Positions 1 through 64,000 of a DNA stretch of 64,000 nt are shown here, one piece after another; position 1 is the stretch's first letter, and each line of letters opens with the position of its first letter. The notes under the pieces are model-generated. The model was not told the DNA's origin. It saw only the letters and a list, made by a program, of their open reading frames with translations, and made no database searches. Position numbers and translations under genes: made by a program. Source of the DNA: Planctomycetaceae bacterium (GTDB taxonomy: Bacteria; Planctomycetota; Planctomycetia; Planctomycetales; Planctomycetaceae); NCBI GenBank assembly GCA_900299185.1, contig OMIV01000289.1, forward strand, positions 1-64,000, given 5' to 3'.

Positions 1-90
1 CGTTGCTGAGTCTGATCTGCGAGCAGCTCAATGCGCGGCCCACTCGCAAACGCCGCGCATTGAGCTGCTCGCAGATCAGACTCAGCAACG
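1..90. repeat. Perfect 38-bp inverted repeat at the window edge
   Basis: Bases 1-38 are the exact reverse complement of 53-90, with a 14-base spacer at 39-52. The inner arm (53-90) is coding sequence of the nSTAND gene on minus. The outer arm therefore repeats that coding sequence in the opposite orientation, exactly at the end of the window. This is what a fold-back chimera at a contig end looks like; a real inverted duplication is possible but less likely. Confidence 0.9.
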
Positions 91-481
91 GCGGCACGTT
101 GTCGATCTCGCTGATGGGAACCGTCGAACTCTTGCCCGAAACCATCCGCACGATGGCTTCAGCAGTCTCGGGTGAGACGATCGGCTTTGCATGGCCAAGT
201 TCTTTGACTCGTCGCAAACCCGGCTTGAACACGGCCTCTTTCGCCTGCAAACCCGAGAGCCGTTTCAGCTCGAAGCGGTTCTCCATCATGGAAGGCATCC
301 TCGGACGCCAACGCTCCAGCAGATGCAGGTAGTCGTCGCGCAGAGTGAGTACGACTCGGCAAGGACGTTCGGACGGTGCGAGTCGATCGGCCAGGTCATC
401 GTCGTGTTCAAGCTGCCGCCGCACGTCGGCGGGAATGCGGTTCTCAATCAAGCAGGCCAGCGACTCCATGAAGGCATCGGC
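1..481 (-). pseudogene. Continuation of the nSTAND ATPase gene after an in-frame TAG
   Basis: Reading minus from 481 to 1 in the same frame as the 482-1063 ORF gives about 160 open codons. They match the expected downstream part of an nSTAND1 ATPase: a segment reading ADAFMESLACLIENRIP, then VVLTLRDDYLHLLERWRP, then VPPLLSLICEQLNAR. The only break is the TAG at 484-482, so a single base change (for example CAG, AAG or GAG to TAG) would restore the gene. The last roughly 17 codons lie in the fold-back arm and loop at 1-52 and are probably not genuine. The expected C-terminal sensor repeats are beyond the window. Confidence 0.7.
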
Positions 482-1063
482 CTAAGCAGCTCGCTTCTCG
501 GCACCAAGCGTGAAGATCTCTTCAAACTGATCGAAGACCAACACCGGACGCAGCGGCAAAGCGGCTGACGCCCCCACGAACCCAAAGAGCGGGTCATGGA
601 ATAATTGCCACAGCGACGGAGCAGACTCGATGGGCTTGGACGTGGAGCACGATTCCATCGTGCTGCTGTCTTCATTGCGATGGATCACGTTGGAAACGTG
701 CTCCACGCGTGCAGCACCAATGACCTTAGCGATCTCATTCAACACCTGTTGGACCAAGCCCAACGGCTGAATCTCGGGATCATGAATCAGTCGAATGGGG
801 ATCGGCAGAAAGCCATCGTCGCGCAGCTTGGGCATCGCTCCCGCTTGCAGCAGTGACGTTTTCCCCAGCCCCGATTGCCCGAACACAATCGTCAAAGGCC
901 GATGACGAACGCGTTCGACAACGTCTTGAATCTCTGCATCACGGCCAAAGAAGTACTCGCGAACCTGCTCAGTAAACGACCGCAGGCCCAGCCAAGGAGC
1001 CTCGGCATTCACATCGCTGTGAGTGCTGAATTCGATCGGTTGCGAAGGAGTTGAAGGAACCAT
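482..1063 (-). CDS. nSTAND1-type NTPase, N-terminal half (193 aa, truncated)
   Basis: This is the N-terminal part of a STAND-class P-loop NTPase. It has the usual nSTAND1 entry motif PWLGLRSFTEQVREYFFGRD (residues 23-42), a Walker A GQSGLGKT (62-69) and a Walker B LVFDQFEEI (175-183). STAND NTPases act as sensors or switches that oligomerise on a trigger and activate a partner effector. The gene follows the SIR2-TIR gene on the same strand after 66 bases, which suggests an operon. The frame stops at a TAG only ten residues after Walker B and stays open beyond it, so the protein is either a fragment, a pseudogene product, or a consequence of a sequencing error. No strong Shine-Dalgarno is visible before the ATG at 1063. 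Confidence 0.75.
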   Translation of the reverse strand: MVPSTPSQPIEFSTHSDVNAEAPWLGLRSFTEQVREYFFGRDAEIQDVVERVRHRPLTIVFGQSGLGKTSLLQAGAMPKLRDDGFLPIPIRLIHDPEIQPLGLVQQVLNEIAKVIGAARVEHVSNVIHRNEDSSTMESCSTSKPIESAPSLWQLFHDPLFGFVGASAALPLRPVLVFDQFEEIFTLGAEKRAA

Positions 1064-1129
1064 TCCGAAGGACTTTCAATCGGGCGTGAGCTGACGTTTT
1101 CAAAGACTGTTGAGGCAAACTTGCCGGAA

Positions 1130-2575
1130 TCACTTTCCCTGCCCCAACGCTCGCTGCTGGATCGCATAGAGGCGATCGCAAAAATCGTCGTCGACCATTC
1201 CATCCATGAATTGCACGCGACCGATCGTTTGAAATGGTTCTGGCTCGCGAATCACTTTTCCCAACTCTATCTGACTAATGATGACCGGATGGTAGAAGTC
1301 ATGTTTTTCTGGGCCGCTGTACTCTTCAAAGGGTTGAATCGCCCAGCTTCGCTCTTTGTGGGCGTAAGCCTTTGCTTGGCTCTCAGTGTTCTCTGAAATC
1401 ACAGAGATGAAAGCACAACAATCCTTCTCGATGTACCGGCGAATTAGCACGTTGTAGTCGCCGCCCGACTTCAATTGCTCGGTGTCCAACCAAACGATGC
1501 AACCGCGATTTTCAAGCCGAGTTACGAGATTCCTCACCGCAACGAAATCTTCTCGAACATACGAAATGAAGATGGAGTTCGGTGGCATCTTTGGAGGCAT
1601 GACGAGCTTGCCAGGTGCGGGAAGTTGAGGATCGTTCTTGCGACGCTCCTTCCATCTCTCGGCGAGTTCTCTAACGAACTCGCGCGGTTCGACTTCGAGA
1701 ACTTCAACACTGTTCGATCGGCACTCCCACATCATCACCAAGTTGTCTTGAGAGACCGGCGTTACGGCCTCAGCGACATAGGTGGTTGAAAGGTCTTTGG
1801 CATCGACTCGGTCCTGCCAGGCCACGCGAAGGAATAATCGCAGCAGCCAATCTGAAAAGTTCAGACCGAGTGCCGGAAGCGAGACGTCTTTGTCCGAGAG
1901 GTCTTTGGAGAGATTGGGCATTGAGCCCAGTCCGGAAGCCGAACTCAGTTTGCAAATGAAGTCGAGCAAGTCTTCGTCCCACGCGACGAAGCCGCCGGCA
2001 ATCGGTGCGACACGCCCGAGGATGTGAAGCACGGTCGCGGATGAGATTTGCGAGAGCCGTGCTTGTGTGTCGTAAGGACTCGACTTCTCTTGGCTCGGTC
2101 CATTTGCTGGTTCGTCCGATCCTCCCAACGGAGCGAAGACACGTTCCGTAGTGACGTCTCGGCCTGCATACCGAACCGAATTCAAGGCTTGCTTCAAGAG
2201 GCGATCAAAGGTGGTCGTCACGAAGAGATTGAGACCATCGACTTCAGCGAGTCGTTGCAAGGTCGGACCTGGAGTTGGCTTCTCTGCGTGCTTCTCCAAG
2301 ATCGCGTGCAGGCGGCTGTAGACGAGGTTGGATTTGCCACCGCTCATCAAGTGCCGCACGACAACATCATTGAGCGTGTACTTATCGGGCAGCGAAGCAA
2401 CCGGGACCTTCAAACTCGCGGCCAGTCGCTCTGCAAGCCACGGCCCCAAGAGTTGATCATCCGCCCCAAACGTCGTCACACCAGGACCAACGATCGGCAG
2501 AACTTTGCGTTCTTCGATGGCGTTCAACAAATCATTCCAAGCATCATCATCCACAGTGTCTGGCCCTTTCAGCAC
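1130..2575 (-). CDS. SIR2-like / TIR domain fusion, putative NAD-cleaving defence effector (481 aa)
   Basis: The N-terminal part (about residues 10-290) resembles SIR2-like NADase domains: VLPIVGPGVT (25-34), FVTTTFD (118-124) and VLHILGR (182-188, with the candidate His at 184). The C-terminal part (about 333-460) is a TIR domain starting IFISYVRED, with a BB-loop-like stretch and KERSWAI, where Glu408 could be the catalytic acid. In active SIR2 NADases the second motif is TTNxD; here the Asn is Thr122, so the SIR2 half may be inactive or divergent. SIR2 and TIR domains both occur as NAD-depleting effectors of anti-phage systems, and an nSTAND gene follows, so I infer an abortive-infection-type module. 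The start is GTG at 2575; no Shine-Dalgarno is obvious, and an in-frame stop lies 27 bases upstream. Confidence 0.8.
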   Translation of the reverse strand: MLKGPDTVDDDAWNDLLNAIEERKVLPIVGPGVTTFGADDQLLGPWLAERLAASLKVPVASLPDKYTLNDVVVRHLMSGGKSNLVYSRLHAILEKHAEKPTPGPTLQRLAEVDGLNLFVTTTFDRLLKQALNSVRYAGRDVTTERVFAPLGGSDEPANGPSQEKSSPYDTQARLSQISSATVLHILGRVAPIAGGFVAWDEDLLDFICKLSSASGLGSMPNLSKDLSDKDVSLPALGLNFSDWLLRLFLRVAWQDRVDAKDLSTTYVAEAVTPVSQDNLVMMWECRSNSVEVLEVEPREFVRELAERWKERRKNDPQLPAPGKLVMPPKMPPNSIFISYVREDFVAVRNLVTRLENRGCIVWLDTEQLKSGGDYNVLIRRYIEKDCCAFISVISENTESQAKAYAHKERSWAIQPFEEYSGPEKHDFYHPVIISQIELGKVIREPEPFQTIGRVQFMDGMVDDDFCDRLYAIQQRALGQGK

Positions 2576-2854
2576 TTGGTCATCAGTTGTTGAATCGCCT
2601 TATCGGGAATGTCTTCGCGAAAGGCAATTGAGGGCTTTAAGCGGTCGCTGAGGTGGTGACTTCGCGATGTGCGAATGAAGTTTCAGATTCTGAATGTGGA
2701 TTTGGTCGGCGACTGTTAGAGTCGCCGCGAGCTTGTCGGGGTGGAGTCGCTGGCCGAGGCAATGTGTATTGGTTGTGACAGTCTGCGGTCAGAGTGGCGA
2801 CGGCTCTTCGTTGTAAGATGGGCGGCTTTTCTATTCTTGCTCGGGAGTCAAAAC
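2576..2854. other. Intergenic region between divergent units, with a hairpin
   Basis: No gene is visible. A perfect 8-bp stem with a 5-base loop lies at 2707-2727 (CGGCGACT / AGTCGCCG). It sits between the start of the minus-strand SIR2-TIR gene and the plus-strand Tat-signal gene, and has no T tract. The region must hold promoters for both directions, but none can be assigned with confidence. Confidence 0.5.
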
Positions 2855-4420
2855 ATGAGTCAGCACTCGCGTCGGCAGTTCTTGGCGGATGTTGGTCGAG
2901 GCGTATTGGCATCTTCGGTTGGTTATGGGTTAGCTCTGGATATGGGGCTCACTCCGGCACTCGCAGCGGCAGATACCGAGCGGCATAAGTTCGGCAACAG
3001 CGAGTCGCTCGTCGGGCTGATGCAGGACACTCCAGCGGCCAAGCTGCAAGCGGTGTTGGTCGAGAAGATCAAATCAGGCACCAGTCTGCTGGAGCTGGTC
3101 AAAGCCGGTGCGCTGGCGAATGCTCGAACGTTTGGTGGCGAGGATTACGTTGGCTTCCACACGATGATGGCGCTGGCTCCTGCGTACTACATGTCGAAAG
3201 AGATGCCTGCCGAACGCGCGGCATTACCGGTCCTCAAAGTTCTTTATCGCAACACAGACCGGATCCAAGAATTCGGAGGCAGCAGCAGCGAGGTTCTGCA
3301 TCAGGTCGCAGGGTCGACCTTGCCCGAAGGTCAACAGCCCGCCGAGTTCCTGCATGCAGCCGTTCGCTCGAAGGACGCTCAAGCCGCCGAGCAAGCCTTC
3401 GCGACCGTTGCCAAGACATCGGCGATCGATGCGTTTAACTCGCTGTTGCATGCCGTGCATGATCAAACCGAAGTTCATCGAGTGGTGTTGCCATATCGCG
3501 CGTGGGACTTGCTGGGACTGATCGGCCAAGAGAACGCGCATACGCTCTTGCGGCAGTCAGTGCGATATTGCGTGAAGGCGGAAGGACGTTCGACAGCGGG
3601 GATCAATGATCCTCGAACTCTGCTGCCGAAGTTGTTCGATCAGTTCAAGCTGGCTGATAAGCAGCCCGGCAGTCGCCAAGTCGACAATGCGTGGGTCGAG
3701 CAGTTCACACAAACGTTGTTGTCAGCCACCGCAGCGCAGTCCGCAGAGGCCGCCGCCGCGGCCCTCGCTGAAGGGATCGCTCCTGATGCCGTCGGCGAAG
3801 CTCTGGTGTTAGCGGCCAATCAACTTGTCCTGCGAGACGTCGGACGGACTGCTCGGGAAGAGTGGGATCACAAACCATTGGGCAGCGTGCATGGTGATTC
3901 GATCGGAGTGCATGCCTGCGATTCAGCCAACGCGTGGCGCAACATGGCCCGAGTCAGCAACACTCGAAATCAATTCGCGTGTTTGATTCTCGGCGCTTTT
4001 CAGGTGGCGTTAGATCGAGTGCAGCGCGGCGGAGACTTCACGAACTGGAAGCCGCTGCCGTGGCAACAGCATTCAGATCGAGTTCGCTCCACGGACGCAG
4101 CTCAACTACTTCAAGAAGCCGAAGTGGCCATTCGGGATAATCTCCAAGTGCGAACCATGGCCATCATTCAAAAGTACGGCGAGCAGGGTCACGCCGAGCG
4201 ACCGGTGTTTGACCTAATGCTCAAGTACGCCACGAGCGAAGACGGAGCGTTACACGCCGAGAAGTTCTATCGCACTTGCAGTGAAGAGTTCGCAGCCAGC
4301 CGACCAGCCTTCAAGTGGCGTTACATCGTGGGACTCGCTCGCGTGACAGCGAGTGAATTCGGTCGTCCTGCCGCGGGGCAAGCTGAAGCCGTCGAGCTAT
4401 TGGGCTTGGCGAAGAAGTAA
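2855..4420 (+). CDS. Tat-exported protein of unknown function (521 aa)
   Basis: The N-terminus carries a twin-arginine signal (SRRQFL at residues 5-10, then a hydrophobic stretch ending near ALAAAD), so the protein is probably exported folded, often a sign of a bound cofactor. The mature part is largely alpha-helical and Ala-rich, with a His-rich patch (LLHAVHDQTEVHRVVLPYRAWDLL, near residue 210) and a second one near HGDSIGVHACDSANAWR. I recognise it only as the kind of conserved hypothetical found in Planctomycetota and assign no reaction. The ATG at 2855 is chosen because GGGAG lies 7 bases upstream and the signal peptide starts there; an upstream in-frame ATG at 2741 has neither. Confidence 0.75.
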   Translation: MSQHSRRQFLADVGRGVLASSVGYGLALDMGLTPALAAADTERHKFGNSESLVGLMQDTPAAKLQAVLVEKIKSGTSLLELVKAGALANARTFGGEDYVGFHTMMALAPAYYMSKEMPAERAALPVLKVLYRNTDRIQEFGGSSSEVLHQVAGSTLPEGQQPAEFLHAAVRSKDAQAAEQAFATVAKTSAIDAFNSLLHAVHDQTEVHRVVLPYRAWDLLGLIGQENAHTLLRQSVRYCVKAEGRSTAGINDPRTLLPKLFDQFKLADKQPGSRQVDNAWVEQFTQTLLSATAAQSAEAAAAALAEGIAPDAVGEALVLAANQLVLRDVGRTAREEWDHKPLGSVHGDSIGVHACDSANAWRNMARVSNTRNQFACLILGAFQVALDRVQRGGDFTNWKPLPWQQHSDRVRSTDAAQLLQEAEVAIRDNLQVRTMAIIQKYGEQGHAERPVFDLMLKYATSEDGALHAEKFYRTCSEEFAASRPAFKWRYIVGLARVTASEFGRPAAGQAEAVELLGLAKK

Positions 4421-4734
4421 CAGTCGTTTCAGAGTCGCCTACGCGAGATAGGAGCACTGCTCGATACCGAGATTGCCAGTCATGCGATCTTCGTTTGCTG
4501 TCTTGGTTCAATTCATACGCGAGATTGATTCGCATGAGCCCATGCGCAGCGAGCGGTGTCTTGTCAGCGTTACACCAGCGCGGTTCGAGATGAGCGAGGC
4601 CTCGATTTTTCACGGGCTCATTGACGTGAAAAGTCGAGGCGACAAGGGTGTTCAGACCCACGTTGACAGAGTAGTCGACCTACCTAGAATCCCGCCCCGC
4701 GTAGGACTTTACGACGATTTTCGAGGAGACGTTC
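4421..4734. other. Gene-free stretch upstream of trxA
   Basis: No convincing gene. The main feature is the long hairpin at 4599-4640, listed separately. The promoter of trxA probably lies between that hairpin and 4735. Confidence 0.5.
4599..4640 (+). promoter_or_regulatory. 16-bp imperfect hairpin upstream of trxA
   Basis: The arms GCCTCGATTTTTCACG (4599-4614) and CGTGAAAAGTCGAGGC (4625-4640) pair along 16 bp with one T-G wobble and a 10-base loop. There is no T tract after it. It may terminate the upstream gene or act in the trxA leader, about 95 bases before the start codon. Confidence 0.5.
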
Positions 4735-5061
4735 ATGGCTGGAAACACATTGGAATTCAACGACGGCACCTTCGCCGCCGAAGTTCTGGAATCTGCAACT
4801 CCTGTTTTGGTCGACTTCTGGGCTCCTTGGTGCGGTCCTTGCCGTGCGTTGGCTCCCACGGTTGAAGCGATCGCGACCGAGTACGTTGGTAAGGTGAAGG
4901 TCGGCAAGATCAACACCGATCAAAGCCCTGGGGTTGCAACCAAGTACGGCATTCAGTCGATCCCGACTTTGATGCTCTTCAAGAACGGCCAAGTGGTTAA
5001 CACCGTCATCGGTGCTCAGCCCAAGGACCGCATCACTCAGATGATCAACGCCGCTCTCTAA
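4735..5061 (+). CDS. trxA: Thioredoxin
   Basis: A 108-residue thioredoxin of normal length, with the redox-active WCGPC in FWAPWCGPCRALAP (residues 25-38) and the cis-proline region SIPTLMLFKNGQ. It is cytoplasmic and reduces protein disulfides, being itself re-reduced by thioredoxin reductase, which is not in this window. A good Shine-Dalgarno (GAGGAG) lies just before the ATG. It appears to be a single-gene unit between the hairpin at 4599-4640 and the stem-loop at 5095-5130. Confidence 0.97.
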   Translation: MAGNTLEFNDGTFAAEVLESATPVLVDFWAPWCGPCRALAPTVEAIATEYVGKVKVGKINTDQSPGVATKYGIQSIPTLMLFKNGQVVNTVIGAQPKDRITQMINAAL

Positions 5062-5094
5062 CGAGTTGTGGTGTCGATCAACAGCATTGCTTAC

Positions 5095-5130
5095 CTAAGC
5101 CGTGACATGTCGTTGCATGTCGCGGCTTAG
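5095..5130 (+). terminator. Stem-loop after trxA
   Basis: A 15-bp stem (left arm 5095-5109, right arm 5116-5130, one G-T pair) with a 6-base loop TCGTTG starts 34 bases after the trxA stop. The following sequence is only mildly T-rich, so termination may be partial and the next gene could receive read-through. Confidence 0.6.
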
Positions 5131-5200
5131 TGTCTTCAGTACGACAACTTGGAATCGGCAAGATGCCGATGGCCGCCAGAGTTTGGGAAAGGATTCCCTC

Positions 5201-7135
5201 ATGAGCGATCGACGCTACCCGGTCTCCGGTTTCATGGCCGGACATGCCGCTGCTGATGCTACGACGGCGTCTCGCTCTTCGAGTACTTCCCTGGTTCGCT
5301 TCGGAGCGACCCCTCATCCGTCGCCACACGCAGCTCCGCGATCACCCGATCCCGTTGATGCCGAAGCCGAAGAACTGAAAGAGCTGGAATTCGACCTGCT
5401 GACTCAAACAAGTCAGATCGTGAGTCAAGTTCGCGAGCAACTGGCCGACGTTGCTCGGCGCGAGCAGTCTCTGCAGGCTCAAGTCGCATCCCTAGAAAAC
5501 GAACGCCGCGCGTTTCGCATCGAGAAGCAACAACTCGAAGAACAATCGAGCGAGATTCGTGAGCAGTGGCAGTTGCGCGAGTCTGAACTGCGCGCTGAAA
5601 CCGATGCTCTCAAACTGCTGCAAGGAGAACTCGCCGAGCGCGACGCCGAACAACAACGCAGTCGCGCGGTGCTCGATGCTGAGCGATCTAGCTATCGAGA
5701 AGAGCTCGATCAGCGTTTGACTCAAGAGCGACTCGAACTGCAGGCATCGCTGGTGGCTGTCGAGTCCGAGCGTGCCAAACTCGTCGAAGAGCGCCAAACG
5801 TGGGAGCGACAACGACTGGGCATGGTCATGGAGCTTGATCGTCAGCGACATGAGCTGGCGGCGGCTTTGCACTTTGAACGACAACGGTTGTCAGAAGAAC
5901 TCACTGAGGCAGCGTTGTCTACCCAGGTCCGTGAAGACCGAGAAGCCCTGTTAGCTGAGCGCGATCGCTTTCAACTCACGGTGGATGAATGGCATCGCGA
6001 CAAGGCCGACGCTGAAGCTGACCTGCATCGACGTCGAGACCAACTCGACGCCGAACGACTGGCGGTCGATCAAGAGCTGGCCGAGCTGCGACGTCAGACT
6101 TGGGAAGAGATTGACCAACAGAAGGCCGAGCATCTGCAAGACCTGCAAAAGGTCAAACAAGAGATTGCTGAAGCTCAGCAGATGTCCGACGTCGAGATCC
6201 GCAAGCAGCAAGCGTTGCTGGAAGGTCGCCTGCGATTTCAACAGGACCATCTCGATCGTTCGCGGCGCGAGATCGAACAAGCTCAGGACATTCTCCGTGC
6301 CGAGTACCAGCAGTCGCGACAACGGCTTGAATACTTGGTCGACTTGCAACGCAAGCAAGCTCGGCAAATCGAACGTCGGCGAGCGATTGTTGAAGAGTAC
6401 GCCGAGTCTGTGCGCCGTCAGCAAGAGTCACTGGCGAAGCTGCAACAGTCGCTTGAACTCGCGGCTGAAAATGAACGTCAACGACTCGCGTCCGAGCGTC
6501 AGACTTGGGAGCTGAAGATTCAGACTCAGGCCGCAGAGAATCGTCGGCAAACCGATTTGATTGCTCTGCATGCCGAGAACCTTGAAGCTCGCCGCGAGCG
6601 TTTGGACAAGTTGCGTGAAGACCTCGAAGGTCGGCACGGCAAGTTGCTGGAAACTCAAATGGCAGTCGATGAAGCGTGGGCTCAACTGCAACAAGTGACC
6701 GGCGACGAGAATGCCACGGCGCGAGTCGAGAAGTCGCGTGAGACGCTCTCGGAATACTTCCGCATGCTCCGTGACAATCTGGGCGGCCAGCAGCGCGAGT
6801 TCGATGAGCAGCGACAGTTGTTCGAACAACAAAAGGCCGACTTCCGCACCGAGCAACAGTCCTTCACCGATTGGATCGCTCAACGCGAGCAGCATCTGCG
6901 TCGGCAAGAAGAGCAACTGCAATCGCAACTCACGCAGCTCACCGAGCAAGAGACCAGTTGGCATCGTGCCCGCGACACGTGGCTCACCGAACGGCTCGAT
7001 GCCGAACGCATCATTCGGCAGTTGTTGACCGAACTCTCGTCCTCCATCGAATCAGCGACGGGACAGCGATCCATCGACTTGCCCGAAATGCCAAGCCTGC
7101 TGGGCCTGTCGCGTTTCATCGAAAACGCCGCTTAA
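5201..7135 (+). CDS. Long coiled-coil protein (644 aa)
   Basis: After a low-complexity N-terminus of about 55 residues rich in Ser, Ala and Pro, the chain from about residue 58 to 600 is almost continuous coiled coil, very rich in Glu, Gln, Arg and Leu, with repeated patterns such as ERQTWE, RQRHELAAA and RREIEQAQ. There is no signal peptide or membrane span, so it is probably a cytoplasmic filament- or scaffold-like protein. No enzyme motif is visible and I cannot name a family; resemblance to SMC-like or KID-type coiled coils is expected from composition alone. The start at 5201 has a good Shine-Dalgarno (GGGAAAGGA); an in-frame ATG at 5102 lies inside the trxA stem-loop and is not favoured. 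Confidence 0.75.
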   Translation: MSDRRYPVSGFMAGHAAADATTASRSSSTSLVRFGATPHPSPHAAPRSPDPVDAEAEELKELEFDLLTQTSQIVSQVREQLADVARREQSLQAQVASLENERRAFRIEKQQLEEQSSEIREQWQLRESELRAETDALKLLQGELAERDAEQQRSRAVLDAERSSYREELDQRLTQERLELQASLVAVESERAKLVEERQTWERQRLGMVMELDRQRHELAAALHFERQRLSEELTEAALSTQVREDREALLAERDRFQLTVDEWHRDKADAEADLHRRRDQLDAERLAVDQELAELRRQTWEEIDQQKAEHLQDLQKVKQEIAEAQQMSDVEIRKQQALLEGRLRFQQDHLDRSRREIEQAQDILRAEYQQSRQRLEYLVDLQRKQARQIERRRAIVEEYAESVRRQQESLAKLQQSLELAAENERQRLASERQTWELKIQTQAAENRRQTDLIALHAENLEARRERLDKLREDLEGRHGKLLETQMAVDEAWAQLQQVTGDENATARVEKSRETLSEYFRMLRDNLGGQQREFDEQRQLFEQQKADFRTEQQSFTDWIAQREQHLRRQEEQLQSQLTQLTEQETSWHRARDTWLTERLDAERIIRQLLTELSSSIESATGQRSIDLPEMPSLLGLSRFIENAA

Positions 7136-7365
7136 CTCGGCGCATCAGTCACCACGTTAGCTGCATCGACAGAGTTCCTGTCCGACATGCGACCTCCTGG
7201 GTCACGATCGTGTTGCAGTGCGAGATGCGATTTCAAACTTCGAGACGCCTCGACATTCAGCCGTCTCTTCTTCCCAGATTCATCAAAGCTGATAAGCCAC
7301 TAAGCTCAGCCGCGAATCATGTGAAGCGTCGTCCCTTCATGACGCTCCGTCAGGCGGATAATCAC

Positions 7366-7390
7366 AGCACTCCATCAAACTCGGAGTGCT
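7366..7390 (+). promoter_or_regulatory. 8-bp stem-loop before the glycosidase-like gene
   Basis: AGCACTCC (7366-7373) pairs perfectly with GGAGTGCT (7383-7390) over a 9-base loop. It ends 20 bases before the ATG at 7411. No T tract follows, so a leader or operator role is as likely as termination of the coiled-coil gene. The rest of 7136-7410 shows no gene. Confidence 0.4.
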
Positions 7391-7410
7391 CATGAATGGG
7401 GAGATCTGCA

Positions 7411-9678
7411 ATGCGAGTGAGTTGGCTCCAAGCCTGCGTTGTGATTGCTATCTGCTTCGCCAAGGTTGTGATCGGTGCGGACCTCATCGTTCCTCGCAAA
7501 GGGGAACTCTCTTCGCACGGCATCCATGTGACGGTCCCCTTGGAGCCACTCGCGCGAGATCTCACCGCCATCGAATGGCCAATTAGCGAACGGCATGTCG
7601 TCATCGGTGGCATCCCATTTGATCTCGTGAATCGCCCCGATGCCGACAACCTGTTCCTTAAGTCTGCCGAGTGGCCGGATTGGAAGACGGACCCGAGTTC
7701 GTACTACGCCGCCTATGACAAAGGCCCCGAGCAACCAGGTGATCCGCGACGACCGCTCTTCAAAATTCCGGTCGGCGATTACTCGGCGGTCTATGTGTTG
7801 GCCGCCTGCGAGAATGATCCGACTTACTCGCCCAATATCAGCTTCCGCATCGGAGCTATGGACGGAGCGCGACGTGTGACGCTGCACGACTTCTCGGCGA
7901 CCATTCCTCGCTTTGCAGAGACCAAAAAGCGCAGCACGGACATCGTCCAGATCATCCCCGTGAAGCAAGGCAATCTGTTTGTCGTCCGAGTGCCTCTGGG
8001 TCTCGCCTTTGCTCAAGACTTCTCTGATGAATGGGCCTTTGATGTTGAAGTCACCAAAGAGTTGCACCTCGCGGTGAGGCGTCCTGATCCATGCCGTTAT
8101 CAGATTCGTCCGTTGGGTCTGCCGAGCGGCGTGCATCTTTACGGCATGACGTTTCAACGGGCTCAGGTCCAATTGCATGTAACTGGAACCGAACCGGGCC
8201 ACGTCTTTAATCAACCACAAGTGCCACAATTCAAGGTCGACCTGCACAGCTCACGACGAGCGAATTACGTCATCGAAACCGTCGCGACTGACCATTATGG
8301 CCAATCCACAACTCATCGCAGCGACGAGATCCCTCTGCAACAAGATCAGAAGACCTCGCTCGATATCAAGGTCGACGTGCCGAAGCTCGGCTATCACGCG
8401 CTGGCCATCAAGGTCTTATCGGGTCGTGCCGAGATCCTCCGCCGCACGACGACCTTCGCAGTCTTGCCGCCCGATACGCGACAACATCGCGAGCATTCGC
8501 CTTTCGGAACTTGGGACTTCTGTGGGGGACACTTTACTCCCAGCAATCCAGACCAAACGGGACCGCTCTACATGAAGGCCGGTCTGCGATACGGCATGTT
8601 TTCGTATTCGGCAGACGCTCGTAAGAAGTACGGCATCTTGCCCGGAAGCGAACCTCGTAGCGCAGCCGACTTAGCCAAACGTCTGGCCGCCGACCCGCTG
8701 ACGCCGCAAAACGTCTTGATCTTTCACGAGAATGCCATCAGCGGCCCGCACATCATGCGTGTGCCCGATGTCTTCACTGGCCGAACGCCGTATCAGCTCG
8801 ATGCCAGTGAGCAAACTCGGTTTGATAAGCTGTGGGAAGAAGCACACAAGACCGCGAAGGACGTTCGCGAGCAGTTCCCCGCCGCCAAGCTCGCATTCGG
8901 CAACGGCAACCCACACTTGCTGGAAGAGTTCCTACGTCACAAGTTTCCGGCGGAGCTGTTTGATTCGCGTGGTAACGAATGCGGCAGCTTCATGCGGATG
9001 CCTGAGAACCAACCCATGGACTTCGTGGCGAACAACGCTGGACTGTGGATGGATCGAAAAATCCTCGACCACTACGACTACCGCGATAAGCCCATCACGC
9101 AGTGTTACGAAATCGGTTATCCCTGCACGAATCCCGGCAACCTGACACTCGAAGAACAAGCCAACTACTTCATTCGGCACATGCTGCACTCGCTCGTGTG
9201 GCAGATTCCGTTGATCCGCATGGGCTCGATCACCGACATGGGTAATTCTTATTACCACAGCAATTGGGGCGCATCGGGCATGTGCTTCGCCAAGCCCGAC
9301 ATCAGTCCCAAGCCGTCCTACGTCGCAGTCGCCACGATGACTTCACAGCTCGACGGAGCGAAGTTCACTCGCCTAGTCCCCACGGGATCTGCGTCGGTCT
9401 ATGCCGTTGAATTCAAGCGACCCGACAATCGGTTCGTGACAGCCATGTGGACCTTGCGCGGAACACAAGCGATCAAGGCTGCCGAGTTGAATGAGAACTC
9501 AGTGGCGGTCGACCTGATGCACAACCCAGTTTCGCACTCAGTTTCGCCTGCTCCGATTTTTGTCACCACCACGCAGCCACTCGGCCAGCTCACACTGGGA
9601 GTTCCCGATTACGAACCGCTCCAGCCAAAGACCGACAAGCCAGTCGTCATCGCGCCGCTGGGCGATCTGGCCGACTGA
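7411..9678 (+). CDS. Exported glycoside-hydrolase-like protein, N-terminal part ending at an in-frame TGA
   Basis: A signal peptide (MRVSWLQACVVIAICFA, cleavage near VVIGA) is followed by a beta-sandwich-like region and then, from about residue 365 (PFGTWDFCGGHFTPSN), a part resembling the TIM-barrel region of clan-A glycosidases, with conserved-looking segments LAFGNGN, CYEIGYPCTNPGN and NSYYHSNWG. The substrate and catalytic acids cannot be fixed from sequence alone. The ATG at 7411 is preferred over 7396 because GGGGAG lies just upstream. Translation stops at TGA 9676-9678 after LGDLAD, yet the same frame continues open to 10380, so this is the front of a roughly 989-residue gene. Confidence 0.75.
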   Translation: MRVSWLQACVVIAICFAKVVIGADLIVPRKGELSSHGIHVTVPLEPLARDLTAIEWPISERHVVIGGIPFDLVNRPDADNLFLKSAEWPDWKTDPSSYYAAYDKGPEQPGDPRRPLFKIPVGDYSAVYVLAACENDPTYSPNISFRIGAMDGARRVTLHDFSATIPRFAETKKRSTDIVQIIPVKQGNLFVVRVPLGLAFAQDFSDEWAFDVEVTKELHLAVRRPDPCRYQIRPLGLPSGVHLYGMTFQRAQVQLHVTGTEPGHVFNQPQVPQFKVDLHSSRRANYVIETVATDHYGQSTTHRSDEIPLQQDQKTSLDIKVDVPKLGYHALAIKVLSGRAEILRRTTTFAVLPPDTRQHREHSPFGTWDFCGGHFTPSNPDQTGPLYMKAGLRYGMFSYSADARKKYGILPGSEPRSAADLAKRLAADPLTPQNVLIFHENAISGPHIMRVPDVFTGRTPYQLDASEQTRFDKLWEEAHKTAKDVREQFPAAKLAFGNGNPHLLEEFLRHKFPAELFDSRGNECGSFMRMPENQPMDFVANNAGLWMDRKILDHYDYRDKPITQCYEIGYPCTNPGNLTLEEQANYFIRHMLHSLVWQIPLIRMGSITDMGNSYYHSNWGASGMCFAKPDISPKPSYVAVATMTSQLDGAKFTRLVPTGSASVYAVEFKRPDNRFVTAMWTLRGTQAIKAAELNENSVAVDLMHNPVSHSVSPAPIFVTTTQPLGQLTLGVPDYEPLQPKTDKPVVIAPLGDLAD

Positions 9679-10380
9679 AACATCGAGACCACACGATCGA
9701 GCGAGCTGGAGTTCTACAACTTCGACAGCCCTCGTCGGCTCGGCAGTTTTAAGTACGAGCCAGTTGCAGAACTGGCCGGAGAGAAGGCGGCGCTACGCGT
9801 GACTCCACAACTGCCCGTCGAAGGTTCGTCATACCTGCCGATGTATTCGGTGCTCACTCACAAGACGGGATTGAAGTTGCCCGGCGAGCCGACCGAGATC
9901 GCTCTGCAAGTGTTGGGAAACAGCGGTTGGGGCCGAGCAATCTTCGAACTTGAAGATGCCGAAGGAGAACGATTCATCTCAATCGGAGCAGCGGCCAAGG
10001 GCGAGCCGACACGCTGGATGGCCGACTGGATGCCCGCCGCAGAACTCGCTCGCATGAAGGCAATGTCGGTCAGCGACTGGAACACGAACGATGTCCGAGG
10101 CCGCAGTCGCTTCAACTTCGACGGCTGGCGCTACGTTCGCTTCCCTCTACCCGGCAACTACCCCGGCGAGAACTATCACCGCCCCGACAACAGCAACTGG
10201 AAGTCATCTGGCGATGGTGTTGTCCAATATCCGCTGACCTTCAAGAAGCTGATCTTGGAGTTGCCGGAAAAGATCCTGGTGGCCAACGACTATCGAGCCC
10301 CCGATCGTCCCGACATCGCCATCAAGAATCTATCAGTGACCTACTCCCCCTTCCGAGACGTTACGCCGAGAGCCAAATAG
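9676..10380 (+). pseudogene. C-terminal continuation of the exported glycosidase-like gene after the TGA
   Basis: After TGA at 9676-9678 the frame reads NIETTRSSELEFYNFDSPRRLG and stays open for 234 codons to TAG at 10378-10380. The sequence looks like a C-terminal beta-sandwich domain (GWGRAIFELEDAEGERF, FNFDGWRYVRFPLPG). There is no ribosome binding site or good start at its beginning (first candidate GTG at 9799), so it is unlikely to be a separate gene. TGG to TGA is the simplest explanation, as mutation or sequencing error. Confidence 0.7.
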
Positions 10381-10538
10381 GTCGACTTGCCAGCATCGCA
10401 CAGCCAAATCACCGGAACGAGGTCTCGAGCAAGCGGCACGAAACGAAGCAAGCCGCTCTCGACTGCCAGCGGCGTTAGCAACGCGGGCAATCGAAAGCGG
10501 CTGTCTTAAGTTTGCTGAGCAATGAATTGCTCTAGCGA

Positions 10539-11813
10539 TTAATCCACCAGCTCGTTCGCGACGAGTTCTTCGTAAGTCTGTCGACGACGAATGACCTTCG
10601 AGTTCGCACCGTCGCACAGGATCTCGGCCGCCAAGGGTTTCGCGTTGTAGTTGCTGCTCATGGCGGTGCCGTAAGCACCAGCGCTGAAGATGCTCAGCAA
10701 GTCGCCGCGCTGCATCGGCGGCAGGTAACGGTCCTTCGCGAAGTAGTCCGACGACTCGCAGATCGGACCGACCACATCCACTTTCTCGCAACCAGCGATC
10801 TCGCCTTCGACGTCTTCTGGCATGGCGACTGAAGGAGCCACTGGCCACAGGCGGTGGAAGGAATCGTACATCGCCGGGCGAATGAGATCGTTCATGCCGC
10901 CGTCTTGAATGACGAAGGTCTTGCCGCCCTCTTGCTTCTTGAAGATGACCTTGGTGACCAGGATGCCTGAGTTGCCGACGATGTAGCGTCCCGGCTCCAA
11001 CGTCAGACGACAGCCAGCTTCCTTGATGTACGGCACGATGACCTTCGCGTACTCGGAAGCAGCCGGACCTTCGTTCTTGCGATAGCTGATGCCGAAGCCA
11101 CCACCGAGATTGATCCAGTGAATGGGATGGCCCTTCGAGCGGTACGCCTTCACGACTTCAACGGCCTTCTTGGCGGCAGCCTCGTAAGGGTCGGTCGTAA
11201 GAATGGGCGAGCCCAGGTGCATATGAATGCCGCTGAGTTCCAAGTTGGGATTCTTCAAAACCTTCTCGGCCAGTTGGTCAGCTCGTTCGATATCCATACC
11301 GAACTTGTTGCCCTTCTTGCCGGTGGTCGTCTTGGTATGTGTCTTGGCATCGATGTCGGGATTCAGCCGCAGAGCGACTCGTCCCACCACGCCCAAAGAC
11401 TTCGCGACGGAAGCAATGGCATCGAGTTCGGCTTCGCTCTCCACGTCGAACTTGAGGATGTTGCATTCAAGAGCGAAACGGATTTCGTCGTCGGTCTTGC
11501 CCACACCAGCGAACACGACCTTGCTTGTATCAGCACCGGCCTTCTTCACTCGGAAGAGTTCGCCGCCGGAGACGACGTCAAAGCTGCTGCCAGCTTCGGC
11601 CATCGTCTTCAGGATGCTGAGATTTCCATTGGCCTTTACCGAGTAACAGATCACCGGATCGACTTCAGCAAACGCGGTTTGAATCTCGCGCAGCCGAGTG
11701 ACCAATGCCGACTTGGAGTAGATCCACAACGGAGTCCCGTGCTGCTCTGCCAACTTCGCGACCGAGACACCTTCGCAATAAAGCTGTCCGTTCTGGTACT
11801 GAAAACCGCTCAT
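10539..11813 (-). CDS. lysA: Diaminopimelate decarboxylase
   Basis: A fold-type III PLP enzyme that decarboxylates meso-diaminopimelate to lysine, the last step of lysine synthesis. The PLP-lysine motif YSVKANGN, the HLGS motif (IHMHLGSPI), the Gly-rich [21 protein letters not shown] and CESSDYFA are all present. The start at 11813 gives 424 residues, a normal length, with AGGA upstream; the longer in-frame extension to 12056 is not supported. Diaminopimelate decarboxylase also implies a diaminopimelate supply, relevant to peptidoglycan in Planctomycetota. Confidence 0.96.
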
Positions 11814-12107
11814 GAATGGTCCTGAGGTTTGGTGGGACGAAAGATTGCCCATCCGGGCTGGTGCAATAGAAACGACAGGCGCTGACCGCGTGACGAAGAA
11901 CAAGTTCGCTTCGCTCGGCGAACGGTCTGATGCTGATGGCGTCATTGAAAGTCGCGCCAACGAATCGGACTCACGAAGCGTCGAGGACGCTGCACACCGA
12001 GTCTGAGAGGCACTCATTCGAACGGAGAGGGCGTGGTGCTTTCGAGCAAAGCCCACGCCCCTAAACGTTTCCGAGCGCGTCAGCGATTGATCAAGTCAGC
12101 CTACGAA

Positions 12108-13289
12108 CTAGCCGAGTTCCGCCATGCGCTTGCAGATCGCTTCGGCCATTTCGCGAGTGCCCACAGCGGTGGGATCGTTGCGATCTGCCTTCATGTCGTA
12201 GGTCACGTACTTGCCTTCTTCGATGATGCTGGAGACTGCTCGCTCCAACTTCTCAGCAGCGGCCTTCTCGCCAATGTGTTCCAGCAACAGCTTGCCGCTG
12301 AGGATCAAGGCCGTTGGGTTCACCTTGTTCTGGCCCTTGTACTTCGGAGCCGATCCGTGAGTCGCTTCGAAGATCGCTGAATCGGGACCAATGTTGGCAC
12401 CAGGAGCCACTCCCAAGCCGCCGACCAATCCAGCGCACAGGTCGCTGAGGATGTCGCCGTAGAGATTGCCCATGACGAGGACGTCGTAGTTCTCGGGCTT
12501 TTGAACCAGTTGCATGCACATGTTGTCGACGAGTCGTTCGATGTATTGAACGCCGCTGCCGTCCTTGACCTTGCCAGCCAATTGAGCATCAGCCGTCACA
12601 CCATTGGCGAGCTTGGCGTCTTCGAACTTGGCACCGTAAGCAACGGCGACAGCGCGAGTCTCGTCGTACCACAGACCGTCGGTGAACTTCATGATGTTCG
12701 CCTTGCTGATCGACGTGACAGACTTGCGGCCATGACGAACTGCGTAATCGAAAGCGTAGTTGCAAATGTTGCGAGTACCTTCGACGGACATCGGCTTGAT
12801 GCTGACGCCGGTGGTTTGCAAACCGCTGTTGATCTTCTTGCCCGTCGCCGCTGCGTTGATGAACTGAATCAGCTCGGTCGTCTTGGCTTCGCCAGCCTTG
12901 AACTCGACACCGGCATAGAGGTCTTCAGTGTTCTCGCGGACGATGACCAGGTCGACGTTGGTCTTGTCGTAGTAGGAACGCACTCCCTTGTAGGTCTTGC
13001 AGGGACGAACGCAGGCGTAGAGCCCGAGTTCTTGTCTCAGAGCAACGTTGACCGAGCGGAAGCCCTTACCGATGGGCGTGGTGATGGGCGACTTGAGAGC
13101 GATCTTGTCCTTACGAATGGACGCAAAGACGGAGTCTGGAATCTTGCCTTGAGCTTCAATGACTTCGATGCCGCACTCTTGAACGTCCCAATTGATCTTC
13201 ACGCCGGTGGCATCCAAGCAGCGACGAGTAGCTTCAGCGAGTTCGGGGCCGGTTCCATCTCCAGGGATCAGCGTGACGTCGTAAGCCAT
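12108..13289 (-). CDS. icd: NAD-type isocitrate dehydrogenase (isocitrate/isopropylmalate dehydrogenase family)
   Basis: Oxidative decarboxylation of isocitrate to 2-oxoglutarate in the TCA cycle. Family motifs are clear: [10 protein letters not shown] at the N-terminus, the substrate loop [31 protein letters not shown], the metal-binding [13 protein letters not shown], and [17 protein letters not shown]. The substrate loop favours isocitrate over isopropylmalate; homoisocitrate activity cannot be ruled out. The pattern resembles NAD-linked enzymes, but the cofactor is inferred. The start has a strong Shine-Dalgarno (GAGGAA). lysA follows on the same strand after 294 bases, so co-transcription is possible but not shown. 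Confidence 0.92.
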
Positions 13290-13779
13290 GAAAGTTCCTC
13301 ACAAGGGTTAAAGGGTCATTGAAGTCATCAAAGTGAATGGCTTCGGAGTGCAACCGCCCAAGTCCGCCGAGGAGGCTCGACGGGAGCGAAAAAGCTGGCC
13401 AGCACGGGAACAGCCACTGTTGCAGCGCGGCACAGAAGCTCGTTCGCGAGGGACTTTGACCGCTGAAAACGCACAGATTTTCGCGGACTTCGAAAGTTAC
13501 GGCGTAGCGTCTGGATTCTCAAGTTGCTCACAAGCACTACCGCAGCGAGCCAACTGGATGCCGCCGAAGATATTCATCGCGCGGCCAATTCCGGCCATGA
13601 GGAAGTCGCCTTCAAGCCTTCGCTGCATGCTCGCCCGAAGCGCGACGGATCGCGTCAACAGATGCGAGATCGCGCTCAATCAAACTGGGTGGCTAGAAAC
13701 TTAGCGATCGCTCATCCTGCCCGGCGATCAACCACTCCTGCCGATTTCCATCACGCTCTCGTTCAGAAGGATGACTCGA
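13290..13779. other. Gene-free stretch between icd and the esterase gene
   Basis: This lies between two divergent genes. Short frames on both strands lack a ribosome binding site and recognisable motifs. I see no repeat family or terminator; it should contain the promoters of icd (minus) and the esterase (plus). Confidence 0.5.
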
Positions 13780-14688
13780 ATGCTGGCTCTCAAGACGTGG
13801 TTCGTGCGTGTAACGCTGGGGTTGGTACTGGTGAGCGGTTTGCAAACAGCGACCCTCCAAGCTGCCGATGTCACCTGGGAAAACAATGTAGTCTATGGCA
13901 AAGGTGGCAATGATGAACTCCAACTGGACATCGCCAAGCCGGGTGAAGGGAGCGGTCCATTTCCAGCCGTCGTGTTTATCCACGGTGGCGGTTGGTCCGG
14001 CGGCAATCGAGCGGGCTTTCGAGGTTTTGCAGAGCAAGCTGCTAAACGCGGCTATGTCGGGCTGACGATCAGTTACCGACTGACGCAGATCGATCCCGAA
14101 ACGAAGGTCGGCAAGGTGCCGTTCCCGGCTCAGATTGAAGACTGCAAGTGCGCGATCCGTTGGTTGCGAGCGAACGCTGCCAAATACAACGTTGATGCCA
14201 AGCACATCGGAGTTGGCGGCGGCTCGGCTGGCGGGCACTTGAGCTTGCTGGTGGGTCTGACGGACTCAAGCCACAAGCTCGAAGGCAGCGGCGGACATGC
14301 CGACCAATCCAGCCGCGTGCAAGCTGTCGTCAACATCTTCGGTCCAACAGACATCAAGGCTTGCTGGGACACATCCGCCGGAGCTCGCCAATTCATTCAA
14401 GGACTCTGCGGCAAACTCGACGACCCGAAGAACACTTTCAAAGCCGCCAGCCCAGTCACCTACATCAGCAGTGACGATCCGCCGATCCTGACGTTGCATG
14501 GTTCCGCCGACACATTGGTTCCGCCGTCGCAAGCCACTCTTCTCGACGAGCAGCTCAAGACCGCCAAGGTCAAACACGAGCTTGTGATCCTCGAAGGCGA
14601 AGGACACGGCTTCAAAGGCGAGAAGCAGACTCAAGCCATGAACGCGATGTGGAAGTTCCTCGACGAGAATCTGAAGACCAAGCCGTAA
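13780..14688 (+). CDS. Exported alpha/beta hydrolase, esterase/lipase type (BD-FAE-like)
   Basis: A signal peptide (ending near LQTATLQAAD) precedes an alpha/beta hydrolase fold. The oxyanion motif HGGGW, the nucleophile elbow GGGSAGG, an acid in HGSADTLVPP and the His in EGHGFKG form a complete catalytic set. The family hydrolyses ester bonds, often acetyl or feruloyl groups on plant polymers; the substrate here is not known. The ATG at 13780 is preferred because AGAAGGA lies 7 bases before it; the in-frame ATG at 13771 is too close to that site. Confidence 0.87.
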   Translation: MLALKTWFVRVTLGLVLVSGLQTATLQAADVTWENNVVYGKGGNDELQLDIAKPGEGSGPFPAVVFIHGGGWSGGNRAGFRGFAEQAAKRGYVGLTISYRLTQIDPETKVGKVPFPAQIEDCKCAIRWLRANAAKYNVDAKHIGVGGGSAGGHLSLLVGLTDSSHKLEGSGGHADQSSRVQAVVNIFGPTDIKACWDTSAGARQFIQGLCGKLDDPKNTFKAASPVTYISSDDPPILTLHGSADTLVPPSQATLLDEQLKTAKVKHELVILEGEGHGFKGEKQTQAMNAMWKFLDENLKTKP

Positions 14689-14762
14689 TGGCTTCGAGGT
14701 CGCTGTCGTGACGATTCCAATAGAACTTACTTACCTGGGCGCCACAATTTGCGAGGAACACC

Positions 14763-14830
14763 GGTACGACGGACTTGTAGTCCGTCGCGCGCCATCGTTT
14801 AGGAGCGACGGACTTCAAGTCCGTCGTACC
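14763..14830. repeat. Nested palindromic repeat (GGTACGACGGACTTG type)
   Basis: The outer arms GGTACGACGGACTTG (14763-14777) and CAAGTCCGTCGTACC (14816-14830) are exact reverse complements. Each half is also internally palindromic (GACGGACT ... AGTCCGTC), so a cruciform or clover-like fold is possible. It is non-coding and resembles REP/BIME-type intergenic elements. Confidence 0.75.
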
Positions 14831-14859
14831 CCAAAACTGACTGTGTTCTTCAGGAGTTT

Positions 14860-14921
14860 GTGGGGCAGGATTTCAACCGGCGAAACAGCTATCAGTAAGG
14901 CAGGTTGAAAACCTGCCCCAC
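14860..14921. repeat. Palindromic repeat, copy 1 (right arm identical to 39386-39406)
   Basis: The left arm 14860-14878 pairs with the right arm 14901-14921 (CAGGTTGAAAACCTGCCCCAC) with one or two mismatches. The loop begins CGAAACAGC. The same right arm and loop start recur at 39345-39406. The gap 14689-14999 holds this and the preceding repeat and no gene. Confidence 0.8.
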
Positions 14922-14999
14922 ATCAACAAGCTAGTTCTGTTGGAAGCGTCTGTCATAAAAATGACAGCGGCAGGAGAAAGCAGCGAGTGCTCAGCTTGG

Positions 15000-17336
15000 C
15001 TACTTCGCACAGACCACGATGCGATTGCCGGAGACTTCCACGACTTCAATCGGTGTGCCGGGATCAATGAAGTCTCCGTTGCTAACGACGTCCACCAAGC
15101 GACCTTTGAACTGAGCTTTGCCAGCAGGACGCAAACTCGAATACGCAACGCCTGCTTGACCGACGAGTTCTTGATCGTGGCTCGTTGCCAGCGAAGACTG
15201 ACTTCCGTTGATCAGGCGCGGATCAAGCATCGGCCCGTCATCGCCCGGTGGTGCCAAGATCATGTTTCGAATGCCAGGGATGTGCGGCAGGAAACGTCCC
15301 AAGATCAAGGCCACGAAACCGACAGCCACAATCGAGCTGCTCAACGTTCCCATCGACCACGCGAGCTGACGGAACTCTTCGTTCGTCGATGGCACTACAA
15401 AGGTCTGACTGGCCAACACGATCGAGGCGATAATCGCTAGGCCTCCTGACAAGCCGAAGACGCCAAAGCCCGGAATCAAGAAGACCTCGATGGCGACCAA
15501 TCCGGCCCCGATCAAGAACAACATCACTTCCAGCCAGCCCGCCGTGCCTCCCATATAGTTGGCCCAGAAGAACAGTCCGAAGCTGAAGATTGCTCCGATG
15601 GCAAAGATGCCGCTGGTGGTATGCGCTTCGAGGTACAAACACAGAATCCCGATCATGAACAGCAAGAAGGTCACGGCCGGAGATCTCAGCACTGACACGA
15701 GTGTGTCGACCCAAGTGGTCTGAGCGATCGGCACCAGCTTGTCCTTCGGAATACCCAAACGTTGCTTGAGTTCCGAGAAGTCATGGACGGGCTCGCTGGC
15801 CAACCTGAGTTCGTAGGCACGTTTGCCGGCTACAGTCAGGAATTGGCCGCCACCACACTCGGGCACCGGAGCCCCCTTGATCCACTCGCCTTCCGAGTTC
15901 TGAATCTCGGCATCCGTCATGTAACTCATACTACCCGAGTCGCGTTTGGTCGCTTTGAAGACCTGTAAGTCTTTCGCCGACATCGATTCGCACAAGGCCG
16001 GAGAACGCCCTTTGGCTGTCGCTAATCGTCGCAGACTTTCTCGCAGCGGACTGAGCTGCTTCTCGGGTGCGAATTCGAATTGTCCGCCGGCTTCGGTCTC
16101 TTTGATCATGCCCGCGTCACCAAGTTGAGCATCTTGGTGCATGATGATGTCGTCGCATCCCAACGCGATGACCGCCGCACCGCTGATCGCCATGTGCGGC
16201 ACATAAGCGACGGTCCGCATCTTCTTGGGATCGAGTTTGCTGAGCCGATCTGCCAACAGCACGCTGTCATGCACGTAGCCGCCGGGTGAATCGATTTCGA
16301 GAATCACCAGGTTCGCGCCTTCCTTCTCGGCTTGCTGCAAGTTGCGTTCGACGAACTCGCGCAGGAAAGGATTCACCATGCCTTCGACTTTGATGATCTT
16401 CGTGATCGGCACTTCGCCCGTGCCAATGTCCTCGCGCAGGTACTGCCGCTCGAAGCCGAATAAGTCGACCAGTTCTGAGCGTTCATGGGCCGTGTGCGAA
16501 ACGATGATGTCGAGCGACTTGGCGCGAGCACCGGTGAAGACAGCGATGTCGCGTTGCTCTTTAATGGTCTCTAGCGAGAGGATCGGAACGTTGCCTTCTT
16601 GCAGTCGCTTCAACTCGTCCGAACCAATCAAGCGAGTCGTTTGAGCGTCGGGCGTCGCGGCGTCTTTGGTCCCGGTGCGAACCTTGTGCAGCGACTTGGC
16701 GGGGTCCACCAAACTGGCCGCGATCGAGCCCGTCAGTTTCGAGTTGTAGCGCTTCTCAACCATGTTGATGACGAACTGCTGCTCGTCGGCATCCAACGCG
16801 GCACCGCTGCCGAGATCACCAAACTCCGCATCGGGGTGCATCACAATTTCTTGGCAAGCCAGCGCGAGGATGCCGATGCAGCCATCCAAGCGGCGGCCCT
16901 CGGAATGCGACGGAATCCACGCCACCGTCTTCACACGCTGATACTTGGCCGAAGTGAGTTCCTTAGCGATCTCGCGCACGGGGCCGAACATGCTGCGACC
17001 ACGTTCGAGTTCCAAGATCAGGATCGCTTGTCGGTTCTCTTGAGTCGCTTGCTGCTGCAATGCGACCAGCGAATTTCGAACTCGGTTGTAGAAGGTGTCC
17101 GTCACGGGATTGGTGACGGTCAGATACTTCGCGACCGGAGACTTCGGAGCCGCCGCTACTGATTCTTGGTCTTTGGCAATCGCCGGAACGTCGGGCTTGG
17201 CCGCATCAATCGGCGGCTCTTGAGCGACGGCATTCATCGCGACGACGAATCCGAGTAGCAAAAACCACACGGCTCGAACTCCCAACGTCTGCGACCAAAA
17301 CCCACGACCGACATCAGAGACATGCAGGAACGGCAT
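15000..17336 (-). CDS. NfeD-type membrane serine protease (ClpP-class), 778 aa
   Basis: An N-terminal signal or anchor (VWFLLLGFVVAMNAVAQ) precedes two ClpP/crotonase-like segments. The first (about residues 100-230) looks degenerate. The second has LVILEIDSPGGYVHDS and AISGAAVIALGCDDIIMH, where the Ser of ISG aligns with the catalytic Ser of NfeD proteases. Four to five membrane spans follow (from about residue 575), then a C-terminal NfeD OB-like domain (VGQAGVAYSSLRPAGKAQFKG). NfeD proteases usually work with stomatin/SPFH partners in membrane quality control; no such gene is adjacent, though SPFH genes lie at 33-39 kb. GTG 17339 directly precedes ATG 17336; GGGAGAGAAG lies upstream of both. 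Confidence 0.85.
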   Translation of the reverse strand: MPFLHVSDVGRGFWSQTLGVRAVWFLLLGFVVAMNAVAQEPPIDAAKPDVPAIAKDQESVAAAPKSPVAKYLTVTNPVTDTFYNRVRNSLVALQQQATQENRQAILILELERGRSMFGPVREIAKELTSAKYQRVKTVAWIPSHSEGRRLDGCIGILALACQEIVMHPDAEFGDLGSGAALDADEQQFVINMVEKRYNSKLTGSIAASLVDPAKSLHKVRTGTKDAATPDAQTTRLIGSDELKRLQEGNVPILSLETIKEQRDIAVFTGARAKSLDIIVSHTAHERSELVDLFGFERQYLREDIGTGEVPITKIIKVEGMVNPFLREFVERNLQQAEKEGANLVILEIDSPGGYVHDSVLLADRLSKLDPKKMRTVAYVPHMAISGAAVIALGCDDIIMHQDAQLGDAGMIKETEAGGQFEFAPEKQLSPLRESLRRLATAKGRSPALCESMSAKDLQVFKATKRDSGSMSYMTDAEIQNSEGEWIKGAPVPECGGGQFLTVAGKRAYELRLASEPVHDFSELKQRLGIPKDKLVPIAQTTWVDTLVSVLRSPAVTFLLFMIGILCLYLEAHTTSGIFAIGAIFSFGLFFWANYMGGTAGWLEVMLFLIGAGLVAIEVFLIPGFGVFGLSGGLAIIASIVLASQTFVVPSTNEEFRQLAWSMGTLSSSIVAVGFVALILGRFLPHIPGIRNMILAPPGDDGPMLDPRLINGSQSSLATSHDQELVGQAGVAYSSLRPAGKAQFKGRLVDVVSNGDFIDPGTPIEVVEVSGNRIVVCAK

Positions 17337-17427
17337 CACGGCTTCTCTCCCTCACATTCAATGGCGCGACTTCACGCCGTGCCAACGCTTCAGTCGATCC
17401 TTGGATCTTCAGTTAGCGACAGCAACG

Positions 17428-18579
17428 TTATGTCTTGCCGCTCGACAACAACGCCGCCGTGAATCCGACCAAATCGCCTTTCTCTTTCGCCGCCGCGCCC
17501 CACGCGTCCGTGCGACCGACTTTCACACACAGGTCCGCAAACGAGAACGACTGCTCGTCGATGAACCTTAAGTGCTTCTCGGCAATCGCCATCGCTTGGT
17601 CGGCGCGGCCACTGCGGACCAGCACATCCACCAGCACGTAGGCGATCATTTGCTTGTCTTGCTCGTCGGGATCGCTGTCGAGCTTGTGTTGGAAGTATGC
17701 CACGCCTTCATCGACCTTCTCGCCCAGCAGGATTCCAAAGAAGTGACGATGAGCCGGATAGAACTCTTCGAATGGAGCTTCGCCCGCGTACTGCAATTGA
17801 GCATCCAGCCTCTCGCCGTATTCCGCCAACTGCAACGACAGCTTGAGTTCCGGTGCTGCCGGTTCGAGGAATCGCGAGAACCTCACGACCGAGTTCAAGT
17901 GGGACACGTCGATGTGATAGTTGCCTTCTTGGAAGAGCCAATCGCGCCCCAGGATCAGCTCACGCAGGTTGTTTGCCGTTGGAGCAAACGGCATTCGTCG
18001 CTGCACGTCGGCCTGCACGTTCTGCTGTAGTTCGTCATACAGGTGCCGCACCATCAATGCCGCCGCTTGTTGTCGTTCGGTCGCTCCCAATTGCGGCATC
18101 ATTTGATCGAGCGTCGTGATCGTGTTGCACGTGCCGTTCGACTTCAGCAAGAACTGCAAGCCCCGCACGGGGTGAGCCCCTTCATAGAGCGCGATGTTGA
18201 TCAGCTCTTGAGCCTTCTCGTAGTCATCAGGCAAAGACATCTTCTCGATCGCCGCCGCAATCGGTTCCTTCTCTTGAATCGTGCGGAAGCAAAGCCACGC
18301 ATCGTTGAGCTGCTGATTCTCTAAGAACCCCTGGCCGACCTCACGAGCCGCTTCGATGTAAGCCTTCTCGAACGTCTCGCGCTTGTCGGCGGGCACATCG
18401 GTCAGCGACGACGGACGCAGCAGCGGCAAGCCCAGTTCGAACTTCTTCTTGAGCATCATCGCGTCAAACAATCGATGAAAGTTCTTCTCCGCTCGCATCT
18501 GCTGAATGAGCAAATCAAGTGTCGCTGCGGGGCCAGAGGTCGCGGATTGCTCGGTGAGTTGATCGAAGAGGGTCGGCAT
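17428..18579 (-). CDS. Helical-repeat (TPR-like) protein of unknown function (383 aa)
   Basis: There is no signal peptide and no membrane span. The sequence is alpha-helical throughout, with helix-pair patterns (ENQQLNDAWLCFRTIQEKEP, AIAEKHLRFIDEQSFSFADLCVKVGRTDAW) resembling tetratricopeptide or armadillo repeats, so a cytoplasmic scaffold or interaction role is likely. I do not recognise a named family. The start at 18579 (MPTLFDQLTEQ) is chosen because the preceding 27 in-frame residues look non-coding. Confidence 0.72.
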   Translation of the reverse strand: MPTLFDQLTEQSATSGPAATLDLLIQQMRAEKNFHRLFDAMMLKKKFELGLPLLRPSSLTDVPADKRETFEKAYIEAAREVGQGFLENQQLNDAWLCFRTIQEKEPIAAAIEKMSLPDDYEKAQELINIALYEGAHPVRGLQFLLKSNGTCNTITTLDQMMPQLGATERQQAAALMVRHLYDELQQNVQADVQRRMPFAPTANNLRELILGRDWLFQEGNYHIDVSHLNSVVRFSRFLEPAAPELKLSLQLAEYGERLDAQLQYAGEAPFEEFYPAHRHFFGILLGEKVDEGVAYFQHKLDSDPDEQDKQMIAYVLVDVLVRSGRADQAMAIAEKHLRFIDEQSFSFADLCVKVGRTDAWGAAAKEKGDLVGFTAALLSSGKT

Positions 18580-18673
18580 GAGTGTTCTCGGCAGGTGAAG
18601 AGGACAGTTAAAGCGTCGTTGAGTATGAGAACGCTCTAACTCACCCGCCAGCGAGCGCACGTCGTGTCGACAG

Positions 18674-20341
18674 CTATGACGATGCAGAGGTTTCGACGGT
18701 CGGCTGAGTTTCCAAGAACACCGTCACGTAGGCCGAGAGTCGATAGCCAACTTGCTCTTCATCACCGATGACGGCATCCGCTCCGGCACGTTCGAAGTCA
18801 GGGAAGTGGCGTTGATAGCGCGACCTCACAACGATGTGAGCTGTCGGAGCCAACTGCTTCACGCATTGCAGGGAATTCATCGCCCCTGACAGCGCAGGGA
18901 TGGTGATCACGATCACTCGCGAGCATGCGACATGCGCGTGTTCGAGCACTTCGAATTGGGTGCCGTCACCGATATGACCTTCGAACCCCAGCGAGTCCGC
19001 CAAAGCCACACCTTGCGGATTGATGTCGAGCACCAACACTCGCTTCGACTTCCCAGCCAGCGATCGACCAACTGCTTGCCCTGCTGGCCCGAACCCGATG
19101 ATGACAACGTCGAGCGGCTCGTGCTTCGCGGCCTCGCCGTCGACCGAAGCAGCGGCTGACATCGACATGCGCGGCGTGAGCCAGTTCCCAACTAGGGGAG
19201 CCAGCGTCACGAGATACGGCGTCACGAACATCGAAGCGATCGTGGCCGACACCAGAGTCAGATGCAGTTCGGGTGAGATGACTCCACCACTGCGGCCAGA
19301 ACTGGCCAACACAAAAGCGAACTCACCGACTTGCCCCAAGCACAAGCCAGTCGCCGCAGCCACGGAGTGAGTTTGGCCTGCGACTCGCAACAAACCCCAG
19401 ATCACGCTCGCCTTCAAGATGATGATCAACGCCGCGACGCTCACGACCATCGGGATATGAGTCATGATCCACACCGGGTCGGCCACCAATCCCACCGCGC
19501 CGAAGAACAACGTCAATAAGACGGTCCGCAACGACGCAACATCCGCCCGCAACTGCACAGCAAACGGAGAACTTCCTAAGAACATTCCCGCGATGAAGGC
19601 TCCCAACGAAGGCGACAACTTCAATGCGTGCGCAGCCCACGAAGCTCCCAGGCCCAAGACGATTGCCAATACGACGGTCAGCTCTCGGTTATGGTCGAAC
19701 GACAACGCTCGCAGGACTCGCACAGCAACTTGGTTCAACACCACGTACAGAGCGGCAATAAGTGAGACAGCCAGTGCGATGATCTTGCCCAACAGAACGA
19801 GCACTTCTCCGGCAGTCCCGCCTTCGGCCAAGAGCGTCATCAACACAACCAGAGGTACGACGGCCATGTCTTGCACCAGCAAGATCGCGACCGATTGCCG
19901 AGCATGCAGACTGTCGATGTCACCTCGATCAATCAGCACTCGCAAAACAATGGCGGTGCTACTGAGCGAGACGACCGCACCCACCGCGATTGCTTCTTTG
20001 GCTCCCAGTCCAAACAGAGCCGCAGCACAGGCTCCCACGACCGACGTTAATCCGACTTGAACCGCGCCACAGGCCAGCGTCTTTGATCCCAACGCCAGCA
20101 ACTTCTGTAAAGAGAACTCCAGCCCCAGACTAAAGAGCAGCAGCGCCACACCAAGCTCAGCAATAGCTTCGAGCTCATGTTCCGAGCGGACGACATGCAA
20201 GCTGCCAGGACCACCCAGAATCATTCCCGCAGCCAAGTACCCAACAATGGGGCTTTGCTTCAGCCACGAACAAATCGCACCAAACACGAAGCAGCCACCC
20301 AACAGCAGCACGACTTCGAGCAATAAGCCCCACGCATCCAT
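18674..20341 (-). CDS. Kef-type monovalent cation:proton antiporter (CPA2) with a TrkA-N domain
   Basis: Residues 1-390 form about twelve membrane spans of the CPA2 fold, with IVGYLAAGMILGGPG, ELGVALLLFSLGLEFS, VSLSSTAIVLRVLIDRGD and CLGQVGEFAFVLASSGR. The cytosolic C-terminus is a Rossmann RCK/TrkA-N domain (VVIIGFGPAGQAVG ... VLVLDINP) that could bind NAD(H). This fits K+/H+ or Na+/H+ exchange in the inner membrane; ion choice is not readable. The start at 20341 has GAGAGGA upstream; an extension to 20380 is not hydrophobic and is less likely. Confidence 0.92.
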   Translation of the reverse strand: MDAWGLLLEVVLLLGGCFVFGAICSWLKQSPIVGYLAAGMILGGPGSLHVVRSEHELEAIAELGVALLLFSLGLEFSLQKLLALGSKTLACGAVQVGLTSVVGACAAALFGLGAKEAIAVGAVVSLSSTAIVLRVLIDRGDIDSLHARQSVAILLVQDMAVVPLVVLMTLLAEGGTAGEVLVLLGKIIALAVSLIAALYVVLNQVAVRVLRALSFDHNRELTVVLAIVLGLGASWAAHALKLSPSLGAFIAGMFLGSSPFAVQLRADVASLRTVLLTLFFGAVGLVADPVWIMTHIPMVVSVAALIIILKASVIWGLLRVAGQTHSVAAATGLCLGQVGEFAFVLASSGRSGGVISPELHLTLVSATIASMFVTPYLVTLAPLVGNWLTPRMSMSAAASVDGEAAKHEPLDVVIIGFGPAGQAVGRSLAGKSKRVLVLDINPQGVALADSLGFEGHIGDGTQFEVLEHAHVACSRVIVITIPALSGAMNSLQCVKQLAPTAHIVVRSRYQRHFPDFERAGADAVIGDEEQVGYRLSAYVTVFLETQPTVETSASS

Positions 20342-20567
20342 TCGTGATCCTCTCCCGGCCCGTTGCGTCTCGCGAAACATCGTCAGGCAGTATAGAGCGG
20401 CTCACCAATCGGCAAATTTCGGGAGTGAACTTCGACAATGCGCAACATGGTCGCGAAGCGTGATACAGCTCACGGCAACGAAAACGTTCTCCACACCAGC
20501 GTTCAATGACTCCACGCGAGAACTCTTCCACTTCTTCATTCAGAAGAAGCAGTTCCAAGAGGGTTGC

Positions 20568-21341
20568 TTACCGCGCTGTCCAGCCGCCGTCGACGACCAT
20601 CAGGCTGCCGGTCGTGTAGCTCGACGCGTCGCTGGCGAGATAGATCGCGGCGCCTTGGATTTCTTCCATCCGACCCCAGCGATTGAGGGCTACGGCACCG
20701 ACCACGTTCTTCTTCGCGTCTTCTGTCTCGGCGATCGGCACATTCATCGGAGTTAGGAATGGACCAGGACATATCGCGTTACACGTGATGCCGAACGGAG
20801 CCAACTCCAACCCCAGCGTCTTCGTGAGTTGAACCATCGCACCTTTGCTCGCGGCGTATGGCGTTCGATTCGCCAGACCGACGATGCCGATGGTGCTGGC
20901 CAGAATCACGATGCGACCATATCCCCGTTGCTTCATGTGCGGTACGACCGCGCGCGTCGTCAACCACACGCCATTCACATTGACGTTCTGCACTTGCTGG
21001 AATTGCTCGAAGGTCAGGTCTTCGATTGGCCCGCGAATGTTGATGCCCGCGTTGTTGATCAGGATGTCGACCTTGCCGAACTCCTTGAGGCAGGCCGCGA
21101 CGAGTGCATCCGCTTGCTCGGGTTGCGACACGTCCGCTTCAAAGCCCACGACCTTGCGTCCGTAGTCGGCTGCGATCTGCTTGGCGACAGCATCGACTTC
21201 GTCTTGATGGCGACTTACCAAAAACAAGTCAGCTCCTGCCGACGCCAAACCTTCAGCCATCGCTGCGCCCAACCCCTTCGAGCCGCCGGTGATGATCGCC
21301 ACCTTGCCAGTCAGGTCGAACAGCTTGATTCCAGGAAGCAT
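20568..21341 (-). CDS. Short-chain dehydrogenase/reductase (gluconate 5-dehydrogenase-like)
   Basis: A classical SDR of 257 residues: the NAD(P)-binding TGGSKGLG, NNAGINIRGP, the catalytic Ser region VILASTIG, the YAASK catalytic Tyr/Lys pair, and CPGPFLTPMN. The closest general match is to gluconate or 2-keto-sugar dehydrogenases and FabG-like enzymes, but the substrate cannot be told. GAGG lies 8 bases before the ATG. It is the middle of three minus-strand genes spaced by about 180-230 bases, so it is probably transcribed alone. Confidence 0.9.
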   Translation of the reverse strand: MLPGIKLFDLTGKVAIITGGSKGLGAAMAEGLASAGADLFLVSRHQDEVDAVAKQIAADYGRKVVGFEADVSQPEQADALVAACLKEFGKVDILINNAGINIRGPIEDLTFEQFQQVQNVNVNGVWLTTRAVVPHMKQRGYGRIVILASTIGIVGLANRTPYAASKGAMVQLTKTLGLELAPFGITCNAICPGPFLTPMNVPIAETEDAKKNVVGAVALNRWGRMEEIQGAAIYLASDASSYTTGSLMVVDGGWTAR

Positions 21342-21517
21342 TTGCGGGCCTCTTATTGGGTTGTGGCAGAGATACGAAATACGAATCGCGGATCGATACG
21401 CAGTCAGACGACGGGTATTCCCAATCCTCCGTCACGCACCGAATGGAAATCGGACGAATGACCGAGGACCACCAACTCTCCTTGCAGCCCGGCTATCCCC
21501 AGCCGCAGGGAGATCGA

Positions 21518-22510
21518 CTACTTCATGAATAGCGAACTCACGCTGGTGCGATCGTGAATCGAACGAATCGCGTCGGCGAACAGTTGAGCGACCGTCACAA
21601 CTTCGATGTTGGGCGGCAGCGGGTCTTCAAAGGTCTCGATGGTATCGGTGAGGAACATCTTGCAGATGCGACTTTCGCCAATGCGTTGAGCCGCCCCCTT
21701 CGACAGCACGCCGTGCGTCACAGCCGCGTAAATGTCTTTAGCTCCGCGTTCCTTCAACGCATCCGCCATGCACACGAGCGTGCGTCCGGTGATCGTGAAG
21801 TCGTCGACGAGCACGACATTCTTGCCCTCGACATTGCCGATGACTTGATGCACTTCAACGGTCTCGGTGTGATCGGTGCGAACCTTTGAACCGATCACCA
21901 CATTGGCTTCGAGCGATTTGCCATACGACACCGCCGACTTAGCGAACCCAACGTCGGGACTGCAGACGACGAGATCGGGAATGTTCAACGATCGAATGTG
22001 ATCGCAGAGCACGCGGCGACCGTAGAGATGATCAACAGGGATGCTGAAGAAGCCTTGGATTTGAGGACTATGCAAGTCGACGGTCAGCACTCGATCGCAA
22101 CCAGCCGCTTCCAGTGCGTCGGCACAAACGCGAGCACGAATGGAAACGCGCGGCTCGTCCTTCTTGTCGCCTTTGGCATAGCTGAAGAACGGAATGACGG
22201 CCGTCACTTGCTGAGCACTGGCACGCTTCAGAGCGTCGATCCAAAATAGCAACTCCATGAAGTTGTCGTTGACCGGCTTATGAACGCCTTGAATCACGAA
22301 GACGTCGCGTCCTCGGACGTTTTCCTGAATCTGCACGAAGACATTGCCTTCGCTGAATGTGTGAGCTCGGCATGGCACCAGCGGCACTTCGAGCTTATTC
22401 GCAATCGCTTGAGCAAGCAGCGGGTTTGCAGAGCCAGGCAGGATCGCCAGATCGCCTTGAGGCGGCTGAAACACTTGCGGGCGAGGACCAGACTTCGGCG
22501 ATAACGGCAT
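21518..22510 (-). CDS. prs: Ribose-phosphate pyrophosphokinase, divergent form
   Basis: The two-domain PRT fold of PRPP synthetase is clear: LAILPGSANPLLAQAIA, FSEGNVFVQIQENVRGRDVFVIQ, VLTVDLHSPQIQGFFSIPVD, and the PRPP loop VVLVDDFTITGRTL. It would make PRPP from ribose-5-phosphate and ATP for nucleotide, His and Trp synthesis. The PRPP loop differs from the usual DDMIDTAGT form, and HSPQIQG replaces HAGQIQG, so this is either a divergent group or a paralogue. The start at 22510 gives 330 residues. No Shine-Dalgarno is seen. Confidence 0.87.
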   Translation of the reverse strand: MPLSPKSGPRPQVFQPPQGDLAILPGSANPLLAQAIANKLEVPLVPCRAHTFSEGNVFVQIQENVRGRDVFVIQGVHKPVNDNFMELLFWIDALKRASAQQVTAVIPFFSYAKGDKKDEPRVSIRARVCADALEAAGCDRVLTVDLHSPQIQGFFSIPVDHLYGRRVLCDHIRSLNIPDLVVCSPDVGFAKSAVSYGKSLEANVVIGSKVRTDHTETVEVHQVIGNVEGKNVVLVDDFTITGRTLVCMADALKERGAKDIYAAVTHGVLSKGAAQRIGESRICKMFLTDTIETFEDPLPPNIEVVTVAQLFADAIRSIHDRTSVSSLFMK

Positions 22511-22782
22511 GGAAATTAGACCGACAAAGAGAAGGGGCCGGGGAGCGGGCGGCGGATGATAGTCCGGGCGATTGACCACACAAGCCGCGCCGACGACCGC
22601 CGATCCATGGACCAGGAGTTCTCAATGAGGAAGCCCCCGCCACGATCTAGGCCCTCAAAGTTCTTGATGCTCGCTCAGTTGGATCGTTGCGATGGGTTCG
22701 TTCCAATCCCGCCTCGCGCTTGCCGTTGGATGCGGCCAGTCGCTCTTTGATCAAGTCTCAATATTCAAGTCCGAGCATCCTT

Positions 22783-25700
22783 ATGAAGCAGTGGCTGACG
22801 TTCTCTTGGTGTGTGTTGTTGGCTGCGATGGGCAACGTCGCGCTCGCTCAACGCAATCTCAAAGACATTCCCGATCCTGATCCGGAAATCGAACGCCAGT
22901 CGTTCGTCGTGGCGGATGGTTTCGAAGTCAATCTGTTTGCCGCTGATCCGCAGATCGCGAAGCCCATTCAGATGAACTTTGATCCGCAAGGCCGATTGTG
23001 GATCGCGAGTTCCGAGATCTATCCGCAGATCAAGCCCGGTGAGAAAGCCAATGATCGCATCCTCGTGTTGGAGGACACCGACGGTGATGGCAAGTCGGAC
23101 AAGACGTCAGTCTTTGCGAGCGGGTTATTAATTCCTACAGGCGTCGCTCCCGGTGATGGCGGCGTGTATGTCGCTAACAGCACCGAGTTGTTGCACTTCA
23201 AAGACACCGACGGCGACGGCAAGGCGGATCAAGAACGAGTCGTGCTGTCGGGCTTTGGCACCGAGGACACGCATCACATCCTGCATACGCTCAAGTGGGG
23301 GCCGGATGGGATGCTGTATCTCAACCAGTCGATCTACATCCATAGCCACATCGAGACTCCGTGGGGCGTGAGGCGACTCAATGCCGGCGGCATTTGGCAG
23401 TTGCGGACGGAGAATTTGAAGCTCGAAGTGTTTGCTCGCGGCTGGGTTAATACGTGGGGGCACATCTTCGACGCGTATGGCCAATCGTTCGCAACCGATG
23501 GAGCAGGCGGCGAAGGTATTAATTATGCCATCCCCGGCGCGGCGTACCCGACGGCTCAAGGTGTGCCGAAGATTTTTCATGGACTCAATCCCGGCAGTCC
23601 GAAGATGTGCGGACTGGAGATCGTCAGCGGTCGGCATCTGCCCGATGACTGGCAAGGCAACCTCATTACGAATGACTTTCGAGGTCATCGCGTTTGCCGC
23701 TTCGTGCTGAGCGATGCCGGTTCGGGCTTCGCGGCGAAGGAGCAAATCGAGCTCATCAAGACGTCGCACGGAGCCTTTCGTCCGATCGACATGCAGATGG
23801 GACCGGATGGAGCGATCTACATTGCCGACTGGTACAACCCGATCATTCAACACGGTGAAGTCGACTTCCGCGATCCGCGTCGTGATCACACTCATGGCCG
23901 CATTTGGCGAGTCAGTCGCAAGGACCGCAAGCCAGTCGCTCGCATCAATCTCGCAAAGGCCGCTGTGCCCGAGCTACTAGAACAACTCATGGTGCCCGAA
24001 GGTTGGACGCGACTCAATGCGAAGCGCGTCTTGAAGGAACGCGGTGCTCCAGCCGTGCTGCCGGAATTGGCCGCATGGACGAAGAAACTTGATCGCAACG
24101 ATCCGCTGTTCGAACGACATCAGCTCGAAGCGCTGTGGACTTATCAGTCGCTCGACGTGCCGAATGCGGAGTTGCTGGCTTCGCTGTTGCGGGCAGCGAA
24201 GCCTGAAGTGCGAGCCGCCGCCGTGCGCGTCTTGCAGCATTGGTCTGATCGAGTGCCCGGAGCGATCGAATCACTTTCCGAATGCATCAAGGACGAAAGC
24301 CCGCGCGTCAGGCTCGAAGCGGTTCGCGTGCTGGGCAATGTTGGCGGGGCACGAGGAGTGGAACTCGCGTTACAGGCACTCGCGCTGCCGATGGATCAAT
24401 TCCTCGACTACGCGTTGTGGCTGACCGCATGGGAAAACAAAGACAAGTGGCTGCCGCTCGCCGAGTCCGGCCAGATGACCTTCGGCGGCAACGTCGATCA
24501 GATGACGTTCGCACTCAAAGCTGTTGGCTCACCGGCAGTTGCTCCGCGACTGCTCGCACTCATCAGCGCGAACAAGCTCGAAGGTCAGCAACTGCTCGAT
24601 GCGGTCTTGCTCATCGCGAGCCTCGGTTCGGCGGACGATCTGCGGAAGCTCTTTGATCGCGCGATCGCTGCTGAGACTCCGGCAGAGCAACGCGCCGCGC
24701 TGCTCCGTACGCTCGTCTCAGCGTCGCAGCAACGAGATCTCAAACCGACCGGCGACTTGAGTGCCATCGCGACTCGGCTGGATGCTCAGAATCCGATTGC
24801 GGTTCGAGCTGTTGCGGCGGAAGCGATAGGAGTTTGGAAGCTCTCAGCACAAGCGGCAGCGCTCGATGCACTCGCCGCGAAGGCCGATGAAGATGTCAGT
24901 GTGAGGAAGGCCGCGATGGCCGGACTGGCGCGACTCGGAGCAAGCGACGCGGTGACGAAGCTCACCGCATTGGCCGCGACTGCTGGACCGATCGAAGTGC
25001 GCGAGGCAGCAGTCATCGGAGCCAGTTCGCTCGATGCCGCAGCCGGTTCCAAAGCAGCCGTTGCGTTGCTGAGCAGTGCTCCGGCAACGACGGATCCGAC
25101 GCCGCTCGTCAACGCATTCCTCGGAGTGAAAGGCGGACCGCAAGCTCTGACGGCATCCCTTAAAGATGCGAAGCTAAATGGCGATGTCGTGAAACTCGCG
25201 GTTCGCGCGATCGAGTCTTCCGGTCGTAAGCTGCCCGAACTGACTGCGGCCTTCACAACCGCAGGCGGAGTGCAAGCTGGTCCCAAGACGCTGACTCCGG
25301 CGGAGCTGGCCGCGCTGCTCGACGAAGTGAAATCAAAGGGCGATGCGGCGCGAGGCGAACTCGTCTTTCGCAAAGCGGCGAACGCGTGCTTGAACTGTCA
25401 TGCGATCGGCGGAGCGGGCGGTCGAGTCGGCCCGGACCTCGCCAGTATCGGCGGCAGTGCTCAGCCGGACTATTTGGTCGAGTCGCTGCTCGAACCAAGC
25501 AAGAAGATCAAAGAAGGCTTCAACACCCTCGTCATCGTGACGCATGACGGGCGCAGCGTTTCGGGCGTGAAGGTGCGGCAGACTGATAAGGATCTCGTGC
25601 TCCGCAACGCCGAAGACAAAGAGTTTTCGATACCGCTCAAAGAGATCGACGAGCAAGCCGACGGACTGTCGCTGATGCCTGCTGGACTGACCGAGAAGCT

Positions 25701-26232
25701 CACACGCGGCGAACTGGTGGATCTCGTCCGCTTCTTGTCGGAACTCGGCAAAGTGGGCGACTACCAAATCAGCCGCAAGCGAGTCGTGCGGCGCTGGCAA
25801 TCGTTGCTACACACCGAAGAGTCCTTCACCAGAATCCGCCGCAACCGCATCGGCGCGACGGCTGAAGACTCTGCTGACTTCACATGGAATTCGTCGTACA
25901 GCACGGTACGCGGAGTCTTGCCCGTCGCCGACTTACCCGTGATCCCGTTCAAAGGCCCGTTCCAAGATTTGCCCGACGGCATCTCGGTGCTGCGAGCTGA
26001 GTTCGATGTCAGCACCGCCGGCTCAACGCTGATCGACCTCGGCGAGACGACCGGCTTGAGTATGTGGCTGGACTCAACGCCTCTCGAAAGCAGCGGTCCT
26101 CAGAAACTGACGGTCGGTCGCCATCGTTTGACGATCGTGATCGACCGCGCGAAACGCACGACTCCGATTCGAGTGGAACTGAAAGACCCGCCGACAGACG
26201 CCGCTCAAGTGCAACTGGTCACTGGCAAGTAG
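22783..26232 (+). CDS. PVC-type exported beta-propeller protein with HEAT-like repeats and a CxxCH heme site (1149 aa)
   Basis: A signal peptide (MKQWLTFSWCVLLAAMGNVALA) precedes a six-bladed, NHL/GDH-like propeller (about residues 30-390, with LEDTDGDGKSDK and FKDTDGDGKADQ Ca-binding-like loops), then an alpha-helical HEAT-type region (400-830), a c-type heme site CLNCH (869-873) with GRVGPDL, and a C-terminal beta-rich domain. This architecture is a hallmark of Planctomycetota and Verrucomicrobia; members are inferred to be periplasmic dehydrogenases or sugar-binding redox proteins, but substrates are mostly unknown. It is the longest exported gene of this region and seems to be transcribed alone. 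Confidence 0.9.
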   Translation: MKQWLTFSWCVLLAAMGNVALAQRNLKDIPDPDPEIERQSFVVADGFEVNLFAADPQIAKPIQMNFDPQGRLWIASSEIYPQIKPGEKANDRILVLEDTDGDGKSDKTSVFASGLLIPTGVAPGDGGVYVANSTELLHFKDTDGDGKADQERVVLSGFGTEDTHHILHTLKWGPDGMLYLNQSIYIHSHIETPWGVRRLNAGGIWQLRTENLKLEVFARGWVNTWGHIFDAYGQSFATDGAGGEGINYAIPGAAYPTAQGVPKIFHGLNPGSPKMCGLEIVSGRHLPDDWQGNLITNDFRGHRVCRFVLSDAGSGFAAKEQIELIKTSHGAFRPIDMQMGPDGAIYIADWYNPIIQHGEVDFRDPRRDHTHGRIWRVSRKDRKPVARINLAKAAVPELLEQLMVPEGWTRLNAKRVLKERGAPAVLPELAAWTKKLDRNDPLFERHQLEALWTYQSLDVPNAELLASLLRAAKPEVRAAAVRVLQHWSDRVPGAIESLSECIKDESPRVRLEAVRVLGNVGGARGVELALQALALPMDQFLDYALWLTAWENKDKWLPLAESGQMTFGGNVDQMTFALKAVGSPAVAPRLLALISANKLEGQQLLDAVLLIASLGSADDLRKLFDRAIAAETPAEQRAALLRTLVSASQQRDLKPTGDLSAIATRLDAQNPIAVRAVAAEAIGVWKLSAQAAALDALAAKADEDVSVRKAAMAGLARLGASDAVTKLTALAATAGPIEVREAAVIGASSLDAAAGSKAAVALLSSAPATTDPTPLVNAFLGVKGGPQALTASLKDAKLNGDVVKLAVRAIESSGRKLPELTAAFTTAGGVQAGPKTLTPAELAALLDEVKSKGDAARGELVFRKAANACLNCHAIGGAGGRVGPDLASIGGSAQPDYLVESLLEPSKKIKEGFNTLVIVTHDGRSVSGVKVRQTDKDLVLRNAEDKEFSIPLKEIDEQADGLSLMPAGLTEKLTRGELVDLVRFLSELGKVGDYQISRKRVVRRWQSLLHTEESFTRIRRNRIGATAEDSADFTWNSSYSTVRGVLPVADLPVIPFKGPFQDLPDGISVLRAEFDVSTAGSTLIDLGETTGLSMWLDSTPLESSGPQKLTVGRHRLTIVIDRAKRTTPIRVELKDPPTDAAQVQLVTGK

Positions 26233-26333
26233 CATGAATATGCCGCACAAGTTCAACATGCCGATCAAGCAGTGCCGTTGCTATTCTGATTTCATGTCAT
26301 GAATGCGTTGCCGAGAAACAGAAGGACTGAGCC

Positions 26334-26894
26334 ATGTTGACCGCAACCACTTCGGAGCTGATGAGCCTGGATGAGTTCGTCCGCCGACCAAGCCCGATTG
26401 ATGGGTCGCGTGAAGAACTCGTGGAAGGAAAGGTTGTCACGATGCCACCACCTCGCTTCCTGCACGGTCAAGTTCAGCTCAACGTCGGAGCTGTTCTGAA
26501 GGCATTTGTGAAGTCTGGAAGACTAGGCCGCGTCGTTACCGAGTCCGGGCTCGTCACGCATCGCGATCCCGACACTGTGCGTGGCCCGGACGTTGCCTAT
26601 TGGAGTCGCGAGCGATTGCCGCTCGATGCCACTGTCGAGGTCTATCCCGATGTCGCCGCAGATTTATGTGTTGAAGTTCTCTCTCCCGATGAGCGACCGC
26701 GCGATGTTCAGCAGAAGATCCGAGACTACTTCGAATGCGGAGTCCGCATGGTATGGGTCGTCGATCCCGAGGCTCGATCGGTAACTGTCTACCGAAGCGT
26801 TAGCGAAGGGAGACTTCTTTGGGACGATGCGATGATTAGCGGCGAAGACGTCCTGCCGGGCTTTGCGTGCTCGGTCAAAGAATTGTTTGAGTAA
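26334..26894 (+). CDS. Uma2 family (DUF820) putative restriction-endonuclease-fold protein
   Basis: A 186-residue protein with the Uma2 layout: an N-terminal MSLDEFVRRP motif, EELVEGKVVTMPPP, and a PD-(D/E)XK-like core VRGPDVAYWSRER ... DLCVEVLSPDERPRDVQQKIRDYFECGVRMVWVVDP. Such genes are numerous in Planctomycetota and Cyanobacteria; a nuclease function is inferred from the fold and is not established. A good Shine-Dalgarno (AGAAGGA) precedes the ATG. It is a single gene with no visible partner. Confidence 0.9.
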   Translation: MLTATTSELMSLDEFVRRPSPIDGSREELVEGKVVTMPPPRFLHGQVQLNVGAVLKAFVKSGRLGRVVTESGLVTHRDPDTVRGPDVAYWSRERLPLDATVEVYPDVAADLCVEVLSPDERPRDVQQKIRDYFECGVRMVWVVDPEARSVTVYRSVSEGRLLWDDAMISGEDVLPGFACSVKELFE

Positions 26895-26972
26895 ACGCTG
26901 AACTCGTTCCCATGCTCGGCTTGGGATCGAGTGGTTCACCATGTGATTGTGATTTGAAAAGGAAAGCCCCTT

Positions 26973-27866
26973 ATGCCCTCGCCCAGTGAATGGATTCGCA
27001 ACGGCACGGGGTTGCCTCCCAGAGTGACTTGGGCTTTTGCGACGGATGCAGAACTTGTCTCTGTGTCGCTGGCGACGGAGTCTTCTGAGGTCTTTGCAAT
27101 TGATCGCGCGGGTGGTGTTTATCGGCTGAATCGAGCGGGGCGGATTGAGTGCCTGACGCGGGGATTGCATGAGCCACGCATCATTCGGTGGGCTCATACC
27201 GGAGATGCGGGCATCGTGATCGAGGGGCAGGACCAGATCTCGTTGCTGGACTCGGCATTGAATGTGGCGTGGACGGCGGGTGCTCCCAAACCAATTCTTA
27301 ATGCTGCGATTGATGCCTATGGCCACAACATCGCCATGACGCTCGAAAGCAGCGACACCGTCGTCATCAATGCTGATCGGCAAAAGCTGAATCAATTCAC
27401 GACAACAGTGCCGCTGCATCACATCGAGTTCAGTGTCGGCATTCCCAAGATCATTGGCGCGGCGGACCACGGCTTGTTGTGTTGCCATGACATGGATGGA
27501 GACGAAGTCTGGATCGAACGTCTTTATGCCAACTGCGGCAGCCTGAGCGTCACGGGCGACGCGAAACGAATTCTCGTCGCCGAGTACTCGCACGGCTTGC
27601 AGGTCTTTGACAGTCGAGGCCAAAGCCAGGCGTCGTTTGTTTTGGATGGAACACCAGCACTCGTTTCAGCCAGCCACTTTGGTGAGCGAGCTGCGGTCTC
27701 AACGGTCGAGCAGCAGATCTATTGGCTCGACGCGGACGGCACGTTGCTGTGGGCTACGGAATGTCCCGAGGAAGTTTTGTCGCTGCATTGCGACCCGTTG
27801 GGCGAATGGTTGGTCTTGGCGTTGAAGTCGGGACGCATCTTGCGGCTCGATTGGGATACGGCTTAA
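26973..27866 (+). CDS. WD40/PQQ-like beta-propeller protein (297 aa)
   Basis: There is no signal peptide. The sequence consists of short beta-propeller-like blades, for example EVFAIDRAGGVYRLNRAG, DQISLLDSALNVAWTAG, LQVFDSRGQSQASFVLDG and QQIYWLDADGTLLWATE, with a terminal blade GRILRLDWDTA. It is likely a cytoplasmic repeat or sensor protein with no visible catalytic site. AAAAGGAAAG lies just before the ATG. Its partners are not evident from the neighbours. Confidence 0.75.
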   Translation: MPSPSEWIRNGTGLPPRVTWAFATDAELVSVSLATESSEVFAIDRAGGVYRLNRAGRIECLTRGLHEPRIIRWAHTGDAGIVIEGQDQISLLDSALNVAWTAGAPKPILNAAIDAYGHNIAMTLESSDTVVINADRQKLNQFTTTVPLHHIEFSVGIPKIIGAADHGLLCCHDMDGDEVWIERLYANCGSLSVTGDAKRILVAEYSHGLQVFDSRGQSQASFVLDGTPALVSASHFGERAAVSTVEQQIYWLDADGTLLWATECPEEVLSLHCDPLGEWLVLALKSGRILRLDWDTA

Positions 27867-27970
27867 GAAGCCAGCGGCACTTTTGCCTTCGCGGCTCACT
27901 CTCGATGATGTCCAACGAGATCACCAAGACGATCTGACGGTCTCAATGAAAGCGGATGATTGGCTCTAGC

Positions 27971-28513
27971 ATGGATGTGAAACCAACGGCTCTTCCCGGC
28001 GTCTTGCTGATTGAACCCAAACTCTTTGGCGACGCTCGCGGCTGTTTCATGGAAACGTTTTCGGCTCGACGTTACGCCGAACACGGGATCGTCGGCTCGT
28101 TCGTGCAAGACAATTACTCCAGATCTCGACACGGCATCTTGCGCGGCTTGCACTTTCAATTACACAAGCCTCAATCCAAGCTCGTTCAAGTCCTGCGCGG
28201 CGAAGTGTTCGATGTCGCCGTCGACTTGCGTCGCAGCTCGCCGCACTTCGGGAAGTGGGCCGGCGAAATCTTGTCAGCCGAGAACCATCGGCAGCTCTTC
28301 ATTCCCGCAGGTTTCGCGCATGGCTTTGTGGTGCTGAGCGAGGAAGCCGACTTCGTCTACAAGTGCGGCGAGTACTACGCCCCGGAGTTCGAGCGAACTC
28401 TGATGTGGAACGATCCCGCCATCGGCATCGAATGGCCTATCGACTTCGCCCCAGTGCTCTCGGCTAAGGATCAAGCTGGCAAGCTGTTGGCCGACTGCGA
28501 ATGCTTTGAGTAA
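27971..28513 (+). CDS. rfbC: dTDP-4-dehydrorhamnose 3,5-epimerase
   Basis: A cupin-type epimerase converting dTDP-4-keto-6-deoxyglucose to dTDP-4-keto-rhamnose for surface polysaccharide. The family signature is clear: LFGDARGCFMETFSARRY, FVQDNYSRSRHGILRGLHFQ with the catalytic His, VFDVAVDLRRSSPHFGKW, and FIPAGFAHGFVVLSE. It stands alone, without rfbA, rfbB or rfbD nearby, so the rest of the pathway is elsewhere. The ATG at 27971 begins where homologues usually start; an in-frame ATG at 27956 is an alternative and neither has a strong Shine-Dalgarno. Confidence 0.94.
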   Translation: MDVKPTALPGVLLIEPKLFGDARGCFMETFSARRYAEHGIVGSFVQDNYSRSRHGILRGLHFQLHKPQSKLVQVLRGEVFDVAVDLRRSSPHFGKWAGEILSAENHRQLFIPAGFAHGFVVLSEEADFVYKCGEYYAPEFERTLMWNDPAIGIEWPIDFAPVLSAKDQAGKLLADCECFE

Positions 28514-28571
28514 TCGTCAGGCGGTTGCTGTTTGCCAGGAGTGCTCGGACTTCGAATTGTCCTCGAAAACG

Positions 28572-28641
28572 ACAAGCTCGACGCTTCAGCGAGTACCAGT
28601 GACCGGGTCAATGCACGTACTCGCTGTCGCTTCGGGCTTGT
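28572..28641. repeat. Palindromic repeat of the ACAAGCCCGAAGC type, copy 1
   Basis: The arms 28572-28596 and 28617-28641 pair over about 25 bp with four mismatches around a 20-base loop. The right arm ends GCTTCGGGCTTGT. A second element with the same core is at 63701-63781. It is intergenic, between rfbC and the convergent hydrolase gene. Confidence 0.7.
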
Positions 28642-28704
28642 AGGTTTGCGTTCCGTGTCGGCTTCAAATCTCGTCGACGTGGACCGCTCGGGTGGATGTA
28701 CTGC

Positions 28705-29571
28705 TTATTCCATCGCTTGGAGCAAACCGGTATCGCTGAGCCACTCGGTGAAGCGTTCGGGCCAGCGAGCGGCTGCTGAAGGTTTGGCGTTGTGGCGATA
28801 GCCAAAGCCGTGGCCGGAGTTTGCAAACAAGTGCAGTTCGGCAGGCACCTTCGCAGCTTTGTACTTGAGATAGAGACTGGCCATGCCCTCGGAGATATCC
28901 GGTCGGTCGTTGATGCCTGCCGCGATGAAAGCCGGTGGCATGCCGGTCTCGACCGTGAAAGTCGCCGAGCTGCCGGGATAGATCAGAGCCTGAAAGTCGG
29001 TGCGACAGCTTTGTTGCTCGATGACATCAGTGGCATCCTTTTGACCGGCGTCATGCTTCATCGCCGCATAGGCCGCGAGCTCACCACCCGCCGAGAACCC
29101 CAAGATGCCCACTCGATCGGTCTTGATGTTCCACTCTGCGGCTCGACTGCGGATCAGTCGCAAGGCTCGCCGAGTATCTGCCATCGCATGCACTTGAATT
29201 GTGTAAGCGCTGCCTTTCTCGCGAGCCAACCGATACTTCAAGACGAAGGCCGCGATACCTCGATCTCGGAACCATTCAGCGAGTGCGTAGCCTTCATGTC
29301 CGAGACACAACTTCGAGTGACCGCCGCCGGGGCAAATGATGACCGCTGTTCCCGTCGCTTTATCTTTGGCTGGCACATACGGAGTCAGCGACGGGTTGTG
29401 GACGTTGCCGCAATTCTCGCCAACGAACTCTTCCGCTTCCTTCATGCGTGATTCGGAACCTGGAGCACCTTGGCTCCACAATGGAATCGCAGTCGGGATG
29501 TCTTTCGGTAGTTCGGCAAACGCCGTCGCAGACGACAACAAGACAATCAGTCCAACCAACACAGACTTCAT
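28705..29571 (-). CDS. Exported alpha/beta hydrolase (acetylxylan-esterase-like)
   Basis: A signal peptide (MKSVLVGLIVLLSSATAFA) precedes a 288-residue hydrolase. The oxyanion-type motif is IICPGGGHSKL, the nucleophile elbow is GFSAGGE, and the His lies in NSGHGFGYR; the acid is probably in AAGINDRPD. The length and the CPGGG motif fit the esterase/lipase group that deacetylates polysaccharides, but the substrate is unknown. AGGAG precedes the ATG at 29571. It is divergent from the SMP-30 gene, with about 200 bases between. Confidence 0.87.
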   Translation of the reverse strand: MKSVLVGLIVLLSSATAFAELPKDIPTAIPLWSQGAPGSESRMKEAEEFVGENCGNVHNPSLTPYVPAKDKATGTAVIICPGGGHSKLCLGHEGYALAEWFRDRGIAAFVLKYRLAREKGSAYTIQVHAMADTRRALRLIRSRAAEWNIKTDRVGILGFSAGGELAAYAAMKHDAGQKDATDVIEQQSCRTDFQALIYPGSSATFTVETGMPPAFIAAGINDRPDISEGMASLYLKYKAAKVPAELHLFANSGHGFGYRHNAKPSAAARWPERFTEWLSDTGLLQAME

Positions 29572-29770
29572 GACAGCTCCTGAAACGTGGAATGCGGACA
29601 GCGAATTGAGCAGCACGATATCAAGCTCGAACTCTGCTTGAGTATCTCACGACGTTCGCTTGTGGAGGCCAAAGTCTTCCGCGTTGAACCGCGAAATCAA
29701 CGCGGACTCGCTACAAACTCTCGCTCGATTTGGAACTCGAGCATCGTCACTCAAACCTTGGAGCCTCATT

Positions 29771-30709
29771 GTGAAGAAACTGTCTTGCTTACTCGGACTG
29801 TTGCTCGTCGCGATCACTGCGGCGCGAGCTGATGACAACTCAAAGTCACTCATCGCCCCCGGAGCGAAGGTCGAGAAGATCGCGTCGGGCATGAAGTTCA
29901 CCGAAGGACCGGCGTGGATACCAGCCGAGAAGAAGCTGGTCTTTTCCGACATCCCGAACAGCAAGCTCATGCAATGGAGCGAAGCCAAGGGACTGTCCGT
30001 CTTCCGCGATAGCGAGCAGTCCAATGGCAACATCTTGGACTTGGAAGGTCGCTTGATTACGTGCCAACACGCAGCTCGAAATCTGGTTCGCACCGAGGCC
30101 GATGGTCGCATCACGGTCATCGCCGATAAGTACGACGGCAAACGATTCAATTCACCCAATGATGTGGCCGTGAAGTCAGACGGTTCGTTGTGGTTCACCG
30201 ATCCGCCGTGGGGGCTGACCGGTGCAGCTGAGATCCCCGGTCACTGGGTCTTCAAGCTCGATACAAAGACCGGCAAGGTTGAGCCCGTCATCAAAGATCT
30301 CGCGATGCCCAATGGCATCAACTTCTCACCCGACGAAAGCCGCCTCTACGTCGCTGACACCGGAGGCCACATGAAACACCCCGACCCAGCCTTCCACAAG
30401 CTGCCGGGTACGGTGAGCTGCTACGAAGTGTCGAAGGATGGCACGCTCGGCAAGCGACTGTTTCAGATCTCTCAAGGCAGCGACGGCATGACTCTGGACG
30501 TGAAGGGCAACCTCTACACGACTCACGGTGCCGTGCATGTCTATGACGCGGACGGCAAACACATCGAGAAGATCGAAGTCCCCGAAGGCCCAGCCAACTG
30601 CACCTTCGGCGGCGACGACTACCAAACGCTCTTCATCACCGCCAAGACCTCGCTCTACAGCGTGAAGATGAAGAACAAGGGAGCAAAGCCCGTCGGAGCG
30701 AAGTGGTAA
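29771..30709 (+). CDS. Exported SMP-30/gluconolactonase-like protein
   Basis: Read from GTG 29771, the protein starts with a signal peptide (MKKLSCLLGLLLVAITAARA). The six-bladed SMP-30 propeller shows the metal-binding Glu in FTEGPAW, the NSPNDVAVKSDGSLWFTDPPWG motif and SQGSDGMTLD. The family hydrolyses sugar lactones or similar esters, here in the periplasm. The GTG is chosen because TTGGAG lies upstream and a signal peptide follows; the in-frame ATG at 29660 would add an implausible 37-residue leader. Confidence 0.88.
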   Translation: MKKLSCLLGLLLVAITAARADDNSKSLIAPGAKVEKIASGMKFTEGPAWIPAEKKLVFSDIPNSKLMQWSEAKGLSVFRDSEQSNGNILDLEGRLITCQHAARNLVRTEADGRITVIADKYDGKRFNSPNDVAVKSDGSLWFTDPPWGLTGAAEIPGHWVFKLDTKTGKVEPVIKDLAMPNGINFSPDESRLYVADTGGHMKHPDPAFHKLPGTVSCYEVSKDGTLGKRLFQISQGSDGMTLDVKGNLYTTHGAVHVYDADGKHIEKIEVPEGPANCTFGGDDYQTLFITAKTSLYSVKMKNKGAKPVGAKW

Positions 30710-30812
30710 CTCACAGAATTGAGATCGCGCGAATGTCACGCAGTGCAAAATCAAGCTCGCTCGTTTCGTTCGCGCGACTACTCCTTCGGTCCAACAACTG
30801 GAATCAGCACTT

Positions 30813-33221
30813 ATGTCGATTCGAATTCTCGGTCTGTTGATCGGTTCGATCTTCCTCGTCACACCTGCAATCACGGCGGACGATGCCGCCCCCTTCGACC
30901 AAGTCGTGCGGCCTTTCTTTCAGACTTATTGCTCGCGTTGCCATGACGCTCAGAAGCATGAGGGCGAGTTTCGGTTGGATACGCTCGCGCGGGACTTCAC
31001 CGAGCAGACGGTGGCTCAGCGTTGGAGCGAAGTTGTCTTTCGAATGAACTCGGGCGAGATGCCGCCGAAGAAGGAGCCTCAACCGAAGGCGGAGGAATTG
31101 GGGCGCGTCGTTGATTGGCTCTCCACGAGACTCAAGCAAGGCGAAGCCGCTCGAATGGCCAAACGCGGGCCGGTCGCTCATTACCGCTTAAGCCGCGAAG
31201 AATACGGGCATACGGTCTATGACCTGCTCGGTGTTTATTACGACGCGAGCTTCCCTGGAGCGTTCATTGACGATCCGCGTTGGCATGGCTTCGAGCGAGT
31301 CGGCACGCTGTTGACACTCTCGCCGTCGCATGTCGAGCGATACTTCAAAGCCGCCGAGACAGTGCTCGTGCGAGCGTTCCCGGATCAACCACCGAAGTCG
31401 CAGACCGTCCGTCGAGAAGCCAACGCTGGGCAAGAAAAGCTGCTGCAAGAGCAAGGTCTGACCGGACCGGTACGGTGGTTGTTTTGGCCGGGTCATAGTC
31501 AGCATCTCTTTAACGCCAGCACTCCCGGCCTGTATCGCATCAAGGTGAAACTCAGCGGCGTGCCATCTCTCAAAGGTCGCTTGCCGCATTTGGCGATCTG
31601 GCATCAAGGGCTCAAGAAGTCTTTAGTTGGTCGAGATATTCGCGCTGCAGAAGACCAGCCCACGGTCATCGAGATCGAAGCGTTTCTGCCCGAAGGCGGC
31701 TTCAACTTGATGAATGAGTCGCCGGGAATGCTGGCCGATGGGCACACGCTGAGTAACACGCAATTCACGTTCGTCAGTACGCAGGTCACCAAACAGCGAC
31801 GACCAACCGGCTACAAGCTTTTCACCGACGAAGGCGAATCGATCTTCCCGTTGCTGATGGTCGATTGGGTCGAAGTCGAAGGCCCCATCATCACGGAACC
31901 CGACGCGAAGAAACGTGAAGGACTCGTTCCAAGTAAGAACAATGACATCGCTGAAACGCGAGAGTGCTTGCAGCGTTTCGGGACTCGTGCCTGGCGACGC
32001 CCCGTTACCGATGCCGAGATCGCTCCTTATGTGAAGATCGTGGAGGCCGAACTGTCGGCGAACGAGCCGTTGGCGTCCGCATATCGCTCGGCGATGGTCG
32101 CGATTCTTACATCAAAGAATTTCTACTACCTCGAAGAAGGTTCGGCTCAGCAACGACGTGACCTCGTCAACGACTGGGAGTTGGCATCACGGTTGTCGTA
32201 CTTGCTGTGGAGTTCTCTGCCGGATGAAGAACTCTTTACTGCCGCTCGCGAGGGCAAGCTGCATGAGCCAACTGTGTTGAAGCAGCAACTGAATCGCGCT
32301 TTGCAGGACCAAAAGATCGGACGCTTCACCGAGTCCTTCCCGCGTCAGTGGCTGCAACTGCATCGAGTCGGTGCCTTCCCGCCGGATGCGAGTCTCTATC
32401 CCGATTACGACAAGTGGCTCGAACGCAGCATGGTCCTGGAAACGACCGGCTACTTCGAAACGATGTTTCGCGAGAACCGTTCGTTGCGTGAGTTTCTCTC
32501 GTCAGATTGGACGATGCTGAATTCGCGATTGGCCATGCACTATGGATTGAACCTCCAGCGGAACGGACAGCAATCCAGCTCATCCAGTAACGGAGGCTTC
32601 GAGAAGTACGTCCTACGAGCCGACGATCATCGCGGCGGATTGCTGACTCACGCATCAATCTTGTCGTTGACTTCCGATGGCACTCGACATCGACCGGTGC
32701 ATCGCGGCGTTTGGGTGTCCGAAGCCATCTTCGGTCGCACGCCACCGCCTCCGCCGCCGAATGTCGAACCGCTGCAGCCCACTCCCAGCAACAAACCGAA
32801 GGCCACGATTCGCATGCAGCTCGAAGCGCATGCCACTCACGCGATCTGCGCGTCGTGTCATCAGAAGATCGACATGCTGGGGTTTGCCTTCGACAACTTC
32901 GACGCCATCGGCCAATGGCGCACCACCGAGCAAGTTGCAGGCGGCCAGGGCGACAACCCCGCCGTGAACGCGACGGGAATTCTGCCAGACGGTCGATCGT
33001 TCAACGGGCCTGATGACTTCAAACAATTGTTAGCTCAAGACGTCGACCGTTTCGCCGAAGCCTTCGTGGAGCAACTGGCGACGTATGCTTTGCGTCGAGT
33101 CATGACGATCGACGACGCGCCACGCATCAAGGCCATCGCGCAAGCCAGCAAGCCTGACGGGTATAAGCTGCGGTCGGTCATTGAGAACTTTGTCCTGTCA
33201 GATTTGTTCCAGCGCCGCTGA
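30813..33221 (+). CDS. Planctomycete DUF1587/1592/1588/1585 cytochrome-like protein (802 aa)
   Basis: A signal peptide precedes a cytochrome-like motif CSRCH (residues 40-44), then the usual Planctomycetota array of DUF1587-like, DUF1592/1595-like (WELASRLSYLLWSSLPDEEL), DUF1588-like (GGLLTHASILSLTSDGTRHRPVHRGVWV) and DUF1585-like domains. A second site CASCH (679-683) is followed by the family motif DMLGFAFDNFDAIGQWR. These proteins are periplasmic and may carry c-type heme; the reaction is unknown. They are often paired with a DUF1552 gene, but none follows here. The start has only a weak Shine-Dalgarno. Confidence 0.9.
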   Translation: MSIRILGLLIGSIFLVTPAITADDAAPFDQVVRPFFQTYCSRCHDAQKHEGEFRLDTLARDFTEQTVAQRWSEVVFRMNSGEMPPKKEPQPKAEELGRVVDWLSTRLKQGEAARMAKRGPVAHYRLSREEYGHTVYDLLGVYYDASFPGAFIDDPRWHGFERVGTLLTLSPSHVERYFKAAETVLVRAFPDQPPKSQTVRREANAGQEKLLQEQGLTGPVRWLFWPGHSQHLFNASTPGLYRIKVKLSGVPSLKGRLPHLAIWHQGLKKSLVGRDIRAAEDQPTVIEIEAFLPEGGFNLMNESPGMLADGHTLSNTQFTFVSTQVTKQRRPTGYKLFTDEGESIFPLLMVDWVEVEGPIITEPDAKKREGLVPSKNNDIAETRECLQRFGTRAWRRPVTDAEIAPYVKIVEAELSANEPLASAYRSAMVAILTSKNFYYLEEGSAQQRRDLVNDWELASRLSYLLWSSLPDEELFTAAREGKLHEPTVLKQQLNRALQDQKIGRFTESFPRQWLQLHRVGAFPPDASLYPDYDKWLERSMVLETTGYFETMFRENRSLREFLSSDWTMLNSRLAMHYGLNLQRNGQQSSSSSNGGFEKYVLRADDHRGGLLTHASILSLTSDGTRHRPVHRGVWVSEAIFGRTPPPPPPNVEPLQPTPSNKPKATIRMQLEAHATHAICASCHQKIDMLGFAFDNFDAIGQWRTTEQVAGGQGDNPAVNATGILPDGRSFNGPDDFKQLLAQDVDRFAEAFVEQLATYALRRVMTIDDAPRIKAIAQASKPDGYKLRSVIENFVLSDLFQRR

Positions 33222-33274
33222 CAGAGTGACGTGGCGAGATAGGCTCTTGTCAGCATGGCCGAAGAATTGAGCCA

Positions 33275-33318
33275 AGTCGCGGAGCGACTCGGCTACGTAG
33301 CTCAGTCGCTCCGCGACT
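33275..33318. repeat. 15-bp perfect palindrome after the DUF1592 gene
   Basis: AGTCGCGGAGCGACT (33275-33289) and AGTCGCTCCGCGACT (33304-33318) are exact reverse complements with a 14-base loop. It starts 53 bases after the stop of the DUF1592 gene. It has no T tract and looks like another family of dispersed intergenic palindromes; a terminator role is possible. Confidence 0.7.
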
Positions 33319-33436
33319 GAGAGGCTGCGTTTCAGCGAAGTTGCCCGCAGCGAACGATTTGAGCTAACGATTTGGCAAGTTACGCCGGGCGTTCGCAGCT
33401 AGTCGTAAGAAGGACGGGCTCTCTCCATTCGCGAAG

Positions 33437-36400
33437 ATGGAGTCCGCTGCACGCAACTCGGCACACTTCAACGCGGCTCTCGTTCCGTCGCTGCGATATC
33501 TCTTTGCCGTCTTCATTCAGAACCTCTGCATGCACTACTGCCCCGAATCCTGCCGCGAGTTTCTCGACGATCAGCCGATCGGTGGTTCCGCCGCCGATGC
33601 GGGGAAGAGCTTTCATTATCGCTCAGCCCCGATCTATCTGCTGACGTTCATAGTCGGGCTGTTGTTCGCGGCGGACATCGGGTTGGGATGGCTGCAAGAT
33701 TGGGGCATCCCAGATTGGTCTGCGTACCGCAGCGTTTACGGTCTCAGACTTGCACTGCTGGCCTCGATCATCGGTGGCGCTCGCATTCTTTATCAGACCA
33801 CCGAGCGTCTGTTGGATGGCCAGATCGGAGCCGACTTAGCACTCGCGATCGCTTGCTTGGCAGCCATCATCTTGCGCGAGCACTCGACAGCGGCCCTCGT
33901 CGTCTTCATCGCGCTGTGTGGTGAGAGTATTGAAGGTTACACCGTCGACTGTGCTCAACGCGCGATACGCGGAGCCTTTCAGCTCTGCCCACCGACTGCG
34001 ATCTTGTTGGTGAATGGCGAAGAGAAGTCGATCGACGCCAACCAAGTGACGGTCGGTCAAACGGTGCTCGTGCGACCCGGCGAGCGACTGCCGGTCGATG
34101 GAGTGGTGCTGAATGGCGACACGTCGGTTGATGAACGCGGACTGACGGGCGAAAGCTTGCCAGTCGAGAAGCGACCGGGCGATTCCGTCTTCGCTGGCAC
34201 CGTGAATCAGTTCGGTGCGATTGAAGTGCGAGCCACGCGTGTCGGCAGCGAAACCACGTTGGCCCGAGTCGTCGGTTTGGTGGCCGAAGCGACCGATCGT
34301 AAGGCCGCGATTGAACGCGCGGCGGACCATTACGCGAAGTTGTTCTTGCCCATCGTGCTGGGCGTATCGGCCTGCACGTTGATTGGTTGGCGGATCTCGT
34401 CGGGCCAATGGCAACCCGGCTTCTTGCCCGCCTTGAGCGTGCTGGTTGTCGCCTGCCCTTGCCCTTTGGTGTTGGCCACTCCGTGTGCGGTGATGGCGTC
34501 GTTGGCGTGGCTCGCGCGAGCCGGCATCGTCGTCAAGGGTTCGGCGGCACTCGAACGCTTGGCCGACATCGATGTCTTCGCGTTCGACAAAACTGGCACA
34601 CTGACGCGGGGTGAATTGGAACTCGGACTCGTCCGACCGCTCGTTGAGATCGATGACGTCGACCTCGTTCGCACGGCAGCCATCGCCGAGCGACGCAGCG
34701 AGCATCCGATCGCGCGACTGATCTGCCGCGAAGCCGAAGCTCGCGAGTGTGTGATTCCGGGCGTCTATGAATTCCGCGCTCATCCGGGTTGCGGAGTGAC
34801 GGTGATGATCTCGCCGGAGCAGCTCGGTGAATGGGCCGTTGAACTCGCCTTCGATGCCGCACCACAACGCGACGATCGGCTACATAACGACGACGAGCGT
34901 CCTCACTCAGACGTTGGCCTTCGACTGCGTCGCGATGACGAATCATCAACCGGCGGACTCAGCCCGCGATTGCCGCTGCATGTCGGCAATCGGCGGCTGT
35001 TGGAAGAACAAGGCATCGCTGTCAGTCACGAACTGCAAGCAACGCTCGACGAACTGGACTCGCTCGGTCAGTCCTCGTTGGTTGTCGCCTATGCCGGACA
35101 GGTGCTGGGTGTCATCGGCGTGCAAGACTCGTTGCGAGACTCGGCCAAAGATGTGCTGCCTGAGTTAAAGCGATTGGGGCTCGGTTCGTTGGCTTTGTTG
35201 ACCGGAGATCGTCCGGCACCAGCGCGGCGCGTGGCCGGAGAACTTGGTCTGTTCGAGTCCATCGAAGCGGCGTTGCTCCCGGCTGATAAGGCGACTTGGG
35301 TGCAAGCTCGCCAAGCCGAAGGTCATCGCGTGGCGATGGTCGGAGATGGCGTGAACGACGCGCCGGCATTGGCAACGGCCACTGTGGGCATCGCACTCGG
35401 AGGAGTCGGCAGCGACATCACCGCCGAAGCCGGTGACCTGATCTTGATGGGCGATCCTCTGCGACCACTTCCGGGATTGATCCGCCTATCGCGGCAGTTC
35501 GTGATGACGGTGCGGCAAAGCGTTTATCTCTTTGCCTTCGGAGTGAATGGCTGCGGCATGGTGCTGGGTGCGACGGGTGTGATGTCGCCCGGTGCGGCAG
35601 CGATCTTCCACGAAGTCGCATCGCTGGCCGTCATGCTCAATTCGTTGCGACTGCTGGCCTTTGAACGCTGGGACGGAACCGCATTGGGCCGCGCGGGCGA
35701 AGCCATCAAGAACGGGACAGACAAGCTGGCCGAAGCCTTATCACCCACGCGCATCATCTACGGCATCATCGATCATTCAGCGTTGCTCGCGCGACTGGGC
35801 GGAACGTTGCTGGGCTTGTTGTGGCTGTGCTCGGGCATCGTGTTGTTGAGCGAAGATGAACGAGCCGTTGTGACTCGGTTTGGTCGTTACGCACAAACGA
35901 TTGATCCGGGTTTGCATTGGCGTTGGCCTGCTCCTTTCGAGCAAGTGCGTCGCGTTCGAGTTGCGGAACTGCGGTCGGTTCCCATCGGATATCGCAGCCC
36001 GATTGCTAAGCCGGCCACTGCCAACGTCGCATCCACCTTGGAAGCGGTCGCTGCTCCGATCGAATGGACGACGCAGCACGCAGAAGAGACACATGAAGCG
36101 GTCGCTCCCGAATCACTGACGGTGACGGGCGATGAAGTCCCGGTCGAACTGACTGCAGAGTTGCAGTATCGAGTCGCCGACGTCGAACAGTTCGTCTTTC
36201 AAAGTTCGGCTCCCGATGCCGTCTTGCGATCGGCTGGCGAGAGCGCGTTGCGACAAGTGATCGCGACCATCGCGCTCGATGACGTACTGACAACCGCGCG
36301 TCCCGAGATCGAGCGACGCACGCTCGCGAAGCTGCAGGCGGTCGCGAAGGACTACTCACTCGGCGTCACGGTTGTGGGAGTCAACCTGTTGGATGTGCAT

Positions 36401-36958
36401 CCTCCCAAGCAGGTCGTGCCGGCGTATCGCCAAGCTGCCGACGCGCTCGAACAACGCGAGCAGTTCATCAACGAAGCTCAAGCTTATTACTCGCGCAAGG
36501 TTCTGAGTGCCGCGGGCGAAAGAGCGATCCGCGAACTCAGTGCCTCGATCGAACACAAAGGCCGACGCAGCGAAACCACCACCGGCGAAGTCGTCGATTG
36601 GACTCTGAGTGATGAGCTTTGGAAACGCATCGTCGGCGATGGCCACGACTCGATGACGCTCTCTGGTGAAGCTGCCGCGCGGTTGCTGTCGGCTCAAGAA
36701 GAGAAGTTGAAACGCACCTCTCAAGCCACGTCCGGTGCTCAGCGTTTCGAAAGCTTATTGGCCACGCAAAAACAACATCCGGCTCTGACCGAACAGCGGC
36801 TGTATTGGCAGCGAGTGATTGAAGCTCTGGCATCGCGACCGCTGACGATCATCGATCCCGAGCTGAAAGGACGTCGGCATTTATTACTACTCGATGCTCC
36901 GCCGCCACCGACTCTGTTGAGGCCGGTAATCGCAGAGGAAAGCGTTAGGGAGAAGTAG
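33437..36958 (+). CDS. P1B-type metal ATPase fused to a C-terminal SPFH/band-7 (HflK-like) domain (1173 aa)
   Basis: Residues about 60-745 form a heavy-metal P-type ATPase: TGES (237-240), the transmembrane metal site CPC in [12 protein letters not shown] (339-350), the phosphorylation site DKTGTLT (384-390), SEHP (421-424), GDGVND (636-641), and a last-helix motif [16 protein letters not shown]. No N-terminal HMA or Cx2C domain is seen; a CPESC stretch (35-39) may replace it. After residue 745 the chain continues with another membrane helix (787-805) and an HflK-like SPFH domain (about 805-1035: [37 protein letters not shown]), then a coiled tail. The fusion is one uninterrupted frame. Two SPFH genes follow directly. 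The start is uncertain: ATG 33437 or ATG 33530. Confidence 0.88.
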
Positions 36959-36971
36959 GTCCGCAATCGGC

Positions 36972-37073
36972 GGGGTCAGGCACTTCGGAAATTCGGAATT
37001 CGGCGAACGAGTGCTGCGACTGCAAATGGATCCCCCTATCGCCGAATTCCGAATTTCCGAAGTGCCTGACCCC
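36972..37073. repeat. 35-bp perfect inverted repeat between the ATPase-SPFH gene and the hflC-like gene
   Basis: Bases 36972-37006 (starting GGGGTCAGGCACTTCGG) are the exact reverse complement of 37039-37073, with a 32-base spacer. It starts 14 bases after the stop of the ATPase fusion and ends 17 bases before the next start. It may be a mobile palindromic (REP-type) unit inserted in the operon; it could also tune read-through between the genes. Confidence 0.9.
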
Positions 37074-37089
37074 TCTTCAGAGAGTTGAT

Positions 37090-38187
37090 ATGAGCCCCGT
37101 TGAATCACCGACCGATGTTCCTGACGCCGACCAGTCGACGCTGCTGTGGCGCGCGACGAAGTGGGTGGCAGGATTATTACTCGCCGCGTGGTTGCTGACC
37201 TGCATCGTGTTCGTCGATGAGACCGAAGTTGTCATCGTCGAACGTCTGGGCCGCATCGTGTCGGTCCGCGACGCCGGTGGCGGTCTGGAATTCAAAGCAC
37301 CGTGGCCGATCGGAACCGTGCGTCGCTTCGATAAGCGACTGCAACTTTTCGATCCACCGGGGCGTGAAATGTTTACGCGCGACAAGAAGAACGTCGTCGT
37401 CGATGCCTACATCTGTTGGCGCATCGCGAACGTCGATCCGACTTCGAACGCAGCATCTCTCGACCGACCCGCCGTGCGTTTCTTCCGTTCGTTGGGCTCA
37501 CTCACCGCAGCTCAATCGCACTTGGAAACGCGGGTGCGATCGTCTCTAGCCACGAGGATCGCACAAGCCGAACTCAGCGACTTGCTCCGCGTCACTGATC
37601 CAGAAAGTGCCCCGGAGCCAACGCCGAAGATCTCACTAGATTCAATCGCTGCCGACCTGCTGAAAGATGTCCGACAACGAGCTGAAGACGCCGAGCCGAT
37701 CGAACAACAGCTCGGCATTGAAGTCGTTGACGTGCGCATCAAGCGCATCAACTTTCCGCTGGGCAATCAGCAGTCAGTCTTCGAACGCATGAAGAGCGAA
37801 CGTCAGAAGATCGCCGATCGGTATCGCAGTGCGGGACTCGCCGAGAGCACGGTCATTCGCAGTCACGCGGATCGACAACACAACGAAGTCATGACCAAAG
37901 CCAATGCCGAAGCCGAACGCATTCGCGGCGAAGCGGAGGCGGAGTCGCTCGCCATCTTGAATCGAGCTCATGCCAAAGACCCCGAGTTCTACGCCGTCCT
38001 GCAAACGCTGGATGCCTACAAGAAGTTGCTCAACGACAAGACAACGTTGGTGATGTCCGCATCGAGCAGTCTCTTCAAGCTGTTGGTTGAAGGTGTGCCG
38101 CCGCAACTCACGAACGAGTCGAAGACGCAGCCGCTAAATGCCGACAAGCCCGTCGATAACAAACCTGCCGCAGAAGGAGCGAAGTGA
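37090..38187 (+). CDS. SPFH/band-7 membrane protein, HflC-like (365 aa)
   Basis: One N-terminal membrane helix (KWVAGLLLAAWLLTCIVFV) is followed by an SPFH domain: ETEVVIVERLGRIVSVRDAGGGLEFKAPWPIGTVRRFDKRLQLFD, then DKKNVVVDAYICWRI and GIEVVDVRIKRINFPLGNQQSVFERMKSERQKIADRYRSAG, which is the HflC signature region. A coiled coil (KANAEAERIRGEAEAESL) ends the domain. HflC with HflK usually forms a large membrane cage around FtsH; no ftsH gene is here. AGAGAG lies upstream of the ATG. It is co-directional with the ATPase fusion upstream and overlaps the next gene. Confidence 0.9.
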   Translation: MSPVESPTDVPDADQSTLLWRATKWVAGLLLAAWLLTCIVFVDETEVVIVERLGRIVSVRDAGGGLEFKAPWPIGTVRRFDKRLQLFDPPGREMFTRDKKNVVVDAYICWRIANVDPTSNAASLDRPAVRFFRSLGSLTAAQSHLETRVRSSLATRIAQAELSDLLRVTDPESAPEPTPKISLDSIAADLLKDVRQRAEDAEPIEQQLGIEVVDVRIKRINFPLGNQQSVFERMKSERQKIADRYRSAGLAESTVIRSHADRQHNEVMTKANAEAERIRGEAEAESLAILNRAHAKDPEFYAVLQTLDAYKKLLNDKTTLVMSASSSLFKLLVEGVPPQLTNESKTQPLNADKPVDNKPAAEGAK

Positions 38188-39278
38188 TGTCGCTCGCTCA
38201 AAGATTGCGACAACTCCCGTGGCGCGGCAGCGTGTTGCTGGGCTTGTGGTTGCTGACGGGCATCTTCGTTGTGCGCGGCAACGAAGTCGCTGCACTGCGT
38301 GTTTGCGGTCGACTGGTCCGTCTGCCGAATGGTCAACCGGACTTGAAGCCCAGCGGCCTGTACTTCTCGTGGCCATATCCGATCGCGCGAGTTGATCGCG
38401 TCAACTTGAGTGAAGTTCGTACGCTGACCGTGGGCGGATTGGAGAACGATGCGTTCTCGAACAACGAGTTCTTGCGAGCAGTCGATGCGTCGCGGCAATC
38501 GCAATTCCTGAGCGGCGACAAGAACGTGCTGCATGTGACGTTGAAGGTGCAGTATCGAGTCTCGCGTGAGTCCGTTGATCGATGGCTCTTCGAGTCGGTC
38601 GCTCCCGAACCTCGATTGCAGGTCTTATCGGGAGCAGTGCTGGCCGATGTGGTCCTGCGGTGTGGCGTCGACTTCGTGCATACGCTTGGGCACAACGAGA
38701 TTCGGCAGGAGACGTTGAAGCGACTGAGAGCACTCGCTGAGCGAGACCGTCTGGGTGTCGAAATCGAAGACGTGACCTTGGCCGGAGTCGCGCCGCCATT
38801 GCGAGTGAAGTCCGAGTTTCTCGACGTCATGAATGCGCGAGCTGATCGCGAGACCTACATCAATCGCGCGCGAGCCTATGCCGAGCAACGCCAAGCAGAT
38901 TCGTCGGCGCTGTCTCGCAAGACGCTCGACGAAGCCGAGTCCTTCCGTCAGCAAGCCATCGAACAAGCTCGCGCGGAAGCCGAGTCCTTCGATCGACTCG
39001 TCGCACAGCTCAAGCAAGACGCCACCAGCTCCGGACGCTCTTACGCAGCAGTCCGCAAGCTGGCTCTCGATCGCCTAACGATCGAGGCCACGGCCAATGC
39101 CATGAACCGCATCGGAGCCAAACACGTGCTGTCTTCGAACGAAACCGTGGACCTCACGCTGCAGCCTCGCGCGCCGAGTTCAGTGCCGAATGTCACGGTT
39201 GCCCCGGTATCGCCGACTCCATTCGAACGTCGCGTTGATCCAGTCCCGACTCCCGTTCCCGGAAGCAGTTCGCAGTAG
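38187..39278 (+). CDS. SPFH/band-7 membrane protein, HflK-like (363 aa)
   Basis: One membrane helix near the N-terminus (SVLLGLWLLTGIFVV) is followed by a diverged SPFH domain: NEVAALRVCGRLVRLPNGQPDLKPSGLYFSWPYPIARVDRVNLSEVRTL, then KNVLHVTLKVQYRVSRESVDRWLFESVAPE and LGVEIEDVTLAGVAPPLRVKSEFLDVMNARADRETYINRARAYAEQ. The tail is Pro-rich. The start codon overlaps the stop of the HflC-like gene (GTGATG at 38184-38189), with AGAAGGAG upstream, so the two are translationally coupled. With the SPFH domain of the ATPase fusion this makes three SPFH modules in one operon. Confidence 0.87.
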   Translation: MSLAQRLRQLPWRGSVLLGLWLLTGIFVVRGNEVAALRVCGRLVRLPNGQPDLKPSGLYFSWPYPIARVDRVNLSEVRTLTVGGLENDAFSNNEFLRAVDASRQSQFLSGDKNVLHVTLKVQYRVSRESVDRWLFESVAPEPRLQVLSGAVLADVVLRCGVDFVHTLGHNEIRQETLKRLRALAERDRLGVEIEDVTLAGVAPPLRVKSEFLDVMNARADRETYINRARAYAEQRQADSSALSRKTLDEAESFRQQAIEQARAEAESFDRLVAQLKQDATSSGRSYAAVRKLALDRLTIEATANAMNRIGAKHVLSSNETVDLTLQPRAPSSVPNVTVAPVSPTPFERRVDPVPTPVPGSSSQ

Positions 39279-39344
39279 CAATCGCGAGTTCGAGCAGGCC
39301 GACTCAGCTCGGTATGGCTGCTGTAAGGTTCCCGACATGAGTCC

Positions 39345-39406
39345 GTGGCGCAGGTTTTCAACCTGCGAAACAGCAATGAAACAGGCAGGTTGAAAACCTG
39401 CCCCAC
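39345..39406. repeat. Palindromic repeat, copy 2 (shares right arm with 14901-14921)
   Basis: The arms 39345-39365 and 39386-39406 pair over 21 bp with one mismatch; the right arm CAGGTTGAAAACCTGCCCCAC is identical to the one at 14901-14921, and the loop also begins CGAAACAGC. It is intergenic, between the hflK-like gene and dnaE2, in a 285-base gap that holds nothing else recognisable. Confidence 0.85.
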
Positions 39407-39563
39407 GGCGAGATGCGACGTTTGTCGGAATCGTCGTCTCGGCATTCTCTGTTTCTCTGCGGTGACGAAGAATTTCCACAACCGAGCAGCGGAGAACGCC
39501 GCGAGAAAGATCCGTAGGATGATCGGCCTGACCGCCCTTCATCCTCTTCAGCCGTAGCCGAGC

Positions 39564-42500
39564 ATGCCGGATCAACCGCCAGAGAAACGCCGACCGAGTT
39601 CAACCGCCAGCGATCCAACTGCGGCTCGCAGTGTGGCAACTCTTCCATATGCCGAGCTGCATTGTCGATCGAACTTTTCGTTTCTCGAAGGTGCTTCGCA
39701 TGCGGATGAACTCGTCGAGCGAGCCGCAGCGTTGGGGATGCAAGGCATCTCGGTCACCGATCGAAATAGCCTCGCAGGTGTTGTGCGAGCACACGTCGCG
39801 GCGAAGCAAGCGGGGCTCAAGCTTCTGATCGGAGCGGAGATCACTCCATCCGATGCTCCTCCCATCTTGTTGTGGGTGATGAATCGAGCGGGCTATGGGC
39901 GGCTGTGTCGACTCATCACGCGCGGTCGGCAGCAAGCTCCCAAAGGGTCGTGCTTGCTGCGTCTGGACGACGTCATCGAATTCTCGGCGGACCTACTCGC
40001 CGGAGTTTGCCTCGCGCCGCTGATGCGAGGTTCCACACTGAGCGACGACGACACGGCCAGCATTCAGAAATTGAAGACGACCTTCGGCGATCGGCTGTAT
40101 CTCGTCGCCGAGCTGCATCACGGTCCCAACGATCGCACGTTGCTCCATCAAATGCAGCGATTGGCCGAGAGCTTCAACGTGCCACTCATCGCGGCCAATG
40201 ACGTGCACTATCACGTGCCTGCTCGGCAGCGATTGCAGGATGTGCTCACTGCGACTCGATATGGATGCACGCTGGCGGAACTCGGTGAGCAACGGTTTCC
40301 AAATGCCGAGCGTCATCTGAAATCAGCAGCCCAGATGCTTGAACTGTTTCGCGACTTGCCTCAAGCAGTGACTCGCACGATGGAAGTCGCTGCACGCTGT
40401 TCGTTCTCATTGGATGAACTGCGTTACGACTATCCCGAAGAACTCTGCCCGCAGGGGCAAACTCCGATCGGTTATCTCACTCAGCTCACCTGGCGCGGCG
40501 CGCATGGCCGCTATCCGAAAGGCGTGCCAGACAAGGTCCGACGGTTACTCGACTACGAACTGCAGTTGATCGGCGAACTGAATTATCCGGCGTACTTTCT
40601 GACGGTGTGGGATCTCGTTCGCTTCGCTCGGTCGCGTGACATTCTGTGCCAGGGACGAGGATCGGCAGCGAACTCGGCGGTGTGTTATTGCTTGGGTGTG
40701 ACGTCAGTTGATCCCGATCGAGTCGACACGCTCTTCGAGCGTTTTATCTCGAAGGAACGCAACGAAGCACCTGACATCGATGTCGACTTCGAGCACGAGC
40801 GACGCGAAGAAGTCATCCAATATCTCTACGAGAAATACGGTCGCGAGCGAGCCGGCATGACCGCCGCCGTAATCTCTTATCGGCCTCGATCGGCCATGCG
40901 CGATGTCGGCAAGGCACTCGGTTTATCACTCGATCAGATCAATGCGTTGACTCGCCACGTTGACCATTTGCATGAGCGTGAGAAGCTCGAACTTCGCATG
41001 CGCGAAGCGGGTGTTTCGCCCAACTCATCGCTCGGCAAGCGATTGATTGACCTCGTCTTGGAGCTGCTCGAATTCCCTCGTCACTTATCGCAACACACCG
41101 GCGGCATGGTTTTGACCAACAGCCCGCTGTGTGAGCTGGTGCCGATAGAGAACGCCAGCATGTCCGGTCGAACGGTCGTTGAGTGGGATAAGAATGACCT
41201 CGACTCGTTGGGCATCTTGAAGGTCGATGTGTTGGCGCTCGGCATGCTGACCGCGATCCGCAAATGCTTCGACTTGGTGCGAGCACATCATCATCGCCGC
41301 TACTCGTTGGCAACGATCCCCGCTCATGATTCACGTGTGTTCGACATGATCTGTCGAGCGGACACCATCGGCGTGTTTCAAATCGAAAGCCGCGCTCAGA
41401 TGGCAATGCTGCCTCGACTAAAGCCGCGCTGCTTTTATGACCTCGTGATTGAAGTCGCGATCGTGAGGCCGGGACCAATTCAGGGTGACATGGTGCATCC
41501 CTACTTGCGTCGCCGCTGCGGAGAAGAGTCCGTCGAATATCCCGATGACCGCGTGCGAGCAATTTTGCAAAAGACGCTCGGCGTGCCGATCTTTCAAGAG
41601 CAAGCCATGCGATTGGCGATCGTTGCGGCAGTGTTCACTCCGGGCGAAGCGGATCAATTGCGTCGCGCGATGGGAGCATGGCGGAAGCGCGGCATCATCG
41701 ATCAGTTTCAACAAAAGCTCGTCAACGGCATGACCGCGAACGGGTACTCCACCGAGTTCGCTCAACGTGTCTTTCAACAATTGCAGGGCTTTGGTGAGTA
41801 CGGTTTTCCTGAGTCGCACTCGTGCTCTTTCGCGTTGCTAGTGTGGGCCTCGGCTTGGTTGAAGCATCATTACCCCGCAGCTTTCGCAGCAGCGTTGCTC
41901 AACAGCCAACCGATGGGCTTCTACGGACCGTCTCAGTTAGTGAGCGACGTGCGGAAGCATGGAGTCGACGTGCTGCCGATCGACGTCAACCACAGCCAGT
42001 GGGATTGCACGCTCGAAGCTGTAACACGACCTACAGCATCGCCCTCTCAACCACGATCACCCGACGCGGCCTCGACGAGGTTCGCACTGCGGCTGGGCTT
42101 CCGATTGCTCAAAGGCATTGGTCACGAGGTCGCCGCAACATTGGCTGCGCGACGAGCCAACCAGCCTTATTCATCGACAGAAGATCTGGCTCAAAGGACC
42201 GGACTCTCCAAAGCCATCCTGCTGCAGTTGTCGCGTGCCGGAGCGATGCAGTCATTGCAGGCTCATCGCCGTGAAGCAGTGTGGGAGATGCTGTCCGAGC
42301 GAGAAGACTTGCCGCTGCTGGATACAGTTCCGCCGCAGAACGACGAACCATCTCCGGGGCTCGAACGGATGACCGAAGTCGCGGAAGTGGTCGCTGACTA
42401 TCGGCATTCAGGACTGTCGTTGAAGAAGCATCCGGTCGCCTTCTTAAGACCTCAATTGGATCAATTGCGAGTCGCCACTGCCGCGCGTCTGGCGTCACTG

Positions 42501-42791
42501 CGACACGGTCAATTGGTGCGAGTGGCGGGGCTTGTCCTCGTGAGACAACGACCGGGCACTGCTGGGGGAGTGACCTTCGTCACGCTCGAAGACGAGACCG
42601 GCGTCGCGAACTTGATCGTCTACTCGACGATTTGGGATCGCTTCCATGCGGCAGCCAGCACGGCTTCCATGCTGCTCGCCACCGGATCGCTCCAGCGCGA
42701 AGGACAAATCATTCACGTGCTCGTCGGAAAGCTCGAAGACCTCTCGCAACAGCTCGCGCAGTTGCCCGGCCAATCTCGCAACTTCCGTTGA
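39564..42791 (+). CDS. dnaE2: Error-prone DNA polymerase DnaE2 (C-family alpha subunit)
   Basis: The 1075-residue protein begins with a PHP domain (YAELHCRSNFSFLEGASHADELVERA, then GISVTDRNSLAG), followed by the polymerase palm (ARSRDILCQGRGSAANSAVCYCLG, EAPDIDVDFEHERREEVIQYLYEKYGRERAGMTA), the beta-clamp region, and an OB-fold (GLVLVRQRPGTAGGVTFVTLEDETGVANLIVY). The start and length fit DnaE2 rather than the larger replicative DnaE1. DnaE2 does translesion synthesis, usually with ImuA and ImuB, neither of which is nearby. It is convergent with the response regulator gene, with 28 bases between the stops. No Shine-Dalgarno is seen before the ATG. Confidence 0.95.
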   Translation: MPDQPPEKRRPSSTASDPTAARSVATLPYAELHCRSNFSFLEGASHADELVERAAALGMQGISVTDRNSLAGVVRAHVAAKQAGLKLLIGAEITPSDAPPILLWVMNRAGYGRLCRLITRGRQQAPKGSCLLRLDDVIEFSADLLAGVCLAPLMRGSTLSDDDTASIQKLKTTFGDRLYLVAELHHGPNDRTLLHQMQRLAESFNVPLIAANDVHYHVPARQRLQDVLTATRYGCTLAELGEQRFPNAERHLKSAAQMLELFRDLPQAVTRTMEVAARCSFSLDELRYDYPEELCPQGQTPIGYLTQLTWRGAHGRYPKGVPDKVRRLLDYELQLIGELNYPAYFLTVWDLVRFARSRDILCQGRGSAANSAVCYCLGVTSVDPDRVDTLFERFISKERNEAPDIDVDFEHERREEVIQYLYEKYGRERAGMTAAVISYRPRSAMRDVGKALGLSLDQINALTRHVDHLHEREKLELRMREAGVSPNSSLGKRLIDLVLELLEFPRHLSQHTGGMVLTNSPLCELVPIENASMSGRTVVEWDKNDLDSLGILKVDVLALGMLTAIRKCFDLVRAHHHRRYSLATIPAHDSRVFDMICRADTIGVFQIESRAQMAMLPRLKPRCFYDLVIEVAIVRPGPIQGDMVHPYLRRRCGEESVEYPDDRVRAILQKTLGVPIFQEQAMRLAIVAAVFTPGEADQLRRAMGAWRKRGIIDQFQQKLVNGMTANGYSTEFAQRVFQQLQGFGEYGFPESHSCSFALLVWASAWLKHHYPAAFAAALLNSQPMGFYGPSQLVSDVRKHGVDVLPIDVNHSQWDCTLEAVTRPTASPSQPRSPDAASTRFALRLGFRLLKGIGHEVAATLAARRANQPYSSTEDLAQRTGLSKAILLQLSRAGAMQSLQAHRREAVWEMLSEREDLPLLDTVPPQNDEPSPGLERMTEVAEVVADYRHSGLSLKKHPVAFLRPQLDQLRVATAARLASLRHGQLVRVAGLVLVRQRPGTAGGVTFVTLEDETGVANLIVYSTIWDRFHAAASTASMLLATGSLQREGQIIHVLVGKLEDLSQQLAQLPGQSRNFR

Positions 42792-42819
42792 TCACGTTGA
42801 AAGGTGCAACTGCGAGTAC

Positions 42820-43446
42820 TCAGCAACTCACAAGATCAGACGGCTGCATGTTGGCGCGCTGCAACAGCATCAACGCATCGGCGACAGACTTAGAATCAAG
42901 CCGTCGCATCAAGCGAGCACGGCGATCTTCAATGGCTCGTAGAGATAGTCCCAGGTGCGCGGCGATCTGTTTGTTGGAGAAGCCTTTCGCCACCAACACC
43001 AGTACTTCTCGCTCTCGGGTGGTGAGCTGACCGATACGTGAGCGAGCCGCTTCGCGTTCCTGACGGACTTCCCGTTCGGACTGATCAACTCGAAACGCGA
43101 ACTCGATCTTCTGCATCAAATCGTTCAATCGAAACGGCTTCTCAAGCACGGTGATTGCGTTGAGCTGCATGGCTTCAACGGCGATCGAGACCGTGGCATG
43201 ACCGCTTACCACAATGACCGGCAACGTCGATGTTCGTTGCCGGAGCTCGCGCAGCAGATCGAGTCCCGAACGACCTTCGAGCATCAAATCCAAGATCAAG
43301 CAGCCTGTTGCTTCGAGCGGCACTGACATCAAGAAGTCATCAGCGGATGCGAAGCTGCGAACTGGCACGTTCATGAATTCGCCGACGCACTCCAGTGCAT
43401 GAGAAACAGCAGGGTCATCATCAACAATGAAAATCGTTTCGGACAT
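42820..43446 (-). CDS. FixJ/NarL-type response regulator (208 aa)
   Basis: A receiver domain (FIVDDDPAVSHALE, phospho-acceptor Asp in LILDLMLEGRSG, Lys in VLEKPFRL) is joined to a LuxR-type helix-turn-helix (LTTREREVLVLVAKGFSNKQIAAHLGLSLRAIEDRRARLMRRL). It should be a cytoplasmic DNA-binding regulator phosphorylated by the kinase encoded upstream. The ATG at 43446 follows a TTG, with GGTGAG upstream. It lies 115 bases downstream of the kinase gene on the same strand, so the pair is probably one unit. Its targets are not known; the nitrate operon across the kinase promoter is a candidate. Confidence 0.93.
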   Translation of the reverse strand: MSETIFIVDDDPAVSHALECVGEFMNVPVRSFASADDFLMSVPLEATGCLILDLMLEGRSGLDLLRELRQRTSTLPVIVVSGHATVSIAVEAMQLNAITVLEKPFRLNDLMQKIEFAFRVDQSEREVRQEREAARSRIGQLTTREREVLVLVAKGFSNKQIAAHLGLSLRAIEDRRARLMRRLDSKSVADALMLLQRANMQPSDLVSC

Positions 43447-43561
43447 CAACTCTCACCTTCATCAACGCGGCTTGTTTGTGTGCGTCTAAGAACTCGAATC
43501 ATTCCAACCAAAGTTCAATGGACCTCGCATGATCAAAGCGTTGCTTCAGTCTGCCGAAGAC

Positions 43562-44701
43562 TTAACTGAGTTCAGGTGCTTCCGGCGGTAGTTCAATCGT
43601 GAAGGTTGCTCCAGAAGGTGCCGTCGCATGCTCTAACCAAATCCGGCCTCCATGTGCCTCGACGATGGATCGGCTCATGGCCAACCCAATGCCCATTCCA
43701 TCGGGCTTGGTCGTGTAGAAGCGATCGAAGAGTTTGTCCTCAATCTCGGGACTTACTCCTGGTCCAGAATCTGAAACTGAAATTCTTACTCCACCCATCG
43801 ACACCGCAGTCCGCAGCGTGATCGTCCTCTCGACAGCATTGCTGCTGAGAAAGGCATCACAGGCATTCTGCAAAAGGTTCAAAAGCACTTGTTCGAGTTG
43901 AACTCGATCGCCGACCACTGAGGGCAACTGCTGTGCCAGCTCGAGCTCCAAGCGAATTCGATGCGGCCTGGCTGACGGCTCGAACCAGCGCAACGCCGAC
44001 TTCACGAGTTCATTAGGAGCCACAGTCGAACGCTCACCCCGCCCGTTCTGCACGAGCTCTCTCAAACTTCGCAGGATGGAACTCGCTCGCTGTGATTGCT
44101 CGACGACATTCTCAAGTAGTGGCCGCAGTCGCTGACTCGTGCCGCCAGTCTCCATCGAAGCAGGCATCAACGCCAAAGCAAGTTCGGCTTGCAGCGAGCA
44201 AGCGGCGAGCGGTTGATTGAGTTCATGAGCAATCGCCATTGCTAGATGCTCGACCGTCTGAGCACGTTGAGTTCGCGCGAGAACTTCAAGATGCTTGCGC
44301 GACTCTTCAGCGGCTCGATTGCGCTGAATACCGAGTGTCGACGTGACGGTGATAGCAAACAGAGCCAACCCGCGATTGACCAGCACTTTCCAATACTCAG
44401 TGCTGCCCGGCCCCACCGAGACGAAGAGATCGAGGATCGTCAACACGTAACACAAGGCCGCCATCGCGACCGTGAAGCGTGGCTGCGGACGACTGAGCGT
44501 TAGCAAGATCACAGTGGCATATGGCACCGCCGACGCGACTCCCAACGGAGTCACGACATCAACCAAAAAGATGCCCAGCGCTAACGCAACCGCCAGCAAT
44601 CGACGATCGCGATTCCAAGTGATCGCCACGATTGATTGACCTCTCACCACACGAATTAGGTCTCTGGTCTCACTGACTAAAGTGATGACGTCGACCGACA
44701 A
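43562..44701 (-). CDS. Sensor histidine kinase, FixL-like, membrane bound (379 aa)
   Basis: The N-terminal region (about residues 28-125) has three or four membrane spans with short loops and no large periplasmic sensor, so it may sense the membrane state or a small solute. A coiled linker leads to a dimerisation/phospho-acceptor helix (MAIAHELNQPLAACS, His in AHELNQPLA) and a HATPase domain with the N box NLLQNACDA, G1 DSGPGV and G2 GIGLAM. The layout matches the FixL/DctB type that pairs with FixJ-like regulators. The start is uncertain: TTG 44701 lies directly beside a ribosome site. The gene is transcribed away from the nitrate operon. Confidence 0.9.
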   Translation of the reverse strand: MSVDVITLVSETRDLIRVVRGQSIVAITWNRDRRLLAVALALGIFLVDVVTPLGVASAVPYATVILLTLSRPQPRFTVAMAALCYVLTILDLFVSVGPGSTEYWKVLVNRGLALFAITVTSTLGIQRNRAAEESRKHLEVLARTQRAQTVEHLAMAIAHELNQPLAACSLQAELALALMPASMETGGTSQRLRPLLENVVEQSQRASSILRSLRELVQNGRGERSTVAPNELVKSALRWFEPSARPHRIRLELELAQQLPSVVGDRVQLEQVLLNLLQNACDAFLSSNAVERTITLRTAVSMGGVRISVSDSGPGVSPEIEDKLFDRFYTTKPDGMGIGLAMSRSIVEAHGGRIWLEHATAPSGATFTIELPPEAPELS

Positions 44702-45193
44702 CTCCTTCGAACCGTCCGCGCGAGCACTTCGACCGCGCCTGACGAATTCGAGTTATCGAGAAGCACGTCTCGAATCGTCACGAGCTTGCCAACTCGCGAA
44801 CGTCGTACCGTCGACCAACTCCCGTCGATACCCGCATCAAAGTCGTCGCATCCTCAGGCTCACTCTCTGCTCTTAGACACTCCAAGCTTTTGACTCATGG
44901 AAGAACTCATCCAGTGAAACGCTGATGCGGCAATTGATCTGATGCGTTCTGGAAGCAGTGCCTCGCAACGGGGCGTTGTCGCGCACTTTGCTGGCAGCGA
45001 AGGTTTGCTGACGGACTCGCAAGTTAGAGCGATCCGGATCACATCGCCGCCAGAACCCTCGACAAACGCAAAAACGCGTGGTGAACCACGCCTCAAATCT
45101 GACTTACGAGTGGTAATCCACTTGTGCCACGCCCCTTGCCATGACCGCTGGCGACGCTCGTCACCGCCTGAGGCATAGACAAGGAATGGCACG
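44702..45193. promoter_or_regulatory. Divergent promoter region between the sensor kinase and the nitrate operon
   Basis: A 492-base intergenic region with no convincing gene. It must hold promoters for the kinase (minus) and the 102-residue protein gene (plus). Its clearest signal is the pair of near-identical dyads at 45078-45089 and 45110-45121, listed separately. No other structure was recognised. Confidence 0.55.
45076..45125 (+). promoter_or_regulatory. Paired GTGGT-N2-(A/T)CCAC dyads, possible operator or leader hairpins
   Basis: GTGGTGAACCAC (45078-45089) and GTGGTAATCCAC (45110-45121) are two 12-bp dyads centred 32 bases apart, about three helical turns. As RNA they form a 6-bp and an 8-bp hairpin (45076-45091 and 45106-45125), both with 4-base loops. 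They lie about 70-120 bases before the start of the first gene of the nitrate operon. Their use as operators for the adjacent response regulator is inferred from position alone. Confidence 0.5.
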
Positions 45194-45502
45194 ATGGCAG
45201 AACTGCATCCCGCATTTCTGGATTCGGCGAGCGTTACAGGTCCGATGTCAGACGCTCGACATTGGGAGACTCTTTATCTCGACACACGACTTCTAGCCGC
45301 CAACCACATCATTGAATTGAGTTGGCGTGAGCGGAAGACGCGGTGGACTCGACATGACCTTGTTCGAGTCCTGATCGATGTCCTGCAAGAACTGGTGACG
45401 ACACCCATCGGCCAGATCCCGCACGACGAAGTTAAAGAGGTGCTGCGCCACGTTTATCTCGGTGCCTGGGATGTCATCCCAGCGGACTACCGTGATTTCT
45501 AG
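45194..45502 (+). CDS. Small protein of unknown function leading the nitrate operon (102 aa)
   Basis: No signal peptide and no membrane span; the middle is rich in charged and aromatic residues (ETLYLDTRLLAANHIIELSWRERKTRWTRHDLVRVLIDVLQELVTTP), and the end reads VKEVLRHVYLGAWDVIPADYRDF. I do not recognise the family and see no Cys or metal motif. The stop lies 24 bases before nrtA, which has its own Shine-Dalgarno, so it is very probably co-transcribed with the transporter. AAGGA is upstream of the ATG. A role in control or assembly of nitrate uptake is a guess from position. Confidence 0.65.
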   Translation: MAELHPAFLDSASVTGPMSDARHWETLYLDTRLLAANHIIELSWRERKTRWTRHDLVRVLIDVLQELVTTPIGQIPHDEVKEVLRHVYLGAWDVIPADYRDF

Positions 45503-45526
45503 GTCACTCTCCAAGGAAAGCATCCG

Positions 45527-46873
45527 ATGTCGTCTCGTATCAACCCAGCCAACACATCGCAGAGATCTACTTCGCTGAGCCGGCGTCAGTTCCTGACCAT
45601 TGGGGCGGCAGCATCCGGTGCAGCCTTGCTTTCAGGTTGTGGAAGTTCTGCAACACCCCCAGTGGCGACAGAAGGCACCATGCCTGCTCCGGGCATCAGC
45701 CCGACCACCGGAGTTGCCACAGCCAGCGACGCGCCTGAAGTGACCGACCTGAAGTTTGGCATCATTGCTCTTACCGATTGTTCGCCACTGGTCATCGCTC
45801 ATGAGAAGGGACTCTTTAAGAAGTACGGCATCAATTCGACGATCAGCAAAGGAGCCAGTTGGGCCGCGATTCGAGATGCCTTGTCGAACGGTGACATTCA
45901 AGGCACTCACATGCTGTTGGGAATGCCAATCGCTTCGACGACGGGACTGTTGGGATCTCCGAAGAAGCCGATGGTTGTGCCGTGGTTGATGAATCGAAAC
46001 GGGCAAGCCATCACGTTGAAGAAAGACCTGCTGGGCAAAGTTGCTGGCGACCCGAAAGCGCTGAAGCCGCTCGTGGATGAAGCCAAAGCAGCCGGCAAAC
46101 CCATGACATTTGCCATGACATTCCCACCAGGAACTCACGCGATGTGGATGCGGTACTACCTCGCTGCTGGCGGTATCAATCCAGATTCCGATGTCGCTCT
46201 TTCGACAGTTCCTCCACCGCAGATGGTGGCGAACATGAAGGTCGGAAAGATGGATGGCTTCTGCGTGGGTGAGCCTTGGAATGCTCGCGCAATCGCAGAC
46301 GACATCGGCTTCACGTCGGTCTCGACACAGGAGATTTGGAAGGATCATCCCGAGAAGGTCTGCGCCTTCACCGCTGAATTCGCTGAGAAGAACCCCAAGA
46401 CCGTGAAGGCCGTTTTGAAGGCTTTGCACGAAGCGAGCGTGTGGCTGGATGACCTCAACAACCGCCCCGAGCAATGCGACATCGTGTCACAAGCCACCTA
46501 CATCAATTGCCCCAAGGAGATCATCCTTGGTCGGCTGCAAGGTCACTATGACTACGGCGATGGCCGCAAACTTGAAGATCCCAACTACATGATCTTCAGC
46601 CAGCGCAACTGCAACTACCCGCAGCCGAAGTACGCCGTCTGGTGGCTATCTCAATTTCGACGCTGGGGCATGGTCGAAGGCGCTCCCGATTACGAAGGCG
46701 TCGCCAAACAAGTCATGCGAACGGACCTCTATGAAGAGGCCATGAAGGAATTGGGGTACGCACACGGCGGTCTCAACAACGAACCCGAGACACTGTTCGA
46801 TGGTGTGACCTTCGATCCCACTGCTCCCGAGAAATACGCGACTTCATTCGCAGTGAAAAACCTGAAGGGATGA
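45527..46873 (+). CDS. nrtA: Nitrate/bicarbonate ABC transporter substrate-binding lipoprotein (NrtA/CmpA family)
   Basis: A twin-arginine signal (SRRQFLTIGAAASG) is combined with a lipobox (LLSGC, Cys 38), so the protein is probably a folded, Tat-exported lipoprotein on the outer face of the inner membrane. The mature part is the NrtA/CmpA solute-binding fold: LKFGIIALTDCSPLVIAHEKGLFKKYG, GTHMLLGMPIAST, MTFPPGTHAMWMRYYLAAGGINPD and GKMDGFCVGEPWNARAI. It binds nitrate or a similar oxyanion for the permease encoded downstream. The next gene begins directly after its TGA. Confidence 0.92.
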   Translation: MSSRINPANTSQRSTSLSRRQFLTIGAAASGAALLSGCGSSATPPVATEGTMPAPGISPTTGVATASDAPEVTDLKFGIIALTDCSPLVIAHEKGLFKKYGINSTISKGASWAAIRDALSNGDIQGTHMLLGMPIASTTGLLGSPKKPMVVPWLMNRNGQAITLKKDLLGKVAGDPKALKPLVDEAKAAGKPMTFAMTFPPGTHAMWMRYYLAAGGINPDSDVALSTVPPPQMVANMKVGKMDGFCVGEPWNARAIADDIGFTSVSTQEIWKDHPEKVCAFTAEFAEKNPKTVKAVLKALHEASVWLDDLNNRPEQCDIVSQATYINCPKEIILGRLQGHYDYGDGRKLEDPNYMIFSQRNCNYPQPKYAVWWLSQFRRWGMVEGAPDYEGVAKQVMRTDLYEEAMKELGYAHGGLNNEPETLFDGVTFDPTAPEKYATSFAVKNLKG

Positions 46874-47149
46874 GTGTCCAAGATGTTGGCTCAACCATCG
46901 ACGTGGGATTTGTGGAAGCAAGCACTTTCGCACTGGGGAGTCTGGAAGCGGTCGCTGGTCATTGGACTGACCGTCGGCTGCATCCAGTTGATCGTTAATC
47001 AAGGCGATCATTGGCTGCATGGACGAATCGATGTGGGAGTCGTCGTGAAGACAATTATCACGCCGATCATTGGTGTGGCGGTGGCCCTGTTTTCAGCGGC
47101 TGGAGCCTTCGTTGAGTTGCGCAGGCAAGCAACTCGCATTGATGAATAG
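46874..47149 (+). CDS. nrtS: Small membrane protein resembling NrtS nitrate/nitrite transporter
   Basis: A 91-residue protein with two predicted membrane helices. The core WKRSLVIGLTVGCIQLIVNQGDHWL (positions about 23-47) matches my recollection of the small NrtS family, which shows a basic start, a Gly-rich helix and an NxGD motif before the second helix (VVVKTIITPIIGVAVALFSA). NrtS proteins mediate nitrate/nitrite movement in some bacteria; the assignment here rests on motif and operon context. The GTG start at 46874 abuts the nrtA stop, with AAGGGA overlapping the end of nrtA, so the genes are coupled; ATG 46883 is an alternative. Confidence 0.72.
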   Translation: MSKMLAQPSTWDLWKQALSHWGVWKRSLVIGLTVGCIQLIVNQGDHWLHGRIDVGVVVKTIITPIIGVAVALFSAAGAFVELRRQATRIDE

Positions 47150-47162
47150 AGGATGACAAGAC

Positions 47163-47942
47163 ATGGCTGCTCGGAATTCCTTCAAAGGCGATTGGCTGGT
47201 GCTGCCCTTGGTCGGCATCGTCGCAGTGCTCTTACTGTGGACCGCATCAAGTGCCTCTTGGGCGAAGAGTTTGCCGTCACCGCTGAAGACATGGGAGATG
47301 AGCAAGCTCTATGTGATGGAACCACTCGCTAAACGCGGAGAGTTGGATCAAGGAGTCGTCAGGTTTACCTGGTACTCCTTGGTGCTAGTGACGAAGGGTT
47401 ATGCCATCGCGTTGCTGGTTGGGACTCCGGTTGGCTTCTTGTTGGGATGTTCAAAGCGACTGACGCTGATGTTCGACCCCATCATTCAGTTCCTGAGACC
47501 GGTCTCTCCGTTGGCCTGGTTGCCTCTGGGTTTGGTGCTCTTTCAAAAGTCAGAACCCGCTGCACTTTTCACGATCGCCTTGTGTGCCATGTGGCCCACG
47601 GTCATCAACACGGCGGTCGGTGTAAGAGCGGTTCCACAAGATTATTTGAACGTGGCTCGCGTGCTGAAGCTGTCTCGCACCAAGACGCTCTTCAAAGTGC
47701 TCCTTCCGGCGACGTTGCCCTACATGTTTACCGGCTTCCGCTTAAGCCTTGGAATTGCTTGGCTGGTGATCGTCGCGTGCGAAATGTTGATCGGTACGCC
47801 GGGCGTCGGTGGCTTCTTATGGCAGGAATACAACAGCCTGATTTACGAGCACATCATCCTCTGCATTCTCACGATCGGCCTCGTCGGCTTCGTGCTCGAT
47901 CGGCTGATGGGCATGGTCGAAAAGCGTTTCTCAGCCGTGTGA
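47163..47942 (+). CDS. nrtB: Nitrate ABC transporter permease (NrtB family)
   Basis: A 259-residue permease with about six membrane spans: an N-terminal helix (VLPLVGIVAVLLLWTA), then GTPVGFLLGCSKRL, the conserved EAA-type loop VGVRAVPQDYLNVARVLKLSRTKTLFKVLLPATLPYMFTGFRLSLGIAW, and VVACEMLIGTPGVGGFLWQ. It carries the oxyanion through the inner membrane using the two ATPases encoded after it. The ribosome site is GAGGA, 13 bases after the nrtS stop. Confidence 0.93.
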   Translation: MAARNSFKGDWLVLPLVGIVAVLLLWTASSASWAKSLPSPLKTWEMSKLYVMEPLAKRGELDQGVVRFTWYSLVLVTKGYAIALLVGTPVGFLLGCSKRLTLMFDPIIQFLRPVSPLAWLPLGLVLFQKSEPAALFTIALCAMWPTVINTAVGVRAVPQDYLNVARVLKLSRTKTLFKVLLPATLPYMFTGFRLSLGIAWLVIVACEMLIGTPGVGGFLWQEYNSLIYEHIILCILTIGLVGFVLDRLMGMVEKRFSAV

Positions 47943-48089
47943 CAGAGCGTTGATCTAGAGGCTTCGGCAGCCACTCATCGCACTGGCCCGTCCCCCGAAG
48001 TTGATTCGATCAACCACCGCTGCACTCAATTCAGAAGGCATGGACTCGATGTCTATGCCGCTCAGACAGTTCGTCAGAAGAGGATCACG

Positions 48090-48938
48090 ATGTCGTTCTT
48101 GGAACTCACTGCGGTTGGCAAAAGCTACGGGCAAGGCTCGAATCGAACTGAGGTGTTGCGAGACATCAATCTGTCGATCAACGAGGGTGAGTTTGTCGCC
48201 ATTGTGGGATATTCAGGAGCCGGCAAAACCACGTTGATCTCGATGATCGCAGGCTTGCTCGCTCCAGACACGGGTGAGGTGCGTTGCGGCGGTCAGGTTG
48301 TTGCGGAACCTGGTCCCGAGCGCGGGATCGTGTTTCAGAATTACTCGCTGCTGCCTTGGTTGAGCGTTTACGAAAACGTCGCCATGGCCGTCGATCAAGT
48401 CTTCCCGCAAATGTCCTCAGCGGAGCGACGTGCTCGAACAGAGCAGTACATCGCGATGGTCAATCTGACGCCTGCGAGCCACAAGAAGCCGCGCGAACTT
48501 TCGGGAGGCATGCGGCAACGCGTTTCCGTCGCACGAGCACTCGCGATGGATCCCAAGGTCTTGCTGCTCGACGAACCGCTTAGCGCGTTGGATGCCCTCA
48601 CGCGCGGCACACTGCAGGACGAGATCGCTCGCATCTGGCGCGAGTCTCAAAAGACGATCGTGCTCATCACAAACGATGTCGACGAAGGACTGCTGCTCGC
48701 CGATCGCATCATCCCTCTTAGCGCTGGCCCGTCAGCCACGCTCGGCCCCGCGACCGTCGTTGATCTTCCGCGGCCGCGCGACCGCAAAGCGTTGATGAAG
48801 GATCCCGCTGCGAAGCGAATGCGACTACAGGTCATCGAGTACTTATTGGGCGAAGGCCGACGCCGCGCTCCCGCACAAGCGGTTGCCGCCGATCTAACAA
48901 CCGCTCCAGAGCGCAGCGCGGTCGCGGTTGTGGCTTAG
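48090..48938 (+). CDS. nrtC: Nitrate ABC transporter ATP-binding protein, first of two
   Basis: A full ABC ATPase of 282 residues: Walker [11 protein letters not shown]-loop [10 protein letters not shown], signature LSGGMRQR and Walker [16 protein letters not shown]. The switch His region reads ITNDVDEG rather than the usual THD, so the H-loop His is replaced by Asn. That suggests one degenerate site in an ATPase heterodimer with the next gene. The short C-terminal tail lacks the NrtA-like regulatory domain of cyanobacterial NrtC, so the symbol follows gene order only. AGAGGA lies before the ATG. Confidence 0.88.
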
Positions 48939-48991
48939 TGCTGATGTAAGAACTCATCCCACACATGCTTCTCGCCTGCAGACGGTGCCCC

Positions 48992-49846
48992 ATGAATTCG
49001 AATGACAAGTACTTGGAGATCTGCGACCTCACGAAGGCATTTGATGGGCCGACGGGAACCATCGAAGTCGTCAAAGGCTTTCAGCTCAAGGTGAAGTGCG
49101 GCGAGTTCATTTCATTGATTGGCCACTCGGGCTGCGGCAAGTCGACGGTGCTGTCGATGATCGCGGGACTCACACTGCCAACCGGCGGCGGCATCATTCT
49201 CAACGGGCGAGAAATTGACGGCCCCGGCCCTGACCGCGGAGTTGTGTTTCAAGCTCCCTGCCTGCTGCCGTGGATGACCGCCGAAGAAAACGTGCTGCTC
49301 GGCGTGCAACAAGTATTCGCCAACGACTCGAAGCAACGGCAGCGAGAGATCGCACGCGAGTACCTGGAGCTGGTGGGACTTGGTGGGGCATTTCATAAAC
49401 GCCCGGCAGAGTTGTCTTCAGGCATGCGTCAACGAGTTGGCATTGCTCGGGCCTTCGCCCTCTCGCCCAAGTTGCTGTTGCTGGATGAACCATTCGGAAT
49501 GCTCGACGCCCTTACGAGGCTCGAACTTCAAGAGATCCTGCTCAGCGTTTGGCAGCGGCATCAGATGACGGCGGTCATGGTCACTCACGATGTCGATGAA
49601 GCGATCTTGTTGTCGGATCGTGTCGTAATGATGACGAATGGCCCACAAGCGCGAGTTGGTGAAATCGTCAACGTGCCATTCGCGCGACCTCGAGATCGCA
49701 TCTCGTTGCTGGAGTCCGCTCAGTACGAAGACGTCCGAGACAATGTGTTGTCATTTCTCGAAGAGCGATCGAACATCAAGCCACGTCTGCCGATCGAAAG
49801 CGGTGCTGTCAGCAATGCCTCAGCCGAGATCGCAACTCGCACGTAA
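48992..49846 (+). CDS. nrtD: Nitrate ABC transporter ATP-binding protein, second of two
   Basis: The second ABC ATPase of the operon: EFISLIGHSGCGKST (Walker A), GPGPDRGVVFQAPCLLPW (Q-loop), signature LSSGMRQR (Ser in place of the second-position Gly), Walker B LLLLDEPFGMLDALT and H-loop VTHDVDEA, so this copy keeps the catalytic His that the first one lacks. It likely dimerises with the preceding ATPase. The start is ATG 48992 (MNSNDKYLEI); an in-frame ATG at 48965 would add nine residues. It is the last gene of the operon, ended by the terminator at 49904. Confidence 0.9.
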   Translation: MNSNDKYLEICDLTKAFDGPTGTIEVVKGFQLKVKCGEFISLIGHSGCGKSTVLSMIAGLTLPTGGGIILNGREIDGPGPDRGVVFQAPCLLPWMTAEENVLLGVQQVFANDSKQRQREIAREYLELVGLGGAFHKRPAELSSGMRQRVGIARAFALSPKLLLLDEPFGMLDALTRLELQEILLSVWQRHQMTAVMVTHDVDEAILLSDRVVMMTNGPQARVGEIVNVPFARPRDRISLLESAQYEDVRDNVLSFLEERSNIKPRLPIESGAVSNASAEIATRT

Positions 49847-49903
49847 GCACGAGCGTGAAAACGAGTCCCCACTGAACTCGTCCCATTGGCGACAGAAACA
49901 AAA

Positions 49904-49931
49904 CAGCCACCGCTCTTGGGAGTGGTGGCTG
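49904..49931. terminator. Bidirectional terminator between the nitrate and lpx operons
   Basis: An 11-bp stem (CAGCCACCGCT / AGTGGTGGCTG, one mismatch) with a 6-base loop lies between the convergent operons. On plus the stem is followed by GCATTGTTTT; on minus it is followed by TTTTGTTTCTG. Both sides are suited to intrinsic termination. It sits 58 bases after the second nrt ATPase gene and 33 bases beyond the stop of the Gfo/Idh gene. Confidence 0.75.
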
Positions 49932-49963
49932 CATTGTTTTCGTGGCGTTTGCGAAGCGTCGTT

Positions 49964-51001
49964 CTATGCGACGTCGCGAAGCTGGTACGGCGTGCCCCAT
50001 TGGTGCTGACTGATTGCTGTCTGAATGGCTCCAGCAACCTGCAATGCCGACAAGGCAGCCTGCCCATCGCAAGAAGGCTTCTTGCCTGCACGAGCACAAT
50101 CAACGAACTCTTGCAGTTCGAGAGTCAGTGCATCGCCTGCGGCAACATCACGCTGATCAACGCGGATCATCTTGCCGAAGACGTCCTTCTTCATTTGTTC
50201 GATGTCGGCACCCGGACGTTGAGCACGCTCGACCGGCGATCGATCAAACAGCAATTGCTCGCTCGGCGAATAGTTCGTCACTTCTCTCGTTTGGAAGTCG
50301 ATCGAGACGCATCCAATCGCCGACCAAACTTGCATAGCTCGTTTCCTGGTGGGGTTTACTCGGCTAGCAGTCAGATCGACCACGCAGCCGTTCTCGAAAC
50401 GCAAGCGTGCATTGACGATGTCTTCGCCCGCTCCCATCAAGCCCACTCCGAACGCTTCGGTACTCACTAATCTCGATCGCACTAAATCCAGGACGAGATC
50501 AATATCATGAATCATGACGTCATGTACGACGTTGATGTCGGTCGAGCGGAACGGGAACGGACTCAGTCGTTCCGAGCGAATGTACTTGGGCTGCCCGATC
50601 ACTCGACGAGCAGCGGCCATCGCGGGATTGAACCGCTCGACATGACCAACTTGCAGGACGGCATCGTGCTCCTGAGCAAGTCGGACCAACTCTGCGGCAT
50701 CATCGACATTGCCAGCTAACGGCTTCTCAATGAGCAACGGAATGCCGCGTTCCAGGAACTGTCGACCAACCGAGAGATGCAACGATGTCGGGACCACGAT
50801 GCTGGCCGCATCAATTTGGTCGAGTACCTCTCGGAAGTCGGGCAGCCATTGAGTGCCACTGGCCTCTGCCACCGTGCGACCAACGGACTCACGAGGATCG
50901 CATACAGCAACCAATTCGACATCCGGCAAACTCGCCAAGATGCGTGCGTGATGACGGCCCAGAGCACCCGCTCCGACAACCAATAACTTGAGTCTGCTCA
51001 T
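49964..51001 (-). CDS. Gfo/Idh/MocA oxidoreductase at the end of the lpx operon (GnnA-like?)
   Basis: A 345-residue NAD(P)-dependent sugar oxidoreductase: Rossmann motif LLVVGAGALGRHHARIL, ASIVVPTSLHL, the catalytic-site motif LIEKPLAGN, VGHVERFNPA, and a second-domain VHDVMIHDIDLVLDL. Its ATG overlaps the lpxA stop by four bases (ATGA), so it is coupled to lpxA. Family members next to lpxA can be GnnA, which oxidises UDP-GlcNAc at C3 for amide-linked acyl chains; the partner transaminase GnnB is not seen, so this is only a hypothesis. It ends 33 bases before the bidirectional terminator. Confidence 0.9.
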   Translation of the reverse strand: MSRLKLLVVGAGALGRHHARILASLPDVELVAVCDPRESVGRTVAEASGTQWLPDFREVLDQIDAASIVVPTSLHLSVGRQFLERGIPLLIEKPLAGNVDDAAELVRLAQEHDAVLQVGHVERFNPAMAAARRVIGQPKYIRSERLSPFPFRSTDINVVHDVMIHDIDLVLDLVRSRLVSTEAFGVGLMGAGEDIVNARLRFENGCVVDLTASRVNPTRKRAMQVWSAIGCVSIDFQTREVTNYSPSEQLLFDRSPVERAQRPGADIEQMKKDVFGKMIRVDQRDVAAGDALTLELQEFVDCARAGKKPSCDGQAALSALQVAGAIQTAISQHQWGTPYQLRDVA

Positions 51002-52002
51002 GCTGCCTTTCGATGCTGTTCAACAAGGTGATAAGCAAAAGCGGGAGAGTGACGAATCGCTTCGCGTGCTCGTCCGCTGGCGCCTTTGGCTTGAGCTTCC
51101 ATGAAGTTCAGAAGCGTGCCGAGTTCGATGGGAATGACTCCGCCCGTGATCATGCCGAAGTGATCCCGTACTTCGGTCAGAGGTTTGTGTTGCCGCCAGA
51201 TCATCTTGAAGGCTTGCCGCAACATGCCGACGACTTCTTCGTTGACTCCGTTGCGTCGCACGCCAACGAGGTTCACGGTGACCGGTCGTGGTTCGTCATT
51301 GCCGGTAAACATCATGAACGGAGGGGCGTCCGTCGTGACGCGACTAACACCACCAACAAAGGCCAATGTCCCCACCGTCGCGAACTGATGAACTCCGGTG
51401 TTGCCACCCAGGATTGCTCGATCTTGAACGTGAACGTGCCCCGCCAAGGCAACGTTGTTGGCCATCGTCACATAATTGTGGACGTGGCTGTTATGACCGA
51501 CGTGCGAGTTCTCCATCATCACGTTGCCGTGACCAACTCGCGTCCAACCGTCTTCCTTCTCCGCACCACGATGAATGGTGACGTTCTCTCGAAAGACATT
51601 GTCGTCGCCAATAATCACTCCGGTCGGAGCACCCTTGTAGCCGGCATCTTGTGGCGCACGGCCAATGACAGCGTTGTCGAAGAATTGGTTTCGATCCCCA
51701 ATCTGCACGCGACCAACAATGCTGACGCGCGGAAAGAGAATGTTGTCCGCACCGACCTCAGTGTGAGCATCGAGCTGCGAAGTGCGCGGGCCGGTCGTAT
51801 CAGCCCCGAGATAGCAATGCGGAGCCACGCGCGTTCGCGCTCCCAACGTGACTCGCCCGTTGGCAACGATGTGACTTTCGAGCTTGCTGCCGTCTCCGAT
51901 CGCCACGTTTGGCCCGATCAAGCAAAAGGGCCCAATCTCGACATCCGCGCCGATCTGCGCGTCGGGATGAACTTGAGACAATGGGGAGATGATCGTCGGC
52001 AT
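50998..52002 (-). CDS. lpxA: UDP-N-acetylglucosamine acyltransferase
   Basis: First step of lipid A synthesis in the cytoplasm. The left-handed beta-helix hexapeptides run through VEIGPFCLIGPNVAIGDGSKLESHI, and the catalytic His region reads ENSHVGHNSHVHNYVTMANNVALAGHVHVQDRAILGG, with the two His of the E. coli HxxH motif. VGGVSRVTTDAPPF and GVRRNGVNEEVVGMLRQAFKMIWR match the C-terminal helices. At 334 residues it is about 70 longer than E. coli LpxA, with an enlarged helix part and a longer C-terminus. AAGGGA lies 7 bases before the ATG at 52002. Confidence 0.93.
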   Translation of the reverse strand: MPTIISPLSQVHPDAQIGADVEIGPFCLIGPNVAIGDGSKLESHIVANGRVTLGARTRVAPHCYLGADTTGPRTSQLDAHTEVGADNILFPRVSIVGRVQIGDRNQFFDNAVIGRAPQDAGYKGAPTGVIIGDDNVFRENVTIHRGAEKEDGWTRVGHGNVMMENSHVGHNSHVHNYVTMANNVALAGHVHVQDRAILGGNTGVHQFATVGTLAFVGGVSRVTTDAPPFMMFTGNDEPRPVTVNLVGVRRNGVNEEVVGMLRQAFKMIWRQHKPLTEVRDHFGMITGGVIPIELGTLLNFMEAQAKGASGRAREAIRHSPAFAYHLVEQHRKAA

Positions 52003-52165
52003 GCGAGTCCCTTCGATGTTGAGGCACATCCATGTGCCGTTGCAGGTTTTGCGAGCATCTTCCAAATCGACCAGCTCAATGGTCGGTCTTGATCGTGTTT
52101 GTCTCTCAAACGATCCGAGAGGAACCCTTCTTTAGTCGGCCATGAGATCGCGGCAATCGACGTTA

Positions 52166-53047
52166 CTACGCGGCTCGACGAGCACCAGTACTTGCTCCGT
52201 GACTCGAAGCGACCAACTGCTTCATCATCTCATGATTCTGTCGATGCCCGGTGCGCCAGGCGTGGAAGAAGCCATGAATGTCGCAGCCCGTCAATGCAAA
52301 GTCGCCGATGCAGTCGAGCAACTTGTGCCGAGCACATTCATCGACGGCTCGCAGTTCGTTATCGATCAATCCATCGCGGCCAAAGACCAACAAGTCCTTC
52401 GCAGTCGTTCGTCGTCCAATACCCTGAGCTTTCAACGCTGCCACTTCGCTCTCCAAAACAAACGTGCGAGCAAAGGCGATCTCGTTGACGAAGCCCTCGG
52501 GAGTCAAATTGAACGTATGCAACTGAGGCCGAATGGGGGCATCAAGTCCGTAGTCGAGCAAGTAGCTAATGGTCAAACCGCCGCGTCCGACATACGGCTT
52601 AGCTTTCAACAAGCTGCCGTCGTCACCTTGCACTGTCGAGAACTCACTGACAATGAGTTGAGGCTTGATTGCACTCTGCGTCTCGAAGTCCGCGTCCATC
52701 AAACAGTCAACGACCGGCAAGCAAGAACCATCGAAGCCCGGCATCTCGGGAGCATTGGCTTGCACAACGCAGTTATCGACTTGCAAACCAGCAAGCGCAG
52801 CCATGACGTGCTCGATGAGATCAACACTGGCACCGTTCGCACCGATGCCCGTGCGACGTGAACGCGGCACCAAATTATCGAGAGTTGCGGGAATGAACGG
52901 CTTGTTCGCGAGATCGACTCGTTGAAAGACAATGCCCGTGCCCGCAGGTGCTGGCAGGAATCGCAATTTGACGTCAGCGCCCGTTACGAAACCGATGCCC
53001 TCAGTGGACGCCTCGTGTCGAAGCGTGCGTTGTGCTCGTTGAGGCAT
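52166..53047 (-). CDS. lpxC: UDP-3-O-acyl-N-acetylglucosamine deacetylase
   Basis: The committed, zinc-dependent step of lipid A synthesis. The N-terminal RTLRHEASTEGIGFVTGADVKLRFLPAP and the metal/catalytic motifs IEHVMAALAGL (Glu base and first zinc His) and DECARHKLLDCIGDFALTG (second zinc His and Asp) are all present. At 293 residues it is near the normal length, with no FabZ fusion. GGAG lies 6 bases before the ATG at 53047. It is preceded by skp and followed by lpxA on the same strand. Confidence 0.94.
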   Translation of the reverse strand: MPQRAQRTLRHEASTEGIGFVTGADVKLRFLPAPAGTGIVFQRVDLANKPFIPATLDNLVPRSRRTGIGANGASVDLIEHVMAALAGLQVDNCVVQANAPEMPGFDGSCLPVVDCLMDADFETQSAIKPQLIVSEFSTVQGDDGSLLKAKPYVGRGGLTISYLLDYGLDAPIRPQLHTFNLTPEGFVNEIAFARTFVLESEVAALKAQGIGRRTTAKDLLVFGRDGLIDNELRAVDECARHKLLDCIGDFALTGCDIHGFFHAWRTGHRQNHEMMKQLVASSHGASTGARRAA

Positions 53048-53153
53048 GCTGTCTCCACACAAAGAAACCGGGACGACGCACCGCCGTCCCGGTCTTGTTG
53101 AAATTCAGAGTCGATCGAAGACGACCGACGAAGCGGCTCTTCACCAGCACTGA

Positions 53154-53855
53154 TTAGTTTCGGCTGTTCGCGCCAGGCTTAGCCGCCGCGCGATCAGGAG
53201 CAGGTGCCGCACCCCCTGAAGCAGGAGCAACTCCACCCTTCTTGGCGTATTGCCGATTGAGATACTCAATGACGGGTTCGGTGATGTCGTCTTGAGCGCG
53301 GTGATAGAGCACCAGCTTGTTGAGACCATTCGCCAACTGCTGTGGGCTATCAGCGTCGATCTGGTCGCTGTTGAATCTCAAGACCAGCGTGTACTTGTAA
53401 AACTCCGCGTACATCTTGATGACGTCAGCAACTTCGAGATAAACGTCTTCGAAGATCTGAGCTTCCTTACGAGCCATGTCCGGCGCTGCAATCTTGGCCT
53501 TCGTATCGAAGTCTGAAGTCAGTCGGACGAGCTTCTCTTGGAGAGCCTTGTACTCCTTGCTGTCCTTGTTGAATCCCTTCATCTCCTCCGCAATCTTCTC
53601 GGCCTGAGCTTTGACGCCTTTGGCCTCGTTTTGCATTTGAGACATTTGAGCCTGCAGGTCTTCGCGCAGACGTGTGAACTTGTCGTACTTTTTGAAGACC
53701 TTGGCCATGTCGACCAGACCAATTTTGGTTGGAACATTCGCAGCCGCAGCGGGCGCCGCGCCTCCGGCCTTTTCGCCCTGGGCGAATGCAGTTTGCGAAG
53801 TCGCCAGCATCGAAAGCGAAGCGACGGCCACAAGCGATAACAGAATTCTCTTCAC
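53154..53855 (-). CDS. skp: OmpH/Skp-type periplasmic chaperone (233 aa)
   Basis: A signal peptide (MKRILLSLVAVASLSMLATSQTAFA) precedes a long helical hairpin, rich in Lys, Glu and Ala (LREDLQAQMSQMQNEAKGVKAQAEKIAEEMKGF), typical of Skp/OmpH, which carries unfolded outer-membrane proteins across the periplasm. The C-terminus is Ala/Pro-rich. It begins with GTG at 53855, with AAGGAG upstream, and is the first gene of the skp-lpxC-lpxA-Gfo/Idh run. This order recalls the proteobacterial skp-lpxD-fabZ-lpxA cluster, with lpxC in place of lpxD and fabZ. Confidence 0.87.
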   Translation of the reverse strand: MKRILLSLVAVASLSMLATSQTAFAQGEKAGGAAPAAAANVPTKIGLVDMAKVFKKYDKFTRLREDLQAQMSQMQNEAKGVKAQAEKIAEEMKGFNKDSKEYKALQEKLVRLTSDFDTKAKIAAPDMARKEAQIFEDVYLEVADVIKMYAEFYKYTLVLRFNSDQIDADSPQQLANGLNKLVLYHRAQDDITEPVIEYLNRQYAKKGGVAPASGGAAPAPDRAAAKPGANSRN

Positions 53856-54792
53856 AGCAATTGCACTCCTTTGCAGGGCCTAACCGCATTCAGACGTCGG
53901 GGCCATCCTGTTCCCTTGAGAACGCCAAGCGGTGCTAGCAGGTCGGTCGAGCCGTCGTATCTTCAACATTGACCGAATTCGGTCAATACGGAGTTTTGCA
54001 GTCACAAGAGCCAACTCGCAGCACTGAATGCCAGCCTCTGTTATGAAGCGGGCTCCTTCCAGTAAGGCAGTTCTGCAAACAGAAATCATCGCCGAAGGGG
54101 CGACGCCAATCTCACACGCAGACTCCAAATGAATGACAAACAAGAGGTCTGCACTGATGGTGATGTGGCGAATGAATTGAAGTGCAACGGTTGCTCATTC
54201 CAATGATCGTGCGACTCATCTGCCAAATGGAAACAATGGACCAAACCCATCAATGCTCGGGAACAAAACTCGAAGTTTTGACATCTACCGTGTTGGCTGG
54301 AACCGCTTAGGTTCTCTAGAGTCCGCCGCCGCTTTTTGGGGCGATTGCCGACCTCTTTCGGGAGGGTTCGCAGTCGGCGGGCCTGCTGACAAGTGACGCT
54401 CAGCGACCAATCGTCCGCACCACGCAGTGGCACACACGACCCTCCCCCGGGCAGAGACAGTTCGGCGGCGGTGAAAGCCGTCGTCTGGCAGAAACGGTTC
54501 CAGGGGAGGGTCGCCCTATTGGGGGACGGAATTCAGGCGATTTGTGGCCAAGGATTCTGTCGGTTCTACCATGTTTTCAGGAAAATCCTGTAATTGCTTG
54601 CGACGGACATCAAAACAAACCAACCCCACTCTTCGGCAAAACCGGAATATTTTCACAAGTCAGCGCTGTCGGTGGTTCGATACCTAACCCCAACAACAGC
54701 TCGCTCCGTTTGCGGACGCGAGAAGATCCGACGCTCACTTGGCGGTCACGATGACCGTCTCCCTTTCCGGCGATTAGCCCAAGGTGACGCAG
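53856..54792. other. Gene-free region upstream of skp with possible structured RNA
   Basis: About 940 bases without a convincing gene, between the divergent skp operon and the 54793 lipoprotein gene. It contains a perfect 20-bp palindrome (listed separately) and, at roughly 54290-54540, several potential stems: GCCGAC/GTCGGC enclosing CCTC/GAGG near 54347-54378, and an 11-bp pair CGACCCTCCCC (about 54429) with GGGGAGGGTCG (about 54504). I could not match these to RNase P, SRP RNA or tmRNA. Regulatory RNA or a long leader is possible. Confidence 0.4.
53968..53987. promoter_or_regulatory. Perfect 20-bp palindrome upstream of the skp-lpxC-lpxA operon
   Basis: ATTGACCGAATTCGGTCAAT is its own exact reverse complement. 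It lies 113-132 bases upstream of the skp start codon, where an operator for a dimeric regulator of this envelope operon would be expected. No regulator gene is adjacent. No other copy of the full palindrome was noticed in the window by eye. Confidence 0.55.
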
Positions 54793-55362
54793 ATGAAAAG
54801 GATGTCTCTGTTCGCGGCTTTAGCCTTGCTGGCGATCAGCTCAACAGGCTGCACGGCTCTGTACGGAACCGTGACGAATGTCTTCGCGTTTTCGAGATTC
54901 TGGATCGCGACGCCGCTGATTCCGGTCAGCCCGTACTACAGCCAGATGATCGAGGACACCTATCACGAAGAAGAGCACTACGGCAAAGTCCCGGTGCTTG
55001 ATCCCGTCGAAGGCGAGAATGCTCCGCTGTATTGCTTGGATCCCCCAAGCCCAGACGAAGTGATTCGCGCGCTGCCAGCTAGCCATAAGGGAGCCGGCGG
55101 TTTCGCGTTCCTCTCAGAAACCGCGATAAACAACGTTCGCATGGTGATCGAGCCCATCGTCGACCGAGTCGATGAATGTCGGTTCTTCCCACTCGTCGGA
55201 CCCGCCCGGCTGCATCACTGTCACTACAAGTGCACCTTGTACTTCGACAAGACGATGCGATCCGATTGGCCGATCCCGTTCACTCATACCGACCAGACGA
55301 CGGAAGTTGTCTACGTCGACCACGACCATCTCATTCGCTGTGCTGGTCCTGAGACGAAGTAA
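54793..55362 (+). CDS. Putative lipoprotein of unknown function (189 aa)
   Basis: The signal peptide ends in a lipobox-like AISSTGC (Cys 20), so the protein is likely lipid-anchored. The mature part is aromatic and acidic (FWIATPLIPVSPYYSQMIEDTYHEEEHYGKVPVLDPVEGENAPLYCLDPPSPDEV) with a His/Cys-rich stretch HHCHYKCTLYF. I do not recognise a family, although similar short lipoproteins occur in Planctomycetota. The ATG at 54793 is preferred over 54784 because AAGGTGA lies upstream. A strong terminator follows. Confidence 0.75.
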   Translation: MKRMSLFAALALLAISSTGCTALYGTVTNVFAFSRFWIATPLIPVSPYYSQMIEDTYHEEEHYGKVPVLDPVEGENAPLYCLDPPSPDEVIRALPASHKGAGGFAFLSETAINNVRMVIEPIVDRVDECRFFPLVGPARLHHCHYKCTLYFDKTMRSDWPIPFTHTDQTTEVVYVDHDHLIRCAGPETK

Positions 55363-55396
55363 TCACAACTCGATTCAGAGCGACGTCAATCGCAAG

Positions 55397-55441
55397 GCCG
55401 GCTTGCTTTCCCGCTGGGGAGCAGGCCGGCTTTTCTTTTTT
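55397..55441 (+). terminator. Strong intrinsic terminator after the 54793 gene
   Basis: An 11-bp GC-rich stem (GCCGGCTTGCT 55397-55407, AGCAGGCCGGC 55420-55430, one G-T pair), with possible extra pairing in the loop, is followed by TTTTCTTTTTT. It starts 35 bases after the stop codon and is the clearest rho-independent terminator of the window. Confidence 0.9.
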
Positions 55442-55501
55442 GAGGTAGCTCAAACAGGCCCTCACAACAGCCACTCGACAAACCGAATTGCGTGTCGGCG
55501 A

Positions 55502-57274
55502 TCAAGCCCCATTTCCGTCTTCAGACAGCTCCCGCAACGCAGCGATGCCCTGCGGTGAAGTTGGTCTCCATGAAATCAACGCCGCTCGCGAAGCCAGCTC
55601 ATCGGTGACTTCTCGCAAGTACGGTGTTTCAAATTGCTGACGCCCTTTGAGCAATGGATCGGTGACCGGCAACTTGGCCAAGCTTTGATTGATGACCCAA
55701 GCAAACGGCTCGATGCCGGCCCGCCGCAGGTCTCGTTGTAAGGATGCGGCTTCATGCACCGGAGTCGCTTCAGGAAGAGTCACGATCAAGATTCGAGTGA
55801 ACTCGGGATCGCGCAGTCGCGGAAGCAGATGCTGAATCGCTTCGCTGAGCTGACTTGATTGTCGAGTGACCTCGCGGTGATACGCCAATGCGGCATCCAA
55901 CAGCAAAATCGTGTGCCCAGTTGGGGCTGTGTCCAGGACGACGAATTGATTGCCTCCTTCAGCGACGGCATCGGCGAATGCTCGAAAGACGGCAATCTCT
56001 TCTGTGCATGGCGACCTTAGATCCTCCGCCAAGAGAGCCCTCCCGGCGGCGTCTAGTTCTCGACCTGCTGTGCTCATGACTTCCGCAGAGTACCGCTCAA
56101 TTTCAGCAGCCGGATCGATGCGACTCACAGTGAGGTTTGGGAGTGACTCGCTCGCCAATGTTGTTGCGAGATGTGCCGCAGGATCCGTCGTCGAAAGATG
56201 CACTCGAAGGTTGCGTTCGGCCAAGGCGACTGCGACGGCTGCCGCCACTGTGGTTTTTCCGACACCACCCTTGCCCATCGTCATGATCACTCCATGACCT
56301 GGCGCGGCGAGTTCATCGATCAGAGTTCGCAGCGACAGCGGTTGTTGGAGCGCGGCTATCGTCGGTGGAATTTTGAGATCAGTCGCGAGCGGTTCTTCTC
56401 CCAGCAAACGCAATGACTCAACACCGAGAACACCCCGCATCGCCAACGGAACCGTCGATCGCGGCAACGACTTCAACGACTCAGGTATGTTTTCCAAAGC
56501 TCGTTCGCCACGTTGCTGCATGGCAACGGCGAAGCGGTCGTCGAGATCGACTGCGTGAAAGACACCGTTCACGACCAGCTTCTGATTACGAACGCCCAGC
56601 GCGGACAATTCATGGCTCGTTCGAGCAGCTTCTCGTAGAGCGGTCGCTTCCGGACGAGTGACCAATACCAACGTCGTCAGCTCGGGTTTACTCAATGCTC
56701 TGACGGTGTCCAAGTAAAGCTGTTGTTGCCCCTGCAACCCGGCCAGCGGTCCTAAGCATGAAGTGCCCGTCGAGTTCTGTTTGATGAAGTCAGACCACGC
56801 CGAAGGCAGCGTCAACAGACGCAAGGTGTGTCCCGTCGGTGCTGTATCAAAAATGACATGATCGAATTCACTCGTAGCCTGAGCGTCGCCAAGCAAGCGA
56901 GCAAACTCATCGAATGCAGCGATCTCTAATGTGCAAGAACCGGAGAACTGCTCTTCCATGCTGGCAATCGCCGATGCAGGAAGGAGCTGGCGATAAGGAC
57001 CGACCATTCGTTCTCGGTACTCGCGAGCGGCTTGCTCGGGATCGAGATTCATCGCCGTAAGTCGCGGAACAACGGCGACCAGTTTCGGATGAGGCCCCAA
57101 CTCTTGACCGAGGACTTCATCAAGGTTCGATGCGGGATCCGTCGAAACGAGCAGCACTCGCCGCCCTGCATCGGCAAGTTGCACGGCCGTTGCACAAGCG
57201 ACCGAAGTCTTCCCGACTCCGCCCTTACCAGTGAAGAACAGGTTGCGAGTCGGATCCTTCAAGATCTCCAACAT
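55502..57274 (-). CDS. arsA: Arsenite-stimulated ATPase, two-domain form
   Basis: Two homologous P-loop halves, each with the deviant Walker A GKGGVGKT (16-23 and 334-341) and the DTAPTGHT motif, joined by a linker. Cysteines fall at 114, 173 and 423, one residue from Cys113, Cys172 and Cys422 that bind arsenite in E. coli ArsA, which supports a real arsenite role over the tail-anchored-protein (Get3) branch. It would drive an ArsB pump in the inner membrane, but arsB is not in the window. The ATG is preceded by GAGG, 95 bases after arsD. Confidence 0.93.
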   Translation of the reverse strand: MLEILKDPTRNLFFTGKGGVGKTSVACATAVQLADAGRRVLLVSTDPASNLDEVLGQELGPHPKLVAVVPRLTAMNLDPEQAAREYRERMVGPYRQLLPASAIASMEEQFSGSCTLEIAAFDEFARLLGDAQATSEFDHVIFDTAPTGHTLRLLTLPSAWSDFIKQNSTGTSCLGPLAGLQGQQQLYLDTVRALSKPELTTLVLVTRPEATALREAARTSHELSALGVRNQKLVVNGVFHAVDLDDRFAVAMQQRGERALENIPESLKSLPRSTVPLAMRGVLGVESLRLLGEEPLATDLKIPPTIAALQQPLSLRTLIDELAAPGHGVIMTMGKGGVGKTTVAAAVAVALAERNLRVHLSTTDPAAHLATTLASESLPNLTVSRIDPAAEIERYSAEVMSTAGRELDAAGRALLAEDLRSPCTEEIAVFRAFADAVAEGGNQFVVLDTAPTGHTILLLDAALAYHREVTRQSSQLSEAIQHLLPRLRDPEFTRILIVTLPEATPVHEAASLQRDLRRAGIEPFAWVINQSLAKLPVTDPLLKGRQQFETPYLREVTDELASRAALISWRPTSPQGIAALRELSEDGNGA

Positions 57275-57369
57275 GTCAGCCTCGTCCCTAGCTCTTGATG
57301 TGGATTGAAATTGGCTCGACAGGGTGCGGCGTCAAATCTCGAGCGACCGAGATACCGCCACAGCGGGCT

Positions 57370-57756
57370 TCAGCAGCAAGACGTCCCGCCGCAACAACTC
57401 GCGGACTCGGTCATGACCGGCAGCAGATCCACCAACTGCGGCATGCTTATCGATTGGCCCTGCGACAGTTGGGAGAGTTGCTCGCGAGACGGATAGCTCT
57501 GCCGATTGACGATCTGCCCATCGACCAAGATGAGCGGCAAGCATTCCGCACCGTGCTGCATCAGAGCTTGCTGCACGATCGCGTTGCTCACGAACTCTTG
57601 AGGATTCTGAGCCAAGTTGAATCGATCCACCTGATGACCTTGAGACTTCAACCACTCCAAGTCCGCCGCAAATCGCGGCAGCACGGGATCGACTTGCGGA
57701 CCGCAGATGCCGGTCGAGCAGCACATCGGTTTGTCATAAACCTGAATGAGACTCAC
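57370..57756 (-). CDS. arsD: Arsenic metallochaperone ArsD
   Basis: A 128-residue thioredoxin-fold protein. Cys12, Cys13 and Cys18 (in MCCSTGICGP) are the essential metalloid site that passes As(III) or Sb(III) to ArsA. The C-terminus has two more vicinal pairs (121-122 and 127-128, in SCCGGTSCC). SNAIVQQALMQHGAECLPLILVDGQIV is typical. The start is GTG 57756, with AGGAG 7 bases upstream. It is encoded just before arsA on minus; arsR and arsB are missing. A small dyad CTTCCA-N6-TGGAAG lies at 57781-57798, just upstream. Confidence 0.93.
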   Translation of the reverse strand: MSLIQVYDKPMCCSTGICGPQVDPVLPRFAADLEWLKSQGHQVDRFNLAQNPQEFVSNAIVQQALMQHGAECLPLILVDGQIVNRQSYPSREQLSQLSQGQSISMPQLVDLLPVMTESASCCGGTSCC

Positions 57757-57870
57757 TTCACACTCCTACTTGAAGTTTTGCTTCCATCATTCTGGAAGGC
57801 TGATCTTCGTCAGTAATAAAGATGACATAGCCAAACACAGTAACGACTGAGATTCCTCATACCGACTTCA

Positions 57871-59805
57871 TCACGGAAGTCTCTGCAACTTGCTGGCCAA
57901 GGCGTCGAGCTGCGGCATGTCGAAGTGTTCGAGCAAGCCGAAGCACAACAGCTCGGGTGCATCAATCGCCGTGCGGTCGTTCTTGATGACGTCCTTCAAA
58001 CTGGCGAACGGTTGTCGCAGTTCGAGTTGCTCGATTGTTTGAGGATCCAACGCGGCAGCGAGGTGTGCAGCTAAGCCAAGTCGAGGACCGATTGCCGTCA
58101 GTTGCACGCGTTCGGTCTTGAACTCCGACGCTGCCCAACGAGCGACCGCATTGATCTGATTCGCCTGCAAACCAATCGGACGTTCGCCAATTGCAGAGAC
58201 CAACAACGAGAACAGCCAACCTCGTGCCGCAATCTTCGATTCGCCGAAATAAAACGGGTCGACAGCCACGACTCGGTGCCCCGCAGCCACGAGCGTCTCG
58301 ATCTCCTTCGACACTGCGGCCCGCCCCACATCAGCGACGAGGATCGCGGTGGTGCGACTTTGCTCGTTCGAAACTTCCGTAGCGGGCAGCGTCCAATCGT
58401 CTCCGATTTTCAAACGCCAACCTCGCACCATCAGGCTGGTGGCATTCGAGTCTTCTAGATCCATCGACTGTGCGGCGGAGACCTTCAGCGTCTTTGCTTT
58501 GACGATGTCGCTCAGTTGTTGACGTCGTTCAGCGGGAGTGCCCGTGCTCGGCTTCGGCAACGAGTCAGCCAACTTCAGTGCCAGCGAATGGAAGGATTCG
58601 TTTTGCTCAGGCAGCGGAACTTGGAGTTGCTCGACGGACTTGAGTTCGTCCTGGCTGGGAATCTCGCGAGGATCGAAGTCCTTCACGTCAGCAAAGAAGA
58701 AGTCACCCAGCATCTTGTAGAGCGCTTCGCGATTCTCTTGCCCAAAGTTGTGATCGCCGGGGACATCGTTGCTATGAGTCCTCAGTGCATCAGCCTGACC
58801 ATAGAGATGAAACACGGGCCGCGCGGCCGCGAGCAACGGCGGCAAGGCATGTCCCGTCGCGAAGCAGCAGTTGTCCTTCGCGTTAAAGGTCAGAAGAGTC
58901 GGACGAGGAGCACGCATGGCCGTGAGCTGCGCGTAGTCCGCTGTCGTCGCGAGATCGACCGGAGTTTGTTCGCTGTCACCCAAGTCCGAGTGATGGCGAA
59001 TGCGCGTTCGAAAGCTCGAATAGCCCGCGACCGGATTCGACAACGTCACTCGTTCGTCGAGCGCGCTGATGACAATGGTTTGCCAGCCGCCGCCCGAGAG
59101 GCCCGACACCGCCACTCGATTGGCATCGGCATTGGGATGCTGCAACAGAATGTCGAGACCACGACTCATCGAGAGATAGAACGGAGCCAGTCCGCTGGTG
59201 CCACACAGATCCAGCTGATTCATTTGCACGTGTGAGAAGCCCGGACTTTTGAGCTGGCCCATGCCAACCCATTCCAGGTTCAACACCAACATGCCGCGTT
59301 TGGCCATGTTGATGCATCGCATTTGTTTGTAGTCAGCCGCCTTGCCTTTGCCGTCATGACCATTCACGGCCAACGACACCGGCACCTTCCCGGTGATGTT
59401 CTCCGGCACGTACAAGATCGCCGGCACCCACATGCCCGGCACGGCTTCAAACCGCAGCTTCTGCAATCGATAACCGGAACCGCCTTCAAGCTCGCCCATC
59501 CATTCAGCCTTGGTGGGCAGCTTCCTCCATTCGGCGGCAGCACCTCGAAAGACGACCTTATCGAGGGTCTCTTGGCGCATGCGTTGAGCGTGCTTGTTCC
59601 ACTCCTCAGCCGTCTTCGCTTCAGGCACCGGCGGGACTCGGCGTTCGAGATAATCCTCGACTTCGCGCTGCACCGTTTGAGGTTCCAGCACGGCTTGTTG
59701 CAAACACTTTTCGAGCGGCGAGGCTTCTTGAGCAATCGCCCATGAAGTGCTGGCCCAACTCAGACAAACCGCCGCAGCACATCGCACCAAGCGTCGAGTC
59801 TTCAT
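57871..59805 (-). CDS. Large exported alpha/beta hydrolase (prolyl-oligopeptidase/acetylxylan-esterase type)
   Basis: A signal peptide (MKTRRLVRCAAAVCLSWASTSWAIA) precedes an alpha/beta hydrolase domain with WVPAILYVPENITGKVPVSLAVNGHDGKGK, the nucleophile elbow GLSGGGWQT, FNAKDNCCFATGH and a probable His in GDHNFGQ. The second half (from about residue 400) is another alpha/beta-like domain, with DWTLPATEVSNEQ and RVVAVDPFYFGES, that seems degenerate. This two-part plan is frequent in Planctomycetota; the substrate is probably a polysaccharide ester but is not known. AAAGGA precedes the ATG at 59805. Confidence 0.87.
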   Translation of the reverse strand: MKTRRLVRCAAAVCLSWASTSWAIAQEASPLEKCLQQAVLEPQTVQREVEDYLERRVPPVPEAKTAEEWNKHAQRMRQETLDKVVFRGAAAEWRKLPTKAEWMGELEGGSGYRLQKLRFEAVPGMWVPAILYVPENITGKVPVSLAVNGHDGKGKAADYKQMRCINMAKRGMLVLNLEWVGMGQLKSPGFSHVQMNQLDLCGTSGLAPFYLSMSRGLDILLQHPNADANRVAVSGLSGGGWQTIVISALDERVTLSNPVAGYSSFRTRIRHHSDLGDSEQTPVDLATTADYAQLTAMRAPRPTLLTFNAKDNCCFATGHALPPLLAAARPVFHLYGQADALRTHSNDVPGDHNFGQENREALYKMLGDFFFADVKDFDPREIPSQDELKSVEQLQVPLPEQNESFHSLALKLADSLPKPSTGTPAERRQQLSDIVKAKTLKVSAAQSMDLEDSNATSLMVRGWRLKIGDDWTLPATEVSNEQSRTTAILVADVGRAAVSKEIETLVAAGHRVVAVDPFYFGESKIAARGWLFSLLVSAIGERPIGLQANQINAVARWAASEFKTERVQLTAIGPRLGLAAHLAAALDPQTIEQLELRQPFASLKDVIKNDRTAIDAPELLCFGLLEHFDMPQLDALASKLQRLP

Positions 59806-59966
59806 CACAATCCTTTCGAAGAGAGCCGAGTTTCTGCCCGTCGAGACTTCAGCATGCGGAGCTCGATTCCACAAACGACTACATTACGAGATTCGAAAGG
59901 CGGCCTCTTCGAGGCTCGAAGAACAAACTCGGCGCATCAGCGATAGCGAGCACTCGGACCAGTCTT

Positions 59967-60033
59967 ATTCGCGCTCCATTCCATTCGCGCGACCCTCTTG
60001 AAGACATCCGCGCGAATGGAATGGAGCGCGAAT
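59967..60033. repeat. 25-bp perfect inverted repeat after the hydrolase promoter region
   Basis: Bases 59967-59991 are the exact reverse complement of 60009-60033 (arm begins ATTCGCGCTCCATTCCATT), with a 17-base spacer. A weaker related sequence (CGTGCTCCATTCCTTTCGAG) occurs near 63948. It is non-coding and lies in the 59806-60203 gap, between the hydrolase start and the stop of the ABC permease gene. Confidence 0.85.
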
Positions 60034-60050
60034 GTTAGAAGTCGGCGAAC

Positions 60051-60160
60051 TCTCTGTTGTTCTTCGTCTTCGTGTCCTTCGTTCTCTCCGGTTCCAACTC
60101 TTAATGAAGTCAACTGGAACAGGAGCAAACAGAAGGCACAGAGGAAGACCAACAGAAAGG
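60051..60160. repeat. Degenerate repeat, copy A (similar to 63810-63925)
   Basis: This stretch shares the framework GTTCCAAC ... GAACAGGAG-N-AAAC-N-GA ... ACAGAG ... GAAGAC with 63810-63925 in the same order and spacing. The left half (CTTCGTCTTCGTGTCCTTCG) is partly complementary to the right half (AACAGGAG...GAAGAC), so it can fold into an imperfect long hairpin. It is non-coding. Confidence 0.55.
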
Positions 60161-60203
60161 AGTCTGCATCGACAAACTGACGAGACGATCGCCGACGGTC
60201 GCC

Positions 60204-62099
60204 TCACCACTGGATCTCAGGAGCGTCACCGCTGCGTGATGCGATGGACTCGGACTCGCCCGCTGTAATGAGATCGACAGCATTTCGGTTGATATTCCAA
60301 AGGATGTAACGTTGAGCGAGCCAGCCCCAACCGAGCATCACTGCCGTAGCGGCCAGCGACAAGCCTTCTGATTTGCCCGCTAGAAATAGCCACACAGCCG
60401 CCCCACCAGCGGTTATTGACGGCGGTATGCTGAGGAACCCGGTGATCATGTTTTGATACCATGGGCGCGGCGAGACCATTGGAATCTGCCGGATGAAGGC
60501 CCACTGATGCATAGCCACTACAACCAGCGCGGCCTTCGCTGCGATAATCGCTGCCGCGATGAAATCCCAAGTGCCACGGATGCCATAGCTCGTCGACGCC
60601 ACGATGCCGAACACGAACGGTGCGAAGTAAGCCGCTCGAACAACTCCCAACTTCATCGACAGCGTCAGGATCTCTCGAATCGAGATTGGTAGAAGCCCCG
60701 CAATCGAGATGCGATGCCCCGTCTTCGACCTCCAGATCGCAGCTCGAAATCCCGCTCCAAATAACGTCACGGCCGGAGAGATCGTCACCATCAACCCGAT
60801 CATCGATCCTGCGCGACCAAGTCCTCCGCGCAGCATCTGAATCACCATCAACAAGAATGCTGGCCGCATCGCTCGCAACACTCGACGCGACCAATCCACG
60901 CGCGGACCAACTGCGATCTCTGCCACCAATTGCTGACGCTCATCCACAAGGTTGAGGAACGACGATTCCAGCCAGCCATTCTTCGGCCACGGATCGTTCG
61001 TCAAAAACATGCGAGAGCGAATGAGTTCGCGACAGTCATCCGGATCGATCTCAATGACGGCGTGCTCCAATGGATCGTCATCGACCGCAGGCCAAATCCA
61101 TTTCCAAAAGCGACCACTCTTTCGAGGAGGAGCCACTGCAAAAGGTTGCTCGTCGTTGTCTTCGGATACCGGGGCGTCGAGGGCTTCGGATTCAAACGTC
61201 GGCCAGTCCATCACTCCCTGAGCTACAGGTTGTAGAACCGCCGTAGCCAACGCGTGCTCGCCAAAGTTGATCTCAGAGATGATGTAACTCGAACGCATCC
61301 GCTGGATCGCAAAGCCCGCCATCACGAGCAGAAGAAATACACCCACCAGCAAGAACCAAATCTGCGGTCGACTTTCAATGACTCCGTATCGGACCAGCAA
61401 CAACGGCCATCCCGTCGGCAAGATGCCCATGATCCAGGTCAACACGGTCTCAACTGCCAGCAGCTTGCGAAAGCCGGCGATGATGCCCGCTACCAACGAG
61501 ATCATGGTCACACCGAACAGCAGCCGTTCGGTGCGTCTTCGTTGCATGAAGGGAAAGTACGCCGGCACGATCACTGACAACGCAGCGATGATTAGCCACT
61601 CGACGCACCCCATTCCGACGACAGCCACCGACTTCCCCAAAGGCATCCTCGCCCCGACAGCGATGCCGAAGAAGTACGCCAAGCAAGCAGCCAATGACGC
61701 GGTCGACAGAACCCACATGCGTTTGAGACACACGCCGAAGTAATCGCTATCCGAGATCGGTAGTTGGCTCGCGATTGCTAACGATCGAGATGCCACGATG
61801 TCGCGCAGCAGATTCCTCGAATGCCCCAAAGCCAGACTGCTTGCCACCAACACCGCCAGCGTGCTCGCGAAGGGGACGTCTCGACCGCCGTTGCCGATGG
61901 CCACTCCAGCCTTCAACGGCAACGCGAGCAACAACAGTCCCAGTCCCACCAGGCCGATGCATCGCAACAACCCCAGCCCGACTTTGCCGAACCAACTGCG
62001 CGAGTGCTGACGATAGATCGACCACTGCTTGGGATTCGCTCGCAACCGCGCGACCGCCATTCGCCGAGCGAACTTTTCGAAGCTCTTTGAGCGGTTCAT
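60204..62099 (-). CDS. Large ABC-2 type membrane subunit (631 aa)
   Basis: About 12 hydrophobic segments in two blocks separated by a soluble acidic region (about residues 300-420: EALDAPVSEDNDEQPFAVAPPRKSGRFWKWIWPAVDDDPLEHAVIEIDPDDCRELI). No signature motif is seen besides the membrane pattern, but the ATG overlaps the stop of the ATPase gene by four bases (ATGA), so it is the permease of that exporter. The substrate is unknown; some ABC-2 types of this size export lipids, peptides or polysaccharide. Confidence 0.82.
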   Translation of the reverse strand: MNRSKSFEKFARRMAVARLRANPKQWSIYRQHSRSWFGKVGLGLLRCIGLVGLGLLLLALPLKAGVAIGNGGRDVPFASTLAVLVASSLALGHSRNLLRDIVASRSLAIASQLPISDSDYFGVCLKRMWVLSTASLAACLAYFFGIAVGARMPLGKSVAVVGMGCVEWLIIAALSVIVPAYFPFMQRRRTERLLFGVTMISLVAGIIAGFRKLLAVETVLTWIMGILPTGWPLLLVRYGVIESRPQIWFLLVGVFLLLVMAGFAIQRMRSSYIISEINFGEHALATAVLQPVAQGVMDWPTFESEALDAPVSEDNDEQPFAVAPPRKSGRFWKWIWPAVDDDPLEHAVIEIDPDDCRELIRSRMFLTNDPWPKNGWLESSFLNLVDERQQLVAEIAVGPRVDWSRRVLRAMRPAFLLMVIQMLRGGLGRAGSMIGLMVTISPAVTLFGAGFRAAIWRSKTGHRISIAGLLPISIREILTLSMKLGVVRAAYFAPFVFGIVASTSYGIRGTWDFIAAAIIAAKAALVVVAMHQWAFIRQIPMVSPRPWYQNMITGFLSIPPSITAGGAAVWLFLAGKSEGLSLAATAVMLGWGWLAQRYILWNINRNAVDLITAGESESIASRSGDAPEIQW

Positions 62100-62833
62100 T
62101 CCGGCACCTCGCGGAGGCGATCGAACAACTCTTCGAGCACGTGGCCGTCTCCCGCCGAACTGCTTTGACGCAGATGGCTCATCGGATCAAAGGCATGCAC
62201 TCGACCTTCCGCGATGATGCCCACTCGATCGGAAAATGACTCCGCCAATTCCAGCAACTGAGTCGAGTAGATCACCGTCCGTCCGCGTTTGGCCGCGTCG
62301 CGAGCACGACGTCGAAAGGCTGCGATGCCATGCGGGTCCATGCCCGATGCAAACGGCTCATCCAAAATCCAAACTTCAGGATCGACCGCCATCAGCGCCA
62401 CAAGAGCCGTCTTATAAATCTGCCCGCGTGAGAGCTTCGTCAGGTTGCTTTCAATGAGTGTCAGCAACTCGAAGTCTTCCAGCAACTCGATGACTCGCTC
62501 TTCCACTCCCGGCTGATCCGCCGAGTACGCCTTCAACACCATTCCAATGTGCTGCAACACCGTGGCTTCGGCGAAGAAGAACGGAAAGTCGGGCACGAAG
62601 TGATAGCGAGCACGCAGATCAACGCGGTCTCGCGAAAAGGTCTCGCCATCAAACAGCAGCTTGCCCGAGTTCGCTTGATTGATCCCAGCCAGGCATCTCA
62701 ACAGCGTCGTCTTGCCTGCTCCATTAGGACCGAGCAGCGCGACGACTTGCCCGGCATCGATCGTCAGGCTGACGTCATCCAAGGCCCGTTTGCGGCCATA
62801 CAACTTTATGAGATGTTCGGTCTGAATGAGCAT
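62096..62833 (-). CDS. ABC transporter ATP-binding protein of the exporter pair
   Basis: A 245-residue ATPase: Walker A GPNGAGKTT, signature LSRGQIYK (a variant of LSGGQ), Walker B VWILDEPFASGMDP and a switch region IYSTQLLELAES, in which the usual H-loop His is replaced by Gln. These variants are common in ABC-2 exporters of the CcmA/DrrA type. It is coupled to the permease gene by a four-base overlap. No substrate can be assigned. The ATG at 62833 has only a weak Shine-Dalgarno. Confidence 0.9.
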   Translation of the reverse strand: MLIQTEHLIKLYGRKRALDDVSLTIDAGQVVALLGPNGAGKTTLLRCLAGINQANSGKLLFDGETFSRDRVDLRARYHFVPDFPFFFAEATVLQHIGMVLKAYSADQPGVEERVIELLEDFELLTLIESNLTKLSRGQIYKTALVALMAVDPEVWILDEPFASGMDPHGIAAFRRRARDAAKRGRTVIYSTQLLELAESFSDRVGIIAEGRVHAFDPMSHLRQSSSAGDGHVLEELFDRLREVPE

Positions 62834-63103
62834 GAGTCAGGTCGGTCGGAGGATGCGGCTAAGAGGTGCCAGCATCGTAGATCGAGCCTGATGAGAACGC
62901 CTCATCGAGCGACACAGCTTCCGGCTTTTCCAGATCCGTGTGCGAAACATCCGTGTGAAATCGATGAAAGAAATCCGTTCGCGATCGAAAAGAATCTCAC
63001 GCGGTCACTGGCATCGGAGAAGCCCCCCAGCCGGGCACCGTATCATGCGAAGTCGTTTCTCAAACGGGCGTCGTCGGTCTTTCACACATCTCGAAGAACT
63101 CAA

Positions 63104-63463
63104 TCAAACCTGCACATCGAGCAGTTGGCCGCGGTAGTCATCGGACTCATAGGTCGATCGCCGCGACTTGCGTTCGCGAGATGACGCTTCGCCTTCAGCA
63201 TTTGGAGCAGCTGCCACTTCTTGAGCTGATCCGTCACTGGCACCGCTAGAGGCATAGAAGCCATCGGCATCTCGATCAGATGGACGTTCCGACTCGGTCG
63301 CTTCATGCAATTCCGCCGTCGCCATCGCGCGATGATCGGACTCCACGGCGCGTTGAGCAGCATTCGTCCGCGCCGCGTCACTGTCGGAATTGTTCCGCAA
63401 TGCTCCGGCGTATGAACTGACCTGAGCCATATAGCTGTAGCCAGAGGGAGTAATCGCACTCAT
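63104..63463 (-). CDS. Small low-complexity protein, probably disordered (119 aa)
   Basis: The N-terminus (MSAITPSGYSYMAQVSSYAGAL) resembles the start of several short Planctomycetota proteins, and the rest is rich in Ala, Ser, Glu, Asp and Arg (SERPSDRDADGFYASSGASDGSAQEVAAAP), with no motif, signal or membrane span. A good ribosome site (AGGAAGG) precedes the ATG, which makes this frame more credible than the overlapping one ending at 63100. The function is unknown. A small stem-loop (63486-63509) lies upstream of the ATG. Confidence 0.6.
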   Translation of the reverse strand: MSAITPSGYSYMAQVSSYAGALRNNSDSDAARTNAAQRAVESDHRAMATAELHEATESERPSDRDADGFYASSGASDGSAQEVAAAPNAEGEASSRERKSRRSTYESDDYRGQLLDVQV

Positions 63464-63485
63464 CGGAGTCGCCTTCCTGCCTTCG

Positions 63486-63509
63486 CGAGACAGTCGTTTC
63501 GCTGTCTCG
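63486..63509 (-). promoter_or_regulatory. 8-bp stem-loop in the leader of the 63104-63463 gene
   Basis: CGAGACAG (63486-63493) pairs with CTGTCTCG (63502-63509) around an 8-base loop. It lies 23-46 bases upstream of the start codon on minus. Its role is unknown. Confidence 0.4.
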
Positions 63510-63700
63510 TCATTTCAGAGAACCGCCATTATTTCGGGCGATCGTTCCCTAGACCTTGCTTCAAAACTCAGCGGCAGGCGGACTCAACGCAGTGCAATAC
63601 AGTTCTTTTCGGCAGATTCAGCACGTTGAATCGTCGTAAGTTGACCAATCGTCGGAAATGGCTCGGAACCGCAGGCAAAAACTTGCCCAGCCACAAACGC

Positions 63701-63781
63701 CGACAAGCCCGAAACGCCAGCGAGTGCGTGCCTTTGTCGAGGCAAGAATTGCACACACTCACTGTCACTTCGGGCTTGTCG
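63701..63781. repeat. Palindromic repeat of the ACAAGCCCGAAGC type, copy 2
   Basis: The arms 63701-63731 and 63751-63781 pair over 31 positions with five mismatches, most of them tolerated as wobble pairs. The outer 13 bases (CGACAAGCCCGAA / TTCGGGCTTGTCG) are exact. It shares its core with the element at 28572-28641. Confidence 0.75.
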
Positions 63782-63809
63782 CGAAACCGGAATGCCGGGT
63801 CTCAAGTGA

Positions 63810-63925
63810 TCCGTAGACTCTTCTCCGCTCTTCGTTCCCTTCGCGTCCTTCTGTTCCAACCGTCTTCAGCAAGACATTGAACAGGAGAAAACGGAGGGAA
63901 CAGAGACGAAGACAAACAGAGCGGC
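63810..63925. repeat. Degenerate repeat, copy B (similar to 60051-60160)
   Basis: This matches the ordered framework of copy A (GTTCCAAC ... GAACAGGAG-N-AAAC-N-GA ... ACAGAG ... GAAGAC). The whole 63464-64000 end of the window is non-coding and consists mostly of such repeat remnants, including a partial CGTGCTCCATTCC element at about 63947. Confidence 0.55.
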
Positions 63926-64000
63926 TTTGTCCGGTCTTCGATTCGTGCTCCATTCCTTTCGAGCGGCCTGCTTGTTTTCCCAACGAGCGGAAGCTCGGCA

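Follow-up and report, generated by a model that had tools for sequence, protein, structure and literature searches.

The nrt operon of the window and the gene between nrtA and nrtB

The window, meaning here the whole stretch of 64,000 nucleotides of planctomycete DNA analyzed, carries on its forward strand the genes for an nrtA-type substrate-binding protein with a twin-arginine-like leader (45527..46873; NMT1_2, PF13379, 318 bits), an nrtB-type permease (47163..47942; TIGR01183, 237.4 bits, cut-off 209.05), a short nrtC-type ATPase (48090..48938; TIGR01184, 296.3 bits, cut-off 291.8) and an nrtD-type ATPase (48992..49846; TIGR01184, 331.5 bits, same cut-off), past which lies a terminator-like stem of 12 pairs (49904..49931, +) that is a pattern match only, such sites being no more numerous in the region than in shuffles. 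With NrtB and NrtC/D scoring above the curated cut-offs and an NMT1-type binding protein at their side, the operon is indeed of the nrtABCD type, as the earlier note had it. It resembles cyanobacterial NrtABCD in these families and in the order A-B-C-D, but differs in an additional small gene, hereafter S, which is found between A and B or, in some relatives, between B and C, as well as in its NrtC-type ATPase, in which no C-terminal NrtA-like or substrate-binding domain was found by Pfam search, whereas cyanobacterial NrtC has a C-terminal domain resembling the binding protein.

On the opposite strand, a divergent histidine kinase gene (43562..44701; HisKA, HATPase_c) and that of its partner, a LuxR-type response regulator (42820..43449; Response_reg, GerE), are present, and a kinase/regulator pair of a similar kind is located upstream of the nrt operon of one relative (G058); the kinase is a possible regulator of the operon. 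An open reading frame of 102 aa just 5' of nrtA (45194-45502, +), a possible gene, matched nothing in Pfam or NCBIfam and had no counterpart in the eight relatives' loci compared.

S itself is an open reading frame of 91 codons (46874-47149, +) with a GTG start and a TAG stop; the nrtA TGA (46871-46873) abuts its GTG, and the nrtB ATG (47163) is found 13 nt past its stop. As the initiator methionines of the homologues align with ATG 46883, 9 nt beyond the nrtA stop, the start is probably better placed there, which would give a small membrane protein of 88 aa (46883..47149; residues are nevertheless numbered from the GTG throughout). Translational coupling to nrtA, which had been claimed previously, is plausible in the window, where the distance is either 0 or 9 nt, but does not hold for the relatives in general, four planctomycete ones showing nrtA-S gaps of approximately 69, 81, 74 and 4 nt, as calculated from coordinates. 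Since the differences from the G001 orthologue are distributed as 31/23/53 over codon positions 1/2/3 (88 codons), and since S orthologues occupy the same place in other genera, S can be considered a conserved protein rather than a chance reading frame. Its hydropathy profile has two peaks, corresponding to two helices, and AlphaFold2 predicts a short helix at the N-terminus and then a hairpin (mean pLDDT 77.3, pTM 0.52), with an N-x-G-D motif (NQGD, residues 42-45) at the end of helix 1, so the description of the frame as a two-helix protein of 91 residues with an NQGD motif between nrtA and nrtB has been confirmed.

Relatedness of S to NrtS

The NCBIfam model of NrtS (NF038050, curated cut-off 25 bits), a match to which the earlier note had proposed as a check and the absence of which it would have taken as a refutation, was silent on the S protein of the window and on four of its orthologues, even at E<=10, and found nothing in the window's own genome at E<=1, whereas the control genome of Synechococcus elongatus scored above the cut-off. 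Neither Pfam nor PHROGs had a match for the window protein; assignment to the VraH family (best E 0.003, 17.3 bits versus a cut-off of 40) was rejected; the PDB yielded no match by sequence, and nothing at E<=0.001 by a fold search, which has little to say about a hairpin. No relative of the window S was found among plasmid records, five of which contain matches to canonical NrtS (four of them annotated as such). The silence of NF038050, Pfam and PHROGs, together with the weak VraH-family matches, is what might be expected if S were an unrelated small membrane protein, the NrtS likeness of which is common to hydrophobic hairpins in general, yet this reading seems highly improbable given the results of the following searches.

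A single-protein search with the window S in 170 genomes of the order recovered four clear orthologues, as well as weak matches in G013 and G164, for which NF038050 scores are 43.0 and 59.9 bits, respectively; two further matches (G038, E 8.9e-5; G077, E 0.008) were considered unsure and were left uncounted. A profile made of the window S and the four orthologues was then run on 392 genomes of the phylum and, at E<=0.01, matched 12 of them: two with S, seven with canonical NrtS and three (loci L028, L030 and L031) judged to be chance matches. NF038050, run on the same 392 genomes, detects exactly these seven, their proteins scoring from 30.9 to 58.7 bits (G013 at 43.0). Profile–profile comparison by hhalign of 10 S-like with eight canonical NrtS proteins resulted in a colinear alignment of 77 columns (probability 97.8, E 1e-12, score 69.5), while 200 block-shuffled alignments reached at most 47% probability and a score of at most 27, and a reversed alignment reached 0.3%. 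Because all seven NrtS genomes were recovered and the hhalign result stands far above its controls, common descent of S and the characterized NrtS at the superfamily level is firm, as far as sequence comparison can tell, and NF038050 is simply too narrow to detect the S branch. The designation “NrtS-like” thus holds in the sense of profile homology through the orthologues, but not in the sense of membership in NrtS as currently curated, outside of which S stands as a diverged sister branch.

The extent of this divergence could be seen from the comparison of 16 intact S-like proteins with 11 canonical ones, three of which are plasmid-encoded in Vibrio, Nostoc and Trichlorobacter and annotated as NrtS (a degenerate locus, L055, described below, was excluded from the 16 and from all the alignments). 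Their tree is split into two groups at 100/100 support. Both groups are similar in protein size, share G35 and N42 without exception (27/27) and R26 (24/27), D45 (24/27) and K59 (23/27) for the most part, and are alike in their AlphaFold2 models of moderate confidence, in which a short N-terminal helix precedes a hairpin of two helices. W24, R26, G35, Q38, N42, Q43, D45, W47, K59, P64 and A75 are invariant in all 16 S-like proteins, and G35, L38, N42, P67 and V70 in all 11 canonical ones, so that W24, Q38, the extended motif NQGDxW and P64 set S apart from NrtS. The canonical motif of the second transmembrane helix, VPYxVST (P67 in 11/11, S71 in 10/11, T72 in 9/11), is absent from the S-like proteins: P67 is found in none of the 16 and P64 in every one, meaning that the helix 2 proline is shifted by three positions. 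Being a separate branch with a changed second helix, S would thus seem to be something more than NrtS relocated into an operon, and, with the canonical motif gone, its transport activity may have changed or disappeared.

Residence in nrt operons, gain and loss

In contrast to the canonical genes examined, S genes reside in nrt operons. A single peptide pattern, searched for in GTDB genome contigs, yielded 10 S loci (four planctomycete and six verrucomicrobial), and S was found in seven of the 286 genomes of one verrucomicrobial class, all seven being among the 46 with a close NrtB (E<=1e-100; 54 of 286 have NrtB at E<=1e-50). In total, 16 intact members, five planctomycete and 11 verrucomicrobial, were found, and all 16 are inside nrt operons, while nrt-operon genes at E<=1e-10 were seen in none of 12 canonical NrtS loci (two of these loci being just 3 kb long), and canonical NrtS at E<=0.01 in none of 11 S-bearing genomes, that of L055 included. 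The order nrtA-S-nrtB, which was to be looked for in relatives, is retained in 12 of the 16 members and in both phyla (the window, G001, G058, G135 and G154 among the planctomycetes; L051, L054, L093, L094, L095, L096 and L098 among the verrucomicrobia), with A-B-S-C in three others (L049, L050, L052) and A-B-porin-S-C-D in the remaining one (L097); the G135 contig stops past nrtB and a chlorite dismutase gene, its nrtC/D being beyond the contig end.

Strict residence of this kind also fits the alternative that S is an accessory subunit or regulator of NrtABCD, stabilizing NrtB or tuning the pump to nitrogen status, its own transport having been lost, and as such it counts against the reading of S as an autonomous conduit. 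This alternative, to which we would give rather less than even chances, could further draw on S adjoining nrtB in 15 of the 16 loci, on either side, on the replacement of the canonical second-helix motif by conserved W24, Q38, W47, P64 and A75, and on the lack in these ATPases of the C-terminal domain to which a role is ascribed in cyanobacterial NrtC. The porin gene that separates nrtB from S in one operon, however, speaks against it, as does the prevalence of related operons that do without S: nine of the 14 in the order and 39 of the 46 in the verrucomicrobial class.

Those 14 genomes (of 170 in the order; NrtB at E<=1e-50) have S in the nrtA-nrtB gap in five cases, a chlorite dismutase-like gene in three and nothing in five, the gap being unreadable in one (G109, nrtA off the contig, counted among the nine without S). 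In 25 S-less verrucomicrobial loci, the gap exceeds 200 nt in three and contains an S-like frame in none. When 64 nrtB-bearing genomes were searched with a profile, S was found in the 16 already known and in none of the other 48, and 47 of the 64 have neither S nor canonical NrtS. The planctomycete G163 has an nrt operon without S and, elsewhere in its genome, a separate canonical NrtS gene (L173), which was rejected as an S-like member on account of its sequence, VPYCVST. On the NrtB tree, the S label requires 12 changes, at least seven of them forced by well-supported branches, and shows no clear clustering, as 99 of 500 shuffles needed equally few. Combined with the residence of all members in nrt operons, this indicates that S is acquired and lost in a modular fashion, yet remains tied to the operon. 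Nor does any column of NrtB or NrtA clearly track S presence (32 and 217 of 500 shuffles, respectively, were as high), which is a further point against the subunit alternative, and the correlation of S and NrtB distances (r 0.48; 0 of 9999 permutations) is equally compatible with co-inheritance and with interaction.

Several observations on the surroundings of these operons deserve mention in their own right. The chlorite dismutase in the nrtA-nrtB gap of S-less planctomycetes (loci L034, L040, L041) was identified by PF06778 in G113, and by the likeness of reading frames in G104 and G107, and in two S-bearing planctomycetes such a gene is found past nrtB or divergent 5' of nrtA (L014:11300-11827, L015:4304-4861); S of the window has no PF06778 match. 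The enzyme likely guards against chlorite formed from imported chlorate. Proximity of chlorite dismutase to ABC transporters annotated for nitrate has already been published (PMC9751292). Verrucomicrobial nrt operons (L049:3628-4668, L054:5611-6717 and similar ones) start with a gene for a second NrtA-like NMT1_2 protein and have a divergent LysR gene, which makes a soluble NrtA-like regulator possible there. At L055:4300-5200, in a verrucomicrobial metagenome-assembled genome labelled Akkermansia, the nrt operon is collapsed, with nrtA mostly gone, nrtB absent and S in frame with the end of nrtD, be it by an assembly error or by a real deletion.

Possible role of S beside the ABC pump

Genes of nitrate assimilation accompany S. 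A strong NirA match lies 3' of the nrt operon in seven of the 11 verrucomicrobial S operons, and an alginate-export-type porin, a flavoprotein reductase and an NIR_SIR protein are encoded downstream in L051. In G154, nrtD is followed by genes for a NarK-like MFS protein, a NirB-NirD fusion, a 4Fe-4S/DmsC-like protein and a molybdopterin oxidoreductase (NasA-like, although below the cut-off, the best score being to a formate dehydrogenase model, also below its cut-off). Another contig of the window's genome (G000:C78, L152) encodes a fused NirB-NirD, a NarK-like carrier and a 4Fe-4S/DmsC-like protein, NirB scoring far above and NarK just below the cut-off (300.1 versus 311.7), and an NIR_SIR protein is present in all 14 planctomycete nrtB genomes. 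S likely has the same substrate range as NarK and FNT (NirC) and shares their genetic neighbourhood, but those proteins are unrelated to it and much larger. NarK at E<=1e-40 was found in six of 16 genomes with S and in 19 of 48 without it (Fisher p 1.0); being equally frequent in both, it gives no grounds to regard S as its simple replacement, and this candidate role was rejected.

NrtS, one of the smallest known nitrate transporters, has been described as an oligomer, a hexamer. Both the curated family and the account of Maeda and colleagues concern stand-alone NrtS, which, in the latter, reportedly provided low-affinity nitrate uptake in a cyanobacterium that is otherwise transport-less. Against this background, we lean, at roughly even odds, towards S being a diverged, operon-dedicated branch of NrtS that acts as a putative conduit for nitrate/nitrite independent of the ABC transporter. 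The hairpin would be inserted in the membrane with both ends in the cytoplasm, so that helix 1 would carry NQGD at its outer end and helix 2 would have K59 close to its start; the protein would assemble, as is reported for NrtS, into a homo-oligomer, and this oligomer, presumably produced only alongside the ABC pump, would pass nitrate and/or nitrite through the membrane independently of that pump. An autonomous, albeit operon-tied, conduit is preferred over an obligate ABC subunit because of the patchiness of S on the NrtB tree and the lack of a tracking NrtA/NrtB residue, and a carrier or channel beside the pump is what the retention of N42, D45 and K59, the autonomy of canonical NrtS and the modular gain and loss would all argue for.

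As for the direction, a nitrite/nitrate overflow valve is slightly favoured over low-affinity uptake, since the inside-negative membrane potential would drive anions outward along a passive route. Uptake through S at high external nitrate, a sub-case of the same conduit, has the canonical cyanobacterial precedent on its side, but seems rather unlikely: it would make the least sense if S is co-expressed with a high-affinity pump, the membrane potential would oppose passive anion entry, and a NarK-like carrier is also available in six of the 16 S-bearing genomes.

A literature search, with most subscription journals outside its coverage, found no publication on an operon-embedded NrtS; the 2019 paper of Maeda et al. 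(Plant Cell Physiol 60:2180) is cited in PMC10161378 and PMC10952691. The NrtS model in current use overlooks a branch found in two phyla, and a branch that always accompanies an ABC nitrate pump ties the NrtS fold to that pathway and pinpoints the residues that have changed, while the operons with and without S represent a natural set for probing what an ABC importer gains from an additional two-helix carrier. That S constitutes a second class of NrtS, dedicated to the pump as a partner of NrtABCD, either as a small, oligomeric and modular leak or valve with a substrate in common with the ATP-driven importer or as a carrier recruited as an ABC subunit, is a proposition for which we would put the chances just short of even; if true, nitrate import in two phyla would combine a pump with a leak, or would make use of a former carrier turned into a subunit of the ABC transporter.
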